Source: Chryseobacterium lactis
GTDB taxonomy: Bacteria; Bacteroidota; Bacteroidia; Flavobacteriales; Weeksellaceae
Direction: 5' to 3'
NCBI RefSeq assembly: GCF_003815875.1
Contig: NZ_CP033924.1
Location: 1,488,001 to 1,552,000 of the forward strand
DNA length: 64,000 nucleotides
Shown here: positions 1 through 64,000 of the stretch, in pieces
How the letters are laid out: each line of letters starts with the position of its first letter
Position numbering within the stretch: the stretch's first letter is position 1
Notes under the pieces: model-generated
Database searches by the model: none
Seen by the model: only the letters and a program-made list of their open reading frames with translations
Told to the model about the DNA's origin: nothing
Made by a program: the position numbers and the translations under genes

Positions 1-2
1 TA

Positions 3-1643
3 TATTGGAATGCTTTTAAACCCAATTCCATGATGGACCAGAGAGTGGCTTCTCAGGGCAAAAATGGTGACGGAAGGTTGCAAAAAGATGGAATCTCAAG
101 ATTAGCTTCTATTCCGAAAGATCAGGAAGGAGCTCAAAATATTCACTGGATTAAGCAGAATGGCAAAGACCTGAAATTTGAAGTTCAGGAAACCATTATG
201 AAAGTATATCTGGCTGAACCTATCAAGCCCAATTCAACGACGACTTTTACTATGGACTGGGATGCTGTTATTCCTGAACAGATCAGAAGAAGTGGAAGAA
301 ACAACAGGGAAGGAGTGGATATGACGATGACTCAGTGGTACCCGAAAATCGCAGAATATGATTATGATGGCTGGGCAACCTTTGATTATCTGGGAAGAGA
401 ATTTCACGCACCGTTTTCAGATTTTGATGTTACTATTAAAATCAACAAAGATTATGTAGTAGGAGCTGGGGGAATTCTTGAAAATCCAACCGAAGTAAAA
501 GGATATGACACTGCAGCGAAGATCAAAGCAGAAAAAGATAAAAAAGTAACCTGGAAATGGACGGCAAAGAACATTCTGGATTTTGCATGGAGTGCAGACA
601 GAGATTATTCTGTTGAAAGCTTTAATGTTCCGGAAGGACCAAAAGTATACCTTGTCTATCAGAAAAACGACAAGACAAAAGCTTGGGGTGAAGCACAATC
701 TTATATCACGAAATATTTCCAGATTATGAACTCTCATTTCGGTAAATATGTTTACCCGACGTATGCATTTATTCAAGGTGGAGATGGTGGAATGGAATAC
801 GGAATGTGTACCATGATTCTTGGAGAAGCTAAGGATATTAAAGGATTAATGGGCTTAATGGCTCATGAAGGATCTCATTCATGGTATCAGCAGATGCTGG
901 CAACAAACGAATCCGTTCGTCCGTGGATGGATGAAGGTTTTACAAGCTATGCTGAAGGATTTACCATGTATCAGTTATTCCCAGAAGATCTTCCAAACCC
1001 ATTTGCTAAAACACTGGAAGGTTACAGAAACTTTGTTAAAAAAGGAATTGAAGAACCTGCCGTTTGGTTAGGAGATCATCATGATAACGGAACTGCATAT
1101 ACGTATGCTTCCTATGTGAAAGGAGAGTTGTATCTGGTACAACTTGGATATATTATGGGTGAGCAGAATCTTGCTGAAACATTAAAGCAATATTATGATC
1201 AGTGGAGTATGAAACATCCTTCAGACAGAGATTTCCTTCATATTGCTCAGAAAGTTTCCGGAATGGATTTGAAGTGGTTCCACAATTACTGGATCAATAC
1301 TACCAAAACCATTGACTACGGAATTAAAGACGTGAAATATGATGCAAAATCCACTACGATTACTTTGGTCAATAACGGACAGGTTCCTATGCCGATTGAT
1401 TTCAGTGTAATGACCACAGATAAAAAAGTAGTGACTTACCAGATCCCTCTGAATATGACTCATACATGGAAGCAAAAGGATATGTATGGTGATTTTAAAA
1501 CAATGCTATACTGGCCGTGGACACAGAAAGAATATACCATAACGGTTCCTTATACAAAATCTCAATTGTCAGTTCTGGGAATTGATTTCAGCCAGAGAAT
1601 CGCAGATGTAAATATGGCTGATAACTTTGTAGAAGTAAAATAA
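3..1643 (+). CDS. M1 family metallopeptidase, C-terminal part (5' end outside window)
   Basis: The frame is open to the left edge, so the start lies upstream; ATG codons at 30 and 33 are probably internal. The zinc motif HEGSH is encoded at 864-878, with a downstream DEGF carrying the third zinc ligand about 19 residues later. The upstream GGMEYGMC resembles the GAMEN-type substrate motif. These fit the gluzincin M1 aminopeptidase family, which removes N-terminal residues from peptides. A beta-rich C-terminal region of about 130 residues follows, as in Bacteroidota M1 homologues that are usually periplasmic. Signal peptide and N-terminal domain cannot be assessed. A hairpin terminator follows at 1663-1692. 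Confidence 0.9.
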   Translation, partial: YWNAFKPNSMMDQRVASQGKNGDGRLQKDGISRLASIPKDQEGAQNIHWIKQNGKDLKFEVQETIMKVYLAEPIKPNSTTTFTMDWDAVIPEQIRRSGRNNREGVDMTMTQWYPKIAEYDYDGWATFDYLGREFHAPFSDFDVTIKINKDYVVGAGGILENPTEVKGYDTAAKIKAEKDKKVTWKWTAKNILDFAWSADRDYSVESFNVPEGPKVYLVYQKNDKTKAWGEAQSYITKYFQIMNSHFGKYVYPTYAFIQGGDGGMEYGMCTMILGEAKDIKGLMGLMAHEGSHSWYQQMLATNESVRPWMDEGFTSYAEGFTMYQLFPEDLPNPFAKTLEGYRNFVKKGIEEPAVWLGDHHDNGTAYTYASYVKGELYLVQLGYIMGEQNLAETLKQYYDQWSMKHPSDRDFLHIAQKVSGMDLKWFHNYWINTTKTIDYGIKDVKYDAKSTTITLVNNGQVPMPIDFSVMTTDKKVVTYQIPLNMTHTWKQKDMYGDFKTMLYWPWTQKEYTITVPYTKSQLSVLGIDFSQRIADVNMADNFVEVK

Positions 1644-1662
1644 AAAGAGATCAACATAGAGA

Positions 1663-1692
1663 TAAAAGGAGTATTTGAAAGTACTCCTTTTA
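1663..1692 (+). terminator. Rho-independent terminator after M1 peptidase
   Basis: Arms TAAAAGGAGTA (1663-1673) and TACTCCTTTTA (1682-1692) are perfect inverted repeats with an 8-nt loop, followed by a T-rich run. It lies 20 nt after the stop codon. Confidence 0.85.
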
Positions 1693-1746
1693 TTTTTTTA
1701 TAAATTTGGGAGGAAAATTTTTCAACCATAGCCTGTTAAAATATAA

Positions 1747-2505
1747 ATGAATTCAATTGTAATAAACGTAGGGAACAGTAATATCAGATTTGGTCTTTTT
1801 AATGGAGATAATTGTGATATTTCGTGGGTAATCAATACCAAGCCTTACAGAACCGCAGATGAACTGTATGTACAGATGCTGATGTTGTATCAGACTTATA
1901 AGATAGAACCTAAGGAAATTGACAAAGTCATCATAGGATCAGTGGTTCCCCAGCTTACCAAAGTGATGAGTTCGGGGATCAAAAAGATTCATGGTGTTAC
2001 TCCTGTCATTGTTGATAGGTCAACTCCGTCAGCTGTACAGGCAAAATCCAAACAGATGGGAACAGATATCTACGCCAATCTTGTAGCTGCCCATAACCTG
2101 TATCCTAACCGGAAAAAAATTGTTATTGATTTTGGGACTGCACTTACCGCAAGCTGTGTTGCCGAAACAGGCGAAACATTAGGGGTTATTATTGCTCCGG
2201 GAATTGTTACTTCTCTAAATTCTTTGATTAATCAAACCGCCCAGCTCCCGGATATTGAACTTAAAAAACCGAAAACAGTACTTGGACTGGATACAGTAAC
2301 CTGTATGCAAAGTGGTATGGTATATGGCTTTTTAGGAATGGTAGAAGGGTTTGTGAACCGCATTAATGATGAGGTCAATGATGATTGCTTTGTAGTCGCT
2401 ACCGGTGGAGTTTCTCATGTGTATAAACCTTTGACGGATAAGATTCATGTGATGGACAGACTTCATACCCTGAAAGGACTTTATTTCCTTGGAAAGGATT
2501 TATAA
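1747..2505 (+). CDS. coaX: Type III pantothenate kinase
   Basis: Catalyses ATP-dependent phosphorylation of pantothenate, the first step of coenzyme A synthesis, in the cytosol. The 252-residue length is normal for CoaX. The N-terminal NVGNSNIRFGLF is the phosphate-1 motif of the ASKHA fold; DFGTALTASCV near residue 128 is the DxGTA motif; VATGG near residue 217 is the adenosine motif. The start ATG at 1747 gives the expected N-terminus. It follows the M1 gene after a terminator, so it has its own promoter. A GNAT gene follows 47 nt downstream. The family assignment is firm. Confidence 0.95.
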   Translation: MNSIVINVGNSNIRFGLFNGDNCDISWVINTKPYRTADELYVQMLMLYQTYKIEPKEIDKVIIGSVVPQLTKVMSSGIKKIHGVTPVIVDRSTPSAVQAKSKQMGTDIYANLVAAHNLYPNRKKIVIDFGTALTASCVAETGETLGVIIAPGIVTSLNSLINQTAQLPDIELKKPKTVLGLDTVTCMQSGMVYGFLGMVEGFVNRINDEVNDDCFVVATGGVSHVYKPLTDKIHVMDRLHTLKGLYFLGKDL

Positions 2506-2552
2506 ATTTTAGGCTAAAGTTTATTTTGAGCCGTACTTAATCTTGCATAATC

Positions 2553-3080
2553 ATGAAACAATTTCCAATATTAGAAACAGAAAGACTTATTTTATCTCAG
2601 CTGGAAGAAAAAGATATTCCTTTAATTGTGGAGTATCTTCAACATAGGATCTATTCCGATCTTACATCTAATATTCCTTATCCTTATACGGAGAATGATG
2701 CAAAATCATGGGTGACGATGTCTAAGGAGGCCTTCGAAGAAAACTCCGGATATACTTTTGGGATCCGAAATAAGGAAGGGCAAATTATCGGAGCTATCGG
2801 ACTCCACGACAGAGAAGACGATAAGGCAGAATTGGGATACTGGATAGGAATTCCTTTCTGGAATAAAGGGTATGTCACCGAAGCAGCCAGAGCTATTGTT
2901 GAGTTTGGTTTTAAAAAATTACATTTTAATAAAATTTTTGCAACTCATCTTCCACACAACCCTGCATCCGGGAAAATCATGGAAAAGATTGGAATGGAAA
3001 AAGAAGCTGTTTTAAAACAGGAAGTGAAAAAAGACGGAGAATACTTTGATCTTGTGATGTATTCTATTTTTAATAGCTGA
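2553..3080 (+). CDS. GNAT family N-acetyltransferase (RimJ/RimL type)
   Basis: A 175-residue acetyl-CoA-dependent acetyltransferase. It opens with LETERLILSQLEEKDI, typical of the RimJ/RimL/SpeG branch (Acetyltransf_3). The middle segment AELGYWIGIPFWNKGYVTEA holds the conserved beta4 and acetyl-CoA pyrophosphate-binding loop. Near the C-terminus HNPASGKIMEKIGMEKE is the typical helix-4 signature. The acceptor, whether a ribosomal protein N-terminus or a small molecule, cannot be inferred. It probably follows coaX in one transcript (47-nt gap) and ends at a bidirectional terminator shared with the convergent tadA. Confidence 0.9.
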   Translation: MKQFPILETERLILSQLEEKDIPLIVEYLQHRIYSDLTSNIPYPYTENDAKSWVTMSKEAFEENSGYTFGIRNKEGQIIGAIGLHDREDDKAELGYWIGIPFWNKGYVTEAARAIVEFGFKKLHFNKIFATHLPHNPASGKIMEKIGMEKEAVLKQEVKKDGEYFDLVMYSIFNS

Positions 3081-3106
3081 TTTTAATTGTTTAACGAAAT
3101 AAAACT

Positions 3107-3141
3107 AAACATCCGGAAACAATCAATATTTCCGGATGTTT
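3107..3141. terminator. Bidirectional terminator between GNAT gene and tadA
   Basis: Arms AAACATCCGGAAA (3107-3119) and TTTCCGGATGTTT (3129-3141) are perfectly complementary with a 9-nt loop. T-runs follow on both strands, suiting the two convergent genes. Confidence 0.85.
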
Positions 3142-3157
3142 TTTTATTTAATTCTGA

Positions 3158-3589
3158 TTATCTTTTGCTTTTAAAAAAATCTTTCACGATAGAAGAACAT
3201 TCAGCTTCCATAATTCCGGTGATCACTTCCGTTTTTGGATGTAGGGAAAGATGTTTGTTGATGAAGCCCCTTTGTTCATCACGGGCACCGATTACCACTT
3301 TTGAAATCTGGGACCATGAAAGGGCACCGGAGCACATTACACAAGGTTCCATGGTAACATAAAGTGTACAATCCTTCAAATACTTTCCTCCAAGAAAATT
3401 GGCGGCAGAAGTGATCGCCTGCATTTCTGCATGAGCAGTGACGTCATTTAAGGTTTCAGTGAGATTGTGAGCTCTTGCAATAATCCGGTTATTTGAAACG
3501 ACAACACATCCAATGGGAACCTCATCTTTTTCCAGGGCAGCTTCTGCTTCCTGCAGAGCCATTTTCATATAATATTCGTCAGTAAACAT
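3158..3589 (-). CDS. tadA: tRNA adenosine(34) deaminase
   Basis: A zinc deaminase that converts A34 to inosine in tRNA-Arg(ACG). The 143-residue protein has the HAE zinc and catalytic motif at residues 53-55 and PCVMC at 82-86, the two signatures of the cytidine/adenosine deaminase fold. The segment DEVPIGCVVV is also typical of TadA. The start ATG lies directly against the stop codon of the upstream gene (3590-3592), so translation is probably coupled. Guanine deaminase is an alternative in this fold, but the length and motifs favour TadA. Confidence 0.9.
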   Translation of the reverse strand: MFTDEYYMKMALQEAEAALEKDEVPIGCVVVSNNRIIARAHNLTETLNDVTAHAEMQAITSAANFLGGKYLKDCTLYVTMEPCVMCSGALSWSQISKVVIGARDEQRGFINKHLSLHPKTEVITGIMEAECSSIVKDFFKSKR

Positions 3590-4210
3590 TTATTCCGTCA
3601 TTGTTAAAGTTAAAGGAAGTTTGAATTGGAATCTTGCGGCATCTCCTTTAGCTAAGGCAGGAACAAATTTTTCAGAAATAGAATACAAAGCAATTTCAGC
3701 CTGTCTGTTAAAAGTGAAGTTATCTCCCTGAGCATGTACATTGCTTACGCTTCCATCTTTTTCCACAACAAAAGCAACACTGGTCTTTACCATTTTTGCT
3801 TCAGAATTAACGCCGCCAACATACAAAAGATCAGCAACCTCCTGTCTTAAAGTATTGATGCCTCCTGGGTAATTGGGAGCGCTCTCTACAAAATAGGGGG
3901 ATTCAAATGTACTTTTTGATGCATTTAATTTTATAGACTGAAGATCCTCCAGGTTCCTTACTTTCAATAGCGCTCCGATGAGTGCACTGTTTTCAATACT
4001 GTCCATTTTTTTCATGAAAAAAAGGAAGTCTCCTTTTATGGAAGCTTTTTTGAAGGTATTGGATTCCGCATCAAATTTTTTCTTGAATTCTTTATTCAAC
4101 ATGCTTCTGTGCTGGTTGTAATATGTTTTTACAAGCCTGAATTCTTCTTTCTGCTGTGATAAACAGAATGAAGAAATGATACAGCAGAGACAAATAAATA
4201 AAGCTTTCAA
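3590..4210 (-). CDS. Secreted protein with TonB C-terminal-like domain
   Basis: A 206-residue protein with a signal peptide (MKALFICLCCIISSFCLS followed by QQ, a common flavobacterial cleavage context). The middle is charged and helical. From about residue 110 the pattern YPGGINTLR...VAFVVEKDGSVSNVHAQG...ALAKGDAARFQFKLPLTLT matches the TonB C-terminal fold found in many Bacteroidota secreted proteins. There is no N-terminal membrane anchor with a proline-rich spacer, so it is unlikely to be a true energy transducer. It is upstream of tadA with no gap and probably co-transcribed. The function is unknown. Confidence 0.75.
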   Translation of the reverse strand: MKALFICLCCIISSFCLSQQKEEFRLVKTYYNQHRSMLNKEFKKKFDAESNTFKKASIKGDFLFFMKKMDSIENSALIGALLKVRNLEDLQSIKLNASKSTFESPYFVESAPNYPGGINTLRQEVADLLYVGGVNSEAKMVKTSVAFVVEKDGSVSNVHAQGDNFTFNRQAEIALYSISEKFVPALAKGDAARFQFKLPLTLTMTE

Positions 4211-4264
4211 TAGGGTATATTTATGTAAATATACTCAAAAAATGTGAGATCCGGCCATTCTCAA

Positions 4265-5185
4265 TCAACTCTCAAGATAACGGTTCAATGACTCCTGAAG
4301 GTGGGTGCGGATGTCATCAACTAAACCTTTCGGTTCTAATACGGTTACTTCTTTTCCGTAGGAGAGAATTTCCTGCATAAAGTCGTAAGTAGGGTGTAAA
4401 AAGAATTCAAAATAGATCTCTTCCGGCGTTTCTTTAGTCTCTTTCTGTGATTGATGAAGCGGAAAACTTCTGATATATTCGCCCTGATGGCGGCTGCATT
4501 TCAAGACAATATTTTGCGGTTTTTGTTCGGTAAGATTCATCACTCCGAAAGCATTTTTAAAATGCTCTCTGAAGTTGTAATTATATTTTTCTCTGAACTT
4601 ATTATTACTTACATCCAGATAATTGATTCTGTCCAGTCCAAATGATTTCAAAGCTTTATCCTTTGTATCAATTGCGATAAGGTACCATCTGTCTTTGGAT
4701 TCTTTCAGGGCCAAAGGATGCACTTTTCGGGAAGTCATCAGTTTGTTCTTGTAATTGTAATGTTCAAAAGAAACGACTCTTTTATTACGAATGGCAAAGA
4801 AAAGATCATAAAAATGCTCTACACCGGTCGGTTTGCGGCTTTCAAAAAAAATAAAATCTGAAAAATCAGGGTGAAGATTGAGGGCATTACTTACCTGGAA
4901 AGATTCTAATAATTTCTGATTGTATTCATCCACTTCCATAATCGGACGACTTTCAATATAATATCGGTTATCGCCCTTTTTTTTATTGTGAATAGAAAGA
5001 TTAAAGAGATTGGAAATCTCACGGATATCCCTTTGCAACGTGCGGATAGAGTAACTCTTGATCTCTGCATCCTGAAATTCAAAAGAGTTTAAAAGATAAT
5101 CTTCCAGCTGCGAATAGGTGGCCGGAGAGCTTTCCAGTCTTTTTATAATTAAGGCATATCGTGTCAGATAAAAATCTTTTTTCAT
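4265..5185 (-). CDS. WYL-domain transcriptional regulator, probable master regulator of the 5.2-9.8 kb island
   Basis: A 306-residue regulator. Residues 1-60 form a winged-helix region (YSQLEDYLLN...SIRTLQRDIREIS), the arrangement of PafC/DeoR-like WYL proteins. Residues about 130-200 form the WYL domain with RWYLIAIDTKDKALKSFGLD, followed by a WCX-like C-terminal extension with PTYDFMQEILSYGKEVTVLEP. WYL domains in PafBC, DriD, CapW and BrxR bind ligands, in some cases single-stranded DNA, and switch DNA binding. Its own promoter carries the motif that also precedes the downstream-numbered genes of the island, so autoregulation and control of that regulon are inferred. Confidence 0.88.
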   Translation of the reverse strand: MKKDFYLTRYALIIKRLESSPATYSQLEDYLLNSFEFQDAEIKSYSIRTLQRDIREISNLFNLSIHNKKKGDNRYYIESRPIMEVDEYNQKLLESFQVSNALNLHPDFSDFIFFESRKPTGVEHFYDLFFAIRNKRVVSFEHYNYKNKLMTSRKVHPLALKESKDRWYLIAIDTKDKALKSFGLDRINYLDVSNNKFREKYNYNFREHFKNAFGVMNLTEQKPQNIVLKCSRHQGEYIRSFPLHQSQKETKETPEEIYFEFFLHPTYDFMQEILSYGKEVTVLEPKGLVDDIRTHLQESLNRYLES

Positions 5186-5202
5186 GATTTAATTTTATAA
5201 GA

Positions 5203-5243
5203 CAAATATATGGGCTTAATGCGACAAAACGTGTCGTGTTTTA
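5203..5243 (-). promoter_or_regulatory. WYL-regulon promoter A (WYL gene)
   Basis: Read on the minus strand: CACGACACGTTTTGTCGC (5238 to 5221), then 10 nt, then TATATTTG (5210 to 5203). The dyad CGACA-N5-TGTCG is perfect. The leader before the WYL start codon at 5185 is only about 12 nt, so this is the regulator's own promoter. Confidence 0.8.
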
Positions 5244-5280
5244 TTTTTTAAAGATTAATCTTACTCTTGTTTATAAAATA

Positions 5281-5305
5281 AAAACCACTTCAAAGAAATG
5301 GTTTT
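5281..5305 (-). terminator. Terminator downstream of the small acidic protein gene
   Basis: Arms AAAACCACTTC (5281-5291) and GAAATGGTTTT (5295-5305) pair with a single wobble. Read on the minus strand the hairpin is followed by TTATTTTA. It would end a short transcript starting at promoter B. Confidence 0.6.
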
Positions 5306-5312
5306 CAAAACA

Positions 5313-5413
5313 GGTTCCGCTGTCCAACATTTTGTGAATGGTGATTCAAAGGGATATGAAGATGGTGAATTGGTTATTAGCTGATTGTGAATATTTTGGA
5401 CAGCTCCGGAACC
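5313..5413. repeat. 101-bp element with 15-bp imperfect terminal inverted repeats
   Basis: GGTTCCG+CTGTCCAA (5313-5327) pairs with TTGGACAG, a CTC bulge, then CGGAACC (5396-5413). The enclosed 68 nt show no gene. It lies in the 3' untranslated part of the small acidic protein transcript. It could be a MITE or insertion sequence remnant, or a long structured RNA; the sequence alone does not decide. Confidence 0.5.
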
Positions 5414-5431
5414 CGGTGTTTTTAAAGGTAA

Positions 5432-5677
5432 TTACAAAGTCTCTTCTTCAAGAATATCTTCTTTACAATCTTCTCTGAAAAAGTTTTCAACGTCGTTGAG
5501 ATAATTATCATAATCCATCTCTACGTGTTCAATATCTCCCCATTCTATGGTGTAGGGGATTTCATCAATGATGACATTTGTTTTATGATTGGTTGCTTCC
5601 ATACTTTTTGTGGTAAGAGAAAAGGTGTTTTTTGAATATATTTTTTGTTGGTCGATATTTGTAAAAGATGAATTCAA
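5432..5677 (-). CDS. Small acidic protein of unknown function
   Basis: Up to 81 residues, strongly acidic at the C-terminus (HVEMDYDNYLNDVENFF...EDILEEE). The longest frame starts with TTG at 5677; an ATG at 5600-5602 would give 57 residues beginning MEATNHKTN. The promoter B motif lies 49-89 nt upstream of the TTG start, and a terminator follows at 5281-5305, so the unit has its own transcript. I recognise no family. Its acidity could suit DNA mimicry or binding to a basic partner, but that is speculation. Its shared promoter with the neighbours is the main reason to believe it is expressed. Confidence 0.55.
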   Translation of the reverse strand: MNSSFTNIDQQKIYSKNTFSLTTKSMEATNHKTNVIIDEIPYTIEWGDIEHVEMDYDNYLNDVENFFREDCKEDILEEETL

Positions 5678-5725
5678 AGGCTATTTAAGTTTTGGTTATT
5701 AGTTTTTTTGATGATGTTTCTTTTT

Positions 5726-5766
5726 CAAAAGTAGTATTGGAAAGCGACAAAACTTGACGCATAAAA
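5726..5766 (-). promoter_or_regulatory. WYL-regulon promoter B (small acidic protein)
   Basis: Minus strand: TGCGTCAAGTTTTGTCGC (5761 to 5744), 10 nt, then TACTTTTG (5733 to 5726). It sits between the stop codon of the 184-residue gene and the start of the small acidic gene. Confidence 0.78.
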
Positions 5767-5796
5767 AATAATTTAGAATGAATTTTATATTTTTTT

Positions 5797-6351
5797 TCAG
5801 GAAAAATCTTTGATGTCAATCTCATCGGCGATGAGCATTATAATATCCATTTCAGATAACATTGATTTGAGTTTTATTCCTCCGGGATTTAAATTAGGAT
5901 CAGAAAGAATAAACCACCAGATCTGTTGAATAAAATCCTCAAACTTTACTTCCGGATGATAAACCAATGTATTTGTTTGTGCTGCTAAAGCCAGTAATTG
6001 TTTAGTGATATCTCTGCATTCATTCATTTTTCCTTCATGTGGTAAGAGCACATTTAATACACAATTCTGAGCATCGTAAAGAAGGCCGGCCGTGATTTTA
6101 AGCTGATTTTTTTTAGCATTAAAACCTCTTTCATCACTTATTCTTCCTGCCAGAATTTTACTTCTGAATCCTGCAATTTCTGAAACTTCACTGATGGTAT
6201 TTGTAGACAGTATATCTTCTACAGCTTTTAACCATACTATTGTTTTTTCAACAAAAAGAGGATCCTTTTTCTCTAAAGACGATACGATTGCAGGAAGGCC
6301 CTGAAGCTGTTCTTTTAACTGGGAAACCAGGATAAATTGTGACTTTTTCAT
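5797..6351 (-). CDS. Hypothetical protein, third gene of the DUF2589 operon
   Basis: A 184-residue protein I cannot assign to a family. It looks mostly helical and soluble, with no signal peptide or membrane segment; a basic patch RSKILAGRISDERGFNAKKNQLK near residues 64-86 is followed by a more hydrophobic C-terminal half ending in an acidic stretch (MDIIMLIADEIDIKD). It starts 3 nt after the stop codon of the 227-residue gene, so the two are translationally coupled and probably work together. Transcription comes from the DUF2589 promoter C upstream. Codon use and composition look like the neighbours. Confidence 0.75.
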   Translation of the reverse strand: MKKSQFILVSQLKEQLQGLPAIVSSLEKKDPLFVEKTIVWLKAVEDILSTNTISEVSEIAGFRSKILAGRISDERGFNAKKNQLKITAGLLYDAQNCVLNVLLPHEGKMNECRDITKQLLALAAQTNTLVYHPEVKFEDFIQQIWWFILSDPNLNPGGIKLKSMLSEMDIIMLIADEIDIKDFS

Positions 6352-6354
6352 GTT

Positions 6355-7038
6355 CTATTCCGGGATTAAAGTTTCTACGATATTTCCATTGATATCCTCG
6401 TATCTTGACCATTCCATTCCTGCTTCACTGACACTCATTTTAGCAAATACCAAACATTTTACATCAAGCTCCATCAATTTGCCGGCCTCGATAATAATCT
6501 CATAATCTTCTGTTTTTTCAATAATCTTTCTCGTTTCCAGAGTTATTCTGTCGGAAAGACTCTGAAATAATACATCGGGATTGGTCGTCTTCCAGCTTAG
6601 GTTAGAAAGAGATTTACAGAATTCTACAATATTTTTAGAAAGAGGAACCAAATATTCAATCTGATCATTAGTCAATGTCGGTGTATTCTGTTCTTTAATC
6701 TTTTTGAGAATATCAGTATGAATAGCTTCCTGGTTGATGAGAAAGGCTTTCAGGCTCTGATCTTCTTTTATATTGGAAGGATCATAATCTGTTTTGGCAA
6801 CTTTTGTAATTTCATCATAAGTAAAGTCCCTGAAAATCATTTTCGGTGAATTTCCCGCTGTAGCAAAAGGAATCGTAAGATCCACAGTACCAACTTTCAT
6901 TCTGGGAATTGAAAAATGTTTCAACAGATCATCCTGGGCATATTCTTTAGCCATTTGTACAGTTTGCAGATCGGTCATTTTTCTGGCTGAAGCAATCTCA
7001 GAGACGATGCCTCCCAAATATTCTCTTAATTTTGGCAT
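6355..7038 (-). CDS. DUF2589-like divergent protein
   Basis: A 227-residue cytoplasmic protein. Its first 60 residues follow the layout of the adjacent DUF2589 protein: a GG-containing N-terminal helix (LGGIVSEIASARKMTDLQTV here, IGGPMQAAIKAQHEASMSQV there) followed by a beta segment IPRMKVGTVDLTIPF, matching IPALRIDEMTIDF in the neighbour. The remaining 150 residues are helical and share nothing I can recognise. I infer a distant paralogue with a new C-terminal domain. It lies 71 nt after the DUF2589 gene and 3 nt before the 184-residue gene, in one operon. Molecular function is unknown. Confidence 0.7.
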   Translation of the reverse strand: MPKLREYLGGIVSEIASARKMTDLQTVQMAKEYAQDDLLKHFSIPRMKVGTVDLTIPFATAGNSPKMIFRDFTYDEITKVAKTDYDPSNIKEDQSLKAFLINQEAIHTDILKKIKEQNTPTLTNDQIEYLVPLSKNIVEFCKSLSNLSWKTTNPDVLFQSLSDRITLETRKIIEKTEDYEIIIEAGKLMELDVKCLVFAKMSVSEAGMEWSRYEDINGNIVETLIPE

Positions 7039-7109
7039 AATAGTTTTTTTTTAGTGAATAAAAATTGTTTAAAATGGATGGCTGCCGGAGCAACCATCCA
7101 AAAAAGATG

Positions 7110-7685
7110 TTAAGGAGTTACAGGCGCCGAATTAGCTACAATAGCATCTTCCAGCATATCCATAATTCTCGCCAGACCGGCAGGCAATTCATCATTTACA
7201 GCTTTTACATGTACTCCCAAAGTATATGTTTTTTCTGTCGTAGATGTGCTTGAATTGGTTTTCTTGTAAGAAGCTGAAGCATTGAACTTTACTTTCCAGA
7301 ACTTGGCACTTAAAGAAGCACTTCCCTGGAACTCAGTGGAAATATTCTGAGTTTCTACGGAATTCAGTTTTGCATTAAAGTCAATGGTCATTTCATCAAT
7401 TCTTAAAGCCGGAATCGTCAACATAGAAAGCAATGGAACACTCAACGTAACTTGTGACTGTACCGGAGTTTCATTGCCCTGAACAGGGTTAGGTACTGTT
7501 TTTTTGTACACAAAATCCACATATCTGAGCTTTGTAGCTGGCCCTGTTCCTTCAAAACCAACTTCTTTAATGAAATTGACCTGTGACATAGAAGCTTCAT
7601 GTTGAGCTTTTATCGCTGCCTGCATTGGGCCTCCGATGTAAACACTGAAATCTAAACTGTTTAATTCTTGGACTAAATTTGCCAT
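7110..7685 (-). CDS. DUF2589 domain-containing protein
   Basis: A 191-residue protein matching the DUF2589 pattern: an N-terminal amphipathic helix with IGGPMQAAIKAQ, a beta-strand core YVDFVYKKT, then VPLLSMLTIPALRIDEMTIDFNAKL, and a long strand region (FQGSASLSAKFWKVKFNASASYKKT) ending in a helix. No signal peptide is present. DUF2589 is a family without an assigned biochemical role as far as I know. It is first in a three-gene operon with its own copy of the WYL-regulon promoter (site C, with degenerate site D further upstream) and a leader of about 185 nt. Confidence 0.82.
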   Translation of the reverse strand: MANLVQELNSLDFSVYIGGPMQAAIKAQHEASMSQVNFIKEVGFEGTGPATKLRYVDFVYKKTVPNPVQGNETPVQSQVTLSVPLLSMLTIPALRIDEMTIDFNAKLNSVETQNISTEFQGSASLSAKFWKVKFNASASYKKTNSSTSTTEKTYTLGVHVKAVNDELPAGLARIMDMLEDAIVANSAPVTP

Positions 7686-7874
7686 AATTGTAAAATTTTA
7701 AGGTTATTAATTGGTTAATAATATATAGTAGTTGCTAGCAAACTAATATTCATATGAGGGAATAAGTATCCTGTTCAGTATCTGGTCAACTGAAGATTAA
7801 TAATGAACCGGTAATAAATATTGGGGGAAGAATAAGCTTATTTAGCTATAGTTTTCCTGGTTATTTTGTTAATT

Positions 7875-7915
7875 CAAAGATAGTTGGGTGAAGCGTCAAA
7901 ACTCGTCGTGTTAAA
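7875..7915 (-). promoter_or_regulatory. WYL-regulon promoter C (DUF2589 operon)
   Basis: Minus strand: CACGACGAGTTTTGACGC (7910 to 7893), 10 nt, then TATCTTTG (7882 to 7875). Spacing is identical to sites A, B, E and F. Confidence 0.78.
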
Positions 7916-7949
7916 TATATTTTTGAATTTTATTCTGTTTTTTTAATAA

Positions 7950-7990
7950 TCAAGGTATTGTCGGACAACTACAGAATTTGACGTGTATAA
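7950..7990 (-). promoter_or_regulatory. Degenerate WYL-regulon site D
   Basis: Minus strand: CACGTCAAATTCTGTAGT (7985 to 7968), 10 nt, then TACCTTGA (7957 to 7950). Fourteen of 18 motif positions match site B/F types, and the TA dinucleotide is at the conserved distance, but the -7 box is poor. It may be a second weak promoter of the DUF2589 operon or the relic of a lost gene's promoter. Confidence 0.5.
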
Positions 7991-8053
7991 AGCTTTTGGA
8001 TTTTTAAATTATAAGCTAAATAGCTTATTTTGAGTCATTATAAGTTCAGGGGC

Positions 8054-9091
8054 TTATATTTTGTTTTTAATGAGTTTTTGAACAATTTGGTTCAGTACTT
8101 CTCTGTTGTCATCAATATAGCTCAGTCCGGCTTGTATCAGGTTTTCAATATTAGAGCGTCTTACATTATCCATTGCCGGTGATGCATTTTTCAACGACGG
8201 ATTCAGGCGGTAATAATTTTTCTGATTTCTTAAACCTAATGTTTGAAACATCTGACCAAGTTGATAATCTACTGTTTCAGCATTTGCTGACATTAAAATA
8301 TCGATAATCGGATTTACCCAACCTATTTTTCCTGCTTTTTCTAATTTTTTAAATGAATAAGATCTGGCTTCAATTCCTGTTCCGATAGAAATAATGATCA
8401 TATCATTGACTCCGGGATGATTGGCCTTCTGGTGATTTTTCAAAACTTCGGCAAAAGGAATTTTTCTGGCTTCTGCGTATGCACAAAGAGCAGGATTATT
8501 GGCAAACATTCCGCCATCAATGAGGCTAAAAATCTGCCCGTACATTGATTTGATCTGCACAGGACAAAAATAAGTAGGGGCTGCTGAAGTGGCTCTGCAG
8601 ATATCTCTTACATAGAAATTATCTGTGCTGAGGTTGGCTTCCCATGAGTTGAAAAGCTTTGCTCTTCTGTTTTCGATGTCATAACTTGTTATTAAACATG
8701 GTTTTATTAATTCTTTCAATTCTAAATTTCCAAAAAAGTCGTTCAGGTTTTTCTGAAGAGCATCCTGAGAAATTCTTTCATTCAACAGTCCAAACGGATT
8801 GACCAGTTTTTCCCAAAAAGAAACCTGGAAGATGTCGCCGCCCTTTTCAGCATATAATTCTAATCCTTTCTGGATTGAATATTTTGCTTTTCGGGTTTCA
8901 TCGGGGCATAGAATAATTGAAGCAATCAGACCGCCGGTACTGCTGCCCGCTACCAGATCAAAATAATCTCCAAGTTTGGCACTTGGTTTATCATAATACT
9001 GGAGCTGTTCTTCTATGTAGCGTAGAATAATGCAGGTGATAATTCCTCTTATTCCACCCCCGTCCAAAGAAAGAATGGTTGTCTTTTTCAT
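8054..9091 (-). CDS. Patatin-like phospholipase
   Basis: A 345-residue lipid acyl hydrolase. The oxyanion motif DGGGIRG is at residues 10-16, the nucleophile elbow GSSTG at 49-53 (Ser51) and the catalytic aspartate in DGG at 192-194, so the Ser-Asp dyad is intact. No signal peptide is present, so it acts from the cytosol on the inner membrane. The overall layout resembles the CapV-type patatins used as CBASS effectors, but no CD-NTase or other CBASS gene is in the window. Its promoter (site E) carries the shared WYL-regulon motif with a leader of about 125 nt. Membrane damage on induction is an inference. Confidence 0.9.
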   Translation of the reverse strand: MKKTTILSLDGGGIRGIITCIILRYIEEQLQYYDKPSAKLGDYFDLVAGSSTGGLIASIILCPDETRKAKYSIQKGLELYAEKGGDIFQVSFWEKLVNPFGLLNERISQDALQKNLNDFFGNLELKELIKPCLITSYDIENRRAKLFNSWEANLSTDNFYVRDICRATSAAPTYFCPVQIKSMYGQIFSLIDGGMFANNPALCAYAEARKIPFAEVLKNHQKANHPGVNDMIIISIGTGIEARSYSFKKLEKAGKIGWVNPIIDILMSANAETVDYQLGQMFQTLGLRNQKNYYRLNPSLKNASPAMDNVRRSNIENLIQAGLSYIDDNREVLNQIVQKLIKNKI

Positions 9092-9222
9092 GTGATATTT
9101 TAATTGTTTTTTTAAAAGGACACATGCAATCTTAAATCTGTAAAAACCGAAATTTTCATAAGTTAAAAAAGAGCGGTTTTGTTTTTAGATTTCATTGCTT
9201 TTTTAGTTGTTTTCTTGTAAAG

Positions 9223-9263
9223 CAAAGATAGGACGGGGAAGCGACAGAACTTGTCGTATTTTA
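9223..9263 (-). promoter_or_regulatory. WYL-regulon promoter E (patatin)
   Basis: Minus strand: TACGACAAGTTCTGTCGC (9258 to 9241), 10 nt, then TATCTTTG (9230 to 9223). The dyad CGACA-N5-TGTCG is perfect. Confidence 0.8.
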
Positions 9264-9285
9264 TTTAATTTCAAATAAAAGAGAA

Positions 9286-9786
9286 TTAAAAAATAACATA
9301 ATTTTCCTTATCTCTAGGCAGTTTCGAGAGTATTCTCCAGCTGGTTTTTATAAGCCCTTTTCGGGACGGAATTACCTTTTTTTCAAAGTGAGGAAGGTCT
9401 TTAAACGTCTTCCAGTTGCCGCCCCAGTCCCAACCATGCCTGGCGAAAATTTTCACACATTCATACCAGTCGGCGACCTTGTCATTATCCCAATCTTTTG
9501 CCGTGTCCCAGCTTGCTGTTTTTCCATCGATCATCAGGCAAATATCCACAGCAAGGCCATAATTATGGATGCTTTGCCCGGCCTTTGCATTGGTTACTTT
9601 TTTCCCTGAAGTAATTCTTCCGATAGCATATAGCTTTTCCTGTTCTTCAAAAGATCGTAACCCTTGTGTGATTCTTATTTTGGCTCTGCCGGTAAGGGCT
9701 TCATCACATTCTTGGATAATTTGCTTTACTTCATCCCTTACCAGCGGATGAAGTTTCTGAATTCTTTCTGTTGTTACTTTGTCCAT
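9286..9786 (-). CDS. M15 family metallopeptidase, L-Ala-D-Glu endopeptidase type
   Basis: A 166-residue zinc peptidase of the VanY/endolysin fold. Zinc and catalytic residues are visible: His74 and Asp81 in SIHNYGLAVDI, and Asp130/His133 in DLPHFE; GLRSFEEQ near residue 43 is the substrate-binding strand. The form resembles phage endolysins such as T5 and Ply500, which cut the L-Ala-D-Glu bond of peptidoglycan. There is no signal peptide, so export would need membrane damage or a holin-like route. It has its own copy of the WYL-regulon promoter (site F) about 16 nt upstream of the start. A prophage origin is possible, but no other phage gene is near. Confidence 0.9.
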   Translation of the reverse strand: MDKVTTERIQKLHPLVRDEVKQIIQECDEALTGRAKIRITQGLRSFEEQEKLYAIGRITSGKKVTNAKAGQSIHNYGLAVDICLMIDGKTASWDTAKDWDNDKVADWYECVKIFARHGWDWGGNWKTFKDLPHFEKKVIPSRKGLIKTSWRILSKLPRDKENYVIF

Positions 9787-9806
9787 GATTTTATACTATT
9801 ATAAAT

Positions 9807-9847
9807 CAAAAATATAGAATGATAACGACTAAACTTGACGTGTTTTA
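9807..9847 (-). promoter_or_regulatory. WYL-regulon promoter F (M15 peptidase)
   Basis: Minus strand: CACGTCAAGTTTAGTCGT (9842 to 9825), 10 nt, then TATTTTTG (9814 to 9807), followed by the M15 start codon at 9786. Confidence 0.78.
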
Positions 9848-9963
9848 ATAATTTTTTTAACAATAAAAAGTTTTAATAGAAAGTATGTTGTTTCATTTTT
9901 AATTTTTTATTAATTAAGTTCAGATAAGGTCATAAAAACGATACGAGAAATAGGAATTGCCTG

Positions 9964-9971
9964 TATATTTG
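9964..9971 (+). promoter_or_regulatory. Candidate -7 box for the antiporter gene
   Basis: TATATTTG matches the Bacteroidota TAnnTTTG element and lies 50 nt before the antiporter ATG. No convincing TTG at the -33 position is seen. Confidence 0.4.
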
Positions 9972-10021
9972 TAGAATAAATTACTCTTAATGGTTCAAAA
10001 ATAATCAGAACAGAGTAGTGG

Positions 10022-11626
10022 ATGAAAATTAAAAAACACAACATAATGCATACGATTTTACCCTTTTTCCTGGCTATGATAGCTGCTATTGTCCTGTTAA
10101 ATATGTGGGCAACCAAGCTGAAAATTGCTTATCCGATTTTATTGGTTGTTTTTGGATTATTGGTCAGTTTTGTACCCGGTTTACCTGCCGTAAAAATAAA
10201 TCCTGATCTGATCTTTTTTATCTTTTTACCCCCATTATTATTTGAGGCCTCGTGGTCTATTTCTTTTAAAGAAATGAAAAAATGGTGGCGGATTATCGGC
10301 AGCTTTGCATTTCTTGTTGTATTTTTTACTGCTTTGTCGGTAGCAGTTGTTTCTAATTATTTTATTCCGGGATTTACCATTGCTTTAGGGTTTTTGCTTG
10401 GAGGAATTGTTTCTCCGCCCGATGCCGTAAGTAGTGGTGCTATTATGAAATTTGTGAAAATTCCGAAAACAACTTCTGCAATTCTTGAAGGCGAAAGCTT
10501 ACTCAACGATGCTTCTTCTTTAATTATTTTCCGTTTTGCTCTTATTGCTGTGGGAACAGGGCAATTTGTATGGCAGGAAGCTTCACTGAATTTTTTGTGG
10601 ATGATTATAGGTGGTGCAGGACTTGGATTATTACTGGCCTGGATTTTTGTACAGGTGCACAAACGTCTGCCGACAGATGCCTCATCAGATATTGCATTAA
10701 CTTTGATTGAGCCCTACCTGATGTACTGGCTGGCAGAACAGTTTCATAGTTCTGGAGTACTGGCGGTAGTTTGCGGAGGCTTGTATATGTCAAGTAAACG
10801 AATGATATTTTTAAGCAGTACGAGCCGGATTCGAGGGTATAGTGTTTGGGAAAGCTTTGTATTTATCCTGAATGGAATCGTTTTTTTAATTATCGGACTT
10901 GAACTTCCGGAAATCGTTGGCGGATTGCGCTCAGAAGGTATTCCTTTGCCCACCGCCATCAATTATGGAGTTTTGGTGACAGGTATTCTGATTGCTGCCA
11001 GAATTATAAGCTCGTACGCTGCAATGCTCGCCACTATTATTTTCCGACCGGGGGTGGCTCCCCGGGCTTCTTCGAACAGGAGACGTCTGATGATGCCTAT
11101 TATACTGGGCTGGACCGGAATGCGAGGTGTAGTATCGCTGGCTGCTGCTCTTGCCATTCCTATCAGTCTTCATGGTGCTCCTTTTCCGAACAGAAATCTA
11201 ATTTTGTTCATCACTTTTGTTGTGATATTGCTTACTCTTCTTGTGCAAGGCCTTACATTGCCTTATCTTATCAGATTTGGGCATGTGTTTGACGATTTTA
11301 TTGATGATGAAAAAGAAGAATTAGTCCGTCAGGAAATAAAAACAAAACTGAAGCAGCATGTCTATCATTTTCTTAAAGATAAACATGAAAATGAGCTTCA
11401 AAGTCATGCCGGTATAGAGCGAATGCTGAAACACTGGGAAGAGAAAAATAAAGCAAGCGATACGGAATGGATGAATGAAAAAACCAAGCTTATTTTCCTT
11501 GAAATGCTAGAAAGTCAGAGACAGTTTCTTTCAGAGCTGAACAAAGATATATCGATCAATGAAGAAATTATCCGCCATCAGTTGTATCAGCTTGATCTGG
11601 AAGAGGAGAGATTAAGGATGATTTAG
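10022..11626 (+). CDS. Na+/H+ antiporter, CPA1 family
   Basis: A 534-residue inner-membrane protein with about 12 hydrophobic segments up to residue 420, then a soluble charged tail of about 110 residues (KEELVRQEIKTKLKQHVYHFLKDKHEN...). Motifs FIFLPPLLFEASW, GEGESLLNDASSLI-like LEGESLLNDASSLIIF and GWTGMRGVVSLAAALAIP are diagnostic of CPA1/NhaP exchangers, with the ND pair as ion-binding residues. It exchanges cytosolic sodium or potassium for protons. The start ATG at 10022 is used here; an ATG at 10046 is an alternative. It stands alone, convergent with the YdeI-like gene. Confidence 0.92.
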   Translation: MKIKKHNIMHTILPFFLAMIAAIVLLNMWATKLKIAYPILLVVFGLLVSFVPGLPAVKINPDLIFFIFLPPLLFEASWSISFKEMKKWWRIIGSFAFLVVFFTALSVAVVSNYFIPGFTIALGFLLGGIVSPPDAVSSGAIMKFVKIPKTTSAILEGESLLNDASSLIIFRFALIAVGTGQFVWQEASLNFLWMIIGGAGLGLLLAWIFVQVHKRLPTDASSDIALTLIEPYLMYWLAEQFHSSGVLAVVCGGLYMSSKRMIFLSSTSRIRGYSVWESFVFILNGIVFLIIGLELPEIVGGLRSEGIPLPTAINYGVLVTGILIAARIISSYAAMLATIIFRPGVAPRASSNRRRLMMPIILGWTGMRGVVSLAAALAIPISLHGAPFPNRNLILFITFVVILLTLLVQGLTLPYLIRFGHVFDDFIDDEKEELVRQEIKTKLKQHVYHFLKDKHENELQSHAGIERMLKHWEEKNKASDTEWMNEKTKLIFLEMLESQRQFLSELNKDISINEEIIRHQLYQLDLEEERLRMI

Positions 11627-11647
11627 AATGCTTCTTTTTGCGGATAG

Positions 11648-12259
11648 CTATTTCTTCTCATATTTCCAGTTCCTGCCTTTTCCCTCAGAAATCCATTCCA
11701 AAGCCTGATCTATTCGTTTATTTCGGGTGGCTTCTGTTTTGGCCTCCATAATCCAGGTGATGTATTCTTTTCTGAATGATGGTGATGCTTTTTCGAAAAT
11801 ATTTAATGCTTTTTTATGGGTATTTAAAGCAATTTGAAAATAATCAGGGATTTCAATTTCTGTTTTCGAGGGAGCTGCTTTTTTCATGGTAACACCCATC
11901 TCTGTGAGCTCCATTGCCTCCCGTATTGCTTTTTTAAGCTGAGGTTTTGAAGGAAGGTCTTCAACTCTGGTGATTTTTCCGAGACTGAACATTGAGTTTT
12001 TTTCAATATCCTGAGTGATTTCCTGCATTGTTTTCATCTCTTTTTCCAACCAGAACCCGAAGGTGCAATGTTGTTTAAAAGAAGCCATAGCACAAAGATT
12101 TTTCCCTTTGTATATAAAATGAGGAAATCCCCATTTCAAAGTTTCTTCAGCTTCAGAACAGTGTTCATGAACCGTTTCACGAATGTAATGTAAAACGGGT
12201 TTTGCAAAATCCTGAGATTTTTCAATATAAGCATCTATTTTTGAACTGTATTTTTCCAT
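11648..12259 (-). CDS. YdeI/OmdA-type DUF1801 protein
   Basis: A 203-residue soluble protein. The first 115 residues show the DUF1801 pattern (AEETLKWGFPHFIYKGKNLCAMASFKQHCTFGFW), and the C-terminal 60 residues show the OmdA pattern (FRKEYITWIMEAKTEATRNKRIDQALEWI). This two-part layout is the YdeI family, whose exact role is unclear; the OmdA part has been linked to bacteriocin protection in name only. Its start codon overlaps the last base of the serine hydrolase stop codon (12259), so the pair is translationally coupled. Confidence 0.85.
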   Translation of the reverse strand: MEKYSSKIDAYIEKSQDFAKPVLHYIRETVHEHCSEAEETLKWGFPHFIYKGKNLCAMASFKQHCTFGFWLEKEMKTMQEITQDIEKNSMFSLGKITRVEDLPSKPQLKKAIREAMELTEMGVTMKKAAPSKTEIEIPDYFQIALNTHKKALNIFEKASPSFRKEYITWIMEAKTEATRNKRIDQALEWISEGKGRNWKYEKK

Positions 12260-13398
12260 TATTCTTCTTGAAATAAATCTACAATTTCATTCACCAGGAA
12301 TCTTACCATGTCCGGTCTTCCTCTGTCATTTTTAGGACTGTTGGCATAACTTCCTGTCCTTACAATCACCATGTTATACTCTGGAACCATAATGATATAT
12401 TGCCCTTGCAGCCCCAGGAAATAATAATGTTTGACCGGATTGTCATGATTGATCCAAAGTCCCATTCCATAAACCTCTTCAGACTTTTCTGTCGGAGTTC
12501 TCATTTGTTCAATAAAATCAAGGTTGAGAACCTGTTGATTTTCAACTTTACCATCATCCAGAAATAATTGTCCCAGTTTGGCAAAGTCTCTGGCGTTGGA
12601 ATGAATACAACAATAGGTTTTTTCCATTCCGTAATCGTCGGTACTCCATTTGGCGTTCTGTTCCATCCCTAAAGGAATCCAGAATTTTTCTGATAAATAG
12701 CTTGCTAGTGGTTGATTGAGTGCCTTTTTTAAAGCAAATCCCAGAAGTTGGGTAGAGCCGCTTTGGTATTCAAATCGGGTTCCCGGTTTTTCTTTAAATT
12801 TTCTTGAAAATACCGCTTTCACAAGACTTTTTCCATAATATGCTTTGGCATTGGGAAGAAAAGGATTATTATAATTCTCATCCCAGTCGAGCCCGGCTTC
12901 CATCTGAGCCAGATTTTGTAGACTTACTTCACTTCCGAATCCTTTCTCTTTAAATTCAGCATAAAAATCTGACAGCTTTTCATCAATATTCTCAATAATT
13001 CCTTCTTCCAAAGCTTTTCCCAGAAGCATCACCGTTACCGCTTTTGCCATAGAAAAAGAATTGGTTTGTGACAGTTGATTATAGCCTGCCCAATATTGTT
13101 CGTGAAGAATTTTACCATTCCTGATGACCACAAACGCAGCCGTTTTGGAATGTTTTAATTGATCAACTAAATGCTTAGGTAATTCCTTTTTATTATACTC
13201 AGAATCCTCTTCCCATAATCTTGGTTCTTCCGTAACAATAGGATTGCTGGGAAACAGATCTCCATCATCAATATAGGCACTTGATTTTCCTTTCAGATAA
13301 GTTTTGGAAATACCATTAAACAGATAATCGTATCCCAGAAGATAAGCTGCTGCTGCACCGGCGACAGCGCCACCTATCATATATTTTACTATTTTCAT
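12259..13398 (-). CDS. Serine hydrolase, class C beta-lactamase fold
   Basis: A 379-residue protein with an N-terminal hydrophobic anchor (residues 7-23, MIGGAVAGAAAAYLLGY). The SxxK nucleophile motif is SMAK at residues 116-119; YQS near residue 210 takes the YxN position, and the C-terminal beta-lactamase-like core follows. This group covers penicillin-binding esterases, 6-aminohexanoate-dimer hydrolases and D-aminopeptidases; substrate cannot be predicted. The anchor suggests it faces the periplasm. It overlaps the YdeI-like gene by one base in one operon. It is not close enough to AmpC for a resistance call. Confidence 0.85.
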   Translation of the reverse strand: MKIVKYMIGGAVAGAAAAYLLGYDYLFNGISKTYLKGKSSAYIDDGDLFPSNPIVTEEPRLWEEDSEYNKKELPKHLVDQLKHSKTAAFVVIRNGKILHEQYWAGYNQLSQTNSFSMAKAVTVMLLGKALEEGIIENIDEKLSDFYAEFKEKGFGSEVSLQNLAQMEAGLDWDENYNNPFLPNAKAYYGKSLVKAVFSRKFKEKPGTRFEYQSGSTQLLGFALKKALNQPLASYLSEKFWIPLGMEQNAKWSTDDYGMEKTYCCIHSNARDFAKLGQLFLDDGKVENQQVLNLDFIEQMRTPTEKSEEVYGMGLWINHDNPVKHYYFLGLQGQYIIMVPEYNMVIVRTGSYANSPKNDRGRPDMVRFLVNEIVDLFQEE

Positions 13399-13489
13399 AC
13401 TCTCGTGAATCGGTCTTTAACAAATTTAAAATAATTTTTGAGAGAAATTCAAAATATAGAATGAAATAAAGCAGATTGTATAAAAACAA

Positions 13490-13516
13490 AAAAGCCTTGA
13501 CTGAATCAAGGCTTTT
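13490..13516 (-). terminator. Terminator of glyS
   Basis: Arms AAAAGCCTTGA (13490-13500) and TCAAGGCTTTT (13506-13516) form a perfect 11-bp stem with a 5-nt loop, followed on the minus strand by a T-rich run, just after the glyS stop codon. Confidence 0.85.
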
Positions 13517-13519
13517 CAA

Positions 13520-15061
13520 TTATATTTTAGAAAGTAAATTTCTGAAGTTGGTTTTCTCATCAATGATTCTTCTCAACTCTGAAACAGTAACTCTTTCCTG
13601 CTGCATCGTATCCCTGTCTCTCATGGTTACCGTATGATCTGTCAATGAATCATGATCTACTGTGATACAGTAAGGAGTACCGATGGCATCCTGTCTTCTG
13701 TAACGTTTTCCGATCGCATCTTTTTCTTCGTAGAATAAGTTGAAATCATATTTTAGATCATTGAAGATTTTCTCTGCATATTCTGCTAAACCGTCTTTCT
13801 TCATCAGTGGAAGAATAGCTGCCTTAATTGGGGCTAAAGCTGGAGGTAAAGATAAAACAGTTCTTTCTGAACCATCTTCCAATACTTCGTCTTTTAAGCA
13901 GTGTGAGAAGATAGAAAGGAATAATCTGTCTAAACCTACTGATGTTTCCACAACATAAGGAACATAATTCTCATTTCTTTCAGGATCGAAGAACTGAAGT
14001 TTTCTTCCTGAGTGCTTTTCATGAGCTTTCAGGTCGAAATCCGTTCTGGAGTGAATACCTTCCAGTTCCTTGAAACCGAATGGGAAATTAAACTCAATAT
14101 CAGCCGCAGCATTGGCATAGTGAGCTAGTTTCTCATGGTCATGGAATCTGTAATTTTCATTACCTAATCCTAAAGCTAAGTGCCAGTTCAGACGTTTTTG
14201 TTTCCATTGCTCGTAGAATTCAAGTTCTGTACCCGGAGCTACAAAAAATTGCATTTCCATTTGTTCGAATTCACGCATTCTGAAGATAAACTGTCTTGCA
14301 ACAATCTCATTTCTGAATGCCTTTCCAATCTGGGCAATACCGAAAGGAAGTCTGTGACGTGACGTTTTTTGTACATTTAAAAAGTTAACGAAGATACCCT
14401 GAGCAGTTTCCGGTCTCAAGTAAAGATCCATCGCAGAATCTGCAGAAGCTCCAAGTTTGGTTCCGAACATTAGGTTGAATTGTCTTACCTCGGTCCAGTT
14501 TTTAGAACCTGTATCAGGATCAGCAATTTCAAGCTCTTCAATCAAAGCCTTTACATCGGCAAGATCTTCATTTTCCAGAGATTTTGCCAATCTTGAAAGA
14601 ATAGCCTCTCTTTTTGCTCTGTATTCCAGAATTTTTGGATTCGTAGCTTCAAATTGAGCCTTATCGAAAGATTCACCAAATCTTTTGGCTGCTTTTTCAA
14701 TTTCTTTGTTCTCTTTATCTTCAATTTTTAGACAGTAATCTTCTACCAAAACGTCTGCTCTGAAACGTTTCTTAGAATCTTTATTATCAATCAATGGATC
14801 GTTGAAAGCGTCTACGTGGCCTGATGCCTTCCAGGTTGTTGGATGCATAAGGATCGCCGAGTCAATACCCACAATATTTTCGTTAAGCTGTACCATAGCT
14901 TTCCACCAGTATTGTTTGATATTATTTTTTAGTTCGGCTCCGTTCTGTCCATAATCATAAACAGCGGATAAACCATCATAGATCTCACTTGATGGGAAAA
15001 TAAAACCATATTCTTTAGCGTGAGAAATCACTTTCTTGAAAACATCTTCTTGCTTTGCCAT
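13520..15061 (-). CDS. glyS: Glycine--tRNA ligase (homodimeric)
   Basis: Charges tRNA-Gly with glycine in the cytosol. The 513-residue protein is the alpha2 type. It starts with the class II catalytic core (KKVISHAKEYGFIFPSSEIYDGLSAVYDYGQNGAELKNN), has motif 2 FRNEIVARQFIFRMREFEQMEMQFF near residue 250, motif 3 ETSVGLDRLFLSIF near 370, and a C-terminal anticodon-binding domain (VTMRDRDTMQQERVTVSEL). Length and motifs are standard. A TATTTTTG box on the minus strand (15088 to 15081) lies 20 nt upstream of the start and is the likely -7 element. The gene has its own terminator. Confidence 0.96.
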   Translation of the reverse strand: MAKQEDVFKKVISHAKEYGFIFPSSEIYDGLSAVYDYGQNGAELKNNIKQYWWKAMVQLNENIVGIDSAILMHPTTWKASGHVDAFNDPLIDNKDSKKRFRADVLVEDYCLKIEDKENKEIEKAAKRFGESFDKAQFEATNPKILEYRAKREAILSRLAKSLENEDLADVKALIEELEIADPDTGSKNWTEVRQFNLMFGTKLGASADSAMDLYLRPETAQGIFVNFLNVQKTSRHRLPFGIAQIGKAFRNEIVARQFIFRMREFEQMEMQFFVAPGTELEFYEQWKQKRLNWHLALGLGNENYRFHDHEKLAHYANAAADIEFNFPFGFKELEGIHSRTDFDLKAHEKHSGRKLQFFDPERNENYVPYVVETSVGLDRLFLSIFSHCLKDEVLEDGSERTVLSLPPALAPIKAAILPLMKKDGLAEYAEKIFNDLKYDFNLFYEEKDAIGKRYRRQDAIGTPYCITVDHDSLTDHTVTMRDRDTMQQERVTVSELRRIIDEKTNFRNLLSKI

Positions 15062-15080
15062 AATTTTTACGTCTGATGTG

Positions 15081-15088
15081 CAAAAATA
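15081..15088 (-). promoter_or_regulatory. Candidate -7 box of glyS
   Basis: Minus strand reads TATTTTTG, fitting TAnnTTTG, 20 nt before the glyS start codon. Confidence 0.5.
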
Positions 15089-15109
15089 ATGTTTTTTATT
15101 GGTAAAATA

Positions 15110-15310
15110 TTAATACCTGTAAGATCCTACATTCGATATAGTCATTAAAAAGCATCCTCCGGCACCGATGATAAATAAAATACCGGCAATAATTAACAAT
15201 ACTATTTTTGCGATTTTATACTTTTTAAAGGGTACGAAAATAATAGTAGCGATCGCTATAATGACAGAGATCACAGTCAATTTTACAAAGAAACCAAAAT
15301 AGTCTGTCAT
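15110..15310 (-). CDS. Small two-helix membrane protein
   Basis: A 66-residue protein starting at the ATG at 15308-15310 (MTDYFGFFVKLTV). Two hydrophobic segments (residues about 8-25 and 32-56) are separated by a basic turn FKKYKIAKI, so an inner-membrane hairpin with the loop in the cytosol is expected. The frame stays open upstream to 15451, but that part runs through the palindromic repeat at 15412-15462 and is unlikely to be coding. The function is unknown. Confidence 0.6.
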   Translation of the reverse strand: MTDYFGFFVKLTVISVIIAIATIIFVPFKKYKIAKIVLLIIAGILFIIGAGGCFLMTISNVGSYRY

Positions 15311-15411
15311 AATTTTTTTAATTAAAGGTGTACCCGATACTAATATAAAAAATTTAATTGAAGTATAATGATTAAATATAATGAGCCAGGAACCTGCTTT
15401 CGTTACTCGCT

Positions 15412-15462
15412 TTTTCTGGAGTTTGGGGGCGGCGGCTTTGCCGCCGCCCAAACTCCAGAAAA
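15412..15462. repeat. REP-like GC-rich palindrome
   Basis: Outer arms TTTTCTGGAGTTT and AAACTCCAGAAAA enclose inner arms GGGCGGCGG and CCGCCGCCC, with a 2-nt G bulge and a CTTTG loop. The GC-rich core is unlike the surrounding AT-rich DNA. It looks like a dispersed repetitive extragenic palindrome. Confidence 0.75.
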
Positions 15463-15511
15463 GAGCTCAAACATGCCACTCAATCAGGGCTATTAAACTC
15501 TGCATATCTAC

Positions 15512-15544
15512 AAACCTAACAGGCTTCAAAAACCTGTTAGGTTT
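15512..15544. repeat. CCTAACAGG palindrome, copy 1
   Basis: AAACCTAACAGG (15512-15523) and CCTGTTAGGTTT (15533-15544) are perfect arms. A second copy with the same arms lies at 33513-33543. Confidence 0.7.
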
Positions 15545-15609
15545 AGAATAAGCTATAACCATTCGATTTTAAGATTTTATAGTTTAAACAAGAATCAGCA
15601 GAAAATTTC

Positions 15610-15617
15610 TACTTTTG
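15610..15617 (+). promoter_or_regulatory. -7 box of truC, leaderless transcript likely
   Basis: TACTTTTG is a TAnnTTTG match ending 4 nt before the truC ATG at 15622, so transcription should begin at or next to the start codon. Confidence 0.5.
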
Positions 15618-15621
15618 CCCC

Positions 15622-16338
15622 ATGTTAGAAATTCTTTATCGTGACGAGCATCTTATTGCCATCAATAAACCAAGCGGATTATTGGTTCATAAATCTTATT
15701 ATGCAGGAGAAGCAGATACCTATGCGATTCAGGAGTTAAGAGATCAGATCGGGCAATATGTCTATCCTGCCCATCGTTTAGACCGAAAAACGTCAGGGGT
15801 TTTATTGTTTACTTTGGATAAAGATACGTTAAGGCTCATGAACGATCAATTTGCGACACGACAGGTTGAAAAAAAATATTTAGCAATCCTTCGGGGCTGG
15901 ACAAAAGAAGAAGAAACGATCGATTATGACTTAATAAATGAAGATGAGATCCAGCAAAATGCCATTACTTACTATCATCGGTTACAAATCTCGGAAATAG
16001 ATTTGGCATTTGGAAAACATCAGACTTCCCGTTATTGTCTGGTAGAAGCTATTCCGGAAACAGGTAGAATGCACCAGCTGAGGAAGCATTTTAAACATAT
16101 TTTGCATCCTATTCTGGGGTGTCGTCCTTATGGTTGTAATAAGCAGAATAAATTGTGGCTGGAGACTTTCAATATGACTAAATTGATGCTTCACGCTCAT
16201 CAATTGATTATTAATCATCCCATCACCAACGAAAGGATGACGTTGAATGCCACAGTTAATGACGAATTTAAAAGAGTAGGAGATATTTTGAATTTTGATT
16301 TAAGCTCGTATTATCCTTGTCAAGGTTCTAAACCTTGA
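15622..16338 (+). CDS. truC: tRNA pseudouridine(65) synthase
   Basis: An RluA-family pseudouridine synthase of 238 residues. HRLDRKTSGVLLF near residue 52 contains the catalytic aspartate. The N-terminus MLEILYRDEHLIAINKPSGLLVH, the RDQIGQ segment and TGRMHQLRKHFKH follow TruC closely, so the predicted target is U65 of tRNA. The last codons are unusual: from about residue 231 the frame runs into a 17-bp perfect palindrome (16311-16347) and takes its stop codon from it, giving the tail YYPCQGSKP. The natural end was probably displaced by the repeat. Initiation looks leaderless. Confidence 0.88.
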   Translation: MLEILYRDEHLIAINKPSGLLVHKSYYAGEADTYAIQELRDQIGQYVYPAHRLDRKTSGVLLFTLDKDTLRLMNDQFATRQVEKKYLAILRGWTKEEETIDYDLINEDEIQQNAITYYHRLQISEIDLAFGKHQTSRYCLVEAIPETGRMHQLRKHFKHILHPILGCRPYGCNKQNKLWLETFNMTKLMLHAHQLIINHPITNERMTLNATVNDEFKRVGDILNFDLSSYYPCQGSKP

Positions 16339-16347
16339 CAAGGATAA
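16311..16347. repeat. 17-bp perfect palindrome overlapping the truC stop codon
   Basis: TTATCCTTGTCAAGGTT (16311-16327) and AACCTTGACAAGGATAA (16331-16347) are perfect complements with a 3-nt loop. It supplies the last eight codons and stop of truC and may also end transcription. Confidence 0.8.
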
Positions 16348-16376
16348 TTTTTCGATAAAATATCACAGGTCAATTA

Positions 16377-16404
16377 TTGATTAATTTTAAAATGAGTATT
16401 TTTG
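16377..16404 (+). promoter_or_regulatory. Promoter of pyrD
   Basis: TTG at 16377-16379, 17 nt spacing, then TATTTTTG at 16397-16404, fitting the Bacteroidota -33/-7 promoter. The pyrD ATG is 15 nt further. Confidence 0.55.
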
Positions 16405-16419
16405 TAAAACTTTTTTTCA

Positions 16420-17457
16420 ATGTACAAATCGCTCATTCGACCAATTCTTTTTAAATTCGATCCCGAAGATGTTCATCACTTTACATTTTCGATGCTTAAG
16501 AACTTTGGATTTCTCACTAAATTATTTTTCCCAAAACCTATTGAAGACAAGCGTCTGGAAAGAGAAGTTTTCGGATTGAAATTTAAAAATCCTGTAGGAT
16601 TGGCAGCCGGATTTGATAAAAATGCTGTGTTGTTCAACGAATTGGGAGACTTAGGTTTTGGATTTGTAGAAATCGGAACGGTAACCCCAAGAGCTCAGGC
16701 TGGAAATGCTAAGAAAAGATTATTCCGATTGATAGAAGACGGTGGGATTATCAACAGAATGGGATTCAATAACGATGGCCTTGAAGCAGCTATTGAAAAA
16801 CTAAAATCCAACAAGGGAAAAATAATCATCGGAGGAAATATTGGAAAAAACACCGATACTAGCCCCGAAAACTATACCGAGGATTATCTGGATTGTTTTG
16901 AAGGTCTTCATCCTCATGTAGATTATTTTGTGCTAAATGTAAGTTGCCCGAATGTAGGAAGCCACGCCAAACTTGAAGATGTAGGCTATTTACGCGAACT
17001 GATTACGGAAGTGAAAAAAATCAATCAGTCAAAATCTGTACAGAAGCCGATATTACTGAAAATTGCTCCGGATCTTAATAACAATCAATTGGATGAAATT
17101 GTTGAGCTGATTGCTGAAACAAAAATAGATGGAATAATTGTTTCCAATACTTCAGTCAACAGGGAAGGCTTGAAAACTTCTTCCGAAGTGCTGGAACAAA
17201 TAGGGAATGGAGGTCTAAGCGGAAAGCCTATTCGTGAAAGAAGTACAAAAATGATCAAATACCTTTCTGATAAAAGCAATAAATCTTTCCCGATCATTGG
17301 AGTAGGAGGAATTCACTCTGCAAAGGATGCGATGGAAAAATTGGATGCGGGTGCAAGTCTGGTTCAGTTGTACACCGGATTTATTTATGAAGGTCCGGAA
17401 CTGATCAATGAAATCAACAAGGAAATTTTGAAAAGAGCAAGCAGATTGCCGAGATAA
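16420..17457 (+). CDS. pyrD: Dihydroorotate dehydrogenase (quinone), class 2
   Basis: Oxidises dihydroorotate to orotate in pyrimidine synthesis, passing electrons to quinone at the inner membrane. The 345-residue protein has the class 2 N-terminal membrane-association helices ([22 protein letters not shown]), the FMN motif [14 protein letters not shown], the catalytic-loop region NVSCPN and the C-terminal phosphate-binding [29 protein letters not shown]. All match the family; length is standard. It has its own promoter (16377-16404) and a terminator shared with the convergent secreted protein gene. Confidence 0.96.
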
Positions 17458-17466
17458 AAAAAAGCA

Positions 17467-17491
17467 AAAGAGAGTTTTAACAGCTCTCTTT
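17467..17491. terminator. Bidirectional terminator between pyrD and convergent gene
   Basis: AAAGAGAG (17467-17474) and CTCTCTTT (17484-17491) pair, with an A-run on the left and a T-run on the right, serving both strands. Confidence 0.75.
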
Positions 17492-17502
17492 TTTTATTTC
17501 CC

Positions 17503-18393
17503 TTACTTTGATTTGGTAATAGACGAATTCTTTGTATCTACAGTCAATGTATAAGCCGGAGAAGAATATGACTTTGGAATTTTAAACTGAAGGATTTTTG
17601 GGTCTTTGGTCTTAATTTTCTCAGTTTCAGATATTCCTTCCCGGCAACTCTCAGTAAGAAATTGATCGTAATGTTTATAATTCCAGTCTTTGGTAAAATA
17701 TAAAACGCGGTATCCTTTTTCTCCGTCGCTGGCACCACACATTCCACAAAAATTAAAATTGGAAACTTCTTCAAAATAAAGCAGAACTCTGTGCCCGGAA
17801 TGGTCAGAGGCCGTTGACACAAGACTATTTCCTCCCGCACGGTTGATGAAATCAAACGTATTGATCTTTTTATGGTTGGGAAGAATCAGATAATTGTTGT
17901 AGCGGTAAATCATATCATTTGCGGTGAAAAGCTTGGCAGCAGCAGTCTTTTTATTCATATAAAATGTGCCTGAAATAGCATTTTCCTTAGGATTCGGTTG
18001 CTCAAAAATCAAGGATTCCTGAGGGGATAATTTCTGTGCAATTTCATTGGTGTTTTCTATTTTCTGCCGGGAGGTGATTTCTTCTTTTAGAACTTTAGAT
18101 TTCTGTTTGTGTTTCGCTCCAAAGTTGTATAATGAAAGATTACCATAAAAATCGTAGATCCCGGTTAGATATATTTTCTTCTGATACTTATCGTAATAAT
18201 ACCATCCGTCTACATAATGCTGGTACTGGTCACAATCTACAATTCCAGCATAATTAAGCTGAATGGTAATGGGAACTCCGGCAATTTCTCCTTTGAAGGT
18301 CTGAGAAGAATCGGTCACTGATTTGAGTTCAACTTTCTGACTTGAATAAAAGACAAAAAATCCCAGGAGGAGTAGGCTACATATTTTTTTCAT
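17503..18393 (-). CDS. Secreted protein of unknown function
   Basis: A 296-residue protein with a signal peptide (MKKICSLLLLGFFVFYSS then QK). The early part (FKGEIAGVPITIQLNYAG...GWYYYDKYQKKIYLTGIYD) looks beta-rich, and similar segments occur in flavobacterial secreted proteins of unknown role. A Cys pair CGMCG sits near residue 217 and a further Cys near residue 250. I do not recognise a family. It may be transcribed with the DUF445 gene just upstream, since the gap is only 16 nt. Confidence 0.7.
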   Translation of the reverse strand: MKKICSLLLLGFFVFYSSQKVELKSVTDSSQTFKGEIAGVPITIQLNYAGIVDCDQYQHYVDGWYYYDKYQKKIYLTGIYDFYGNLSLYNFGAKHKQKSKVLKEEITSRQKIENTNEIAQKLSPQESLIFEQPNPKENAISGTFYMNKKTAAAKLFTANDMIYRYNNYLILPNHKKINTFDFINRAGGNSLVSTASDHSGHRVLLYFEEVSNFNFCGMCGASDGEKGYRVLYFTKDWNYKHYDQFLTESCREGISETEKIKTKDPKILQFKIPKSYSSPAYTLTVDTKNSSITKSK

Positions 18394-18409
18394 GGTTAAT
18401 TACTAGTTT

Positions 18410-19684
18410 TTAGATGAAGAAGTGGGAAACAGTATAGATGAGTAATCCTACCAAACCTCCCACCAATGTTCCATTTACACGGATAAACTGAAGGTCTTTT
18501 CCTACTTCCAGCTCCATTTTTTCGCTTAATTCTTTACCCTGCCAGTTTCCAACGGTAGTACTGATGAGGCTTCCAAACTGGTGGGTGTTTCTAAGGATAT
18601 ATTTGTAGGCCGTTACCCGAACCCAGTGATCAATTTTGTTTTGAAGATTTTCGTCTGTTTTTAAATTTTGTGAAAACTCGTTCAAATTCTTAGAAAGATA
18701 TCCCTTCAAAGCAGAATGTTCCTCCTGAAGTTCTTTCATCAACGTTTTTTTAATTGAAACCCAGATGTCATTAGAATATTCATCCAGTTTATCGTTTTTC
18801 AGGAGCCCGTTTTTAATGGTTTTAAATTCATCATCCCATTTGGGGTCTTCTTTAAGGTCAACAGAAAATTCGTGGATCTTTTGAGTGATCAGGGCTCTTA
18901 CTTCATGCTGAGGGTTTTCTTCAATTTCTTTAAAAAAATCAGCAAGCCCATCCGCAATTTTATCGGCAATTTTATTATCTACAAATGATGGAATGAAAGT
19001 ATAGCTTCCTTTTTTTACACGGTCTTTGATCATTTCATCATTTTCAAGGATATAGTCTTTGATCTGTTTGGAAAGATTGGTAATGATTCGCTGATGATCG
19101 TTTTTCTCAAGAATATAATGAATGCCATTTCCTACTATTTGGTTGAGTTTAATATTGTCAGTCATTTCTGTGACCTTATTGCTGATGAATTGGCTTACGG
19201 TAGAATCGTCCAGTTTATTGAGAATATCCAGCACAATATCTGAAAGGTTTCTGATCAGAATATCCTGATTTTTTTCCTTACTCAGCCATTCTCCAACAAA
19301 ATTGGATACTTTGATTTTCTGAATGTACGGACGGATGTTTTGTGGCGAAAGAAAGTTACTGACTACAAAACTTCCCAGATTATCACCTAGCTTTTGTTTG
19401 CTGTTTTCAATCAGATTGGTGTGGGGAATGGGAAGTCCCAAAGGGTGACGGAATAAAGCTGTTACCGCAAACCAATCGGCCAGAGCTCCTACCATTGCAG
19501 CCTCTGCAAAAGCACGAACGTAGCCAATCCAATGAGAATTATTAGACTTCTGTAAAATGGTGGTAATAATGAAAATAACGGCCATTAAGACAAACAATCC
19601 TGTGGCAATCGCTTTGTATTTTCTGAGCTGTTTTCTTTTTGCTTCGTCATTCATATTCTCAAATTTACTAAATTTGGCTGTCAA
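18410..19684 (-). CDS. DUF445 family membrane protein
   Basis: A 424-residue protein of the DUF445 (YjiN-like) family. One transmembrane segment lies at residues 28-45 (AIATGLFVLMAVIFIITTIL), followed by the signature RAFAEAAMVGALADWFAVTALFRHPLGLPIPHTNLI. A long helical, charged middle (residues 110-385) contains repeated amphipathic helices, and a second hydrophobic segment ends the protein (GTLVGGLVGLLIYTVSHFF). The layout suggests an inner-membrane protein with a large soluble domain between two anchors. The biochemical role of the family is not known. Confidence 0.88.
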   Translation of the reverse strand: MTAKFSKFENMNDEAKRKQLRKYKAIATGLFVLMAVIFIITTILQKSNNSHWIGYVRAFAEAAMVGALADWFAVTALFRHPLGLPIPHTNLIENSKQKLGDNLGSFVVSNFLSPQNIRPYIQKIKVSNFVGEWLSKEKNQDILIRNLSDIVLDILNKLDDSTVSQFISNKVTEMTDNIKLNQIVGNGIHYILEKNDHQRIITNLSKQIKDYILENDEMIKDRVKKGSYTFIPSFVDNKIADKIADGLADFFKEIEENPQHEVRALITQKIHEFSVDLKEDPKWDDEFKTIKNGLLKNDKLDEYSNDIWVSIKKTLMKELQEEHSALKGYLSKNLNEFSQNLKTDENLQNKIDHWVRVTAYKYILRNTHQFGSLISTTVGNWQGKELSEKMELEVGKDLQFIRVNGTLVGGLVGLLIYTVSHFFI

Positions 19685-19845
19685 ACCGTTTACTATTTAA
19701 ATTATAAAAGTGACAAAAGATGTATTTTAAACACTTTAGTTCACCTTAGAAAACTTAATTGCACTTCTTATGTATAAAGGTTGTAACTTAACATAACTTG
19801 GGTGTTTTAATTTTTTATCACTTTTAATATTTAATTAAAATTGCG

Positions 19846-20373
19846 ATGAAATTTTTAATTTCAATCATCATATTAATCTTTCTGCCATCATGTACGCAGA
19901 AATATCAACCCGTTAAAACTTCTTCTATGGAAAATACAGATGCAAAAAACAATCCATACTACTCAAGAACCGACACTACCCAACTAAACGTTTCCAACGA
20001 AGAATGGAAACAAATCCTGGCTCCGGATCTCTATGCAATAGCAAGAGAAGCTGCAACAGAAAGAGCTTTCACCGGAAAATACAATGAGTTTGATGAGGTG
20101 GGAGATTACTATTGTGCCGTATGTGGAAACCATTTGTTCCGCTCTACATCGAAATTTTCAAGCAGTTGTGGCTGGCCAAGCTTCTTTGAAGCAGATAAAG
20201 AAGGGACTTATTACAAAAGAGATGTATCCTACGGAATGGAAAGGGTAGAGGTGCTTTGTAAAAGATGTGATTCCCATTTGGGACACGTTTTTGATGATGG
20301 TCCAAAGCCCACCGGATTGCGCTATTGTATGAATTCCATTAGTCTGGAATTTGTTCCGGATTCGCAAAAATAA
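19846..20373 (+). CDS. msrB: Peptide-methionine (R)-S-oxide reductase, lipoprotein form
   Basis: Reduces methionine-R-sulfoxide in proteins. The 175-residue protein carries the MsrB domain with zinc-binding CAVCG and CKRCDSHLGHVF pairs and the catalytic Cys in RYCMNSISLEF. An N-terminal lipobox (IFLPSC, Cys at about residue 16) shows it is a lipoprotein, so it repairs envelope proteins rather than cytosolic ones. It stands alone on the plus strand between the DUF445 gene and the L,D-transpeptidase-like gene. The upstream 160 nt hold no obvious TAnnTTTG box. Confidence 0.93.
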   Translation: MKFLISIIILIFLPSCTQKYQPVKTSSMENTDAKNNPYYSRTDTTQLNVSNEEWKQILAPDLYAIAREAATERAFTGKYNEFDEVGDYYCAVCGNHLFRSTSKFSSSCGWPSFFEADKEGTYYKRDVSYGMERVEVLCKRCDSHLGHVFDDGPKPTGLRYCMNSISLEFVPDSQK

Positions 20374-20391
20374 CAGCCTTTAATTCACAGA

Positions 20392-20450
20392 ATCAGGACG
20401 TTAAAGTTTCTTAAATAGCGTTAAACTTTTTAGAGTTATAACGTCTTGAT
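20392..20450 (+). terminator. Nested stem-loop after msrB
   Basis: Outer arms ATCAGGACGTTA (20392-20403) and TAACGTCTTGAT (20439-20450), 11 of 12 pairs, enclose inner arms AAAGTTT and AAACTTT followed by a short T-run. A likely terminator. Confidence 0.45.
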
Positions 20451-20463
20451 CTCTATGTTTTTA

Positions 20464-20471
20464 TAATTTTG
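20464..20471 (+). promoter_or_regulatory. Candidate -7 box of the L,D-transpeptidase-like gene
   Basis: TAATTTTG matches TAnnTTTG and lies 31 nt before the start codon at 20503. Confidence 0.45.
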
Positions 20472-20502
20472 CCCCACTAATTTTGAATTAACATATTATT
20501 GA

Positions 20503-21261
20503 ATGAAAGGATTATACGGCATAATAGGCCTGGTGTACATGGTTACGACATCATTCTACATTTCTCCAAGAGTGGCGGCAAAGAATGAAAATGTCAATAC
20601 AACAAAAACAGAAAGAGTTATTGAAATGAAATCTGAGAAGCATGCAAGTAATGCTGTATCTTCATCAGAAGCACTGTACCAATCAATTGCATTTGACCCT
20701 GAACATGAATTAAATTATGAGGTTTTCTCAAAAGCATTAACAGGATTTGAAAATTTAAAGAAAGCAGGATTGCTTACTCAGGATTCGCACTTACTAACGA
20801 TTTGCGATTTTTCTATGTCTTCCAATACAAAAAGACTTTGGATTATAGATATTGATGATAAGAAAGTATTATTCAACTCACTGGTTGCCCACGGAAAAAA
20901 TACAGGTGAAGAATTTGCGACGAATTTTTCTAACAGGGAAAGTTCGTTGCAGAGCAGCCTGGGATTTTATATCACGGATGCAACGTATCAGGGAGATAAC
21001 GGATATTCATTAAGACTATTGGGAATGGATAAAGGATTTAATGATGCAGCCTACAGAAGAGCGATCGTATTGCACGGAGCCAATTATGTAAGCGACGATT
21101 TTGCCACCATGCACAAAAGAATCGGAAGAAGCTGGGGATGTCCTGCAGTACCAAAAGAACTGACACAGCCCATTATCAATACGATAAAAGGCAGAAACTG
21201 TCTCTTCATTTATTATCCTGATCAGAACTATCTTTCCTCATCGGAATGGTTAAAAGCATAA
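20503..21261 (+). CDS. Murein L,D-transpeptidase catalytic domain family protein (YkuD_2)
   Basis: A 252-residue exported protein with an N-terminal hydrophobic segment (MKGLYGIIGLVYMVTTSFY) that serves as signal or anchor. From about residue 90 it shows the YkuD_2 pattern: LTICDFSMSSNTKRLWIIDI, LVAHGKNTG, SSLGFYITDATYQGDNGYSLRLLGMDKGFND, HGA and finally GRSWGCPAVPKE with the catalytic Cys. Such enzymes cross-link or edit peptidoglycan stem peptides, though this subfamily has little direct biochemistry. A strong terminator follows at 21266-21291. Confidence 0.87.
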   Translation: MKGLYGIIGLVYMVTTSFYISPRVAAKNENVNTTKTERVIEMKSEKHASNAVSSSEALYQSIAFDPEHELNYEVFSKALTGFENLKKAGLLTQDSHLLTICDFSMSSNTKRLWIIDIDDKKVLFNSLVAHGKNTGEEFATNFSNRESSLQSSLGFYITDATYQGDNGYSLRLLGMDKGFNDAAYRRAIVLHGANYVSDDFATMHKRIGRSWGCPAVPKELTQPIINTIKGRNCLFIYYPDQNYLSSSEWLKA

Positions 21262-21265
21262 GATA

Positions 21266-21291
21266 AAGCAGTCAGATTTGACTGCTTTTTT
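21266..21291 (+). terminator. Rho-independent terminator
   Basis: AAGCAGTCA (21266-21274) and TGACTGCTT (21279-21287) are perfect arms with a 4-nt loop and a T-run, 5 nt after the stop codon. Confidence 0.88.
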
Positions 21292-21355
21292 ATTTTTGAA
21301 TATATTTAGTATCTGAAATATCATCAAAAACTTAACAACAATTATCCCCGGAGGT

Positions 21356-21784
21356 ATGAATACAGAATATAAGAATGATCAAAACACAGATGCAGCAAAA
21401 AAGGTGTCAACAGGATTTGTTCCGGCCGTAAGGTTAATGAGTAATCTTGATGGATCCTGCACCTTTGAACGGGGGAAGATCCCAACGTTAAGTCATATCG
21501 ATGTTAATGTATTCTGGATCAGCAGTCAAACGGAAGAATGGGAGAAGAATATACATGTTGCTCCACGAAAACAATATGTGATCACCATAAAAGGCACTGT
21601 CAGATTCAAAGTTACCGATGGCTCAACCTTTGTGATAGAACCTGGGACTATTCTGTTGGCAGAAGATACTGAGGGAGAAGGTCACAGCTGGGATATGACA
21701 GATGATGAAGAATGGGTAAGATTGTATATTCCGATGGCAGAGAATGCTTATAATCTTTTCATTCCTGATGACGGGATGTTTTAG
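21356..21784 (+). CDS. Cupin-fold protein of unknown function
   Basis: A 142-residue soluble protein. The segment RKQYVITIKGTVRFKVTDGSTFVIEPGTILLAEDTEGEGHSW is the double-stranded beta-helix of the cupin fold, with the two conserved motifs, but the first has QYVITI rather than a His pair, so metal binding is uncertain. Substrate cannot be inferred. A GGAGGT sequence abuts the ATG with no spacing (21350-21355), which is too close to act as a normal Shine-Dalgarno site. No downstream gene shares the transcript. Confidence 0.75.
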   Translation: MNTEYKNDQNTDAAKKVSTGFVPAVRLMSNLDGSCTFERGKIPTLSHIDVNVFWISSQTEEWEKNIHVAPRKQYVITIKGTVRFKVTDGSTFVIEPGTILLAEDTEGEGHSWDMTDDEEWVRLYIPMAENAYNLFIPDDGMF

Positions 21785-21802
21785 GGTACTTATTTCCTGC
21801 TA

Positions 21803-22164
21803 AATCTCTCGCAGACTACACAGATGATTGTGTTATTAGATACAGAATAAAATCTGCATTATCTGCTCAATCAGCGAAAATAAAAAAAATCAGCATGACA
21901 ATCTAATCTTATAATGGTTTCCTTCTTGAAGACTTTAATAATCTCTCGCAGATTACACAGATTACACAGATAATTGTGTTATTCGGTCCGGAATAAAATC
22001 TGCATTATCTGCTCAATCAGCGAGAAAAAAAATGACATGACAATCTAATCTTATAGTGGATTCTTTCTTGAAGACTTTAATAATCTCTCGCAGATTATAC
22101 AGATTACGCAGATGATTATGTTATTCGGTTCGGAATAAGATCTGCATTATCTGCTCAATCAGCG
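21803..22164. repeat. Three tandem copies of a ~140-bp repeat
   Basis: Copies begin with AATCTCTCGCAGA at 21803, 21940 and 22082 (periods 137 and 142). Each contains a TGTTATT segment, then ATCTGCATTATCTGCTCAATC, and copies 1 and 2 end with a shared TGACAATCTAATCTTATA-type stretch and a TTCTTGAAGACTTTAA segment. Internal CAGATTA-type units are also repeated. The CGCAGATTA...ATCTGC portions can pair within one copy. Confidence 0.8.
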
Positions 22165-22172
22165 TGATAAAA

Positions 22173-22203
22173 AAATCTCTGCATGAAAATCATACAGAGA
22201 TTT
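22173..22203 (-). terminator. Terminator of fabF
   Basis: AAATCTCTG (22173-22181) and CAGAGATTT (22195-22203) are perfect arms; the minus strand then runs into seven Ts. It is 21 nt past the fabF stop codon. Confidence 0.85.
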
Positions 22204-22224
22204 ATAATTATTTTTATTTTCAGA

Positions 22225-23466
22225 TTAGCTGAACTTTTTGAAAACGACAGTAGCGTTATGCCCTCCGAAACCAAAAGCATTACTCAATGCAAAATTGATG
22301 TCTTTCTCTTTTGCTTCCCCAAAGACAATATTAATGTCCTGTGGAATATTCTCATCAATACTATGAAGATTGATCGTTGGTGGAATAATTCCATTTTGAA
22401 TAGCTTTAATAGAAAGAATGGCTTCTACAGCTCCTGCTGCTCCTAACAAATGCCCTGTCATAGACTTTGTAGCACTGATGTCAAGGTTTTTATTTCCTTT
22501 AAAAGCTTTGTTAATAGCCTTCAGCTCAACAAGATCTCCCAATGGCGTAGAAGTCGCATGCGGATTGATATAATCGATATCTTCCATGTCTGCACCCGCT
22601 TCTTTAACGGCCAATTGCATTGCTTTAATCGCTCCCACTCCCTCTGGATGAGGTGCTGTCATGTGGTAGGCATCAGCTGTCATCGCTGCTCCTGCTAGCT
22701 CTGCATAGATTTTGGCACCTCTCGCTTTAGCATGTTCATATTCTTCAAGGATCAAAGCTCCGGCCCCTTCGCCCATTACAAAACCATCTCTGTCAGCATC
22801 GTATGGACGACTGGCTGTAGTGAAGTCATCATTTCTCGTAGACATGGCTTTCATAATAGAGAACCCTCCGATAGAAGCAGGTGTAATCGCGGCTTCTGAA
22901 CCTCCACTGATAATCACTTTTGCTTTTCCAAGACGAATATAATTGAAAGCATCCATTAAAGCCGTATTTCCTGTAGCACAAGCAGAAACTGTAGTATAAT
23001 TGATACCCTGAAGTCCATATTTCATGGAGATCATACCCGATGCCATATTGGCAATAAATTTCGGTACAAAGAACGGATTGAAACGGGGAGTACCATCACC
23101 ATGGGCAAAATCCATTACCTCTTTTTCAAACGTCCACATTCCACCCTGTCCTGTTCCCCAGATCACTCCGGTATCGAAAGGATCCATGTTTTCCAGTTGC
23201 AGACCGGAATCTTTTATCGCTTCCGCTGAAGCATACATGGCATATTGTGAAAACAGGTCACTTCTTTTTATTTCGTTGTGGGTCAGATGAACCTTTGGGT
23301 CAAAGCCTTTTACTTCACAGGCAAAATGAACTTTAAATTTTTCTGAATCAAAATGGGTAATTAATCCTGCTCCGCTGACTCCGTTTATGCTGTTTTGCCA
23401 AAAATCTTCGACATTATTTCCCATAGGTGTTAACGCACCTAATCCTGTAATGACAACTCTTTTCAT
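22225..23466 (-). CDS. fabF: Beta-ketoacyl-ACP synthase II
   Basis: Condenses malonyl-ACP with acyl-ACP in fatty acid elongation. The 413-residue protein has the active-site Cys in VSACATGNTALMDA near residue 163, first His in NPHATSTPLGD near 303, Lys/His in TKSMTGHLLGAAG near 340, and the C-terminal NAFGFGGHNATVVFKK. The set Cys-His-His is complete. It is single here, not beside acpP, so it may be a second FabF rather than the housekeeping copy of a fab cluster. It ends at a clear terminator. Confidence 0.93.
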   Translation of the reverse strand: MKRVVITGLGALTPMGNNVEDFWQNSINGVSGAGLITHFDSEKFKVHFACEVKGFDPKVHLTHNEIKRSDLFSQYAMYASAEAIKDSGLQLENMDPFDTGVIWGTGQGGMWTFEKEVMDFAHGDGTPRFNPFFVPKFIANMASGMISMKYGLQGINYTTVSACATGNTALMDAFNYIRLGKAKVIISGGSEAAITPASIGGFSIMKAMSTRNDDFTTASRPYDADRDGFVMGEGAGALILEEYEHAKARGAKIYAELAGAAMTADAYHMTAPHPEGVGAIKAMQLAVKEAGADMEDIDYINPHATSTPLGDLVELKAINKAFKGNKNLDISATKSMTGHLLGAAGAVEAILSIKAIQNGIIPPTINLHSIDENIPQDINIVFGEAKEKDINFALSNAFGFGGHNATVVFKKFS

Positions 23467-23648
23467 ACTTAGTTATTAATGTTAAATAGATTAATTTTCA
23501 TGGGCTAAACAAGAAGTACCCATGTTCTATTTTTGCTTTTCGACTGCAATATTATCATTTTTCTTTCGTTGCAAACAAATAATTAACAGTATTATTTGTA
23601 GCATAGCAAAAGATTTTGGCCGCAGGAAAGACTTTTATGGTTGTAATA

Positions 23649-24917
23649 TTATTTTTCTAAAATCATGGTAACTCCCTGTCCACGAGCAGCACAGATAGAA
23701 ATAAAGCCTTTTCCACTTCCTTTTTCATGAAGTAATTTTGCTAAAGTCGCGATAATTCTTCCTCCCGTTGCTGCAAATGGATGGGCTGCGGCAAGACTTC
23801 CTCCTTTCACATTCAGTTTAGTCCGGTCAATCTTTCCCAATGCTTTTTCCAATCCGAATTTTTTAGCCAGATCATCATTTTCCCAGATTTTCATCGTTGC
23901 CAGAGTTTGTGCGGCAAAGGCTTCATGAATTTCATAATAATCAAAATCTTCAAGACTCATTCCTGCTTTTCTAAGCATTCTGTCTGCGGCAAAAATAGGA
24001 GCTAACAGTAAATTCTGTTTATTTTCAACATATTCTATTCCTGCAATTTCTGAGAAGGTAATATAGGCAAATATTGGAAGATTATTCGCTTTTGCCCATT
24101 CTTCACTGGCCAATAAAACAGCGGACGCTCCATCAGTAAAAGGAGTAGAGTTTCCTGCCGTTAATGTACCATTTTGTCTGTCGAATGCGGGTTTCAGCTG
24201 AGAAAGTTTTTCTAAACTGGTATCACGGCGCAGATTATTGTCCTTATCTAAGCCAAAAGCGGGACTCATCATATCATCAAAAAAACCTTCGTCATACGCT
24301 TTAGCCATATTTTGATGACTTTTGAATGCCAACTCATCCTGTTCTTCCCTGGAAATATGATAATATTTTGCTGTAATTTCAGTATGTTCACCCATCACCA
24401 AACCTGTTTTAGGCTCTTGCCCTTTATAAGGAATAGGCATCCAGTCTTTAAGTTTCGGACTTAGTAATTGTTTTAATTTTCCGAATGCGGATTTTTCCTT
24501 ATTGGCTTTTAAAAGTGCCTTTCTTAACCTTGGTGAAGATTCAAAAGGAATATTGCTCATTGCTTCTACACCACAGGCGATCCCGCTTTCTATCTGGCCT
24601 AAAGCAATTTTATTTCCTATATAAATAGCGGCCTCAATACCTGTATCGCATGCTTGCTGAAGATCACAGGCCGGAGTAGCAGGATCCAGTGAAGTATTCA
24701 TGACAGATTCTCTGATGAGGTTACTTTCCGAAATATGTTTAATGACGGCGCCACCCGCAACCTCACCAAGAAGTTTGCCTTTAAGCTGGTAACGGTCTAT
24801 CAGTCCATTAAGGGCTGCAAGCAGAAGATCCTGGTTTCCTTGTTCGGTATAAGCCGTGTTCATTCTGGCAAATGGGATTCTGTTGTATCCTACAATAGCC
24901 ACTTTTTTTGTTTCCAT
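23649..24917 (-). CDS. fadI: Acetyl-CoA C-acyltransferase (thiolase, FadI-like)
   Basis: A 422-residue thiolase. The nucleophilic Cys is in CDLQQACDTGIEA near residue 90; the second Cys is in ISICAARGQGVTMIL at the C-terminus; GGSLAAAHPFAATGGR supplies the active-site His. The CAARGQG form is typical of FadI-type 3-ketoacyl-CoA thiolases of beta-oxidation. The gene begins 10 nt after the TetR regulator's stop codon, so both are in one transcript under a TetR-type operator (25568-25587). No other beta-oxidation gene is adjacent. The gene symbol is an inference from similarity to FadI. Confidence 0.85.
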   Translation of the reverse strand: METKKVAIVGYNRIPFARMNTAYTEQGNQDLLLAALNGLIDRYQLKGKLLGEVAGGAVIKHISESNLIRESVMNTSLDPATPACDLQQACDTGIEAAIYIGNKIALGQIESGIACGVEAMSNIPFESSPRLRKALLKANKEKSAFGKLKQLLSPKLKDWMPIPYKGQEPKTGLVMGEHTEITAKYYHISREEQDELAFKSHQNMAKAYDEGFFDDMMSPAFGLDKDNNLRRDTSLEKLSQLKPAFDRQNGTLTAGNSTPFTDGASAVLLASEEWAKANNLPIFAYITFSEIAGIEYVENKQNLLLAPIFAADRMLRKAGMSLEDFDYYEIHEAFAAQTLATMKIWENDDLAKKFGLEKALGKIDRTKLNVKGGSLAAAHPFAATGGRIIATLAKLLHEKGSGKGFISICAARGQGVTMILEK

Positions 24918-24927
24918 ATCGTGAAAT

Positions 24928-25533
24928 TTATGATGGAAGAATAATTAGTTCATGATCAATCATATCAGAAATCTTGTCCAGAGCCTGATTCAGGTAGCTT
25001 TGATTTCCTGTTGTTTTCGAAAGAAGAATTCCGCCTTCGATAAGCATGACAAACAGGGAAGCATATTTTTCTGCATCTGCTTTTTCATTTATTTCCCTTT
25101 TCTTTTTGCCCTCCAGAATGACAGATGAAATTTTTGTCATCCATACATCGAATGAATTCTTGACCTGGTTTTTTAAAGCCGGAAAAGAATCATCTGCTTC
25201 TGTAGCGGCATTCATCAATGGACAGCCTCCGTTTGAAAAAACAACAGGCCAGTTTTTCCTGTAAAAATTTACGAAAGCATGAAGTTTTTCTCCTGAAGTA
25301 GGAAATTCGTCTCCAAAAGATCGACTCATGGTTGTACTTAACAGTCCTGCATTGTATTTGTATACCTCAATAGCGACTTCATCTTTGTTTTCGAAATTTC
25401 CGTAGATACTTCCTTTTGTAAGGCCCGTAGCCTGAGTAATGTCTGAAAGGGAAGTGGAAATATACCCCTTTGTATTAAAAAGAGTAGCCGTTTTCTCTAT
25501 GATGAGTTGTTTTGTTTTTTCTGCCTTAGACAT
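24928..25533 (-). CDS. TetR/AcrR family transcriptional regulator
   Basis: A 201-residue repressor. Residues 9-55 form the TetR HTH (IIEKTATLFNTKGYISTSLSDITQATGLTKGSIYGNFENKDEV). The C-terminal domain is helical and ligand-binding, ligand unknown. It lies directly upstream of the thiolase, which suggests control of fatty-acid-like metabolism, possibly sensing acyl-CoA. The promoter has a 20-bp operator AATATACC-GATT-GGTATATT upstream of a TATATTTG box, consistent with autoregulation. Confidence 0.9.
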   Translation of the reverse strand: MSKAEKTKQLIIEKTATLFNTKGYISTSLSDITQATGLTKGSIYGNFENKDEVAIEVYKYNAGLLSTTMSRSFGDEFPTSGEKLHAFVNFYRKNWPVVFSNGGCPLMNAATEADDSFPALKNQVKNSFDVWMTKISSVILEGKKKREINEKADAEKYASLFVMLIEGGILLSKTTGNQSYLNQALDKISDMIDHELIILPS

Positions 25534-25552
25534 GTAATTGATTAATTCTCTG

Positions 25553-25560
25553 CAAATATA
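25553..25560 (-). promoter_or_regulatory. -7 box of the tetR-thiolase operon
   Basis: Minus strand TATATTTG, 20 nt before the start codon at 25533 and just downstream of the palindromic operator. Confidence 0.55.
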
Positions 25561-25567
25561 TGCAAAA

Positions 25568-25587
25568 AATATACCGATTGGTATATT
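25568..25587. promoter_or_regulatory. TetR operator palindrome
   Basis: AATATACC-GATT-GGTATATT, 8-bp perfect arms around 4 nt, sits in the -20 to -45 region of the tetR promoter. Its form suits a TetR dimer. Confidence 0.65.
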
Positions 25588-25640
25588 TGTGTGAAAAATT
25601 AAATCTGAGCGTTTTATGACCCAGATTTAATAGTAAGTTT

Positions 25641-26060
25641 TTATTGTTCTAAAGTCGCATTCAATGTAATCTCAAAATTAAACGCCGCACTTACAGGGCA
25701 TCCTTCCTCAGCAATTTTAGCAAATTTCTGAAATTCTTCTTCAGAGATTCCCGGAACTTTAGCCGTTAAAGTCAGTTCTGATTTTGTGATTTTTCCGATA
25801 TTGGGATCAAGGGTAATAACAGAAGTGGTTTTTAATTCTTCAGGATTGTAACCCGCCTGAGAGAGCTCTGCATCCAGTTTCATAGTGAAGCATCCTGCAT
25901 GAGCTGCTGCCAGTAATTCTTCAGGATTGGTTCCCACACCATCTGCAAAACGGCTGTTAAAAGAATATTGAGTTTGGTTTAAAGTGGTACTCTGCGTTGT
26001 TAAATGTCCTTTACCTTCTTTAATAGTACCGTTCCAAACGGCTGTTGCGTTACGTCTCAT
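25641..26060 (-). CDS. OsmC family peroxiredoxin
   Basis: A 139-residue OsmC/Ohr-type thiol peroxidase that reduces organic hydroperoxides. Both redox Cys are present: AAHAGCFTMKLDAEL near residue 55 and EEGCPVSAAFNFEITL near 118. The N-terminal ATAVWNGTIKEGKGHL and FADGVGTNPEELLAA fit the OsmC branch rather than Ohr. The gene stands between the TetR operon and the divergent AraC gene. The 251-nt gap upstream contains the divergent regulatory region for both. Confidence 0.92.
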   Translation of the reverse strand: MRRNATAVWNGTIKEGKGHLTTQSTTLNQTQYSFNSRFADGVGTNPEELLAAAHAGCFTMKLDAELSQAGYNPEELKTTSVITLDPNIGKITKSELTLTAKVPGISEEEFQKFAKIAEEGCPVSAAFNFEITLNATLEQ

Positions 26061-26311
26061 AATATTTGTTTTGGTTTATATTGAGTTTAAAGTATGTCCG
26101 GAAAGAGATGTCGGTTTTATATTCCGGATTTTAAAGATACAAAAAAGCTTAATTTTAGGGATGTTAAATTATAGAAACCTGTGCCAGGTAAATGGGGTAG
26201 TGGTCTCTTTTGAAAAAAAATAAAAACATATCTTCAGATTGATATTATTTTATCAAATTTACAAAGATTTGTATTGTAACTTTTATTTTTAAATTTAAAA
26301 AAAACTGTTGT

Positions 26312-27190
26312 ATGAGTGAACTTGAAAATATTTTAAGGGAGATAACTCCACTTTCTCCTGAAGACAGTTTTCTCGTATTCGACAGGATCAAAGCCTCATT
26401 TGATTTCCCTTATCACTATCATCCCGAAATTGAAATTAACTTTATCTACAAAGGAAAGGGCTACCGCAGAATGGTAGGAGATCATACCGGAGAAATCGGG
26501 AATATAGAATTGGTCATTGTTGGTCCCAATCTTCCGCACTGTTGGGCAAATTATCGTTGTAAAAACAGGAAGACCCATGAGATTACGGTACAGTTTAATC
26601 AGGATTTTTTCAGCCAGTCTCTGATGCAAAAGAATATTCTGAAACCGATTAACAACCTGATGAAAGAATCAATCCGGGGAATATTATTCTCAACGGAAAC
26701 GGCAGAAAAACTAAAGGATTCTTTTCTGAACCTTTCCAAAATGAGCAGTTTTGAATCGTTCATCGAAATTATGAAGATTCTTAACGAGTTAGCGATAGCA
26801 GAAGACAAAACCCTTTTATCATCTTATAGTATCGAGCTGGAGACCTTTGGTGATCATGATAAAATGAAGATCGTTCATGATTTTGTCCATAAAAACTTTG
26901 AAAACAAAATAACACTCGATGAGGTTGCGTCATTGGTGAATATGAGTAATGTGACCTTCAACAGATTTATTAAAAAAAGAATCGGAAAAACGTTTGTCAA
27001 TTATTTGAATGAAGTTAGAATCAGTTATGCAGCGAGGTGGTTGATGGAAAAGAATCTGACTGTTTTTGAAATTGCCTTTGAAGCAGGCTTTAATAATATT
27101 GCTAATTTTAATAAAGTCTTTAAATCAATAAAAAAGACAACACCTACGGAATTCAGGGAACAATTTAAAGGAGTGAAGAAGATTGAATAG
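26312..27190 (+). CDS. AraC family transcriptional regulator with cupin N-terminus
   Basis: A 292-residue regulator. Residues 1-110 look like an AraC-type cupin sensor (FPYHYHPEIEINFIYKGKG...IGNIELVIVGPNLPHCWANY). Residues about 190-288 form the double-HTH DNA-binding domain (ITLDEVASLVNMSNVTFNRFIKK, FEIAFEAGFNNIANFNKVFKS, TPTEFREQF). It lies upstream of susC in the same direction, separated by a terminator, so it may regulate the polysaccharide locus. The inducer is not predictable. A hybrid two-component or ECF-sigma/anti-sigma regulator, common in such loci, is absent. Confidence 0.88.
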   Translation: MSELENILREITPLSPEDSFLVFDRIKASFDFPYHYHPEIEINFIYKGKGYRRMVGDHTGEIGNIELVIVGPNLPHCWANYRCKNRKTHEITVQFNQDFFSQSLMQKNILKPINNLMKESIRGILFSTETAEKLKDSFLNLSKMSSFESFIEIMKILNELAIAEDKTLLSSYSIELETFGDHDKMKIVHDFVHKNFENKITLDEVASLVNMSNVTFNRFIKKRIGKTFVNYLNEVRISYAARWLMEKNLTVFEIAFEAGFNNIANFNKVFKSIKKTTPTEFREQFKGVKKIE

Positions 27191-27220
27191 GAAATTAGGT
27201 TAATAAAATAATATCATATC

Positions 27221-27251
27221 AAGATCCGGTTTAAATATCGGATCTTTTTTT
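27221..27251 (+). terminator. Terminator after araC-type gene
   Basis: AAGATCCG (27221-27228) and CGGATCTT (27239-27246) are perfect arms followed by a T-run. Confidence 0.85.
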
Positions 27252-27404
27252 GTAGAAAAGCGAAATAATTCCTCTTTAATAGTGTGCTTTTTGATGGTTG
27301 TATTTATTTGTAAATCACTATTTTGTGATCATATTTTTAAAATGTATGAAAGAATAATATCGTTTTATGACAAAATAGTATTATATCGGACTGGCAACAA
27401 AATT

Positions 27405-27412
27405 TAGATTTG
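27405..27412 (+). promoter_or_regulatory. Candidate -7 box upstream of susC
   Basis: TAGATTTG fits TAnnTTTG, 144 nt before the susC start. No -33 TTG is evident. Confidence 0.3.
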
Positions 27413-27555
27413 TTAATGTGAATTAAATCTTAACAAAACTTTAAATAATTTAATACATAAACGGCTAAATTTTGCCAAAAGAATAATAAATTCTCTGTAT
27501 TGAATCCTAAAGTGATGTAATTGATTCTCAATTAAATCTAACTAATCTAAACCTT

Positions 27556-30444
27556 ATGAGAAAAGCAGTTATACCGGTTCTATTAGTTCTTTCCTTTTAT
27601 TCTAATGCTCAGGAAAGAAAGGCGGCCGACACCACGAAGACAACCGATATTCAGGAGGTCGTTGTCACTTCTTTGGGGATAAAAAGACAGGCCAGATCCC
27701 TCACTTACTCCAGCCAGCAGATTGGCGGAGATGAACTTACCGAGGTAAAAACTCCCAATCTTTTAAATTCTATCAACGGGAAAGTTTCCAATGTGCAAAT
27801 TAACAGAACGAGTGGAGGAATCGGAGGTGCTGTAAGGGTGGTAATGAGGGGAGATAAATCTACAAGGAATAGCCAGCCTCTACTTGTCATTGATGGTATT
27901 CCTGTAATCAATTCCATAGGGACATCAAAAATTGGATCGGATGGTACCATTTCCAGTGGAGGGGGCGCCGACTCATATAATGGATCAGCAGATGCTGGAG
28001 ATATCTTCAGTAGTATCAATCCGGAAGATATTCAAAGCATGACCTTTTTAAAGGGAGCGTCAGCAGCTGCGTTGTATGGATCTCAGGGTAGTAATGGAGC
28101 TATTTTGATTACAACTAAAAAAGGAGCAGCCGGAAAGGCGAATCTTTCGTTTACTTCAAGTTTAACTTTTGATAAGGCTTATGCACTTCCTAAACTTCAG
28201 CATGAATTTTTACAAAGTCATGATGCTGCTACCAATACTTACGGAGATGATAGTTGGGGAGTAGCAGGAAGCTCTAAAGATTATCTTAAAGATTTTTTAA
28301 GAACCGGCACTACATGGACAAATAGCCTTACATTTTCTGCGGGAAATGAGAAGTCTACAAGTTTCTTCTCTGTCGCCAATACGACCAATAAAGGGATCGT
28401 TCCTGTTTCAAACTTTGATCAATATAATGTTAACTTTAGAAACTCAAGTAAGTTTTTTGATGATAAGTTGACATTAGATGCCAATATAATGGCTTCCATG
28501 CAGGAGTCAAAAAACAGATTAACTCCGGGTGTATATTTCAACCCTATTTATCAGGTAGCTGTTTTGCCGAGGGGAGTTAACTTTGACCAGTATAAAGATT
28601 ATATGTATCTGGATTCTGAACGTCAGATTCCCGCCCAGAATTGGTATAACCTTACAGGAATCAGACAAAATCCTTACTGGATCTTAAACAGAAACGCTTC
28701 TGTAAGCAAGAATAAAAATGTATATTCTTCAGTAGCATTATCTTATCAGATTAATAATTGGCTTACAGCGAAAGTTCGTGGAAATTATACATATTCCACA
28801 TCCAATACAGAAAGAGATTTGTATGCCTTTACAGTTCCTTCAATAGCAGGATCGTTTGGTAATGGAAAAATGTATTACAACAATCTGGAAACCAATGCTT
28901 ATTATGGTGATGCTTTGCTTATAGGTAGCCCTAATATTTCAGACAATATCAGCTTTGATTTTACAGTTGGTGCCAGTATAAGTGATAAAAAAGATGTTGT
29001 TACAGAGATACAAAGTGAAAGACTTTCTGTACCTAACTTATTTTCATTGTCCAACATTTACTGGTCTCGAGGATCTGGAACATATACGATCTTTACTCCG
29101 CACAGACAAGATCAATCGGTATTTGCAAGTACTACAATCGGATATAAGAAAATGCTTTATTTAGACCTTACCTTCAGAAATGACTGGTCTTCTACTTTAT
29201 TCGGAAGCAATTATAGTGGTATTGATTATGAGTCTGTGGGTGCTAATGCAATATTAAGTGACATTTTTCAATTACCACAAGCTTTTTCATTCTGGAAAGT
29301 AAGAGCTTCCTATGCTACAGTTGGTAATGCTCTGGAGCCAACTTATGCCAATCCTGTTCCTATCCTTAATAATGGTGTTATTACAGGCTATTCAGCATAT
29401 TTAACAAAATTATTCCCACCAAAACCGGAGTTTAATAAGACATTTGAAGTAGGAACAGAAATCAGACTATTTAAAAATCGACTCAATTTTGACTTCACAT
29501 TTTATAACTCTCTTGTACAAAACCAATATTTACGACAAGTTGAAGCCGCTCCGGGGCTGAGCGATTTATCAGGAACCAAGATTGATATCAATGCAGGGGA
29601 AATTCAAAACAGAGGTTTCGAAATGTCCTTAAGCTATGATGCAATTAAAGGAGGAGATCTTAATTGGACAACCACAATCAATGCTTCTGCAAATAGAAAT
29701 AAAATCATGAAACTATTCCCTTCAGAATTTTATAGCGGAGACAATAGCTTTTTCGACCTGGTTGGAGGCGGAAATTATAATAAACTGAAAGCAGGAGGTT
29801 CGTTCGGGGATATTTATGGTACTGCTTTTTTACGGAATGATGCAGGACAGATTATTGTAGATGCTAAAGGGGCTCCTATGGTGGATCCAAACAGTAGGAA
29901 ATTTTTAGGAAATCCGAATCCGAAATTCATATTAGGATTTAGTAACTCATTTTCCTATAAAAACTTTAAGTTAGACTTTTTGATCGATGGTAAATTTGGA
30001 GGGAAAGTACTGAGTCTGGCAGAAGCTACGTACGATTATAATGGGGTAAGCCAAAGGTCGGCCGATGCCAGAAGAGATGGAGGTGTGGCTATAGAAAATG
30101 CCGTGTACCAAAATGGGACTCCATATACAGGGAAAACAGATGCAAAAACTTATTATACAACGATCGGAGGGCAAGTGGCTCCTAATATTGCTGAAGCTTA
30201 TATGTATGAAGCAACAACCGTTCGCCTAAGACAAGCATCTGCATCATATACTTTTAGAGTGAATTCTAAATACATGAGAGAAGCTACGGTGAGTGTCATC
30301 GGAACCAATCTTTTCTTCTTCTATAAAAAAGCTCCTTTTGATCCGGAACAGGTTTCAGGCGTGAATCCGGGAGGTGTAGGAGTTGATGTTTTTGGAATGC
30401 CAATAACAAGGTCATTAGGTTTTTCTGTTAAATTAAATTTTTAA
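27556..30444 (+). CDS. susC: SusC/RagA-type TonB-linked outer membrane transporter
   Basis: A 962-residue outer-membrane porin that imports oligosaccharides with its SusD lid. After a signal peptide (about 18 residues) the TonB-box-like EVVVTSLGIKR begins at once, followed by the plug domain (VSNVQINRTSGGIGGAVRVVMRGDKST, DGIPV, GASAAALYGSQGSNGAILITTKKG) and the barrel ending in FSVKLNF. The N-terminal carboxypeptidase-regulatory-like domain usual in SusC proteins is absent. The start fits: the ATG follows the leader. Paired with the SusD gene 6 nt downstream. Confidence 0.95.
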   Translation: MRKAVIPVLLVLSFYSNAQERKAADTTKTTDIQEVVVTSLGIKRQARSLTYSSQQIGGDELTEVKTPNLLNSINGKVSNVQINRTSGGIGGAVRVVMRGDKSTRNSQPLLVIDGIPVINSIGTSKIGSDGTISSGGGADSYNGSADAGDIFSSINPEDIQSMTFLKGASAAALYGSQGSNGAILITTKKGAAGKANLSFTSSLTFDKAYALPKLQHEFLQSHDAATNTYGDDSWGVAGSSKDYLKDFLRTGTTWTNSLTFSAGNEKSTSFFSVANTTNKGIVPVSNFDQYNVNFRNSSKFFDDKLTLDANIMASMQESKNRLTPGVYFNPIYQVAVLPRGVNFDQYKDYMYLDSERQIPAQNWYNLTGIRQNPYWILNRNASVSKNKNVYSSVALSYQINNWLTAKVRGNYTYSTSNTERDLYAFTVPSIAGSFGNGKMYYNNLETNAYYGDALLIGSPNISDNISFDFTVGASISDKKDVVTEIQSERLSVPNLFSLSNIYWSRGSGTYTIFTPHRQDQSVFASTTIGYKKMLYLDLTFRNDWSSTLFGSNYSGIDYESVGANAILSDIFQLPQAFSFWKVRASYATVGNALEPTYANPVPILNNGVITGYSAYLTKLFPPKPEFNKTFEVGTEIRLFKNRLNFDFTFYNSLVQNQYLRQVEAAPGLSDLSGTKIDINAGEIQNRGFEMSLSYDAIKGGDLNWTTTINASANRNKIMKLFPSEFYSGDNSFFDLVGGGNYNKLKAGGSFGDIYGTAFLRNDAGQIIVDAKGAPMVDPNSRKFLGNPNPKFILGFSNSFSYKNFKLDFLIDGKFGGKVLSLAEATYDYNGVSQRSADARRDGGVAIENAVYQNGTPYTGKTDAKTYYTTIGGQVAPNIAEAYMYEATTVRLRQASASYTFRVNSKYMREATVSVIGTNLFFFYKKAPFDPEQVSGVNPGGVGVDVFGMPITRSLGFSVKLNF

Positions 30445-30450
30445 AAAGTC

Positions 30451-32073
30451 ATGATCAATATTAAAAAAATTTCGATATCACTTATTTTTTGTTTGGGGCT
30501 AGTAGCTTGTACTGATGATTTCTCAAACATTAACTCTGAGTTTTCAGGAGTAGGAGATGAACAGATAAGGGCAGATTTTGTAGGATTGGTAAATCCGCTT
30601 AAACTTGCCCAGCAGAATTTTATTTATTCTACCGATTTTATGTATCAATTGCAGGTTGGATTAAATGCTGATTTATATAGCGGCTTTTTTGCAACTGCCA
30701 ATGGAGGATTCGGGCAGAATAACAGTAATTACTTCATGCGTGACTGGAATGATTGGATCATGAAAAACCAGTTGGAAGAGGCTATGCAGCGGGCAGTAGA
30801 TTTCCATAATATTAAACTAAAGCTGTATCCAAATATAGATTTTAGTGGAAGTGAAAGTGTTTTAAGCATATTAAAGGTAATGTCTTCTGCAAGGGTATCT
30901 GATGCGCACGGTCCGGTAATATACAGTCACTTCGGAAAACCCAATCCGGATTTTTCCATCGATTATGACTCTCAACAGGATGCCTATAAATTTTTTATTA
31001 AGGACTTATCTGATGCCATTCAAAATTTGCAAAAAAATCTGGGGGTCGAAGATAAAACAGTGCTTACTAAATCTGACATTACATTTGGAGGAAACCCATT
31101 AAAATGGGCTAAACTGGCAAACTCAATAAAGCTAAGATTAGCAATGAGAATGGCTTATGCTGATCCTGTATCTTCTAAAAAATATGCCGAAGAAGCTCTA
31201 TCTTCTCCTGTTGGGCTTATTGAAGATAATTCGGATAACGCATTAATAAGCTATGGAAACCAATCTCCTGTATATGTTGTGTGTATCGCATGGGGAGATG
31301 CTAATGCAGGAGCTCCGTTAACTTCTTTTCTAAATGGATATAATGATCCAAGGTTAAAATCATATATAGTTCCTGCAACAGATCAAACGATAAACGGACA
31401 ATATATTGGGGTAAGACAAGGTATTGATTTAGGATCCAACAAAGATAAATATGGAGGTTTTGCTCATAATACAGCCGAAGCAGCTACAGGTAATTATTTA
31501 TCAAATACAGATGGTAAAGCAAAAGTTTTTACGGCAGCAGAAACTTGGTTTTTACGAGCAGAGGCGGCATTAAGAGGGTATTCAGGAGCAGGAGATGCTA
31601 AAACGAATTATGAAAAAGGAGTGCAGGTATCTTTTATAGAGTGGGGTAAAAGTGCAGGCTACTCAGCTTATATAGATGACAGCTCATCATTGCCTAAGGA
31701 ATATATTGATCCTAAAAACAGTGGAAATAATATATTGGCGGGAAATCCTATTCTAAGTACAGCTACTATAAAGTGGGATAATACTAGTTCTTTTGAAATA
31801 AAGTTGGAGCGTATCATTACTCAGAAATGGCTGGCTCTTTATCCTGACGGTGTAGAAGCATGGGCAGAACAAAGAAGAACCGGCTACCCTAAATTGTTCC
31901 CAAATGTAATTAATAATAGCGGTGGGACAATTAGCACTCAGGATTTTATCAGAAGGATTCCGATTCCGGCTAAATACAGAAATAATAATGCTCCGGGATA
32001 TGACAAAGCGGCTGCAACATTAGGTGGTCCAGATACAGGAGGAACCAAACTTTGGTGGGATAAAAAATTATAA
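30451..32073 (+). CDS. susD: SusD/RagB-type nutrient-binding outer membrane lipoprotein
   Basis: A 540-residue surface lipoprotein that captures glycans and closes SusC. Lipobox: LIFCLGLVACTDD with Cys at about residue 20. It is of the SusD-like_2 type: YSTDFMYQLQVGLNADLYSGFFATANGG, QQDAYKFFIKDLSDAIQNL, LANSIKLRLAMRMAYADP, TAAETWFLRAEAALRGY, KLERIITQKWLALYPDGVEAWAEQRRTGYPKL are all characteristic. It starts 6 nt after susC, in one operon. A large hairpin follows its stop codon. Confidence 0.94.
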   Translation: MINIKKISISLIFCLGLVACTDDFSNINSEFSGVGDEQIRADFVGLVNPLKLAQQNFIYSTDFMYQLQVGLNADLYSGFFATANGGFGQNNSNYFMRDWNDWIMKNQLEEAMQRAVDFHNIKLKLYPNIDFSGSESVLSILKVMSSARVSDAHGPVIYSHFGKPNPDFSIDYDSQQDAYKFFIKDLSDAIQNLQKNLGVEDKTVLTKSDITFGGNPLKWAKLANSIKLRLAMRMAYADPVSSKKYAEEALSSPVGLIEDNSDNALISYGNQSPVYVVCIAWGDANAGAPLTSFLNGYNDPRLKSYIVPATDQTINGQYIGVRQGIDLGSNKDKYGGFAHNTAEAATGNYLSNTDGKAKVFTAAETWFLRAEAALRGYSGAGDAKTNYEKGVQVSFIEWGKSAGYSAYIDDSSSLPKEYIDPKNSGNNILAGNPILSTATIKWDNTSSFEIKLERIITQKWLALYPDGVEAWAEQRRTGYPKLFPNVINNSGGTISTQDFIRRIPIPAKYRNNNAPGYDKAAATLGGPDTGGTKLWWDKKL

Positions 32074-32096
32074 CTAATCAGAATCACTCAGAATAC

Positions 32097-32189
32097 AGAG
32101 GCCACTTAAAGATCAGAGTTTCGACAGGGGAGAAATCTCCGATATTATAGTTTCGTTAAAGTCAGAAATGAAACTTTAAGATGGCCTCT
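32097..32189 (+). promoter_or_regulatory. Long stem-loop spanning the susD-MFS junction
   Basis: AGAGGCCA plus CTTAAAG (32097-32111) pairs with CTTTAAG plus ATGGCCTCT (32174-32189). A perfect inner hairpin GGAGA-AA-TCTCC lies in the loop. The right arm covers the MFS start codon at 32181 if that start is used. Confidence 0.55.
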
Positions 32190-33503
32190 TCTTCAGAATT
32201 TATTTTTAATATGGGAAAAAACAACTCAGGAAACCGTCTGGTAAACCCTATCCTTTGGATCTCGACATTGTATTTTGCAATGGGAATGCCCTTTGTAACC
32301 ATCAATGCCGTTTCCGGAATTATGTACAAGGATATGGGGATTTCAGATTCTCAGATTACATTCTGGACGGCGCTTATTATGTTCTCATGGACTTTGAAGC
32401 CGCTTTGGAGCCCTTTCCTGGAGATTTATAAAACCAAGAAATTTTTTGTTGTTTTTACTCAGTTTGCGATAGGAATTTTATTTGCACTGGTTGCCTTAAG
32501 CCTTCCCTTACCCGGATTTTTCAAGTACAGTATTGCTCTTTTTGCCATTATTGCTTTTTGCGGAGCGACTCATGATATTGTTGCTGATGGTACTTATATC
32601 AGTTTTCTTACTAATAAAGAGCAGGCAAAATATATCGGATGGCAGGGAGCTTTTTATAACTTGGCAAAGATTATCAGCAGTGGAGCATTAGTTTATTTCG
32701 CAGGAGTTCTGGAAAAAACCAAAGGAGTTACTCATGCATGGATGATCATCATGGGAATTTATGCGGTGGTATTTTTTGCGTTAGCAATGTATCACTCATG
32801 GATTTTACCTAAAGAAAACAAAGAAGAACAGAAGGTGGAGAAAACAACCGGAAATATCCGTCAGGAATTGCTGGAAGTGATTACCTCATTTTTTACAAAA
32901 CCTAAGATCTTGTGGTGTGTGTTGTTTATCATCCTGTACCGTTTTGCCGAAGGTTTTGCCATCAAGATTGCGCCGTTGTTTTTTAAAGCTCCGAGATCTT
33001 CGGGAGGATTAGGATTATCAACTTCTGATATCGGACTTGTTTACGGAACATACGGATCAGCTGCATTTATCCTGGGATCTGTATTGGCAGGATATTTTAT
33101 TTCTGCTCGCGGTCTGAAAAGGTCTTTGATATGGTTATGTTGTGCTTTCAATATTCCATTTGTGGTCTATGCTTTATTAGCTCATTACCAGCCGGCAGAT
33201 CTTATGCCTGTAGCAGCGGCAGTTGTAGTAGAATATTTCGGTTATGGCTTTGGTTTCGTAGGTCTGATGCTGTACATGATGCAACAGATTGCACCAGGAA
33301 AACATAAAACAGCCCACTATGCATTTGCAACCGGTATTATGAACCTTGGAGTAATGATTCCCGGAATGTTCAGCGGGATGATCAGTGACTGGGTAGGATA
33401 TAAAGTTTTCTTTATCTGGGTTTTAATTGCAACCATCCCTGCATTCCTTGTGACCTTGTTTGTTCCATTCCCTTATTCAGAAAATAAAGAAGAACGTAGT
33501 TAA
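32181..33503 (+). CDS. MFS permease of the mannan/N-glycan locus
   Basis: A 440-residue major facilitator with about 12 membrane segments. Visible: a first helix pair (ILWISTLYFAMGMPFVTIN), GATHDIVADGTYISFLTNKEQAKYIGWQGAFYNLAKI, and a C-terminal half ending PAFLVTLFVPFPYS. It is probably the inner-membrane transporter that brings in mannosyl-glycan fragments for GH130 and GH92 work in the periplasm or cytosol. The start is ATG 32181, but an internal ATG at 32211 (MGKNNSG) is equally plausible and would lie outside the upstream hairpin. GH130 follows 93 nt downstream. Confidence 0.88.
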   Translation: MASSSEFIFNMGKNNSGNRLVNPILWISTLYFAMGMPFVTINAVSGIMYKDMGISDSQITFWTALIMFSWTLKPLWSPFLEIYKTKKFFVVFTQFAIGILFALVALSLPLPGFFKYSIALFAIIAFCGATHDIVADGTYISFLTNKEQAKYIGWQGAFYNLAKIISSGALVYFAGVLEKTKGVTHAWMIIMGIYAVVFFALAMYHSWILPKENKEEQKVEKTTGNIRQELLEVITSFFTKPKILWCVLFIILYRFAEGFAIKIAPLFFKAPRSSGGLGLSTSDIGLVYGTYGSAAFILGSVLAGYFISARGLKRSLIWLCCAFNIPFVVYALLAHYQPADLMPVAAAVVVEYFGYGFGFVGLMLYMMQQIAPGKHKTAHYAFATGIMNLGVMIPGMFSGMISDWVGYKVFFIWVLIATIPAFLVTLFVPFPYSENKEERS

Positions 33504-33512
33504 ACGACATGT

Positions 33513-33543
33513 AACCTAACAGGTTTCTATAACCTGTTAGGTT
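33513..33543. repeat. CCTAACAGG palindrome, copy 2
   Basis: AACCTAACAGGTT (33513-33525) and AACCTGTTAGGTT (33531-33543) are perfect arms, the same core as the element at 15512-15544. It sits just after the MFS stop codon and may act as a terminator. Confidence 0.7.
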
Positions 33544-33596
33544 TAAAATAACACAATCAATTAGTAAACAATCAAAATAAAAAGTAAAAATACTTT

Positions 33597-34568
33597 ATGA
33601 CAGCTCAATCAGTAATGATCCCATGGCAGGATCGCCCGGAAGGTAGCAATGATATCATGTGGAGGTTTTCCGAAAACCCGATCATTAACAGATATGCGAT
33701 ACCCACTTCCAACAGTATATTCAATAGTGCAGTGATCCCTTTTGAAGATGGATTTGCAGGAGTGTTCCGTTGTGACAACAAAGCGGTACAGATGAATATT
33801 TTTGCAGGTTTCAGTAAAGATGGAATCAATTGGGATATCAATCATGGTCCTATTGAAATGAAGGCTGGAAACACAGAAATGATCGAATCTGATTATAAAT
33901 ATGATCCACGTGTGACCTTTATTGAAGACCGTTACTGGATTACCTGGTGTAACGGATACAACGGTCCTACGATTGGAATTGGATATACTTTTGACTTTAA
34001 AGAGTTTTTCCAGTGCGAAAATGCCTTTTTACCTTTCAACAGAAACGGAGTGCTTTTCCCTGAAAAAATCAATGGTAAATATGCGATGCTAAGCCGCCCG
34101 AGTGACAACGGACATACGCCTTTCGGAGATATCTATATCAGCTATAGCCCTGATATGAAATACTGGGGGGAACATCGTTGTGTCATGAAAGTAACTCCAT
34201 TTGAAGACAGTGCATGGCAGTGTACAAAGATTGGTGGCGGGCCGGTTCCTATTAGAACAGAAGAAGGATGGCTGTTGTTTTACCACGGAGTAATCAATAC
34301 CTGCAGAGGATTCAGATATTCAATGGGAGCAGCTTTGCTTGATCTTGAAGATCCTACGAAAGTATTATACAGAACCAAGCCTTATCTATTGGCTCCGGCA
34401 GAAGTATATGAACTTACGGGAGATGTTCCGAATGTCGTTTTCCCTTGTGCAGCATTAACTGAGGGAGATAAAGTAACAGTGTATTATGGTGCTGCCGATA
34501 CTGTAGTGGCTATTGCATTCGGATATATTTCAGAAATTATTGATTTCATGAAAAAGAATTCAATCTAA
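33597..34568 (+). CDS. GH130 beta-1,4-mannosyl phosphorylase
   Basis: A 323-residue GH130 enzyme. Motifs: [25 protein letters not shown] at the N-terminus, [100 protein letters not shown]. Characterised relatives phosphorolyse Man-beta-1,4-GlcNAc of the N-glycan core or Man-beta-1,4-Man, producing mannose-1-phosphate. No signal peptide, so it is cytosolic. Among the mannosidases and endoglycosidases here, the N-glycan-core activity is the best guess, but both are open. Confidence 0.88.
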
Positions 34569-34573
34569 AGAAT

Positions 34574-34666
34574 ATGAACTTTTTAAATACGAATATCATC
34601 TTAATTCCCTTTATTATTGGGATTTTTGTAATGGTTTTCCTATTTTTAAACCAACTTTTAAATTAA
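34574..34666 (+). CDS. 30-residue single-pass membrane peptide
   Basis: ATG 34574 opens a 30-codon frame encoding MNFLNTNIILIPFIIGIFVM and a further hydrophobic stretch to VFLFLNQLLN, then TAA. It is one hydrophobic helix, 5 nt after the GH130 stop codon and about 22 nt before the GH92 start, within the same transcript. Small membrane peptides often assist transporters, but no family is recognised and expression is unproven. It could be a chance frame. Confidence 0.4.
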   Translation: MNFLNTNIILIPFIIGIFVMVFLFLNQLLN

Positions 34667-34688
34667 AAACATCCTGATACCTTTGATC

Positions 34689-36920
34689 ATGAAGAAAGAA
34701 TTGCTTATCTGTTTTTTTACGGCCCTGGTTTCGATCACCAATGCCCAGCAAAATAAGAATGATGTGTTGTCCTGGGTTGATCCTTTTATCGGAACAGGAG
34801 GACATGGACATACATTTCCGGGGGCAACCACACCTTTCGGAATGATTCAGCTCAGTCCGGATCAGAATACCAAAAGTGGCGACTGGGACTGGTGTTCCGG
34901 GTATCATTACAGCAGCAAGACGATTATGGGTTTCAGTCATAATCACCTGAGCGGCACCGGTTGGGCAGATCTCGGCGATATTCTGGTAATGCCTACTGTA
35001 GGTCAGGTGAAAATGACTCCGGGTACAGAAGCAAATCCTGAAACTGGATATCGCTCAACTTTCAGCCATGATAAAGAAACAGCTTCTCCGGGATATTATT
35101 CCGTAATGCTTGATAGCTATGGGATTAAAGCGGAACTGACCGCTTCGCCAAGAGTGGGTTTTCATAAATATACATTTCCGAAAAGTGACGAATCCAATAT
35201 CATCATCGACCCTACGAATAAAATCTTCGGAAATATTTACCACACGTTGGTAAGCGTAGAAGGGAATAATAAGATTAAAGGATATTGCTACAGCAATGGC
35301 TGGGGTGGTAAACGTTTCGCTTATTTCGTAATGGAGTTTTCAAAACCGTTCAAGTCTTACGGAGTTTATGCTGAAGGAAAGATAAAAAACAATGAAAAGA
35401 TTGCGCTTGCTAAAGATGCCAAAGCTTTTGTACGATTTGCTACTGAAGATAACGAGAGCATTGAAGTAAAAGTTTCTTTATCTCCGGTAAGTACAGAGAA
35501 TGCACAAGAGAACTTTGATACCGAAGCTAAGAATGTAGACTTTGCACAGGCTAAAGAAACAGCACAAAAAACATGGCGAGACCTTATCGGAAGATTTCAG
35601 GTGTCGGGAGGTACAGACAGTCAGAGAAAAATTTTCTATACAGGAGTTTACCACACTTTTATTGCCCCCAATTTATATATGGATGCCAACGGAGATTATG
35701 TAGCTGCTCAGGAAAATATGAATACCAAATGGTTTACCAATTATAGTACCTACTCTTATTGGGATGGATTCAGAGCAACACACCCATTGTTGACGATCAT
35801 GGATCAGAAGCATACCAAAGAATTTGCCAACTCGTTGATCAGCAGATATACAGATCGTAAAGATCATATGCCGATCTGGGAACTTTGTGGTTACGATAAC
35901 TTCTGTATGTTAGGATATCACAGTGTATCGGTAATCTGGGACGCTATTTCAAAAGGAGTACCCGGTATTGATGCTGAAAAAGCATTTGCTGCGATGAAAG
36001 ATGCTTCTTTAACGGACAAAATGAGCAGTAGCGATGGAGGCGGAGGTCTTAATGATTATATCAAATTAGGCTATAGTCCTTCTGAAAATGGTGCTTCTGT
36101 TTCCGCAACATTAGAATATGCTTATGATGACTGGTGCATTTTGCAACTTGCAGAAAAATTAGGAAAAAAAGACGAAGCAGAAGTCTATAGAAAACGTTCT
36201 ATGAACTTCCTGAATACGTTCAATAAAGAAAATAATCACTTCTGGCCAAGACAAAAAGATGGAAAGTTCCTCGCTGATTTTGCTTTAAACGATTGGAAAA
36301 AATTACAACCCCATTGGGTTTCCGGAAATATCTGGGCGTACGACTTCTTTGCTCCTCATCAGATTGATGAAATGATGAATCTCTACGGTGGAAAAAAAGG
36401 TTTTGAAGAAAAGCTTGATAAAACATTTACAGAGAACCTTAATATGCAGGGAGAGCAACATGTTGACATTTCAGGGTTCATTGGTTCATTGGGATTTGGA
36501 GATGAGCCGGGACATCATGTTCCGTATCTGTACAACTACGCAGGAAGTCCTTACAAAACTCAGAAAATGGTAAAATATATCCGTGACAATATGTACGCCG
36601 CAAAACCTGACGGAATTGTAAATAATGAAGATTGCGGACAAATGTCAGCATGGTATATTTTCTCTTCATTAGGATTCTATCCTGTGACACCGGGGAAACC
36701 TGTATATGCCATTGGTGCTCCTCAATTTCCTAAAGCATCCCTGAAGCTGGAAAACGGAAAAACATTTACCGTGATTGCGGATAAAATTTCCGATAAGAAT
36801 ATCTATGTTCAGAAAATGTTCCTGAACGGAAAAGAATACAAAAGTTGGGAACTGAACCACAGCGACATTATGAATGGCGGAGAACTGAGATTTGTAATGG
36901 GAAGTAAGCCTGTAAAATAA
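34689..36920 (+). CDS. GH92 alpha-mannosidase (canonical)
   Basis: A 743-residue exo-alpha-mannosidase of GH92 family with a signal peptide (MKKELLICFFTALVSITNA). The ATG at 34689 is preferred to TTG at 34683. Motifs: WVDPFIGTGGHGHTFPGATTPFGM, GFSHNHLSGTGWADLGDI, GTGFWD-equivalent TYSYWDGFRATHPL, GDEPGHHVPYLYNYAGSPYKTQ with the catalytic acid Glu at about residue 606, and NNEDCGQMSAWYIFSSLGFYPV with the base Asp. It cleaves alpha-1,2-, 1,3-, 1,4- or 1,6-mannose; the family usually targets high-mannose N-glycans. It is downstream of GH130, in the polysaccharide locus. Confidence 0.93.
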   Translation: MKKELLICFFTALVSITNAQQNKNDVLSWVDPFIGTGGHGHTFPGATTPFGMIQLSPDQNTKSGDWDWCSGYHYSSKTIMGFSHNHLSGTGWADLGDILVMPTVGQVKMTPGTEANPETGYRSTFSHDKETASPGYYSVMLDSYGIKAELTASPRVGFHKYTFPKSDESNIIIDPTNKIFGNIYHTLVSVEGNNKIKGYCYSNGWGGKRFAYFVMEFSKPFKSYGVYAEGKIKNNEKIALAKDAKAFVRFATEDNESIEVKVSLSPVSTENAQENFDTEAKNVDFAQAKETAQKTWRDLIGRFQVSGGTDSQRKIFYTGVYHTFIAPNLYMDANGDYVAAQENMNTKWFTNYSTYSYWDGFRATHPLLTIMDQKHTKEFANSLISRYTDRKDHMPIWELCGYDNFCMLGYHSVSVIWDAISKGVPGIDAEKAFAAMKDASLTDKMSSSDGGGGLNDYIKLGYSPSENGASVSATLEYAYDDWCILQLAEKLGKKDEAEVYRKRSMNFLNTFNKENNHFWPRQKDGKFLADFALNDWKKLQPHWVSGNIWAYDFFAPHQIDEMMNLYGGKKGFEEKLDKTFTENLNMQGEQHVDISGFIGSLGFGDEPGHHVPYLYNYAGSPYKTQKMVKYIRDNMYAAKPDGIVNNEDCGQMSAWYIFSSLGFYPVTPGKPVYAIGAPQFPKASLKLENGKTFTVIADKISDKNIYVQKMFLNGKEYKSWELNHSDIMNGGELRFVMGSKPVK

Positions 36921-36953
36921 AAGAATAAAAATAAAAACGAAATAATAGTATCA

Positions 36954-38381
36954 ATGGAAAGGAGAAATTTTATTAAAACAAGTGCATTGGCAGGAGCCGG
37001 ATTGCTGTTTACTCAAAATGTTTTTGCTAAAAATATGATTATGGATGATTTTCCTGTTGTCCGTGTTCCGAAAGACAAGAGACATTTTACCAGTGAATCC
37101 GTAGAAAATGCAATTGCCACCTTCAAAAAGAAAGTTAAAAATAAAGAACTGTCATGGCTGTTTGAAAACTGCTTTCCCAATACTTTAGATACTACTGTTT
37201 TTTACACTGAAGCCAATGGAAACCCTGATACCTATGTGATTACAGGTGATATTGATGCCATGTGGCTTCGTGATAGTTCTGCACAGGTATTTCCTTACCT
37301 GCAGTTCTCAAAAAAAGATGAAAAACTTCACAAACTGATTTCCGGAGTTATTCACAAGCAGACCACTTTCATTCTTAAGGATCCGTATGCCAACGCTTTT
37401 TACAATGATGACCAAAAGATCAGCAAGTGGAAAGAGTACGACCACACCGATATGAAACCGGGGATCCATGAAAGAAAATGGGAAATCGATTCATTGTGTT
37501 ATCCTATCCGCTTAGCATATCATTTCTGGAAAGAAACAGGAGATACAAAACCTTTTGATGCCAACTGGCTGCAAGGGATCAAGCTTACTTTGCAGACTTT
37601 TACAGAACAGCAGAGAAAAAAAGATTTAGGGCCTTACAAATTTGAACGTACTACATCATGGGCTACAGACGGAGTTCCTATGGGTGGTTACGGCTATCCG
37701 ACCAAACCTGTTGGATTGATCAGTTCTATGTTCCGTCCAAGTGATGATGCTACGATTTATGGATTTTTAATTCCGTCTAATTTATTTGCAGTCGTAAGCT
37801 TACGTCAGGCGGCGGAAATGGTTTCTCAGATTAAAAATGAAAAAGCTTTAGCCCAGCAATTGAACAGCCTCGCTGATGAGGTAGATGCTGCGATTAAGAA
37901 ATACGGAGTTTACGACCATCCTGAATTCGGAAAAATATATGCTTTTGAAGTCAATGGCTTCGGAAGTTATAACCTGATGGATGATGCGAATTGCCCGAGT
38001 TTATTAGGATTGCCTTATCTGGGTGCCGTGAAATCTAACGATCCTGTTTATGCGAATACAAGAAAATTTGTATGGTCAGAAAATAACCCTTTCTTTTTCA
38101 AAGGCAAGCTGGCGGAAGGAATCGGAGGCCCGCACATCGGACTGGACATGATCTGGCCGATGAGTATTATTATGAAAGCACTCACTTCAAATGATAAAAG
38201 TGAGATCAGATGGTGTATCAACACCTTACAGAAAACTCATGGAGGAACAGGATTTATGCATGAATCCTTCCACAAAGACAATGACAAGAAATTTACCAGA
38301 GAATGGTTTGCTTGGTCAAATACATTATTTGGTGAACTCTTATGGAAAACCTTTAACGAGAACCCGGATTTACTGGCTTAG
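36954..38381 (+). CDS. GH125 exo-alpha-1,6-mannosidase
   Basis: A 475-residue GH125 enzyme with a Tat signal (ERRNFIKTSALAGAGLLFTQ), so it is exported folded to the periplasm. WLRDSSAQVFPYL near residue 103 and the segment ERTTSWATDGVPMGGYGYPTKPVGLISSMFRPSDDATIYGFLIPSNLFA near 223 are typical; ANGFGSYNLMDDANCPSLLGLPYLG also fits. Known members are metal-independent exo-alpha-1,6-mannosidases, removing mannose from mannan backbones or N-glycan arms. It follows GH92 by 33 nt. Confidence 0.92.
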   Translation: MERRNFIKTSALAGAGLLFTQNVFAKNMIMDDFPVVRVPKDKRHFTSESVENAIATFKKKVKNKELSWLFENCFPNTLDTTVFYTEANGNPDTYVITGDIDAMWLRDSSAQVFPYLQFSKKDEKLHKLISGVIHKQTTFILKDPYANAFYNDDQKISKWKEYDHTDMKPGIHERKWEIDSLCYPIRLAYHFWKETGDTKPFDANWLQGIKLTLQTFTEQQRKKDLGPYKFERTTSWATDGVPMGGYGYPTKPVGLISSMFRPSDDATIYGFLIPSNLFAVVSLRQAAEMVSQIKNEKALAQQLNSLADEVDAAIKKYGVYDHPEFGKIYAFEVNGFGSYNLMDDANCPSLLGLPYLGAVKSNDPVYANTRKFVWSENNPFFFKGKLAEGIGGPHIGLDMIWPMSIIMKALTSNDKSEIRWCINTLQKTHGGTGFMHESFHKDNDKKFTREWFAWSNTLFGELLWKTFNENPDLLA

Positions 38382-38442
38382 GTTGGGTGTTTTGCAGTAG
38401 GAAACAGCGTCCCTTTATTCCCGTTTTTTAGTTGAATTGTGT

Positions 38443-38473
38443 TACAAGGCTTTTTGTTCAGAGAGGCCTTGTA
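38443..38473 (+). other. Stem-loop before the GH18 genes
   Basis: TACAAGGC (38443-38450) and GCCTTGTA (38466-38473) pair around a 15-nt T-rich loop. It has no following T-run, so it may be a processing or weak termination site in the 183-nt gap. Confidence 0.35.
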
Positions 38474-38564
38474 GGACTCTCATTGCATACCTAATCCGTT
38501 TTTTCCTTTATAAATGAGGAGAAACGACTAGATATAACAAATCAAATAACTTAAAAAAAACAGT

Positions 38565-40715
38565 ATGAAAAAAGCCTTTATTGCATTGATCCTATTGATC
38601 ATTCACGAACAATCTGAGCTTTATGCGCAGCAGCTTAGTCCTATGGGAATCTGCTACGTGGAAGTAAACAACAACAACCTACTGAACGCAGGAGCGTACA
38701 AATTACAAACCTCAAACAACTACCTGTTTAATGTCGTCAATATCTTTGCAGCGAACATTAACTACGACACAAGCCGTGGCAGAGCTTATCTGTATAGCAA
38801 TAACAATGTCACCAAAGTATTGACTAATGCAGATACCTACATCAAACCTCTTCAGCAAAAGGGAATGAAAGTAGTATTAACGATCTTAGGAAACCACCAG
38901 GGAGCCGGAATCTGTAATTTCCCAACCCGTGAGGCTGCCAAAGATTTTGCATTACAATTAGCCAATACCGTCAATACCTACGGATTGGATGGAATTGATT
39001 TCGATGATGAATACTCGGAATATGGAAATAATGGAACCGGACAGCCGAATGACAGCTCTTTTGTAATGCTCGTTCAAGAGTTGAGAGCCCTTTTGCCTAA
39101 TAAAATTATCTCATTTTATTATTATGGACCAGCTGCTTCAAGGCTTTCATGGAACGGAAGCAGAGTAGGAGACAATGTCAACTACAGCTGGAATGCCAAC
39201 TACGGAACATTCTCTGCTCCTAACGTTCCCCCGTTAACGAAAGCTCAGATTTCTCCTGCAGCTGTTTGGTTAGGAAATACTTCCAACTCAACTACCACCA
39301 GTCTTGCCAGTCAGACCAAAACCGGAGGATACGGATTATATCTTTGGTATGATTTGAAAGGAACTAATCAGGTGTCACAACTTTCTGCAGGTACCCAAAC
39401 TTTATATGGAGAACAAACCGTTTTAAGCGGTACTTTACAATCATGGACAGCAGGAACCAACTGTGATGCTCCTATCGGTTTGTCCACAAGCAACCTTACG
39501 GGAACAAGTGCAAAATTAAATTGGACTGCCGTTGGAACAAATACATATGATATCGATTATAAAGCAGCTTCATCTACGACCTGGACGAGTGTAGCTACTG
39601 CTATGACCGGAACCTCTGCAACTATTTCAGGATTAACAGCCAATACAGAATATGACTGGAGAATCAGAACCAACTGCAGTGTGAAAAGTACCTATATGTT
39701 TGCTCCGAGGTTTAATAGCGGAGGCGGAACAACCACACCTACCGGTTCATATGCCATCAGTCTTGACGGTACCAGTAAATCAGGTTCAGCCGGGAACATC
39801 AATGTAAGTGGTTCAGCATTATCTTTTGAAGGATGGATAAAACCTTCTTCTTTTAAATCAGGATTCCCATATATTTCAGCAATCATGGGAACAGAAGCTG
39901 GTGATGCTAATTCTGCATTCTTCCGTTTAGGAGATGCCAGTCTTGCCAATAACAAACTTCAGTTTGTCCTCAGTATTAATAATGTGCAACAAAAACTGGC
40001 TTCCAATACCGCATTAAATGCCAATACATGGTATCATGTTGCAGCAACTTATGACGGAACAACCATGAAATTGTACATCAATGGAGCTCTTGACGCCAGC
40101 AAAGCTCAAACGGGAAGTGTGAGTTCGAACGGAGCGTTCAACGTTGGATATTTATACGAAGCTTCAAGAAATTTCAATGGAAAAATAGATGAGGTTCGTG
40201 TTTGGAAACGTGCATTAAGCCAAACGGAAATAAGCCAGAATATGTGTAATGTAAGTTTACCTGCCACTTCTCTTGCAGCGTATTGGAAATTTAATGAAGG
40301 TAGCGGTTCATCCGTACAAGACAATTCAGGAAATGGATTGACACTGACATTATCAGGAGCTGATGCTTCTATCTGGTCAACAGATATACCATGTACCACT
40401 TCAACAGCAAGAGCTTCAAAAAATACAGTAAGCCAAAAGGTAATCGGTTCTGAGCAGACAGGGTTGAAAAAACAATTGAAACTGTACCCGAATCCTTTAA
40501 GCAGATCTTCTCAGCTTACTATTTCTAGTCCTGAAGAATACAACAGAGGGCAGCTGAAAGTGTATAATTATAATGGAAGTTTAATGGATACACAAACATT
40601 AAAAAGCGGAGATCATGAATACAATCTGCAAAAGCTCCCTGCAGGAAATTATATCCTTCAGTTTGAATCTCAAAACGGAAGTTTGAAACAGACTGAAAAA
40701 TTAATCATCAAATAA
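38565..40715 (+). CDS. GH18 endo-beta-N-acetylglucosaminidase, T9SS-secreted (paralogue 1)
   Basis: A 716-residue secreted enzyme. Signal peptide (MKKAFIALILLIIHEQSELYAQ), then a GH18 catalytic domain with DGIDFDDE at residues 142-149 (catalytic Glu149). The layout is like EndoF1-type enzymes, which cut the GlcNAc-GlcNAc bond of high-mannose N-glycans. Fibronectin type III domain about residues 300-388, LamG-like domain about 395-600, and a type A type IX sorting domain at the C-terminus (LKLYPNPL...NYILQF...LIIK). It would free glycans from surface or soluble glycoproteins outside the cell. A paralogue follows 59 nt downstream. Confidence 0.92.
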   Translation: MKKAFIALILLIIHEQSELYAQQLSPMGICYVEVNNNNLLNAGAYKLQTSNNYLFNVVNIFAANINYDTSRGRAYLYSNNNVTKVLTNADTYIKPLQQKGMKVVLTILGNHQGAGICNFPTREAAKDFALQLANTVNTYGLDGIDFDDEYSEYGNNGTGQPNDSSFVMLVQELRALLPNKIISFYYYGPAASRLSWNGSRVGDNVNYSWNANYGTFSAPNVPPLTKAQISPAAVWLGNTSNSTTTSLASQTKTGGYGLYLWYDLKGTNQVSQLSAGTQTLYGEQTVLSGTLQSWTAGTNCDAPIGLSTSNLTGTSAKLNWTAVGTNTYDIDYKAASSTTWTSVATAMTGTSATISGLTANTEYDWRIRTNCSVKSTYMFAPRFNSGGGTTTPTGSYAISLDGTSKSGSAGNINVSGSALSFEGWIKPSSFKSGFPYISAIMGTEAGDANSAFFRLGDASLANNKLQFVLSINNVQQKLASNTALNANTWYHVAATYDGTTMKLYINGALDASKAQTGSVSSNGAFNVGYLYEASRNFNGKIDEVRVWKRALSQTEISQNMCNVSLPATSLAAYWKFNEGSGSSVQDNSGNGLTLTLSGADASIWSTDIPCTTSTARASKNTVSQKVIGSEQTGLKKQLKLYPNPLSRSSQLTISSPEEYNRGQLKVYNYNGSLMDTQTLKSGDHEYNLQKLPAGNYILQFESQNGSLKQTEKLIIK

Positions 40716-40774
40716 ACAAACTCCATCATTGGGCTTCGGCCCAATGATTTTATCAAAACTAAAAATAGTATACT

Positions 40775-43192
40775 ATGAAAAAAACATCTATTCTTGCTGC
40801 CCTGGCATTGCTGGGGATTCAGACAGCTTCCGTGCTTAAGGCGCAGCAGCTTAATAATCCCGTAGGTATATGTTATGTGGAGGTTAATAACAACAATATG
40901 CTTAATGCAGGGTCTTATACCTTGCAAAACAGCAATAAGCAGCTTTTTGACGTTGCCATTATCTTTGCGGCGAATATCAATTATGATGTTTCCAAAAGCA
41001 GAGCTTATATCTCAAGCAACAACAATGTGACTAAAGTATTGAACGATGTGAATACGTATGTAAAACCTTTACAACAGAAGGGGATCAAGGTATTACTGGA
41101 TATTTTGGGAAATCATCAGGGAGCAGGGATTTCTAACTTTCCAAACAGAGAGGCAGCTAAAGACTTTGCTTTACAGATTGCAAATACCGTTTACACATAT
41201 GGTTTAGATGGGGTAGACCTTGACGATGAATATGCAGGATATGGAAATAACGGAACAGGGCAACCGAACAGCAGCTCTTTTGTCATGCTTTTACAGGAAT
41301 TAAAGGCAGCTATGCCTGATAAACTGATCACATTCTATTATCTGGGGCCTGCAACAAGCAGACAAAGTTTCGGAGGAGATGCTGCAGGGAACTATATCGA
41401 CTATAGCTGGAATCCTTATTACGGAACGTACAGTGCTCCTAATGTACCGCCTCTCACTAAATCTAAACTTTCTCCAGCAGCAACGTGGATCCAGAATACA
41501 AATCCTCAGTCTACATCTACGGCTACACTTACTACGCTGGCCACCAATACTAAAAACGATGGCTACGGAGTATTCATGTGGTATGATTTGGGAGGAACGG
41601 ATGTTGCCAGTTATCTGAGTACAGGATCCAATATTCTTTACAATGAAAATACACAGCTTACGGGCTCATTGTATTCATGGAGTCAGGGGGTAGCTTGCGA
41701 TCCGCCCCTAGGACTTGAAGTAACTAATGTAACAGGTACTTCTGCTAAATTAAACTGGACTACTAATGGTTCTCAGACATATAATATTGATTATAAACCT
41801 GCTAACTCTACAACGTGGGTAAGCGCAGGAACCAATTATTCAGGAACTAATATTGTGATCAATAACCTGAGTTTAAACACAGATTACGACTGGAGAATTC
41901 AATCAAGCTGTTCTTCAACATTGACAAGTACTTATCTATTTGCTCCGAGATTCAATTCCGGAAACGGGTGTGCAACTCCGGCAGGTCTGGTATCCGGAAG
42001 CAATCTTGGAACGACGACACAGTTATCATGGGATGCAACAGGGGCATCTTCCTATAATTTGCAATACAAGACAACCGCAGCTACAAACTGGACGGATGTT
42101 CCAAATATTTCAACAAATACATATACCCTTCAGAATCTGTCACCCAATACCAGCTACCAATGGAAAGTACAATCGGTATGTACCGGAGGAACTGTAAGTA
42201 CCTATTCCGGGGAGAGTACATTTAATAGTGGCTTTGCACCTGTTACCAGTCCGGGAGCAAGATCACTTTCATTTAATGGAAACACGAATTACCTTAATGC
42301 AGGACAATTTAACCTTAGCGGAAATGCATTGACATTTGAAGGTTGGGTAAAGGTCAATGCATTCAAAACAGGCTTCCCTTATATTTCGTCTGTAATGGGA
42401 ATTGAAGTGGGAGATAATAATTCGGCAATACTTAGATTTGGAGATGGAAATCTTGCGAACAATAAATTACAGTTCATATTGAGCTTTGGATCGTCACAGA
42501 TAAAATTGAACAGTAACGCAGGACTTAATACCAACACATGGTACCATATAGCTGCTACTTATGACGGGGCTTCAATGAAGTTGTATATCAATGGTACCCT
42601 TGATGCAAGTGCTACAGCAACAGGTAACTTTACCGCAAACGGTATACTTTACCTGGCCAGAAACTATGATAATTCCCGTACGCTTAATGGAAATCTGGAT
42701 GAATTCAGAGTTTGGAAAAGAGCATTGACAGCACAAGAGATTTTAGATAATAAATGTAATGTAGCCGCCAATTCAACTGCATTGGAAGCAAACTGGAAAA
42801 TGGATGAAGGAAGTGGTAACGGAGCTTTAGATGCTACTGCCAACACTCATTTTGCTACGCTCACCAATATGACCAATGCCAACTGGAGTACGGATGTGGC
42901 TTGTAATTCCTCATTATCTGTAGATGATCTAAAAGGCCTTGCTATCGGAAAGGAAAGCAGCGTTTATCCTAATCCTGTTAAAAAAGGAAGTGATATTCAC
43001 TTTAAAATTGAGAATAATTCAGCAAGTGAAATATCTTTGTATGATATTTCCGGGAAATTATTGAAAAAACAACGAATTAATAAAAATAATAACATAGTAA
43101 ATACGCAGGATTTATCTGTTGGTACCTATATTTATAAAATAATTTCAGTAGACAATCATATCTTGTCTTCAGGAAAGATTATGGTGAAGTAA
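40775..43192 (+). CDS. GH18 endo-beta-N-acetylglucosaminidase, T9SS-secreted (paralogue 2)
   Basis: An 805-residue paralogue of the preceding gene. Signal peptide (MKKTSILAALALLGIQTASVLKAQ), GH18 domain with DGVDLDDE at residues 145-152 (catalytic Glu152), then two fibronectin type III domains (about 305-398 and 400-490), a LamG-like domain (about 498-690) and a type IX sorting tail (SVYPNPVKKGSDIHF...GKIMVK). The extra fibronectin domain is the main difference. The close similarity of catalytic and LamG parts shows recent duplication; substrate preference may differ between the two. Confidence 0.92.
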   Translation: MKKTSILAALALLGIQTASVLKAQQLNNPVGICYVEVNNNNMLNAGSYTLQNSNKQLFDVAIIFAANINYDVSKSRAYISSNNNVTKVLNDVNTYVKPLQQKGIKVLLDILGNHQGAGISNFPNREAAKDFALQIANTVYTYGLDGVDLDDEYAGYGNNGTGQPNSSSFVMLLQELKAAMPDKLITFYYLGPATSRQSFGGDAAGNYIDYSWNPYYGTYSAPNVPPLTKSKLSPAATWIQNTNPQSTSTATLTTLATNTKNDGYGVFMWYDLGGTDVASYLSTGSNILYNENTQLTGSLYSWSQGVACDPPLGLEVTNVTGTSAKLNWTTNGSQTYNIDYKPANSTTWVSAGTNYSGTNIVINNLSLNTDYDWRIQSSCSSTLTSTYLFAPRFNSGNGCATPAGLVSGSNLGTTTQLSWDATGASSYNLQYKTTAATNWTDVPNISTNTYTLQNLSPNTSYQWKVQSVCTGGTVSTYSGESTFNSGFAPVTSPGARSLSFNGNTNYLNAGQFNLSGNALTFEGWVKVNAFKTGFPYISSVMGIEVGDNNSAILRFGDGNLANNKLQFILSFGSSQIKLNSNAGLNTNTWYHIAATYDGASMKLYINGTLDASATATGNFTANGILYLARNYDNSRTLNGNLDEFRVWKRALTAQEILDNKCNVAANSTALEANWKMDEGSGNGALDATANTHFATLTNMTNANWSTDVACNSSLSVDDLKGLAIGKESSVYPNPVKKGSDIHFKIENNSASEISLYDISGKLLKKQRINKNNNIVNTQDLSVGTYIYKIISVDNHILSSGKIMVK

Positions 43193-43317
43193 CCTTTGTG
43201 GTTTGCCATAATACATACCTTAGAATTAATTTTGAGATTTGAAATGGCAGGCAGGTTTTGCTTTCTTGTCTGTCCGTTTTCAACTCCTGAAACAATGAGT
43301 AAATAAATTAGAAAATA

Positions 43318-44175
43318 ATGCAAAATATACTAGGAATAGATATTGGAGGCTCCCATATTACATTGGCTCAGGTAGATCCTGAAAAACGTGAAATCATTTC
43401 ATCAACCTATGTAAGGGAACATGTAGATTCTTTTGAAAAAAAGGAAACCATTTTTTCTGCATGGGTTTCTGCAATAGAAAAAGCTTCTCATGATTTGAAA
43501 AGAGAGGATCTTCTGATAGGAGTAGCGATGCCCGGACCTTTTGATTATGAAAACGGAATTGCCCTGATGCTGCATGGGAAATTTCTTGACATCTATAACG
43601 TAAATATTAAAGAAGAGCTGGCAAAGCGTTTATCCATTTCAGTGGATCAGATTCATTTTGTAAATGATGCCGCCGCTTTTATGGAAGGTGAAGTTTTTGG
43701 AGGTTGTGTGCAGGAGTATACAAAAATTTTTGGAGTGACCCTGGGAACCGGATTTGGAACTACCTTTTATAACGGAGAAATAGCAACCGATGAAGACCTT
43801 TGGGATGCTCCTTTCAGAGATTCTATTTTTGAAGACTATATGGCGACCCGTTGGTTTGTCAACCGTTATGAAGAGTTAACCGGTGAGAAGATTTCAGGAA
43901 CAAAAGAACTGCTTGAAAAGCCTCAGGAGATTCAAAATACAATGTTTGATGAATATGCAGATTCCTTTTCGGAATTTATTGTGCAGCATGTCAGCATGTA
44001 TCAACCGGAAGTTTTAGTTATAGGAGGAAATATTGCCAAAGCATATCCTCATTTTGAAAAAAGATTTAATGAAAATTTAAAAAAGAATAATATTAACTTG
44101 CCGGTGAAAATCTCTGCTATTTTTGAAGATGCAGCCATTTTAGGAGCTGCAAGTTATGCGATGAAAAAAGCCTGA
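43318..44175 (+). CDS. ROK family sugar kinase without the zinc motif
   Basis: A 285-residue ROK protein: ATP motif LGIDIGGSHITLAQVD, DPEK..., catalytic Asp in HFVNDAAAFMEGEVFGG, and GVTLGTGFGTTFYNGE. The typical zinc cluster CxCGxxGCxE is absent, so it is atypical and likely binds its sugar with other residues. Given the locus, phosphorylation of GlcNAc or mannose is likely but unproven. It follows the GH18 pair by 125 nt and precedes the second GH92 by 20 nt. Confidence 0.82.
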   Translation: MQNILGIDIGGSHITLAQVDPEKREIISSTYVREHVDSFEKKETIFSAWVSAIEKASHDLKREDLLIGVAMPGPFDYENGIALMLHGKFLDIYNVNIKEELAKRLSISVDQIHFVNDAAAFMEGEVFGGCVQEYTKIFGVTLGTGFGTTFYNGEIATDEDLWDAPFRDSIFEDYMATRWFVNRYEELTGEKISGTKELLEKPQEIQNTMFDEYADSFSEFIVQHVSMYQPEVLVIGGNIAKAYPHFEKRFNENLKKNNINLPVKISAIFEDAAILGAASYAMKKA

Positions 44176-44195
44176 ATAACTAATAAAATGATATA

Positions 44196-46475
44196 ATGAA
44201 GTCTTTCTGTTCAACACTTTTTCTCCTCTTAAATGCATTGGCATTCAGCCAAAACTCATCCCTGGTGGATTATGTGAATCCATTGATGGGGACCCAGTCT
44301 AAACCTTCTTTATCCAACGGAAATACCTATCCCGCAGTTGGCCTTCCATGGGGAATGAATATCTGGACTCCTCAAACGGGTAAAATGGGTGATGGATGGG
44401 CATATACCTATGATGCAGATAAAATTAAAGGGTTTAAACAAACCCATCAGCCCTCTCCATGGATGAATGATTATGGTGCTTTTGCCATGATGCCGGGAGT
44501 AGGTAAACTAAAATTTAAAGAAGATGAACGGGCAAGCTGGTTCAGTCATAAAGCTGAGGTAGCAACGCCCTATTTTTATAGTGTGTATCTGGCAGATATC
44601 AATGTAACCACTGAGTTTACACCAACGGAAAGAGCTTCTTTCTTTAAATTTGATTTTCCTAAAACAGACAGTGCCTATGTTGTCATTGATGCCTTAAACA
44701 AAGGCTCATACATTAAGATTTTACCTAAAGAAAGAAAAATTCTGGGCTATACAACCCGATATTCAACAGGGAAATATGAAAATTTTAAAAACTATTTTGT
44801 TGTTCAGTTTGATAAAGATTTTGAGCTGACAAGAGCCTGGAAAAATGATAAACTGGTCAATGATCAGTTAGAAATTACAAGCGATCATGCAGGGGCAGTA
44901 GTTGGATTTAAATTAAAAAACAAAGAGGTAGTCTACGCAAAAGTAGCGTCTTCATTTATTAGCTTTGAACAGGCAGAGCTGAATTTGAAAAGAGAAATCG
45001 GCAACAGAAATTTTGAACAGGTAAAAACAGATGCAAAGAATATCTGGAATAAAACCCTTGGAAAATTAGAAGTGAAAGGAGGGACTGATCAGCAGATGAG
45101 AACTTTCTATTCTTCGTTATACAGAACCTTGTTCTTTCCACAGAAATTGTATGAATTTGATGCTCAAAATAAAATAAAACACTGGAGCCCGTATAACGGT
45201 AAAATCGCTGACGGCAAAATGTTTGCCGGAACCGGATTCTGGGATACTTTCCGTGCTTTATATCCTTTCTTGAACCTGGTTTATCCAAGTATTAACGTAG
45301 AAATGCAGGAAGGACTGGCCAATGCTTACAAGGAAGGAGGTTTCTTACCGGAATGGAGCAGCCCGGGATATTCTGATATTATGATTGGAAATAATTCTGC
45401 TTCAGTAGTGGCAGATGCCTATATCAAAGGACTTCGTGGATATGATGTGGAAACTTTATGGCAAGCTGTAAAACATGGTGCCAATAATGAAGGGCCTATT
45501 GAAGCGGTAGGTCGTGCAGGAGTACAATATTACAATACATTAGGCTATGTTCCTTATGATGTAAAAATCAATGAAAATGCAGCCAGAACATTGGAATATG
45601 CTTATGATGATTTTTCCATTTACCAATTGGGAAAAGCCTTAGGAAAACCTGCTTCAGAAATTGATATTTACAAAAAAAGAGCGTATAATTACAAAAATGT
45701 GTTCGATAAAGAAACCGGTTTAATGCGTGGTAAGAATAAAGACGGTAATTTCCAGAAGCCTTTCAACCCTTTTAAATGGGGTGATGCTTTTACAGAAGGA
45801 AACAGCTGGCATTATACCTGGTCTGTTTTTCAGGATATTGACGGGCTGTCAGAATTGATGGGCGGTAAAAAGAAGTTTGAAGCCAAACTTGATGAGGTAT
45901 TTTCACTTCCACCGGTATTTGATGACAGTTATTACGGCGGGGTGATTCATGAGATCAGAGAAATGCAGATCATGAATATGGGGCAATATGCCCACGGAAA
46001 CCAGCCGATACAGCATATGATTTATCTCTATAACTATGCCGGAGCTCCGTATAAAACACAATATTGGACAAGACAGGTTATGAATAAGCTCTATATGGCT
46101 ACGCCAGACGGATACTGTGGAGATGAAGATAACGGGCAGACTTCTGCATGGTATGTTTTCTCAGCCTTAGGATTCTATCCGGTGACGCCTGCTACAGATC
46201 AATATGTACTGGGAGCACCATTATTCAAGGAAGCAACTATTCATCTTGAAAACGGAAAGAAAATTGAAATAAAAGCACCGGAAAACAATGCAGATAATCT
46301 GTATGTAAAGTCATTGAATGTTAATCAACAGCCTTATTCCAAAAACTGGTTAAGTCATCAGGAGCTGATGAAAGGAGCAGTTCTGGATTTTAAAATGGAT
46401 AGCAAGCCAAACAAAGAAAGAGGTTCACAGGAAAAAGACTTTCCGTATTCAATGTCAAAAGAACAATCAAAATAA
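44196..46475 (+). CDS. GH92 mannosidase-like protein with Gln at the catalytic-acid position
   Basis: A 759-residue GH92 protein with a signal peptide (MKSFCSTLFLLLNALAFS). The family motifs GTQSKPSLSNGNTYPAVGLPWGMNIW, MPGVGKLKF, GTGFWDTFRALYPFLNLVYP, HGNQPIQHMIYLYNYAGAPYKTQ and DEDNGQTSAWYVFSALGFYPVTP are present. In canonical GH92 enzymes the third motif reads GxEPxHH, with Glu as the general acid; here it is GNQPIQH with Gln at residue 603. Gln at this position is reported for a GH92 enzyme acting on mannose-1-phospho-6-mannose. The base Asp appears present in DEDNGQ. Confidence 0.9.
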   Translation: MKSFCSTLFLLLNALAFSQNSSLVDYVNPLMGTQSKPSLSNGNTYPAVGLPWGMNIWTPQTGKMGDGWAYTYDADKIKGFKQTHQPSPWMNDYGAFAMMPGVGKLKFKEDERASWFSHKAEVATPYFYSVYLADINVTTEFTPTERASFFKFDFPKTDSAYVVIDALNKGSYIKILPKERKILGYTTRYSTGKYENFKNYFVVQFDKDFELTRAWKNDKLVNDQLEITSDHAGAVVGFKLKNKEVVYAKVASSFISFEQAELNLKREIGNRNFEQVKTDAKNIWNKTLGKLEVKGGTDQQMRTFYSSLYRTLFFPQKLYEFDAQNKIKHWSPYNGKIADGKMFAGTGFWDTFRALYPFLNLVYPSINVEMQEGLANAYKEGGFLPEWSSPGYSDIMIGNNSASVVADAYIKGLRGYDVETLWQAVKHGANNEGPIEAVGRAGVQYYNTLGYVPYDVKINENAARTLEYAYDDFSIYQLGKALGKPASEIDIYKKRAYNYKNVFDKETGLMRGKNKDGNFQKPFNPFKWGDAFTEGNSWHYTWSVFQDIDGLSELMGGKKKFEAKLDEVFSLPPVFDDSYYGGVIHEIREMQIMNMGQYAHGNQPIQHMIYLYNYAGAPYKTQYWTRQVMNKLYMATPDGYCGDEDNGQTSAWYVFSALGFYPVTPATDQYVLGAPLFKEATIHLENGKKIEIKAPENNADNLYVKSLNVNQQPYSKNWLSHQELMKGAVLDFKMDSKPNKERGSQEKDFPYSMSKEQSK

Positions 46476-46504
46476 AATAATTTAACACTTAGAAATACAA
46501 CTGT

Positions 46505-47002
46505 ATGAGTACAGAAAAGAAAGAAATATTCGAAAGAGTAGAAGAGATGCTGGGAGCGCAAGGGTTTACTATTGCAGCAAAAGATGATACAAGACCATGG
46601 GGAGGATTTTTTGTAATTGATGAAAATCAGGCACAGGATTTTGCCAACCAGTATTTTGAGGGTATTGATGTTGAAAACTTAAGAATAGGAGGGAAATTAA
46701 GCCCTAAAATTCTTATTGTGGCTCCGCAGGCGAGATTAAGCTGGCAGTATCACCACAGAAGAGCCGAGATCTGGCAGGTTGTGGAAGGTACCGTAGGAAT
46801 CAAAAGAAGCAGTACCGACGACGAAGGTGAAGTAGCAGAATACAATCCAAAAGATCAGGTAAAGCTTCAGCAGGGAGAAAGACACCGTTTAATCGGGTTA
46901 GATGGCTGGGGAATTGTTGCTGAAATCTGGCAACATACCGATGCTTCCAATCCTTCAGACGAAGACGACATCGTTCGTGTACAGGATGATTTCGGAAGAT
47001 AA
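46505..47002 (+). CDS. Cupin-type sugar-phosphate isomerase-like protein
   Basis: A 165-residue soluble protein resembling the C-terminal cupin of type II phosphomannose isomerase: RPWGGFFVIDE near residue 28, SWQYHHRRAEIWQVVEGTV near residue 80 with metal-binding His residues, and the later LQQGERHRLIGLDGWGIVAEIWQ. It may interconvert mannose-6-phosphate and fructose-6-phosphate, but the role of stand-alone forms is uncertain. It follows the second GH92 by 29 nt, and a full-length class I isomerase is present in the opposite arm. Confidence 0.78.
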   Translation: MSTEKKEIFERVEEMLGAQGFTIAAKDDTRPWGGFFVIDENQAQDFANQYFEGIDVENLRIGGKLSPKILIVAPQARLSWQYHHRRAEIWQVVEGTVGIKRSSTDDEGEVAEYNPKDQVKLQQGERHRLIGLDGWGIVAEIWQHTDASNPSDEDDIVRVQDDFGR

Positions 47003-47022
47003 TTACCTATAAAAACATTTAT

Positions 47023-47053
47023 TTCTTCCCTTCAGAATTGTTGAGGGGAAGAA
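47023..47053 (+). terminator. Hairpin after the cupin gene
   Basis: TTCTTCCCTTCA (47023-47034) and TGAGGGGAAGAA (47042-47053) pair with one wobble. There is no T-run after it, so it may be a partial terminator. Confidence 0.4.
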
Positions 47054-47206
47054 TATAATGTCACTTGCCTCTTTTCGGATTCAGTATTTCTTAAGCGACT
47101 TCTCTACACGTTTGCACCTCCGATGAATCCTGAACTTATGATTTCCGGTCATCATTTTTATATGACGGAATGAATTTCTTTTTAAATAATTAAATAGCTG
47201 AAGATC

Positions 47207-49315
47207 ATGATAAAAAATATTTTCACCCTCTGCATATCTGTTGTATGCGGAATCATTATACATGCTCAATCATTCGAATCTCCCAATGGTAAACTGCAAC
47301 TGAACTTTGCCATCAAAGAAGAAGGAAGCCCGTATTATGCGCTTCAATATAAAGGGAAAACCATTGTGAAGGATAGTAAACTGGGATTTATTTTAAAACC
47401 TTCCACCTCTTATTTTTCAGGATTTAAAGTAGAAAATATCAGCTATACTTCTGAAAACAATACCTGGAAAACCGTTTGGGGCCCGAACAAAGAAGTCAAT
47501 GATCATTATAAAGAAATGCTGGTTCATCTGGTGCAAAATAAAACAGGCTGGAAACTGGATATCCGATTCAGACTTTTTGATGACGGATTAGGTTTCAGAT
47601 ATGAATTTCCCGTTCAACCTGAGTTGAGACATTTTACGATCAATAATGAACTTACCTCTTTTAATCTGGGAAAAGATTATAAAGCATTCTGGATTCCCGC
47701 AGATTATGATACCAATGAATTTCCGGTAACCACTTCAGCATTATCCCGAATTTCAGGGTTAATTGATGAGGTAAGAAAAGAACCGTTGGCAGCCAAAGCT
47801 CCAAGTACAAGTTTAGCCGTACAAACCCCATTGATGCTGAAGTCTCAGGACGGAATTTACATCAACATCCATGAAGCTGCTCTGGTTAATTTTCCGGCAA
47901 TGACCCTGAATCTTGATGATAAAAACTTTATTCTATCCTCTAACCTTACTCCCGATAAAAACGGTGACAGAGGGTTTATTCAAACCGGTTCAGTAAGCCC
48001 GTGGCGTACAATGATCATCAGTGACGACGCAAGAGAAATACTATCTTCCAATCTTATTGTTAATCTGAATGAACCCAACAAAATTGAGGATCCTTCATGG
48101 ATAAAACCGACTAAATATATCGGAGTATGGTGGGAATATTTTACAGGAGGCGGGTCTACCTGGGCCTTTTCTGATAATCAGGATATCCGAATCGGAGAAA
48201 CAGATTATAAAACTCTAAAACCGAATGGCAGACATGGTGCCAATACAAAACATGTCAAAGAATATATTGACTTTGCCGCAGCGAATGGATTTGATGCCGT
48301 TCTGGTGGAAGGCTGGAACGAAGGCTGGGAAGATAACCAGGCGTACAGAAAAGAACATATTTACAGCTTTACCAAAGCATACCCGGACTTTGATGTAAAA
48401 GAACTTCAAGCCTATGCAAAAAGGAAAAATGTAAAAATCATTATGCATCACGAAAGTACTTCTTCAGTAGTCGATTATGAAAGACAATTAAAAGATGCCT
48501 TTAGATTTATGAAGGATAACGGATATAATGCGGTAAAAACAGGATATGTTGGCCCTATAATTCCCCGAAGTGAATATCATGACGGCCAATGGATGGTCAA
48601 CCATTACAGATATGTTGCTGAAACTGCTGCTCAGTATCAGATTATGGTCAATTCACATGAAGCCGTACGACCTACAGGATTACACCGGACATATCCCAAC
48701 TGGATTGCCCAGGAGTCTGCCAGAGGAACAGAATTTGAATCTTTTAACGGAAACAAACCGGATCATACCACCATTCTTCCTTTTACCCGTTTGATTGGTG
48801 GACCAATGGATTATACTCCCGGGATCTTTGAAGGTGATCTTTCCGTTTATGGAAATAATAAAGCGAAATTAAGTACAACATTGACCAAACAACTTGCTCT
48901 TTATATTACGATGTACAGCCCGCTTCAAATGGCTGCGGATCTTATTGAAAACTACAAAAAATACCCTGACGCCTTTCAGTTTATTAAAGATGTTGCCGTA
49001 GACTGGGATTCCTCGTATATCCTTGAGGCAGAACCGGGCGATTATGTTACCATCGCAAGAAAAGCTAAAAATAAAAATGAATGGTTTGTCGGAAGTATCA
49101 CCGATGAAAACCCAAGAGAAGCCACCGTAGATTTATCATTCCTTCCGAAAGGTCAAAAATTTGAAGCCATTATTTATAAAGATGGAAAAAATGCCAGCTG
49201 GAATCATAATCCCAAAAGCTATGAAATTTCCAAACAAAAGGTAAAGTCAAGTGAGAAACTTAAAATAGAAGTAGCACCGGGCGGAGGATTTGCCATTAGC
49301 ATAAAACCTGTTTAA
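47207..49315 (+). CDS. GH97 alpha-glucosidase-like enzyme
   Basis: A 702-residue GH97 protein with a signal peptide (MIKNIFTLCISVVCGIIIHAQS). N-terminal beta-sandwich, catalytic barrel with WWEYFTGGGSTWAF, VLVEGWNEGWE, IIMHHESTSSVVDYERQL and VNSHEAVRPTGLHRTYPNW, then a C-terminal beta domain. The HHE and HE motifs are those of inverting members such as SusB, so alpha-glucosidase-type activity is favoured over the retaining galactosidase type. In this locus it might remove the terminal glucose of glucosylated high-mannose glycans; that is inference. It closes the rightward operon. Confidence 0.92.
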   Translation: MIKNIFTLCISVVCGIIIHAQSFESPNGKLQLNFAIKEEGSPYYALQYKGKTIVKDSKLGFILKPSTSYFSGFKVENISYTSENNTWKTVWGPNKEVNDHYKEMLVHLVQNKTGWKLDIRFRLFDDGLGFRYEFPVQPELRHFTINNELTSFNLGKDYKAFWIPADYDTNEFPVTTSALSRISGLIDEVRKEPLAAKAPSTSLAVQTPLMLKSQDGIYINIHEAALVNFPAMTLNLDDKNFILSSNLTPDKNGDRGFIQTGSVSPWRTMIISDDAREILSSNLIVNLNEPNKIEDPSWIKPTKYIGVWWEYFTGGGSTWAFSDNQDIRIGETDYKTLKPNGRHGANTKHVKEYIDFAAANGFDAVLVEGWNEGWEDNQAYRKEHIYSFTKAYPDFDVKELQAYAKRKNVKIIMHHESTSSVVDYERQLKDAFRFMKDNGYNAVKTGYVGPIIPRSEYHDGQWMVNHYRYVAETAAQYQIMVNSHEAVRPTGLHRTYPNWIAQESARGTEFESFNGNKPDHTTILPFTRLIGGPMDYTPGIFEGDLSVYGNNKAKLSTTLTKQLALYITMYSPLQMAADLIENYKKYPDAFQFIKDVAVDWDSSYILEAEPGDYVTIARKAKNKNEWFVGSITDENPREATVDLSFLPKGQKFEAIIYKDGKNASWNHNPKSYEISKQKVKSSEKLKIEVAPGGGFAISIKPV

Positions 49316-49360
49316 TTTAGCAAAGAGAAAAGGTCATTTTTTATAATTATAAAGAAAAAA

Positions 49361-49428
49361 CATCAATAGGAGCGGACTTTAGTCCGCTTTCTTATTATAT
49401 CCCATAATCTGGTTTCAGCCAAAACGTA
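49361..49428. repeat. AGCGGACT palindromic repeat, copy 1
   Basis: A 34-nt identical core starting CATCAATAGGAGCGGACTTT at 49361 recurs at 49494. The AGCGGACT-TT-AGTCCGCT palindrome lies inside, and the following 30 nt (TATCCCATAATCTGG...) are also similar. Confidence 0.7.
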
Positions 49429-49493
49429 TTTGTTTTCAATGTTTTTTGCCACGAATCCGCGAATAAAAAATATTGATGCATTGGTAGCTGGGG

Positions 49494-49562
49494 CATCAAT
49501 AGGAGCGGACTTTAGTCCGCTTTCTTAATGATACCCTAGTCAATCTGGCTTTAGCCTAAACT
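49494..49562. repeat. AGCGGACT palindromic repeat, copy 2
   Basis: Direct repeat of the element at 49361, spaced 133 nt, identical for 34 nt and similar for the rest. The hairpins probably terminate both converging operons. Confidence 0.7.
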
Positions 49563-49565
49563 TAT

Positions 49566-50924
49566 TTATTCCCGATCCGTCCACTCTTTTTCTATCTCTT
49601 CCAACGTCTTTCCTTTCGTCTCAGGGATCGTCTTCCAGATAAAAATAAAGGTGAATACTGCAATAATCGTATAAATCCAGAATGTACAGGCACTTCCTAC
49701 AGATCCGATCAGAACAGGGAAAGTCTGTGAGACCAGAAATACAGCCAGCCACAAAAAGAAAGTGGCCACAGACATGGCTGTAGCACGGGCTTTTGTAGGG
49801 AAAATTTCAGCGATAACAACGAAAGTAAGCGGTCCCAATGACATCGCAAAACAGGCAATATAGCCGAGTATCGCGATAAGCAATAGATATCCTTGTTGTT
49901 GTGTGTAAAAAACAAGACCTGTAATGAACAAACAAATAGTCATTCCTGAAATACCAAGTAATAATAGCTTTTTTCGTCCCCAATGATCCACATATTGTAT
50001 GGCAACCAATGTGAAAATAACATTGATAATGCCTAACAGAATAGTTTGCATAAAAGCAGAGTCTGATCCAACACCGATAGATTTAAAAATTTCAGGAGCA
50101 TAGTACATAATGGCGTTAATTCCGGTAATCTGAGAAAGAATAGCCAGCAAAATACCGATTCCCATTGCCCGCTTGAGTTGCGGAGCCTTTATATCAGAAA
50201 AAGAAAATGGGGTTTCATCTTTTAGTGATTCATTGATAGATTCTAATTCCTGCTGAGCGAGTTCAGCACCATTAATTTGAGTAAGAATATCCAGTGCTTC
50301 TGAATTTCGTTGATGGGATGCCAGCCAGCGAGGACTCTCGGGAATCGTTAGCAATAAAAGGATAAAGATAATAGATGGAATAACCCCTGAGCCAAACATC
50401 CATCGCCACCCGGTAGAAATATTCCAGGTTTCATTATGAATTCCGGCGATATAGGCATTCACGAAATAAATAACCAGAATTCCCGTGACAATCCCCAATT
50501 GAAAAATGGAGATTAAACGTCCTCTTATTGCCGCCGGAGCCATTTCCGAGATATACATAGGGGAAAGCATGGAAGCAATCCCGATTCCCATACCTCCGAT
50601 AATTCTGAATACGACGAAAAACAAAAGGTTGGGAGCTACAGCTGTCCCTATGGAAGAAATCACAAACAATAAGGCAGAAAGCATCAATACCTTTTTCCTT
50701 CCGACATGATCACTAAGTTTCCCGGAATACATTGCTCCCACAATACATCCGAGAAGTGCACATGAAGCCACCCAGCCCATCATCACATCAGAAAGATGAT
50801 AGTAGATTTTCATAAAACCGATGGCTCCGGAAATCACGGCCGTATCATAACCGAATAATAAACCACCCACAGAAGCGACAAGAGTTGATTTATAAATAAG
50901 AGTTGAGTGTGAAGTTGATGACAT
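49566..50924 (-). CDS. Sugar porter family MFS transporter
   Basis: A 452-residue sugar-proton symporter. Signatures GRKKVLMLSALLFV, DTAVISGAIGFM, PESPRWLASHQRN, GRLISIFQLGIVTGI and PETKGKTLEEIEKE match the sugar-porter branch. It brings hexoses, probably mannose or GlcNAc, into the cytosol. It is the last gene of the leftward operon, 5 nt after the isomerase. It is distinct from the MFS permease in the rightward arm. Confidence 0.92.
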   Translation of the reverse strand: MSSTSHSTLIYKSTLVASVGGLLFGYDTAVISGAIGFMKIYYHLSDVMMGWVASCALLGCIVGAMYSGKLSDHVGRKKVLMLSALLFVISSIGTAVAPNLLFFVVFRIIGGMGIGIASMLSPMYISEMAPAAIRGRLISIFQLGIVTGILVIYFVNAYIAGIHNETWNISTGWRWMFGSGVIPSIIFILLLLTIPESPRWLASHQRNSEALDILTQINGAELAQQELESINESLKDETPFSFSDIKAPQLKRAMGIGILLAILSQITGINAIMYYAPEIFKSIGVGSDSAFMQTILLGIINVIFTLVAIQYVDHWGRKKLLLLGISGMTICLFITGLVFYTQQQGYLLLIAILGYIACFAMSLGPLTFVVIAEIFPTKARATAMSVATFFLWLAVFLVSQTFPVLIGSVGSACTFWIYTIIAVFTFIFIWKTIPETKGKTLEEIEKEWTDRE

Positions 50925-50929
50925 AGCTT

Positions 50930-52684
50930 TTATTTTAAAACTTTATGGGAAATCATCTCTGTACGGATGCTGGCCTTAATGGTTACGCATTCTTTTCCGG
51001 CACTTTCTCCGTGAGGAGTGATGGTGTAGGCTCCGACTTGAGCAGGAACAATAAATGTTTCTGCATAATGGATGATATAAGGTTCAAAACGATGATCAGG
51101 GCTTTCTACAATTACTTCACGACCTTCTATCAGGTTTAGCACATTGACTAGACCTTCCGTATGATGAACTACTTTTTTGGTAAACCAATGCCTTCTGGTT
51201 TCAATAAACGACATAGAATCTAATCCGGTACGTTCTTCACGCCAGCCATCGCCTTCCTGTACAACTTCTGTAAGATTCAGAATGTTTTTCTGAGTCCAGG
51301 AAGTCTTACGATCCCATTGAATGACATTTTTTCCATGTTCCAGAGATATCGGTCTCGGTTTTCCATCCAGTCCCATTCTTCCCCAATCCCAAAGCTTAAA
51401 GGTAAAGATATAAGGAGTGGCACTAATTTCCAATACCACGGAATTAGCTCCTGAACAATGTACAGTTCCTGCCGGTATGGAAACATGATCATGCTTTTTC
51501 ATGGGCCATTTTTGTACATATTGATCCGCATCAAAAGGGATAGAGTGATTTTGTGCCGCAGTAAGATCTTTCATCATACATTCAGGATCGATATTTTCTT
51601 TCAACCCAAGGTAGACAAAAGCATCCTCTTTTACATCCAACATATAATAGCTTTCATCCTGAGTATAGGTCATCCCGAATTTTTCTTTGATATATTCTTT
51701 CAACGGGTGTACCTGCAAACTTAGATTACCTCCTTCCATCGTATCCAGAAAGTCAAAGCGGATAGGAAATTCATCTCCAAATCCTTCATACACCTGTTTT
51801 CCAAGCAAAGCTTCCGGTTGGAAAAATACAAGATTCAGGGAAGGAATTTCAAACACCTGGTCTCCGAAACCTAATAATAAACTGTTTTCTTCCGGTACAC
51901 AGTCAAATCCCCATGCATAATTAGGCTGGCTTCTGTCCAGGTCACAGACTTCTTTCAGCCATTGTCCGCCCCATGGACCCGGATCGAAAAACGGGACCAC
52001 CCTGAAAGGTTGTTGTACCGTTTGTTGGAGAGCCTCAAACAAAGCAGTTGTCTTTATCATTTTAGGCTGATGAGGAACGGTTGTATCCAGTACAAAATGA
52101 GACTGGTTTAAAATTCTTTTTTTGTAGCGATCACAAACTCGCCAATCAACAAAATAAGCATGTTTATATTGATAAGAAAAAGAATCGGTATAGTTGGTTC
52201 TTCCGAGATTGCAGGCTGTGTTTTGTCGGAAACGCTTCTGTATTTCCCATCGGGGCATGTCTGCATACAGGATCATATCAGGTTTTTCGCTTACTAAAGC
52301 TGCTCCGGGTCCTATAATTATTGTACATCCTTTTATTTCATCCAGCTTTTTACGAAGATCTGTTATTTTTGAGGAGTCAAAATAATCTTCCAGTTCCAGC
52401 GGATTTATATAACCAAATACGGGATCATCAGTAACATAGTTCTGTACCATGGCCGAAATTTCGTTCTCCGGTTTCATTGCTTCTGGAGTATTAATAATTA
52501 ATTCAGGTTGTAAAAATTGCTTTACAGCAGCAATAATTTCATTTATGAATACTCCGGGATAGCATTCAATAGCAACGGTTTCGGGAGTGTTTACAGTGAG
52601 TTCTTTTAAAATATCTTCCCAACCCGCGATACAGGTATGATCTTTTATGGGGATAATAGGAAATTTATTGAAATTTGATTTCAT
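50930..52684 (-). CDS. manA: Class I mannose-6-phosphate isomerase with degenerate kinase-like N-terminus
   Basis: A 584-residue protein. The C-terminal part, from about residue 265, is a class I phosphomannose isomerase: GGNLSLQVHPLKEYIKEKFGMTYTQDESYYML supplies zinc-site His residues, and SIPAGTVHCSGANSVVLEISATPYIF and WGRMG follow. The N-terminal 220 residues resemble a P-loop uridine-kinase-like fold (VAIECYPGVFINEIIAAVK, GCTIIIGPGAAL, DMPRWEIQKRFRQN) but the Walker A GxGKS is lost. This long form occurs in Bacteroidota. It converts mannose-6-phosphate to fructose-6-phosphate, feeding glycolysis from the kinase step. Confidence 0.85.
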   Translation of the reverse strand: MKSNFNKFPIIPIKDHTCIAGWEDILKELTVNTPETVAIECYPGVFINEIIAAVKQFLQPELIINTPEAMKPENEISAMVQNYVTDDPVFGYINPLELEDYFDSSKITDLRKKLDEIKGCTIIIGPGAALVSEKPDMILYADMPRWEIQKRFRQNTACNLGRTNYTDSFSYQYKHAYFVDWRVCDRYKKRILNQSHFVLDTTVPHQPKMIKTTALFEALQQTVQQPFRVVPFFDPGPWGGQWLKEVCDLDRSQPNYAWGFDCVPEENSLLLGFGDQVFEIPSLNLVFFQPEALLGKQVYEGFGDEFPIRFDFLDTMEGGNLSLQVHPLKEYIKEKFGMTYTQDESYYMLDVKEDAFVYLGLKENIDPECMMKDLTAAQNHSIPFDADQYVQKWPMKKHDHVSIPAGTVHCSGANSVVLEISATPYIFTFKLWDWGRMGLDGKPRPISLEHGKNVIQWDRKTSWTQKNILNLTEVVQEGDGWREERTGLDSMSFIETRRHWFTKKVVHHTEGLVNVLNLIEGREVIVESPDHRFEPYIIHYAETFIVPAQVGAYTITPHGESAGKECVTIKASIRTEMISHKVLK

Positions 52685-52693
52685 TTTTTTTGA

Positions 52694-53632
52694 TTAATGG
52701 TTGATAAGATGAGTGATCCCAAGCAATGCTGCAGTACGGGGGAAATTTCCTTCCTCAATTTGTACTTTTCCCCAGGGAGTCCATGCATGAGTTTCGATAT
52801 GTTGCCTGATATAGGGAAGAATATAAAAGTTGCTGGCCATAATGCCTCCCGTGAGTATCAGAACTTCAGGATCATAAGCATGGATGAGGTTGATGGCACA
52901 GGCAGACCAGGCTTGCAGACTCTGGTCACGAATAGCTATTGCAGTAATATCTCCTTCTTCAGCCAGCCTGAAGATGAGCTCATAATCAATGACAAGCTCT
53001 GGAGCGAGTCTGCTTTCTTTAAAGTCCTTGTTCATCTCTGCGATAGTCTGGAGATTCCAGGTAGAGGCTTCGGTTTCTACGCATCCTTTATTGCCGCAGT
53101 TGCAAAGATTTCCTTTGTAATTAATTACAGAGTGGCCTCCTAATATACCGGCGGTAAAATGTTTTCCTTTCAATAACTGGCTTTCCATAACTACAGCGCT
53201 TCCAATACCCGTTCCTAAAGTCATGAGGACAATATTATCGTAAGTTTTTGCTTTTCCATATTTCCATTCTCCTATTAGTGCAGAACGGGCATCATTTTCA
53301 ATAGAAAAGGGGAGGTTAAAAGCTTGCAAGCACCATTCTTCCAGATTAATTTCCGGAGCGTCGCTGAATTTTTTATCAATTGAAAGAATTTTTTTCTGAA
53401 TACTGTCTACAATTCCCGGAGAAGCAATACCTAATCCTGCAATGTCAGAATTTGTTAAGTTATGGCGACTCAACAGATTTTCTATTGTTCTTTGTATGAA
53501 AGGCAGCTTTGCAGCAAGTCCCTTTCCCGAGTCAGCATCAATGGAAATATAAGATAAAATCGTTTCTTCCTGTACAAGACCGATCTTAATCTTTGTTCCG
53601 CCCATGTCTATGGCAATTACTGGTTTCGACAT
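52694..53632 (-). CDS. ROK family sugar kinase
   Basis: A 312-residue ROK kinase. The chosen start is the ATG at 53630-53632 (MSKPVIAIDMGGTKIKIG), since that places the ATP motif at the N-terminus; an upstream ATG at 53678-53680 would add 16 residues. Catalytic region IENDARSALIGEWKYG, GTGIGSAVVMESQLLKG and the zinc cluster CNCGNKGCVETEAS are intact. Likely phosphorylates mannose or GlcNAc released by GH38 and GH92. It is upstream of manA by 9 nt. Confidence 0.9.
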   Translation of the reverse strand: MSKPVIAIDMGGTKIKIGLVQEETILSYISIDADSGKGLAAKLPFIQRTIENLLSRHNLTNSDIAGLGIASPGIVDSIQKKILSIDKKFSDAPEINLEEWCLQAFNLPFSIENDARSALIGEWKYGKAKTYDNIVLMTLGTGIGSAVVMESQLLKGKHFTAGILGGHSVINYKGNLCNCGNKGCVETEASTWNLQTIAEMNKDFKESRLAPELVIDYELIFRLAEEGDITAIAIRDQSLQAWSACAINLIHAYDPEVLILTGGIMASNFYILPYIRQHIETHAWTPWGKVQIEEGNFPRTAALLGITHLINH

Positions 53633-53735
53633 TGTCTGATTTGATTTAAATATTGACAAATACTTATTGTTGCTACTCAAACCTTATAGGTTTCGATCAA
53701 AAACACTCACTTTTAATGAATTGAAGCGTTTTCTG

Positions 53736-56700
53736 TTAGGGAATTACTTTAATTTCAAGTACACCCATTCCATCTAAACTAAATTTATCGGTAACAGGTA
53801 GTTGCTTTCCTGTTTTAAGGTTGATAAGCTTTACAGGTTTAAGTTTTTCCCACTGAAATGAGGTCATTTGTTCCTTTTCATCCGGGTTATATAATCTGAT
53901 TATATAGCTTTGATCTTCCTGTGGAGTAATACTTGTGACCACAATTTTGTCATTGCTTATGTAAAAAAGACTTCCTGTATTGAAAGATTTATCTTTAACA
54001 GGAATCGCCACCAGAGGTTGTGTAAAAGCGGTTGCCGATTTTTCATTTTCTACAGAATTAAAACCATCGTGCGGTCGCAGCACATAGTGGTAATGAACCG
54101 GACCTTCCTGATCTGCTTTATAATTAGTGTGCCAGTAGTTGTTCATCGCATAACTGAACCAATTTGTTGTTCCTGGCGTACCATTATCTTTCCATTTTTT
54201 GTGGCTGTTGTCGATGATCATTCTTTCGTCAATCATTTCAGCAGCTTCAATCAGAGGGGTTTCCAACATCATCCACTGAATTCCTTTTTGATCTGAAGAA
54301 GCATCGACCCAACGGCGGCTGTACCAATAGTCCATGTTGGAACCTGGAAGCTGATCGGTAAGGTATTTCATATTGCCATAGCCTGCATCTATCATAATAT
54401 TTTTGAATTCGCGGTTAAAAGGAAAACCAAAATGGACAGCTTCTTTGGTACGAACCGGTTTTTTATCTACAATATTTTCCAGTGCTACTTCGTCACTGTC
54501 GGCGTTGATGGTAATAATTCTTTCAAGTCTTTTAGCTCCTGGAGCTTCAGATATTAATGATATTTTTGCCAGTACAGGCCCGTTTTCCATTATTTTCATC
54601 TGTACATCAGCATTAGAGACTGCTTCTTGTGGATCAGATCCCGGAACATACCAGTAAGAATTTAATCCCTGATCTTTAAAATTTCCTGCATAATTGATAG
54701 TACTACTATTTGTGAGATGAGTAATACTTCCTGCTTTTTTATCCCAGGTAACTGTAATTTTTCCGTTCGAAATACTGCTGTCTGTGATAATAAACGGAGA
54801 CGGAGAAGATACTTTGTTTTTAATAAAAGTATATGTTGCAGATCCCAGAGCCGGAACATTTTTGGCTAAAAATGTCATTGTTCCGTTCTTTAGTTTTTGC
54901 AGAGGCAGTTTCTGACCTGTAGCATCTTGTACTGCATTAGCCTCAGTGTTTCCTGGAACAATCACTACGCCATCTCTCACCCACGATGAGGTATTGAATA
55001 CAGCTATTGTGTTGGACGTAGAATTTGCCAGAGGCTGAAGCAGTTCTTTTTCCAGCTTTTCGGCTAGAGAGCTACCATCCAATGAAAATTGTTTTTTTAC
55101 TTTCCATTGATCTGCCACGAATGGGAGATCAGGTGCTGTAATACTATTGAAAGCTCCCCATGTATGCTCATGAAATAGAATAACATTTCTCCATGCTTCA
55201 TAAAAGTGTTGGTTGTTATACTGACGGGGATTTATCATAGAATAAAGAGTCGTCAGTTGTTGCAGTTTTAAACTGCTGTTTCTGTTGATTCCCTCTTCCC
55301 TGGCGGTAGACATGGCTCCATCTTCCCAATACGGACTGATATCTCCTTTTACAACAGGGATTTTATCGCCGTATTTCTTTTCAAATACTTCGAACATTTT
55401 TTCATTGGTACTCAGTACAATTTTTGGAGAAGTGTATTTTTTATTCCATTCATCTACAAATTGGGATATGGTGGGATCTATAGGTCCATTGTCGGCAACA
55501 ATATTGTAACGCCATTGTACCATATCATAAGGATAATTGGTGTTGTTAAGGTCTTCAAGGTATTCCGCAATTTTTTTCTGACCGTTATCAAATACATCTC
55601 CGGGATGTACACCATGCCATGAGGAATAGCCTCTTCCGGCGGTCCAGAATAATATTTTTTCTTTTCCCGAAGGAGATTGCCACCACACCGGTTTATCCCC
55701 CCAGTTTTTCACAAAATTTCCGACACGGTCTCCCAGATAAGGATTTGTTTTTCCAAGATAATTTGGGCCGCTTGAGAAGTATTTTACTCCTGATGAAGTA
55801 AGGGCAGGTACTAATGACCAGGCAAATCCCGGGACATCAGACATCATGGCACTGTTGATTTTTAGACCAAATTCTTTTTCCAGTTTTTGAGCATATTCCG
55901 TGTAGTGGAATAATTCTTCCGGCTGGCTAAGCCCTGTTAAAATATTACCATACATGGCAGAAAGACCAATACCACCTTCTTTTACCGCTTTTACAAAGGC
56001 CTTTTTATCTTCTGCGGTGGCATTTTTCATAAAGTTTTCTACATCCCAAAGCGCTTCCACATTATATTTGAAACGGGCTTCTTCAGGAAAATTCTTGGTC
56101 TTCTCGATCATGGAAAGAGCTTCATAGATATTCTTTGTATGAATTTTTTCGACTTCAGCCTGCAAATGTGAATATCCGACATCCGTATGAGAATGATGAA
56201 TGAAATATAAAGTACGGGGTACTATTGCCTGGGCTTGAATCGTTTTTCTCAGAAGTTCTTTCTTTCCTGAAGTAACTACCAATTCCAGCTTGCCTCCTTC
56301 AGATGAAAGAGAAACAGGAATATCAAATGTTTTAATCCCATCCGGCATGGTAAAAGAGAAAGTATCTTTGTTGGCTATTTTTGCTGTTATTTTTTGCTCC
56401 GGTCCGAAGTGCAATGTGGTAAGTGTTAAAAGACGTTTACCGTCTTTTAAAAGAAAGGGAGTAGATTGAGCGTCTATCTTTTCCTGGAAAGTGAATTTAT
56501 AGGTCATCATCCAGTCTCTGCTGTTCTGAGCCTGGCCGACTATTTTTAAACGGAGAGGTTTCCCCGGTGTTACCCTATTGACAGGCACTCTCAGATAGGC
56601 AATCCCGTAAGAGTCCTTTAACCCGTCTGTTTTGGTTTGATGGAATACAAAAGCCGTGCTGTCTGCTGCTTTGGAAATCCAATCCGGGTGTTGGTTGGCA

Positions 56701-57065
56701 GGGTAAGTAGTCAGGGTTAATGCTTTTTGGTCATTGATATATAAGTCAAAATTTCTGGGTCCTCCACTTGTTCCAGATGAATGGGAAACTAACCAGTTGA
56801 AATAGATGTACTGACCTGTAATTTTCTGTGGAGTGGGAGCTGTTTCCCACTCAATGGTTTTCTTACCATCGGTGGTTCTGGTTAATAATGCCCTGTTGGC
56901 ATGATCCGGGAAAGCTGAAAAATAATCGATGTTTTCACCGCTTATTTCACGTTCATATCCGTTAATGGGATGTATGTTTCCAAAGTATGGAACTTTTTTC
57001 TGACCATATACAAAATTGCCTGTCATCAGGAAGGACACCAGCAAAAGAAAATACCTGTTATACAT
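53736..57065 (-). CDS. GH38 alpha-mannosidase
   Basis: A 1109-residue secreted or periplasmic alpha-mannosidase with signal peptide (MYNRYFLLLVSFLMTGNFVYG). Zinc-site HHSHTDVGYSH near residue 290 and nucleophile Asp in MMSDVPGFAW near residue 410 are conserved. An N-terminal beta domain of about 280 residues precedes the catalytic barrel, and large C-terminal beta domains follow. It cleaves alpha-mannosidic bonds in high-mannose glycans. It is the second gene of the GntR operon. A palindromic stretch ATGTTTGAACAT lies upstream at 57095-57106. Confidence 0.94.
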   Translation of the reverse strand: MYNRYFLLLVSFLMTGNFVYGQKKVPYFGNIHPINGYEREISGENIDYFSAFPDHANRALLTRTTDGKKTIEWETAPTPQKITGQYIYFNWLVSHSSGTSGGPRNFDLYINDQKALTLTTYPANQHPDWISKAADSTAFVFHQTKTDGLKDSYGIAYLRVPVNRVTPGKPLRLKIVGQAQNSRDWMMTYKFTFQEKIDAQSTPFLLKDGKRLLTLTTLHFGPEQKITAKIANKDTFSFTMPDGIKTFDIPVSLSSEGGKLELVVTSGKKELLRKTIQAQAIVPRTLYFIHHSHTDVGYSHLQAEVEKIHTKNIYEALSMIEKTKNFPEEARFKYNVEALWDVENFMKNATAEDKKAFVKAVKEGGIGLSAMYGNILTGLSQPEELFHYTEYAQKLEKEFGLKINSAMMSDVPGFAWSLVPALTSSGVKYFSSGPNYLGKTNPYLGDRVGNFVKNWGDKPVWWQSPSGKEKILFWTAGRGYSSWHGVHPGDVFDNGQKKIAEYLEDLNNTNYPYDMVQWRYNIVADNGPIDPTISQFVDEWNKKYTSPKIVLSTNEKMFEVFEKKYGDKIPVVKGDISPYWEDGAMSTAREEGINRNSSLKLQQLTTLYSMINPRQYNNQHFYEAWRNVILFHEHTWGAFNSITAPDLPFVADQWKVKKQFSLDGSSLAEKLEKELLQPLANSTSNTIAVFNTSSWVRDGVVIVPGNTEANAVQDATGQKLPLQKLKNGTMTFLAKNVPALGSATYTFIKNKVSSPSPFIITDSSISNGKITVTWDKKAGSITHLTNSSTINYAGNFKDQGLNSYWYVPGSDPQEAVSNADVQMKIMENGPVLAKISLISEAPGAKRLERIITINADSDEVALENIVDKKPVRTKEAVHFGFPFNREFKNIMIDAGYGNMKYLTDQLPGSNMDYWYSRRWVDASSDQKGIQWMMLETPLIEAAEMIDERMIIDNSHKKWKDNGTPGTTNWFSYAMNNYWHTNYKADQEGPVHYHYVLRPHDGFNSVENEKSATAFTQPLVAIPVKDKSFNTGSLFYISNDKIVVTSITPQEDQSYIIRLYNPDEKEQMTSFQWEKLKPVKLINLKTGKQLPVTDKFSLDGMGVLEIKVIP

Positions 57066-57094
57066 GAGCTTAGTTTTTATAATTATATGTTAGA

Positions 57095-57106
57095 ATGTTT
57101 GAACAT
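57095..57106. promoter_or_regulatory. Possible operator between gntR and the GH38 gene
   Basis: ATGTT-TG-AACAT is a perfect short palindrome in the 63-nt gap upstream of GH38. An ATATGTTA core occurs here and just upstream of the GntR start, so it may be the GntR site. Weak evidence. Confidence 0.35.
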
Positions 57107-57128
57107 AATAAATGCTAAAAAAAGGAAA

Positions 57129-57890
57129 TCAGATTTCCTGGGATTTATTAATATCTATTGTATAGGTGAATTTATCCGAACGATAATATCCCACATTATA
57201 TTCTACCGGTTTTCCGTTAATATCATATACAAAACGTTCACGCTTCAATACAGGGAAGGAAGCGGATACTTTTAATTTTTTTCCAATGACAGCTCCAGCC
57301 TGACAGGCGCTTATATTTTCCCTGGAGCGGTGTACAATAACTCCATGATTTTCCTGCAACATGCTGTATAATGGCACATTAAAATCATCATTTTTATCAA
57401 TTCCGATTCTCGGATGGAAGAAACTCTCAAAGTAAACAATAGGATCGCCGGAGCTTTCCCCTTTTAACTTAGAGAGCTTAAATATTTTTTTATCTGCTGG
57501 ACAGTTAAAGAAATTACAGATTTCTTCATTAGGTTGTTCAGTACTGGTTTTTAAGGCTTGATTGACTACATGAATTCCTTTTTCCTGCATTTCTCTTGTA
57601 AAGCTGTACCAATGGTCTAGTCCGGTAACCAGACTTTTCTTTTCTGCAACCCGCGTTCCGATTCCTTTTTTACGAGTGATCAATCCTTCATGCTCCAGTT
57701 TATTGGTTGCCTGGCGAATGGTGTTTCGGGAAACTCCCCAAAGATTGGCAAGATCAACTTCTTTAGGCAATAAAGCCCCTTTTTTGTAAGCTTCCATTTT
57801 GATGAGCTTACGGAAAAGTTCTTCTACCTGTACATGCAGAGGGAGTTTGCTGTTGTGATCAATGATAAAATCTTGGGTTGGTATGTTCAT
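57129..57890 (-). CDS. GntR family regulator with UTRA sensor
   Basis: A 253-residue regulator starting at ATG 57888-57890 (MNIPTQDFIIDHNSKLPLHVQVEELFRKLI). A longer frame to 57959 is possible but has no family support. Residues 1-75 form the GntR winged helix (LPKEVDLANLWGVSRNTIRQATNKLEHEGLITRKKGIGTRV). Residues 95-245 form a UTRA domain (FEQPN..., VPLYSMLQENHGVIVHRSRENISACQAGAVIGKKLKV), which binds sugar phosphates. It is the first gene of the leftward mannose arm and probably its repressor. Confidence 0.9.
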   Translation of the reverse strand: MNIPTQDFIIDHNSKLPLHVQVEELFRKLIKMEAYKKGALLPKEVDLANLWGVSRNTIRQATNKLEHEGLITRKKGIGTRVAEKKSLVTGLDHWYSFTREMQEKGIHVVNQALKTSTEQPNEEICNFFNCPADKKIFKLSKLKGESSGDPIVYFESFFHPRIGIDKNDDFNVPLYSMLQENHGVIVHRSRENISACQAGAVIGKKLKVSASFPVLKRERFVYDINGKPVEYNVGYYRSDKFTYTIDINKSQEI

Positions 57891-58393
57891 ACATATGTTA
57901 AAGTGCGAAGGTAATAAATTTTTGAATTGAATTGATTTTTTTTGATAAAATTTGTACAATTAATGATTCTTGAATAACAAATAACTTAAAACATTGGATA
58001 TTTCCAGGTAAATTGCCTTAGAATTTATTTTCCAAAATAAAATATTATCTTGGTAACTAATCACCTCAGAGTGGGTTTTTGATAGAATAATATTATTAGG
58101 AAAAAATATTTTAATGTAAATTTTAAATAGATATTTTGTTTTATCGTGTTTTTTTATTTGATGGTAATTCCTGTTATATCTACGTTTAATGTCTGTTTTT
58201 GATTAATTACTTAATTTTTTTGTAATAAATTGCTGTTGAAGATATAATATTTATTAAATTTGACTTTAATAAATGGTAATGTAAAATTTCTGTCTTTTAT
58301 AAATTATTTAACAGAAGAAAATTATTACCATATTTTTATAACCTGAATATAAGAAGTACCGCTTATCTTTAAGTTGTCAAAAATATACTACCT
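57891..58393. other. 503-nt AT-rich intergenic region
   Basis: Only the likely gntR -7 element is visible: minus strand TACCTTCG (57913 to 57906), a near match to TAnnTTTG, 16 nt before the start codon. Otherwise the region is AT-rich with no gene; a TATCTTTA element near 58363 may serve the lipoprotein gene. Confidence 0.45.
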
Positions 58394-58663
58394 ATGAAAG
58401 CAAGATTATTATTATCAGGAATCTTACTACTATCTATCGTGACGGCTTGTTCAGATAGAAGTGAGGAAGTGGAAGTTGCTGCGCCGGTTAATCAAAAAAA
58501 AGTTGATATCGGAGCAAGAAGGTCAGAAACCGCCAAAGCCGTAAGTGATTCTCTGAAAAAAACGAACAGTTTAGATGAAACCAACAATAAGCCAGGAGAC
58601 ACAGAAAACTCCTCAGAAGCTGCAGAAACAATCGATCCAACAAAATCGGATCGGCCTAAATAA
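58394..58663 (+). CDS. Small lipoprotein
   Basis: An 89-residue protein with lipobox LLLSIVTAC (Cys at residue 19), followed by a charged, low-complexity region rich in Lys, Glu, Ser and Asn and no folded domain. It is probably an outer-membrane-anchored peptide of unknown role. Its 3' end overlaps the next reading frame by up to 89 nt in another frame. Confidence 0.6.
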   Translation: MKARLLLSGILLLSIVTACSDRSEEVEVAAPVNQKKVDIGARRSETAKAVSDSLKKTNSLDETNNKPGDTENSSEAAETIDPTKSDRPK

Positions 58664-59135
58664 ACTTACTATTGAAATAATAGCTTCGGCTTTTGTTTTA
58701 ATCTCTGCTATATTACCATTTTTGAATAATATAGTAGGATATTTTGTTGACGTAAGTGTTCAGTTAGAGAATAATGCCGGTGAAAGAAGACTGGATCTTG
58801 ATTCAACTATTTATTTTCTATCCATATCATCATGTGTGATATTTCTGGCATTAGGCGGGTTATTCAGAGCTCATCGATATACTTATTATGTAGCTTTAGT
58901 GGCGGGTTACTTTCATTTGGTAACCTATATAAAATTTATTTTCTTTAACGAAAATAAAATATCGGCAATAGCTGATATCGCTATTATATTGCTTCTGGCA
59001 CTCATTATTTTTCTGGTTTTTAAACTGGATAACTATTATAGGAAATTGAATTTATTAGATCAATTTAATAATAGCACACTGGACAGGTTCTCTACGATTC
59101 TCTTTAAACGTAATGAAATTGAAGATAATGAATAA
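58575..59135 (+). CDS. Four-helix membrane protein, start uncertain
   Basis: The longest frame gives 186 residues. The first 28 residues are polar and overlap the lipoprotein gene, and the membrane part starts at KLTIEIIASAFVLISAILPFL. Segments near residues 35-55, 78-98, 104-122 and 132-150 are hydrophobic. No ATG lies between the polar part and the first membrane helix, so the start may be ATG 58575 or a non-ATG codon near 58660. No family is recognised. Confidence 0.55.
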   Translation: MKPTISQETQKTPQKLQKQSIQQNRIGLNKLTIEIIASAFVLISAILPFLNNIVGYFVDVSVQLENNAGERRLDLDSTIYFLSISSCVIFLALGGLFRAHRYTYYVALVAGYFHLVTYIKFIFFNENKISAIADIAIILLLALIIFLVFKLDNYYRKLNLLDQFNNSTLDRFSTILFKRNEIEDNE

Positions 59136-59385
59136 TCATAGAGAAAGATTAAAAATCCTTGTTGCCCTATCTGATAAGTTATGGGAAGATTATTCTGAAA
59201 CCATTATTTCTGAAGAAGAATATCTGAAAAAGATTTATTTGGTAAAGAAGGAGATCAATAAAGGATTTATAGGTACCATGGAGGATTTGGATCTTTTTAC
59301 TAAAGATCTTGGATACCTCATTTTAATAAGCCCTACTAAAACGCTTTTAGGGGGTTCTGAAAAAATAATTATTAATAGGAATTAA
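59128..59385 (+). CDS. Small hypothetical protein
   Basis: The ATG at 59128 gives 85 residues; an ATG at 59113 adds five. The previous gene's stop TAA (59133-59135) overlaps the start codon region in an ATGAATAA context, suggesting translational coupling. The protein is charged and helical in its first half (RERLKILVALSDKLWEDYSETIISEEEYLKKIYLVKKEIN) with a short C-terminal hydrophobic stretch. No family is recognised. Confidence 0.5.
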   Translation: MNNHRERLKILVALSDKLWEDYSETIISEEEYLKKIYLVKKEINKGFIGTMEDLDLFTKDLGYLILISPTKTLLGGSEKIIINRN

Positions 59386-59387
59386 TA

Positions 59388-59855
59388 TTATTTTACGACA
59401 GCTTTCGTCAGAGATAAAATTTCTTCTAAATATTTATTTTGCTGTAGAATTGCTTCATCATATTTTTTTTCAATTCTTGAAATCTGGCTTTGAATAAACA
59501 GGATCCCTTTATCCTGAGTATTATATTGTGCAAACAAGTTAGCAAGCAAATCTCCCAATTTCTCAGTGGATTCTTCGTTATGAAGATTAAGTTCTTGCTG
59601 GCCTTTCTTAGAATCTGAATTCAAACTCAGTAAACCATTACCGGTAATCAGCCAGATTAAATTCTCATTTTCTTTTAATTCCGGATAAACATTTAAAATC
59701 TTCGCAAGTTTATCTACTCCTAAGTCACTTTTTAGCCCGGCTCCTTTAAAATTAGAGGATGACATGCCTGTTTCTTTATAAAAAGTTTCCTTCTTAATGC
59801 CCCTTTTTTCAAGAAAAAAGAAAATTCTTTCTTTTATGGTTTGAATTTTGTCCAT
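59388..59855 (-). CDS. XRE-like helix-turn-helix regulator
   Basis: A 155-residue protein. Residues 1-70 form an HTH of the lambda-repressor kind (IKERIFFFLEKRGIKKETFYKETGMSSSNFKGAGLKSDLGVDKLAKILNVYPELK), and the last 50 residues are predicted coiled coil (ISRIEKKYDEAILQQNKYLEEI). It is divergent from the next gene, with a 14-bp palindrome 16 nt upstream of its start. The layout suggests autoregulation, as with phage-type repressors. No phage genes are near. Confidence 0.72.
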   Translation of the reverse strand: MDKIQTIKERIFFFLEKRGIKKETFYKETGMSSSNFKGAGLKSDLGVDKLAKILNVYPELKENENLIWLITGNGLLSLNSDSKKGQQELNLHNEESTEKLGDLLANLFAQYNTQDKGILFIQSQISRIEKKYDEAILQQNKYLEEILSLTKAVVK

Positions 59856-59870
59856 AATTTCTTAAATTGG

Positions 59871-59892
59871 TCTAAATTTAGACTATATTTGT
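59871..59892. promoter_or_regulatory. Operator-promoter between XRE-like gene and divergent gene
   Basis: GTCTAAATTTAGAC (59871-59884) is a perfect 14-bp palindrome, abutting TATATTTG (59885-59892), the -7 box for the plus-strand gene. A repressor bound here would block both directions. Confidence 0.6.
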
Positions 59893-59978
59893 CAAAGATA
59901 AAAAACATATTTAATATAACAATGTTAAATAATGCCTGTGATTAAAATTAATAATTAAACCAGAAAAATAAAAACCAT

Positions 59979-60359
59979 ATGATTACTAATAAGCATTACA
60001 AAATTAAGAACTCTGCAAATGATCTTTATGATATTTATACATTTCCAGATAAGTTATATGAATATAAAGAAGGCTATAAGATTACAGAAGGTATCAATAA
60101 TATAGCTGAGTACGAAAATTGTTTCTGGTTGCTGGACCTTATTGTAAATCAACAGGAACATCCCGAATTGGACTGTGAAGTTCAAAATTGGGAGTTACAA
60201 AAAATAGAAGATGGCCTTTTTGACCTTAGTTGTTCACATGAAAACGAACATGTTATTCATGAAGTTAAAGGCTTGCAGAAAGGATTTTATTTTGATGACT
60301 TCAGAATTATGAAGAAAGGAAATATATTTTGTCTGCCCATTGAGAAAGAACTTTACTAA
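59979..60359 (+). CDS. DUF6876-like hypothetical protein
   Basis: A 126-residue soluble protein (YDIYTFPDKLYEYKEGYKITEGINNIAEYENCFWLLDLIVNQQ...) with the look of the DUF6876 family (tentative, from memory). It contains a dense acidic and aromatic composition and no membrane segment. It is divergent from the XRE-like gene, with a shared operator, so its expression is probably repressor-controlled. The leader is about 85 nt. The function is unknown. Confidence 0.55.
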   Translation: MITNKHYKIKNSANDLYDIYTFPDKLYEYKEGYKITEGINNIAEYENCFWLLDLIVNQQEHPELDCEVQNWELQKIEDGLFDLSCSHENEHVIHEVKGLQKGFYFDDFRIMKKGNIFCLPIEKELY

Positions 60360-60404
60360 TGGAGCTTAGGCTTTATTAGTTGTTAATATGAATGTCGTAA
60401 TTAG

Positions 60405-60436
60405 AAACAGCATCAAATTTATTTTTGATGCTGTTT
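60405..60436. terminator. Bidirectional terminator before the TonB-dependent receptor gene
   Basis: AAACAGCATCAAA (60405-60417) and TTTGATGCTGTTT (60424-60436) are perfect 13-bp arms with T-runs on both strands. Confidence 0.85.
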
Positions 60437-60459
60437 CGTTTTTTAATAGATGTTCTTCA

Positions 60460-63150
60460 TTAGAATGTTACATCCAGACCTACATAGAAATTGGCTTTCA
60501 TAATCGGTGCGTATACCATTCCGCCGTCAAAATAATTTCCGAAAGGATTTCTAAAATCTACAATCGCATTTTTCTGATAGTATGAAGTAAGATTTTCTCC
60601 ACCTACATAAGCTCTGATCTTTTTATTGAAGTTTCTTGAAATCTGTGCATTCAATACCGCATAGGAATCAGAATAAGCAGGCAATTGGAATTCTGCAGGA
60701 TTAGTTGCCGTATCCGGAAGTCTTTGTTTTCCAACCCAGTTTAGGGTAGTATCAAAACTCCAGAAACCACCATTGTTATTTTTATTAGTGGCATAGGCCA
60801 AATTCACAAAACCTCTGTGTTTCGCCATGAAAGGAACTTCTCTTCTGCCTCCTAGATAATCTGCCTGTACATCATAATATTTGTAGGCAAGTCTTACATC
60901 AAAATTCTTGAAGGGGGTAAAGTCCCACTGAGTCTGGAATGAGTTGGCAAATGATTTTCCTTCCAAATTATAAAAAGTAAGCTGCTGAGGAGAACGGTCA
61001 AGATCTACCAAAACCTGATCCTGGAAATCAGTTCTGAAGAAATCTGCAATGATCGTTGACTTTCTTCCGAAAAGCTTGAACTCCTGTTGTAAGCTTGCTC
61101 CATAGTTCCAGGCGATTTCAGGTTTTAAACCGTAGATATTTCCTCCGTTAGGTAAAATAGTAATCGTTCTGTTGGATGCAAAGTACTGCTGACTCTCTGC
61201 AAAAACATTGGCCGTCCTGAATCCTCTTCCGGCGGAAAGCCTTAAGATGGTTTGCGGTGTAAAATCATATTTAAAATTAACCCTTGGTGTAAATTGAGTC
61301 CCTGCAAGGTTATGAAAATCAACTCTTGTTCCTGCAACTAAAGTATATTTTAACCCTGTTAAAGTATATTCAGCAAAAATCCCTGGAACAATCTCGTTTC
61401 TTCTGAGGTCATCCATCAAATATGTTTCCTTGTAGCCATCGTATAAAAAGCTTGCCCCTGCTTTATACTTATGATTGGTATTTCCGATGATGCTTTCAAA
61501 AATTAAGTTGGAATAATACGTATGTTGTTGTCCGGCATAATTTCTCAATCCAAAAAAGCTGTCCTGTTGGTGATACACATACTGGTTCATCCAACCAATA
61601 CTTTGATATGGCTTTCCTTTAAAAACATATCCTGTTTTGTTCCAAACCTGAAATCTTGAAATATCGATTCCCACACCATAAGCCGGTTGTTTATCCTGAG
61701 CCAGCTTTTTATCAAAAGCAACCTGTCCGGCAGTTCTTTCATCTCGGATAAAGTTAATTCCAAAATGAGATCCAAACCCTGATTTTTCCAAATCATTATA
61801 ATTAAGAAGGTAAGCTGCATTAATCTGTGTTCCCTTCGGCCTGTCAAGAAAACCGTCATGATTCATATCCGTATTTCCGAAAGTTCCGTTCCCGTGAAGT
61901 AAAAATGTTTGTGACCACTTATCATTGATCGGAGAAACACTGGTAATATTAGCTTCAGCTCTTCCGTTGAAATCAGAAAAAAGATTCAAAGACGTTTCGG
62001 GAGTTTTTGCATTCTTCAAAAGCTCAGTATTAATCTGACCTGTAATGCTTTCATAGCCATTTGTTACTGTACTTCCTCCTTTGGTCAGCTGAATGCTTTC
62101 GATCCATCTTCCGGGGATGAAATTCAGTCCATAAGCAGACGCCAGGCCTCTGATTTCAGGCAATTGTTCTTTTGTCAGGCTGGTGTATTTCTGATCCAGT
62201 CCGAGCATTTTCAACTGTTTTGTACCGGTAACGGCATTGCTGAAAGAAACGTCTACTGTTGCATTCGTCTCGAAGCTTTCCGATAAATTACAACATGCCG
62301 CTTTTAACAACTCTTTTTTATCAATATTAAAAACAAGTCCGGCTTCTTTCTTACTTAAAGATGTCGCCGCCTTGGAGCCGGTTACTACAACTCCTTCAAT
62401 GTTTTTTTCGTGTTTATCATGAGATTCATCAGCAGATTTTACCTGATGTTCTTTGTGATCATCATGCTTGTTTCCCTCTTCATAGTGAACATTCGGGTTA
62501 GCTTCTCCAAGTGGAATATCTCTGTCATATAAGCAACATCCCGGAAGGTTTTTATAAGTAGCTTCTGACGTTTTGTACTTTTCGTTGTCATGACCTGCAT
62601 CAGCTATTGCTTTTAAAATTTTATCTGAAGAGGTTTTTGAAGAATCAAAATCAAGAATAACGGTTTGTTTTTCGGCACTCCAATCCGCAGTATTTGCTCC
62701 TGCTTCCTTGGCTGCTTTTTCGATTCTGGCTTTACATGAAGCACAGTTTCCTTTTACGAAAAATTCATTTTCTTTTTTTGTCTGATGCTCATGAGTTTCT
62801 GCAGGGGAAGACGCTGTTTGTAAATCTCTTTCGTAATGACAACATCCTGGAAGGCTTTCATAAGTCTCATTGGATGCTTTGAATTTTTCATTGTCGTGAC
62901 CAGCTTCAGCAACCTTTTTTAGAATATCATCTGTTGAAACGTTGTCAGTTTCAAAGGTTAAAGTTTGTAGATCAATAGAGTATTCCGCTTTTTTGGCTCC
63001 GGCTTTTTTTGCTGCACTTTCAATTCTTGTTTTGCACATTTCGCAGTTCCCTTTTACTTTGAACTGGTTTTTTGAAAGATTTTGAGCAGATAAAATTTGG
63101 GTAAATAAGAATAGAGTACCAAGTATCAACCTGGAAATATATAATTTCAT
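60460..63150 (-). CDS. TonB-dependent receptor with two N-terminal HMA domains
   Basis: An 896-residue outer membrane receptor. Signal peptide (MKLYISRLILGTLFLFTQILSA), then two heavy-metal-associated domains with CEMC at residues 36-39 and CASC at 136-139. Each is followed by the same motif LPGCCxYxRD, so the whole module of about 100 residues is duplicated. A His-rich linker (HDDHKEHQVKSADESHDKHEK) precedes the TonB plug (KELLKAACCNLSESFETNATVDVSFSNAVTGTKQLKMLG) and the barrel ending in NFYVGLDVTF. It probably takes up or handles copper or a copper chelate. Gene order with HYC_CC_PP supports a metal role. Confidence 0.9.
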   Translation of the reverse strand: MKLYISRLILGTLFLFTQILSAQNLSKNQFKVKGNCEMCKTRIESAAKKAGAKKAEYSIDLQTLTFETDNVSTDDILKKVAEAGHDNEKFKASNETYESLPGCCHYERDLQTASSPAETHEHQTKKENEFFVKGNCASCKARIEKAAKEAGANTADWSAEKQTVILDFDSSKTSSDKILKAIADAGHDNEKYKTSEATYKNLPGCCLYDRDIPLGEANPNVHYEEGNKHDDHKEHQVKSADESHDKHEKNIEGVVVTGSKAATSLSKKEAGLVFNIDKKELLKAACCNLSESFETNATVDVSFSNAVTGTKQLKMLGLDQKYTSLTKEQLPEIRGLASAYGLNFIPGRWIESIQLTKGGSTVTNGYESITGQINTELLKNAKTPETSLNLFSDFNGRAEANITSVSPINDKWSQTFLLHGNGTFGNTDMNHDGFLDRPKGTQINAAYLLNYNDLEKSGFGSHFGINFIRDERTAGQVAFDKKLAQDKQPAYGVGIDISRFQVWNKTGYVFKGKPYQSIGWMNQYVYHQQDSFFGLRNYAGQQHTYYSNLIFESIIGNTNHKYKAGASFLYDGYKETYLMDDLRRNEIVPGIFAEYTLTGLKYTLVAGTRVDFHNLAGTQFTPRVNFKYDFTPQTILRLSAGRGFRTANVFAESQQYFASNRTITILPNGGNIYGLKPEIAWNYGASLQQEFKLFGRKSTIIADFFRTDFQDQVLVDLDRSPQQLTFYNLEGKSFANSFQTQWDFTPFKNFDVRLAYKYYDVQADYLGGRREVPFMAKHRGFVNLAYATNKNNNGGFWSFDTTLNWVGKQRLPDTATNPAEFQLPAYSDSYAVLNAQISRNFNKKIRAYVGGENLTSYYQKNAIVDFRNPFGNYFDGGMVYAPIMKANFYVGLDVTF

Positions 63151-63182
63151 TTTGTTTAAAAGTTTAGATTAATTAAAAATCG

Positions 63183-63205
63183 GTTCACTAAATGACTTAG
63201 TGAAC
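63183..63205 (-). terminator. Hairpin between the Cys-rich gene and the receptor gene
   Basis: GTTCACTAA (63183-63191) and TTAGTGAAC (63197-63205) are perfect arms; on the minus strand a T-run follows. It may terminate the Cys-rich gene transcript or attenuate read-through to the receptor. Confidence 0.7.
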
Positions 63206-63218
63206 AGGCTGTATTTAA

Positions 63219-63578
63219 TTAACCTAATTTAGGGGGCTGCCAGATTTCCTTTAAACGGTCTGAAAGATAAGGAGCTGAGTAATGGAACTGCGGATTTTTA
63301 TTCGCTTTGTAATAAGACAGTTCCAGACGCATGTTTTTTGAAAACGGAGTCTCAATAAAAGTAAAACATGCTACACATGTTGAGCAGCAGTCATCATTGC
63401 AGGAAGATTTTGTGGAATCTCCCTTATGTTCTTTTGAAGAATGATTTTTGCAACAGTCATTTTTTTTAGACTCTTCTTTACAGCATGTTTGCTGCATCGA
63501 TTGTGCATAGAAGCTATCTTTAGGAACTAAGAAAATTCCTAAACAAAAAACTATCGCCAATATGTGAAACAGCTTCAT
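63219..63578 (-). CDS. HYC_CC_PP family Cys-rich protein
   Basis: A 119-residue protein starting at ATG 63576-63578 (MKLFHILAIVFCLGIFLVPKD), which is a signal peptide. It has Cys pairs CCKEES, CCKN, and CNDDCCSTCVACF, a His/Ser/Lys-rich linker, and a C-terminal PP motif (WQPPKLG). Such proteins precede TonB-dependent receptors in Bacteroidota and probably hold or deliver metal, but function is not known. A longer frame to 63617 begins within the upstream gene and is unlikely. Confidence 0.82.
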   Translation of the reverse strand: MKLFHILAIVFCLGIFLVPKDSFYAQSMQQTCCKEESKKNDCCKNHSSKEHKGDSTKSSCNDDCCSTCVACFTFIETPFSKNMRLELSYYKANKNPQFHYSAPYLSDRLKEIWQPPKLG

Positions 63579-63597
63579 GCCTGCAAAAATACAAAAT

Positions 63598-63999
63598 TTA
63601 TGGCAAAGGATCACCAACTTTTAGCGAACAACTATGCCACGGTTCACCATGAGCCGGATTTAATTTTGGTTTTTCTCCCATTGCAAGATTCTGTTCTGCA
63701 GGAGCGGATGGAGGAGTTGCTTGCGCGGTATTCTGAACAGGTTGTGAAGCAGGCGCAGGCTTACTGTTTAACGGTTGTCCGACAGGAATATCACATCGAT
63801 GTCCCGGCTGTCCGTGTGGAGGATTCATTTCCGGAGCTGTTTTAACCTGTTTTCCATTATTATCAAGGACTATTTTGCCTGGTGATACGGCATTTGGATC
63901 AATCTGGATAACATTATTATTGCCTACCGTAATATTTTGTGAGGCTGGAGCTTTGGACTGGGTATTTAATGGTTGTCCCACAGGAATATCACATCGGTG
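63598..63999 (-). CDS. Secreted-type protein with repeated HGxPGHRCDI motif (partial, 5' outside)
   Basis: The frame is open to the right window edge. The visible 134 residues contain two copies of HRCDIPVGQPLN (the first cut by the edge) and a degenerate third (WHSCSLKVGDPLP), each linked by NxxHGxPG and Pro/Ala/Gln-rich spacers. The Cys/His pairs could bind metal, in line with the neighbouring receptor. A GTG at 63979-63981 is internal. The N-terminus lies outside the window, so a signal peptide cannot be assessed. Confidence 0.75.
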   Translation of the reverse strand, partial: HRCDIPVGQPLNTQSKAPASQNITVGNNNVIQIDPNAVSPGKIVLDNNGKQVKTAPEMNPPHGQPGHRCDIPVGQPLNSKPAPASQPVQNTAQATPPSAPAEQNLAMGEKPKLNPAHGEPWHSCSLKVGDPLP

Positions 64000-64000
64000 A

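Follow-up and report, generated by a model that had tools for sequence, protein, structure and literature searches.

A putative genus-wide WYL regulon with a fixed operator-to-promoter spacing in Chryseobacterium lactis

The promoters described here allow us to place the WYL-WCX protein of Chryseobacterium lactis, probably, among the activators of the DriD/PafBC type, because their dyad, register and spacing match those of PafBC and of two of three DriD promoters. From a dyad set ten nucleotides (N10) before the promoter box, this protein probably drives its own gene together with genes for competition between bacteria that are spread over the genome. The sites, their spacing and conservation, their co-occurrence with the WYL gene and the gene content were observed directly, and from these we infer binding, activation and function.

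Within the window, by which we mean the whole 64-kb stretch of DNA that was analysed, the five minus-strand sites of the original prediction were all found where it had placed them: site A (5203-5236; -7 box TATATTTG) in the WYL promoter, where it is putatively autoregulatory, site B (5726-5759; box TACTTTTG), site C (7875-7908; box TATCTTTG), site E (9223-9256; box TATCTTTG) and site F (9807-9840; box TATTTTTG). Sites A, B, C and E have no mismatches to the full 34-mer pattern, CGWCRMGTTYTGWCGC-N10-TAnnTTTG, and site F has two. The gap between the CGAC-N7-GTCG-like dyad and TAnnTTTG is exactly 10 nt at all five promoters, and sites A and E have a perfect CGACA-N5-TGTCG dyad, both points being as originally described. 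A decayed sixth site, D (7950-7983, minus strand; box TACCTTGA at N10), lies 75 nt upstream of C; in the relative L134 two tandem intact sites occupy the C/D position. The full pattern with up to three mismatches has no further match within the window, and Rfam gave no match for positions 3500-12000. On its own, with up to two mismatches, the dyad occurs 14 times in the window (9.8 expected) and is not rare there; with its spaced box it is rare, with 19 in the genome versus none for the reversed pattern. When the core was searched with no set spacing, 19 of the 21 cores of this genome had their best -7 box exactly 10 nt away (17 of the 19 unique and two tied; six matches for the reversed core), as did 202 of 203 cores from 80 relatives' loci (four matches for the reversed core). 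Positions outside the selection are also conserved: the upstream arm AA(C/T)A, the box and, 4-5 nt past it, a T-A pair.

A TTG at -33 is the rule for promoters of this type. In the mechanism that we propose, the WYL-WCX protein, presumably as a homodimer, would bind the dyad AAYACGWC-N7-GWCGC, which would replace the -33 element in one fixed register, with GWC spanning -27 to -25 when -12/-11 is assigned to the TA of TAnnTTTG. Bound at this register, the protein would thereby allow RNA polymerase to initiate at TAnnTTTG promoters. It would activate its own gene and the locus of M15, patatin and variable cargo, as well as unlinked Rhs/SBBP operons and tail-spike-like genes, and the regulated set would serve competition between bacteria. 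The same occupancy could also suit a repressor, like some defence-linked WYL regulators, that blocks the promoters until a signal arrives: the site covers the -33/-7 region and a fixed site over -33 could serve such a protein, the patatin resembles a CBASS effector (PADLOC) and WYL regulators beside defence genes are known. We nevertheless consider repression unlikely: activators that contact sigma need a register fixed to the base, as seen here (202/203), the site occupies the position where the -33 element would be, and PafBC and DriD, both activators, use the same register.

The proposed activator is a protein of 306 residues encoded on the minus strand (4265..5185), with WYL and WCX domains both above their cut-offs (PF13280, 2.9e-14; PF25583, 1.8e-08); its N-terminus has no match to an HTH family in Pfam. 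The solved structures nearest to it by sequence are PafB, PafBC and DriD. Ser46, Arg48, Thr49, Leu50, Gln51, Arg52 and Asp53 are invariant in 18 aligned proteins, and the spacing of Arg48 and Arg52, candidate recognition-helix arginines, equals that of Arg38 and Arg42 in SiwR. The ssDNA-binding residues Arg181, Tyr196 and Arg214 of PafB are kept as Arg153, Tyr168 and Arg186, with a conservative change at Lys180; two residues that PafB needs for ssDNA binding are replaced, Arg211 by an invariant Gly183 and Arg204 by Asp176 in the window's protein.

A site lies upstream of the WYL gene in 79 of 80 named loci, with none of the 80 having one on the opposite strand or within 400 nt downstream. Of the 71 family genomes that have a WYL ortholog, 70 carry at least two sites, versus four of the 126 that have none, and in four of the six genera that hold both WYL-plus and WYL-less genomes the site counts do not overlap. 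Among the SBBP target genes, seven of nine in WYL-bearing genomes carry the site versus two of 14 in WYL-less genomes; one of these 14 has no upstream sequence, and with 2/13 p is 0.007. There are exceptions. Two WYL-less genomes keep the target site and two WYL-bearing cases are without it; one genome (G150) has M15, patatin and three locus sites yet no close WYL ortholog, three others (G201, G222 and G266) have two or three sites each and no close ortholog, and G261 has the WYL gene with one site only. The co-occurrence of site and WYL gene may reflect common membership of the locus. Judged from sequence, the WYL protein is the likely regulator of the sites, and the 'WYL-controlled' of the original prediction is well supported by the site in the gene's own promoter, the co-occurrence, the SBBP comparison and the agreement of motif and register with published WYL-activator promoters, with binding itself inferred. 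A regulator encoded elsewhere, perhaps a ubiquitous one, might read the motif instead and have the WYL gene as one target; the four genomes that carry two to four sites yet no close ortholog leave some room for it. It seems distinctly improbable to us, given that two WYL activators share this motif and register, that WYL presence tracks site number within genera and that Pfam finds no other transcription-factor family in the window's seven locus proteins.

The genome holds 19 sites in total, 14 beyond the five (reversed motif: none). The motif had been thought absent from other gene starts, which is correct inside the 64-kb window and incorrect for the genome. A private regulon of five genes is thereby ruled out, and the evidence does not support, in that form, the claim that five transcripts form a regulon and hence act together, because the motif is found genome-wide. 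Such a spread upstream of unrelated genes had been named as the outcome that would overturn the idea; the motif is indeed genome-wide, but its targets are not random. Those outside the window are mainly operons of the Rhs/T9SS type, with Rhs, DUF6443 and T9SS-sorting domains among them, and are largely secreted Rhs/SBBP operons and proteins resembling phage tail spikes. The patatin-DUF2589 set seems to belong to a wider competition regulon. Sites are present in 87 of 88 genomes of the genus Chryseobacterium versus three of 59 from other families (controls: none). In several genomes from outside the genus, most or all of the sites sit at the locus. A 239-residue target (L006/L142) turned up in 46 of 197 family genomes, all of them from the genus, and so could not be used for the comparison with and without WYL. 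The loci examined contain 22 umuC-like ORFs, 18 of them with an upstream site (up to four mismatches) on the other strand; as none of the 22 has a site on umuC's own strand, we do not count umuC among the targets. No account of a regulon of this kind was found in the literature among the matches listed (the best 12-20 of each search).

All genes of the locus lie on the minus strand. The ORF of the small acidic gene behind site B opens at a TTG (5677), although the ATG at 5602 (Met, residue 26) is the likelier start, giving 5432..5602; it has no Pfam family above cut-off and homologs in 30 of 80 loci. The DUF2589 operon encodes C1, the DUF2589 protein (7110..7685, 191 residues; PF11655, 2e-32), followed by C2 (6355..7038, 227 residues) and C3 (5797..6351, 184 residues), the latter two with no assigned function; the three occur together in nine of 80 loci. 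The predicted structure of C1 has a pLDDT of 45 and no usable fold. In the literature searched, DUF2589 appears in a paper on an archaeon. The M15 peptidase (9286..9786, 166 residues; PF13539, 4e-19) is phage-endolysin-like and has no hydrophobic N-terminus; its best match to PHROG endolysin families is at 5.4e-30, and 169 relatives were found among viral contigs, of which 80 were kept. The patatin-like phospholipase (8054..9091, 345 residues; PF01734, 1.8e-24) matches a PADLOC phospholipase effector at 3.6e-60 and falls below the NCBIfam cut-off for CBASS lipases (NF041079; 161.7 versus 200 bits); simple N-terminal hydrophobicity fails to separate it (1.87) from the exported SBBP protein (1.79). 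A self-contained CBASS-like defence system, with a CapV-type patatin, a CapW-like WYL protein and five transcripts as the whole of it, would account for a CBASS-effector-like patatin and a WYL regulator in one locus (PADLOC 3.6e-60), but is very improbable indeed, with no nucleotidyltransferase or CD-NTase family among 16 locus and neighbour proteins (Pfam), a patatin under the curated cut-off, sites throughout the genome and toxin domains in the relatives' cargo.

In relatives, polymorphic toxins are encoded at the locus, next to the patatin gene and the endolysin-like M15 gene. Their cargo proteins have common N-termini, variable C-terminal toxin domains and small downstream ORFs; 35 were scanned, and the toxin domains matched are CdiA_C, Tox-MPTase4, WHH, Ntox28 and Colicin-DNase. 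The window's own cargo, the DUF2589 operon, has no toxin-domain match in Pfam. Neither BIG nor TAILN, the presumed delivery proteins, has a match in Pfam or NCBIfam where scanned, and BIG itself had no match in this genome in a search made without a positive control. For a model of BIG (mean pLDDT 61), Foldseek found no match with E of 0.001 or better; on a second look, it is mainly residues 805-924 that match unrelated β-sandwich proteins. The main text of a paper on botulinum-like toxins of C. piperi makes no mention of patatin, M15 or WYL.

DNA damage, in the form of ssDNA, is our leading guess for the signal, by analogy with the relatives of the WYL protein, PafBC and DriD, both known DNA-damage regulators. 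More tentatively, competition in Bacteroidota of the Chryseobacterium type may be damage-induced and lysis-released: a DriD-like WYL activator would switch on, all at once, the endolysin and the phospholipase, which would lyse some of the cells, the large signal-less toxins that would thereby be freed, and exported Rhs proteins as well. In this possible but rather doubtful extension, WYL would run what SOS control runs elsewhere for bacteriocins, with DNA damage or a related nucleic-acid signal as its input. LexA (TIGR00498) has no match in this genome (nine of 14 control genomes match), so damage sensing in such bacteria is a question that the regulon could address. The regulon is a concrete, genus-wide, putative one for a WYL protein in Bacteroidota; it brings the unnamed genes BIG, TAILN, DUF2589 and B81 into one testable competition programme, and a motif scan is a cheap way to find such genes.

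Among known systems, the TANFOR/Rhs toxins of Bacteroidetes are large proteins whose C-terminal toxin domains can be exchanged and which are followed by small ORFs (PMC7073777). The present set, with the relatives' loci included, shares the C-terminal toxin exchange, the small ORFs and the T9SS neighbours; TANFOR itself had no match among the ten proteins scanned with NCBIfam. Type 10 secretion uses a phage-derived lysis cassette to free large toxins; here too there is a phage-endolysin-like gene, and its switch is common to large proteins without a hydrophobic N-terminus. The PHROG families and viral relatives suggest a phage origin for this endolysin. No holin or spanin was recognised among the 16 window proteins scanned; unlike in that system, a patatin stands in place, and release is a conjecture. 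WYL regulators next to defence genes (BrxR and CapW) are known and resemble the present case in standing beside conflict genes, here including a CBASS-effector-like patatin. BrxR and CapW act as repressors and are local regulators of defence operons, whereas the set described here is genome-wide with a fixed promoter geometry.

PafBC, which acts by sigma adaptation in mycobacteria, has the motif tTGTCRgtg-8-TAnnnT, its TTGTCR half-site being, as here, 17 nt away from the -10 TA (PMC5656591); it differs in being a heterodimer with a non-palindromic motif (PMC6789036), and in running a DNA-repair regulon. DriD of Caulobacter crescentus is likewise a WYL-WCX protein with a dyad (ATACGAC-N7-GTCGTAT) and a site in its own promoter, and its site covers the -35 region, always equally far from the -10 element (PMC12340889). 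Sequence similarity to DriD was detected over the WYL-WCX part only. The differences are the -7 box, which here is the Bacteroidota TAnnTTTG, the targets, which here are toxin-like or secreted proteins and not didA, bapE, recJ and dnaG, and one ligand arginine, which is missing in the Chryseobacterium protein. Scored with the Chryseobacterium matrix, the Caulobacter didA and driD promoters reach 15.4 and 15.5 bits (0 of 1000 shuffles as high), each match being followed by N10 and CA; the bapE promoter has 2.7 bits at the expected place and its best match elsewhere (9/1000 shuffles). Two of the three DriD promoters tested therefore match in dyad, register and spacing. Operator and spacing agree with those of WYL activators from two other phyla (mycobacteria and Caulobacter), and for this reason a register at -26 may hold for WYL activators in general.

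On the minus strand of the window, in reading order, lie an M15 peptidase gene (site F), a patatin gene (site E), an operon of three genes beginning with DUF2589 (site C), a small acidic gene (site B) and the gene for a WYL-WCX regulator (site A). The original prediction of five sites with an exact 10 nt spacing was real and exact: before all five transcripts a dyad motif, approximately AAYACGWC-N7-GWCGC, ends exactly 10 nt ahead of a TAnnTTTG box. A decayed sixth site (7950-7983) is found 75 nt above site C on the same strand. Allowing three mismatches, the motif with spacer and box has 19 matches in the whole genome, against none for the reversed pattern. Allowing two, it is present in 87 of 88 Chryseobacterium genomes compared with three of the 59 genomes drawn from the order's remaining families, and the reversed control is absent from all 147; 197 genomes of the family hold 914 matches in total (calculated from means) against two for the control. 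The 16-base core alone occurs at 21 places in this genome (six when reversed), 19 of which have their best -7 box at exactly 10 nt, with two of these tied with other places. In the loci of 80 relatives this holds for 202 of 203 cores, and the reversed core has four matches. Across 188 distinct contexts, which are from related genomes and hence not independent, three elements outside the positions used to select the contexts are conserved: AA(C/T)A ahead of the dyad, the box itself, and, 4-5 nt past the box, a T-A pair that may be the start point.

The original prediction tied five transcripts of the window to one regulator; the regulon is larger than the window, with 14 sites elsewhere in this genome. 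Six precede Rhs/SBBP operons, four of which contain DUF6443 Rhs-type proteins; one of the four (L022) ends in HNH and carries a T9SS sorting domain. L028 and L029 are grouped with these operons by sequence likeness alone, and L154, a copy from a different genome, has the T9SS domain as well. Three sites precede genes that resemble phage tail spikes by eye, one with a Pfam beta-helix match and none with a match in PHROGs. Single sites precede a gene similar to L143 (L143 carries DUF285 and a T9SS sorting domain), a weakly tail-fibre-like gene, a transglutaminase-like gene and the gene for a 239-residue protein. The remaining site, before a phage-type gene, has three mismatches and is probably due to chance.

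The locus of the 80 relatives typically runs M15, patatin, B81, cargo and WYL, with sites before M15, patatin, cargo and WYL; patatin was seen in 36 and M15 in 28 of the loci, counts in which 10 kb flanks and contig ends hide genes. The cargo is either the DUF2589 operon (nine of 80) or tail-spike-like proteins, TAILN (one of them matching a PHROG tail spike at 9e-18), followed by BIG (∼1250 residues), a further large protein and small ORFs. BIG (L130:8226-11831, L158 and L146) forms a family of ∼1200-1350 residues with no Pfam or NCBIfam match where scanned; its relatives, where named, are 'hypothetical' proteins of Chryseobacterium, Sphingobacterium and Cloacibacterium, and it was absent from the matches in this genome in a search run without a positive control. 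In 47 loci a protein was identified behind BIG (336-924 residues, and one of 1594). Several families of these proteins share N-termini and differ at their C-termini; the others have too few relatives for comparison. Scanning 35 proteins (29 of these 47 and six from other loci) gave, among other matches, CdiA_C and Tox-MPTase4 twice each, WHH, Ntox28 and Colicin-DNase once each and metalloprotease-like domains in up to five; 22 families were matched in all, several weakly and without obvious meaning. No toxin domain was found among the scanned proteins of the window itself. In many Chryseobacterium genomes (loci L184, L206, L211, L219 and others) umuC adjoins the M15/patatin locus, and a different repeat, GTTAAATNTGNTGTTAA-like by eye, lies upstream of the umuC-like ORF; it is perhaps the site of a UmuD/LexA-like repressor.

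CBASS was rejected, with no cyclase family among 16 scanned proteins and the patatin under the cut-off. No holin or spanin was recognized among the 16 scanned proteins, so a type 10 secretion system is not borne out here. M15 belongs to phage endolysin families; its relatives on viral contigs include the M15/patatin locus itself, filed as viral (L262-L264), and also contexts of phage-like appearance by eye. On viral contigs L270-L299 the M15 family stands beside ORFs resembling tail sheath and baseplate proteins by eye, perhaps Mu-like prophages or tailocins. By a simple hydrophobicity measure, as opposed to a signal-peptide predictor, M15, DUF2589, BIG, TAILN and B81 lack a hydrophobic N-terminus, as do all but one of the 47 proteins behind BIG; Rhs does have such an N-terminus, and patatin (1.87) and SBBP (1.79) are alike. 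The most fitting reading of the regulon is a competition programme activated by WYL.

The WYL protein was most likely rightly named as the regulator. A site lies within 400 nt upstream of the WYL gene in 79 of 80 loci, the 80th (L258) having a decayed one, and none of the 80 has one on the opposite strand or in the 400 nt behind the gene. Of the 71 family genomes that encode a WYL ortholog (E up to 3.5e-114), 70 have at least two sites, against four of the 126 that do not (Fisher p 3e-47, with no correction for descent). This association is largely not independent of the locus, because patatin and WYL travel together and most sites are at the locus in some genera; G059, the only Chryseobacterium of the set lacking both, has no sites. 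Six genera hold genomes with and without a WYL ortholog, and site counts do not overlap in four. In g44 the three sites of the WYL-less G266 fall within the 2-12 of its WYL-bearing relatives; in g56 the sole WYL-bearing genome (G261) and two WYL-less genomes have one each. SBBP genes, which are targets away from the locus, are a fairer test: a site is present in seven of nine cases with WYL against two of 14 without (p 0.007, calculated on two of 13 as one case has no upstream sequence). In G266 a stop-interrupted target-family gene (G266:C2:437679-438453) still has a site with two mismatches in front, as if the regulon decays once WYL is lost. G150 has M15, patatin, BIG and three sites at its locus (G150:C2:12556-14411; L131) and no close WYL ortholog was found in that genome; a diverged regulator may serve it. 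In G201 (G201:C419:4750 and 10643) a motif site and a WYL homolog with just 37% identity stand ∼6 kb apart, which suggests that the operator may predate the group of close orthologs. In L132 (G261) the sites at 6068, 7704 and 10455 read G(G/A)CA(C/T) rather than GWCGC, and the WYL protein has Lys for Ile at position 47 of the putative recognition helix, a possible protein-operator co-variation.

Among solved structures, the WYL protein is closest in sequence to PafB, PafBC and DriD. The promoter motif given for PafBC is tTGTCRgtg-8 nt-TAnnnT, with 17 nt from TTG to TA (PMC5656591), equal to TTGTCGC-N10-TA here; the binding site given for DriD is ATACGAC-N7-GTCGTAT, at one fixed distance from the -10 (PMC12340889). 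A matrix built from the 19 sites of this genome was scored on three printed Caulobacter promoters: didA (15.4 bits) and driD (15.5 bits) were above all 1000 shuffles, with CA after N10 in place of TA, and bapE failed the matrix and register test. Published complexes of PafBC and of DriD place the WYL protein at the -26/-35 region, the housekeeping polymerase then using a promoter with a poor -35, and both regulators are switched by ssDNA (PMC11804915, PMC12340889). By analogy, the WYL protein would sit at the same place and activate promoters whose -33 is filled by the site; the rigid register and this filled position seem to fit activation better than repression. Among the PafB residues of demonstrated importance, R181, Y196 and R214 are kept as R153, Y168 and R186, but R208, R204 and R211 are replaced by Lys180, Asp176 and an invariant Gly183, and therefore the ligand may differ from the ssDNA of PafBC and DriD. 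The type of regulator is already known; what is new is the regulon, together with the genes in it and the form that its promoters take in Bacteroidota.
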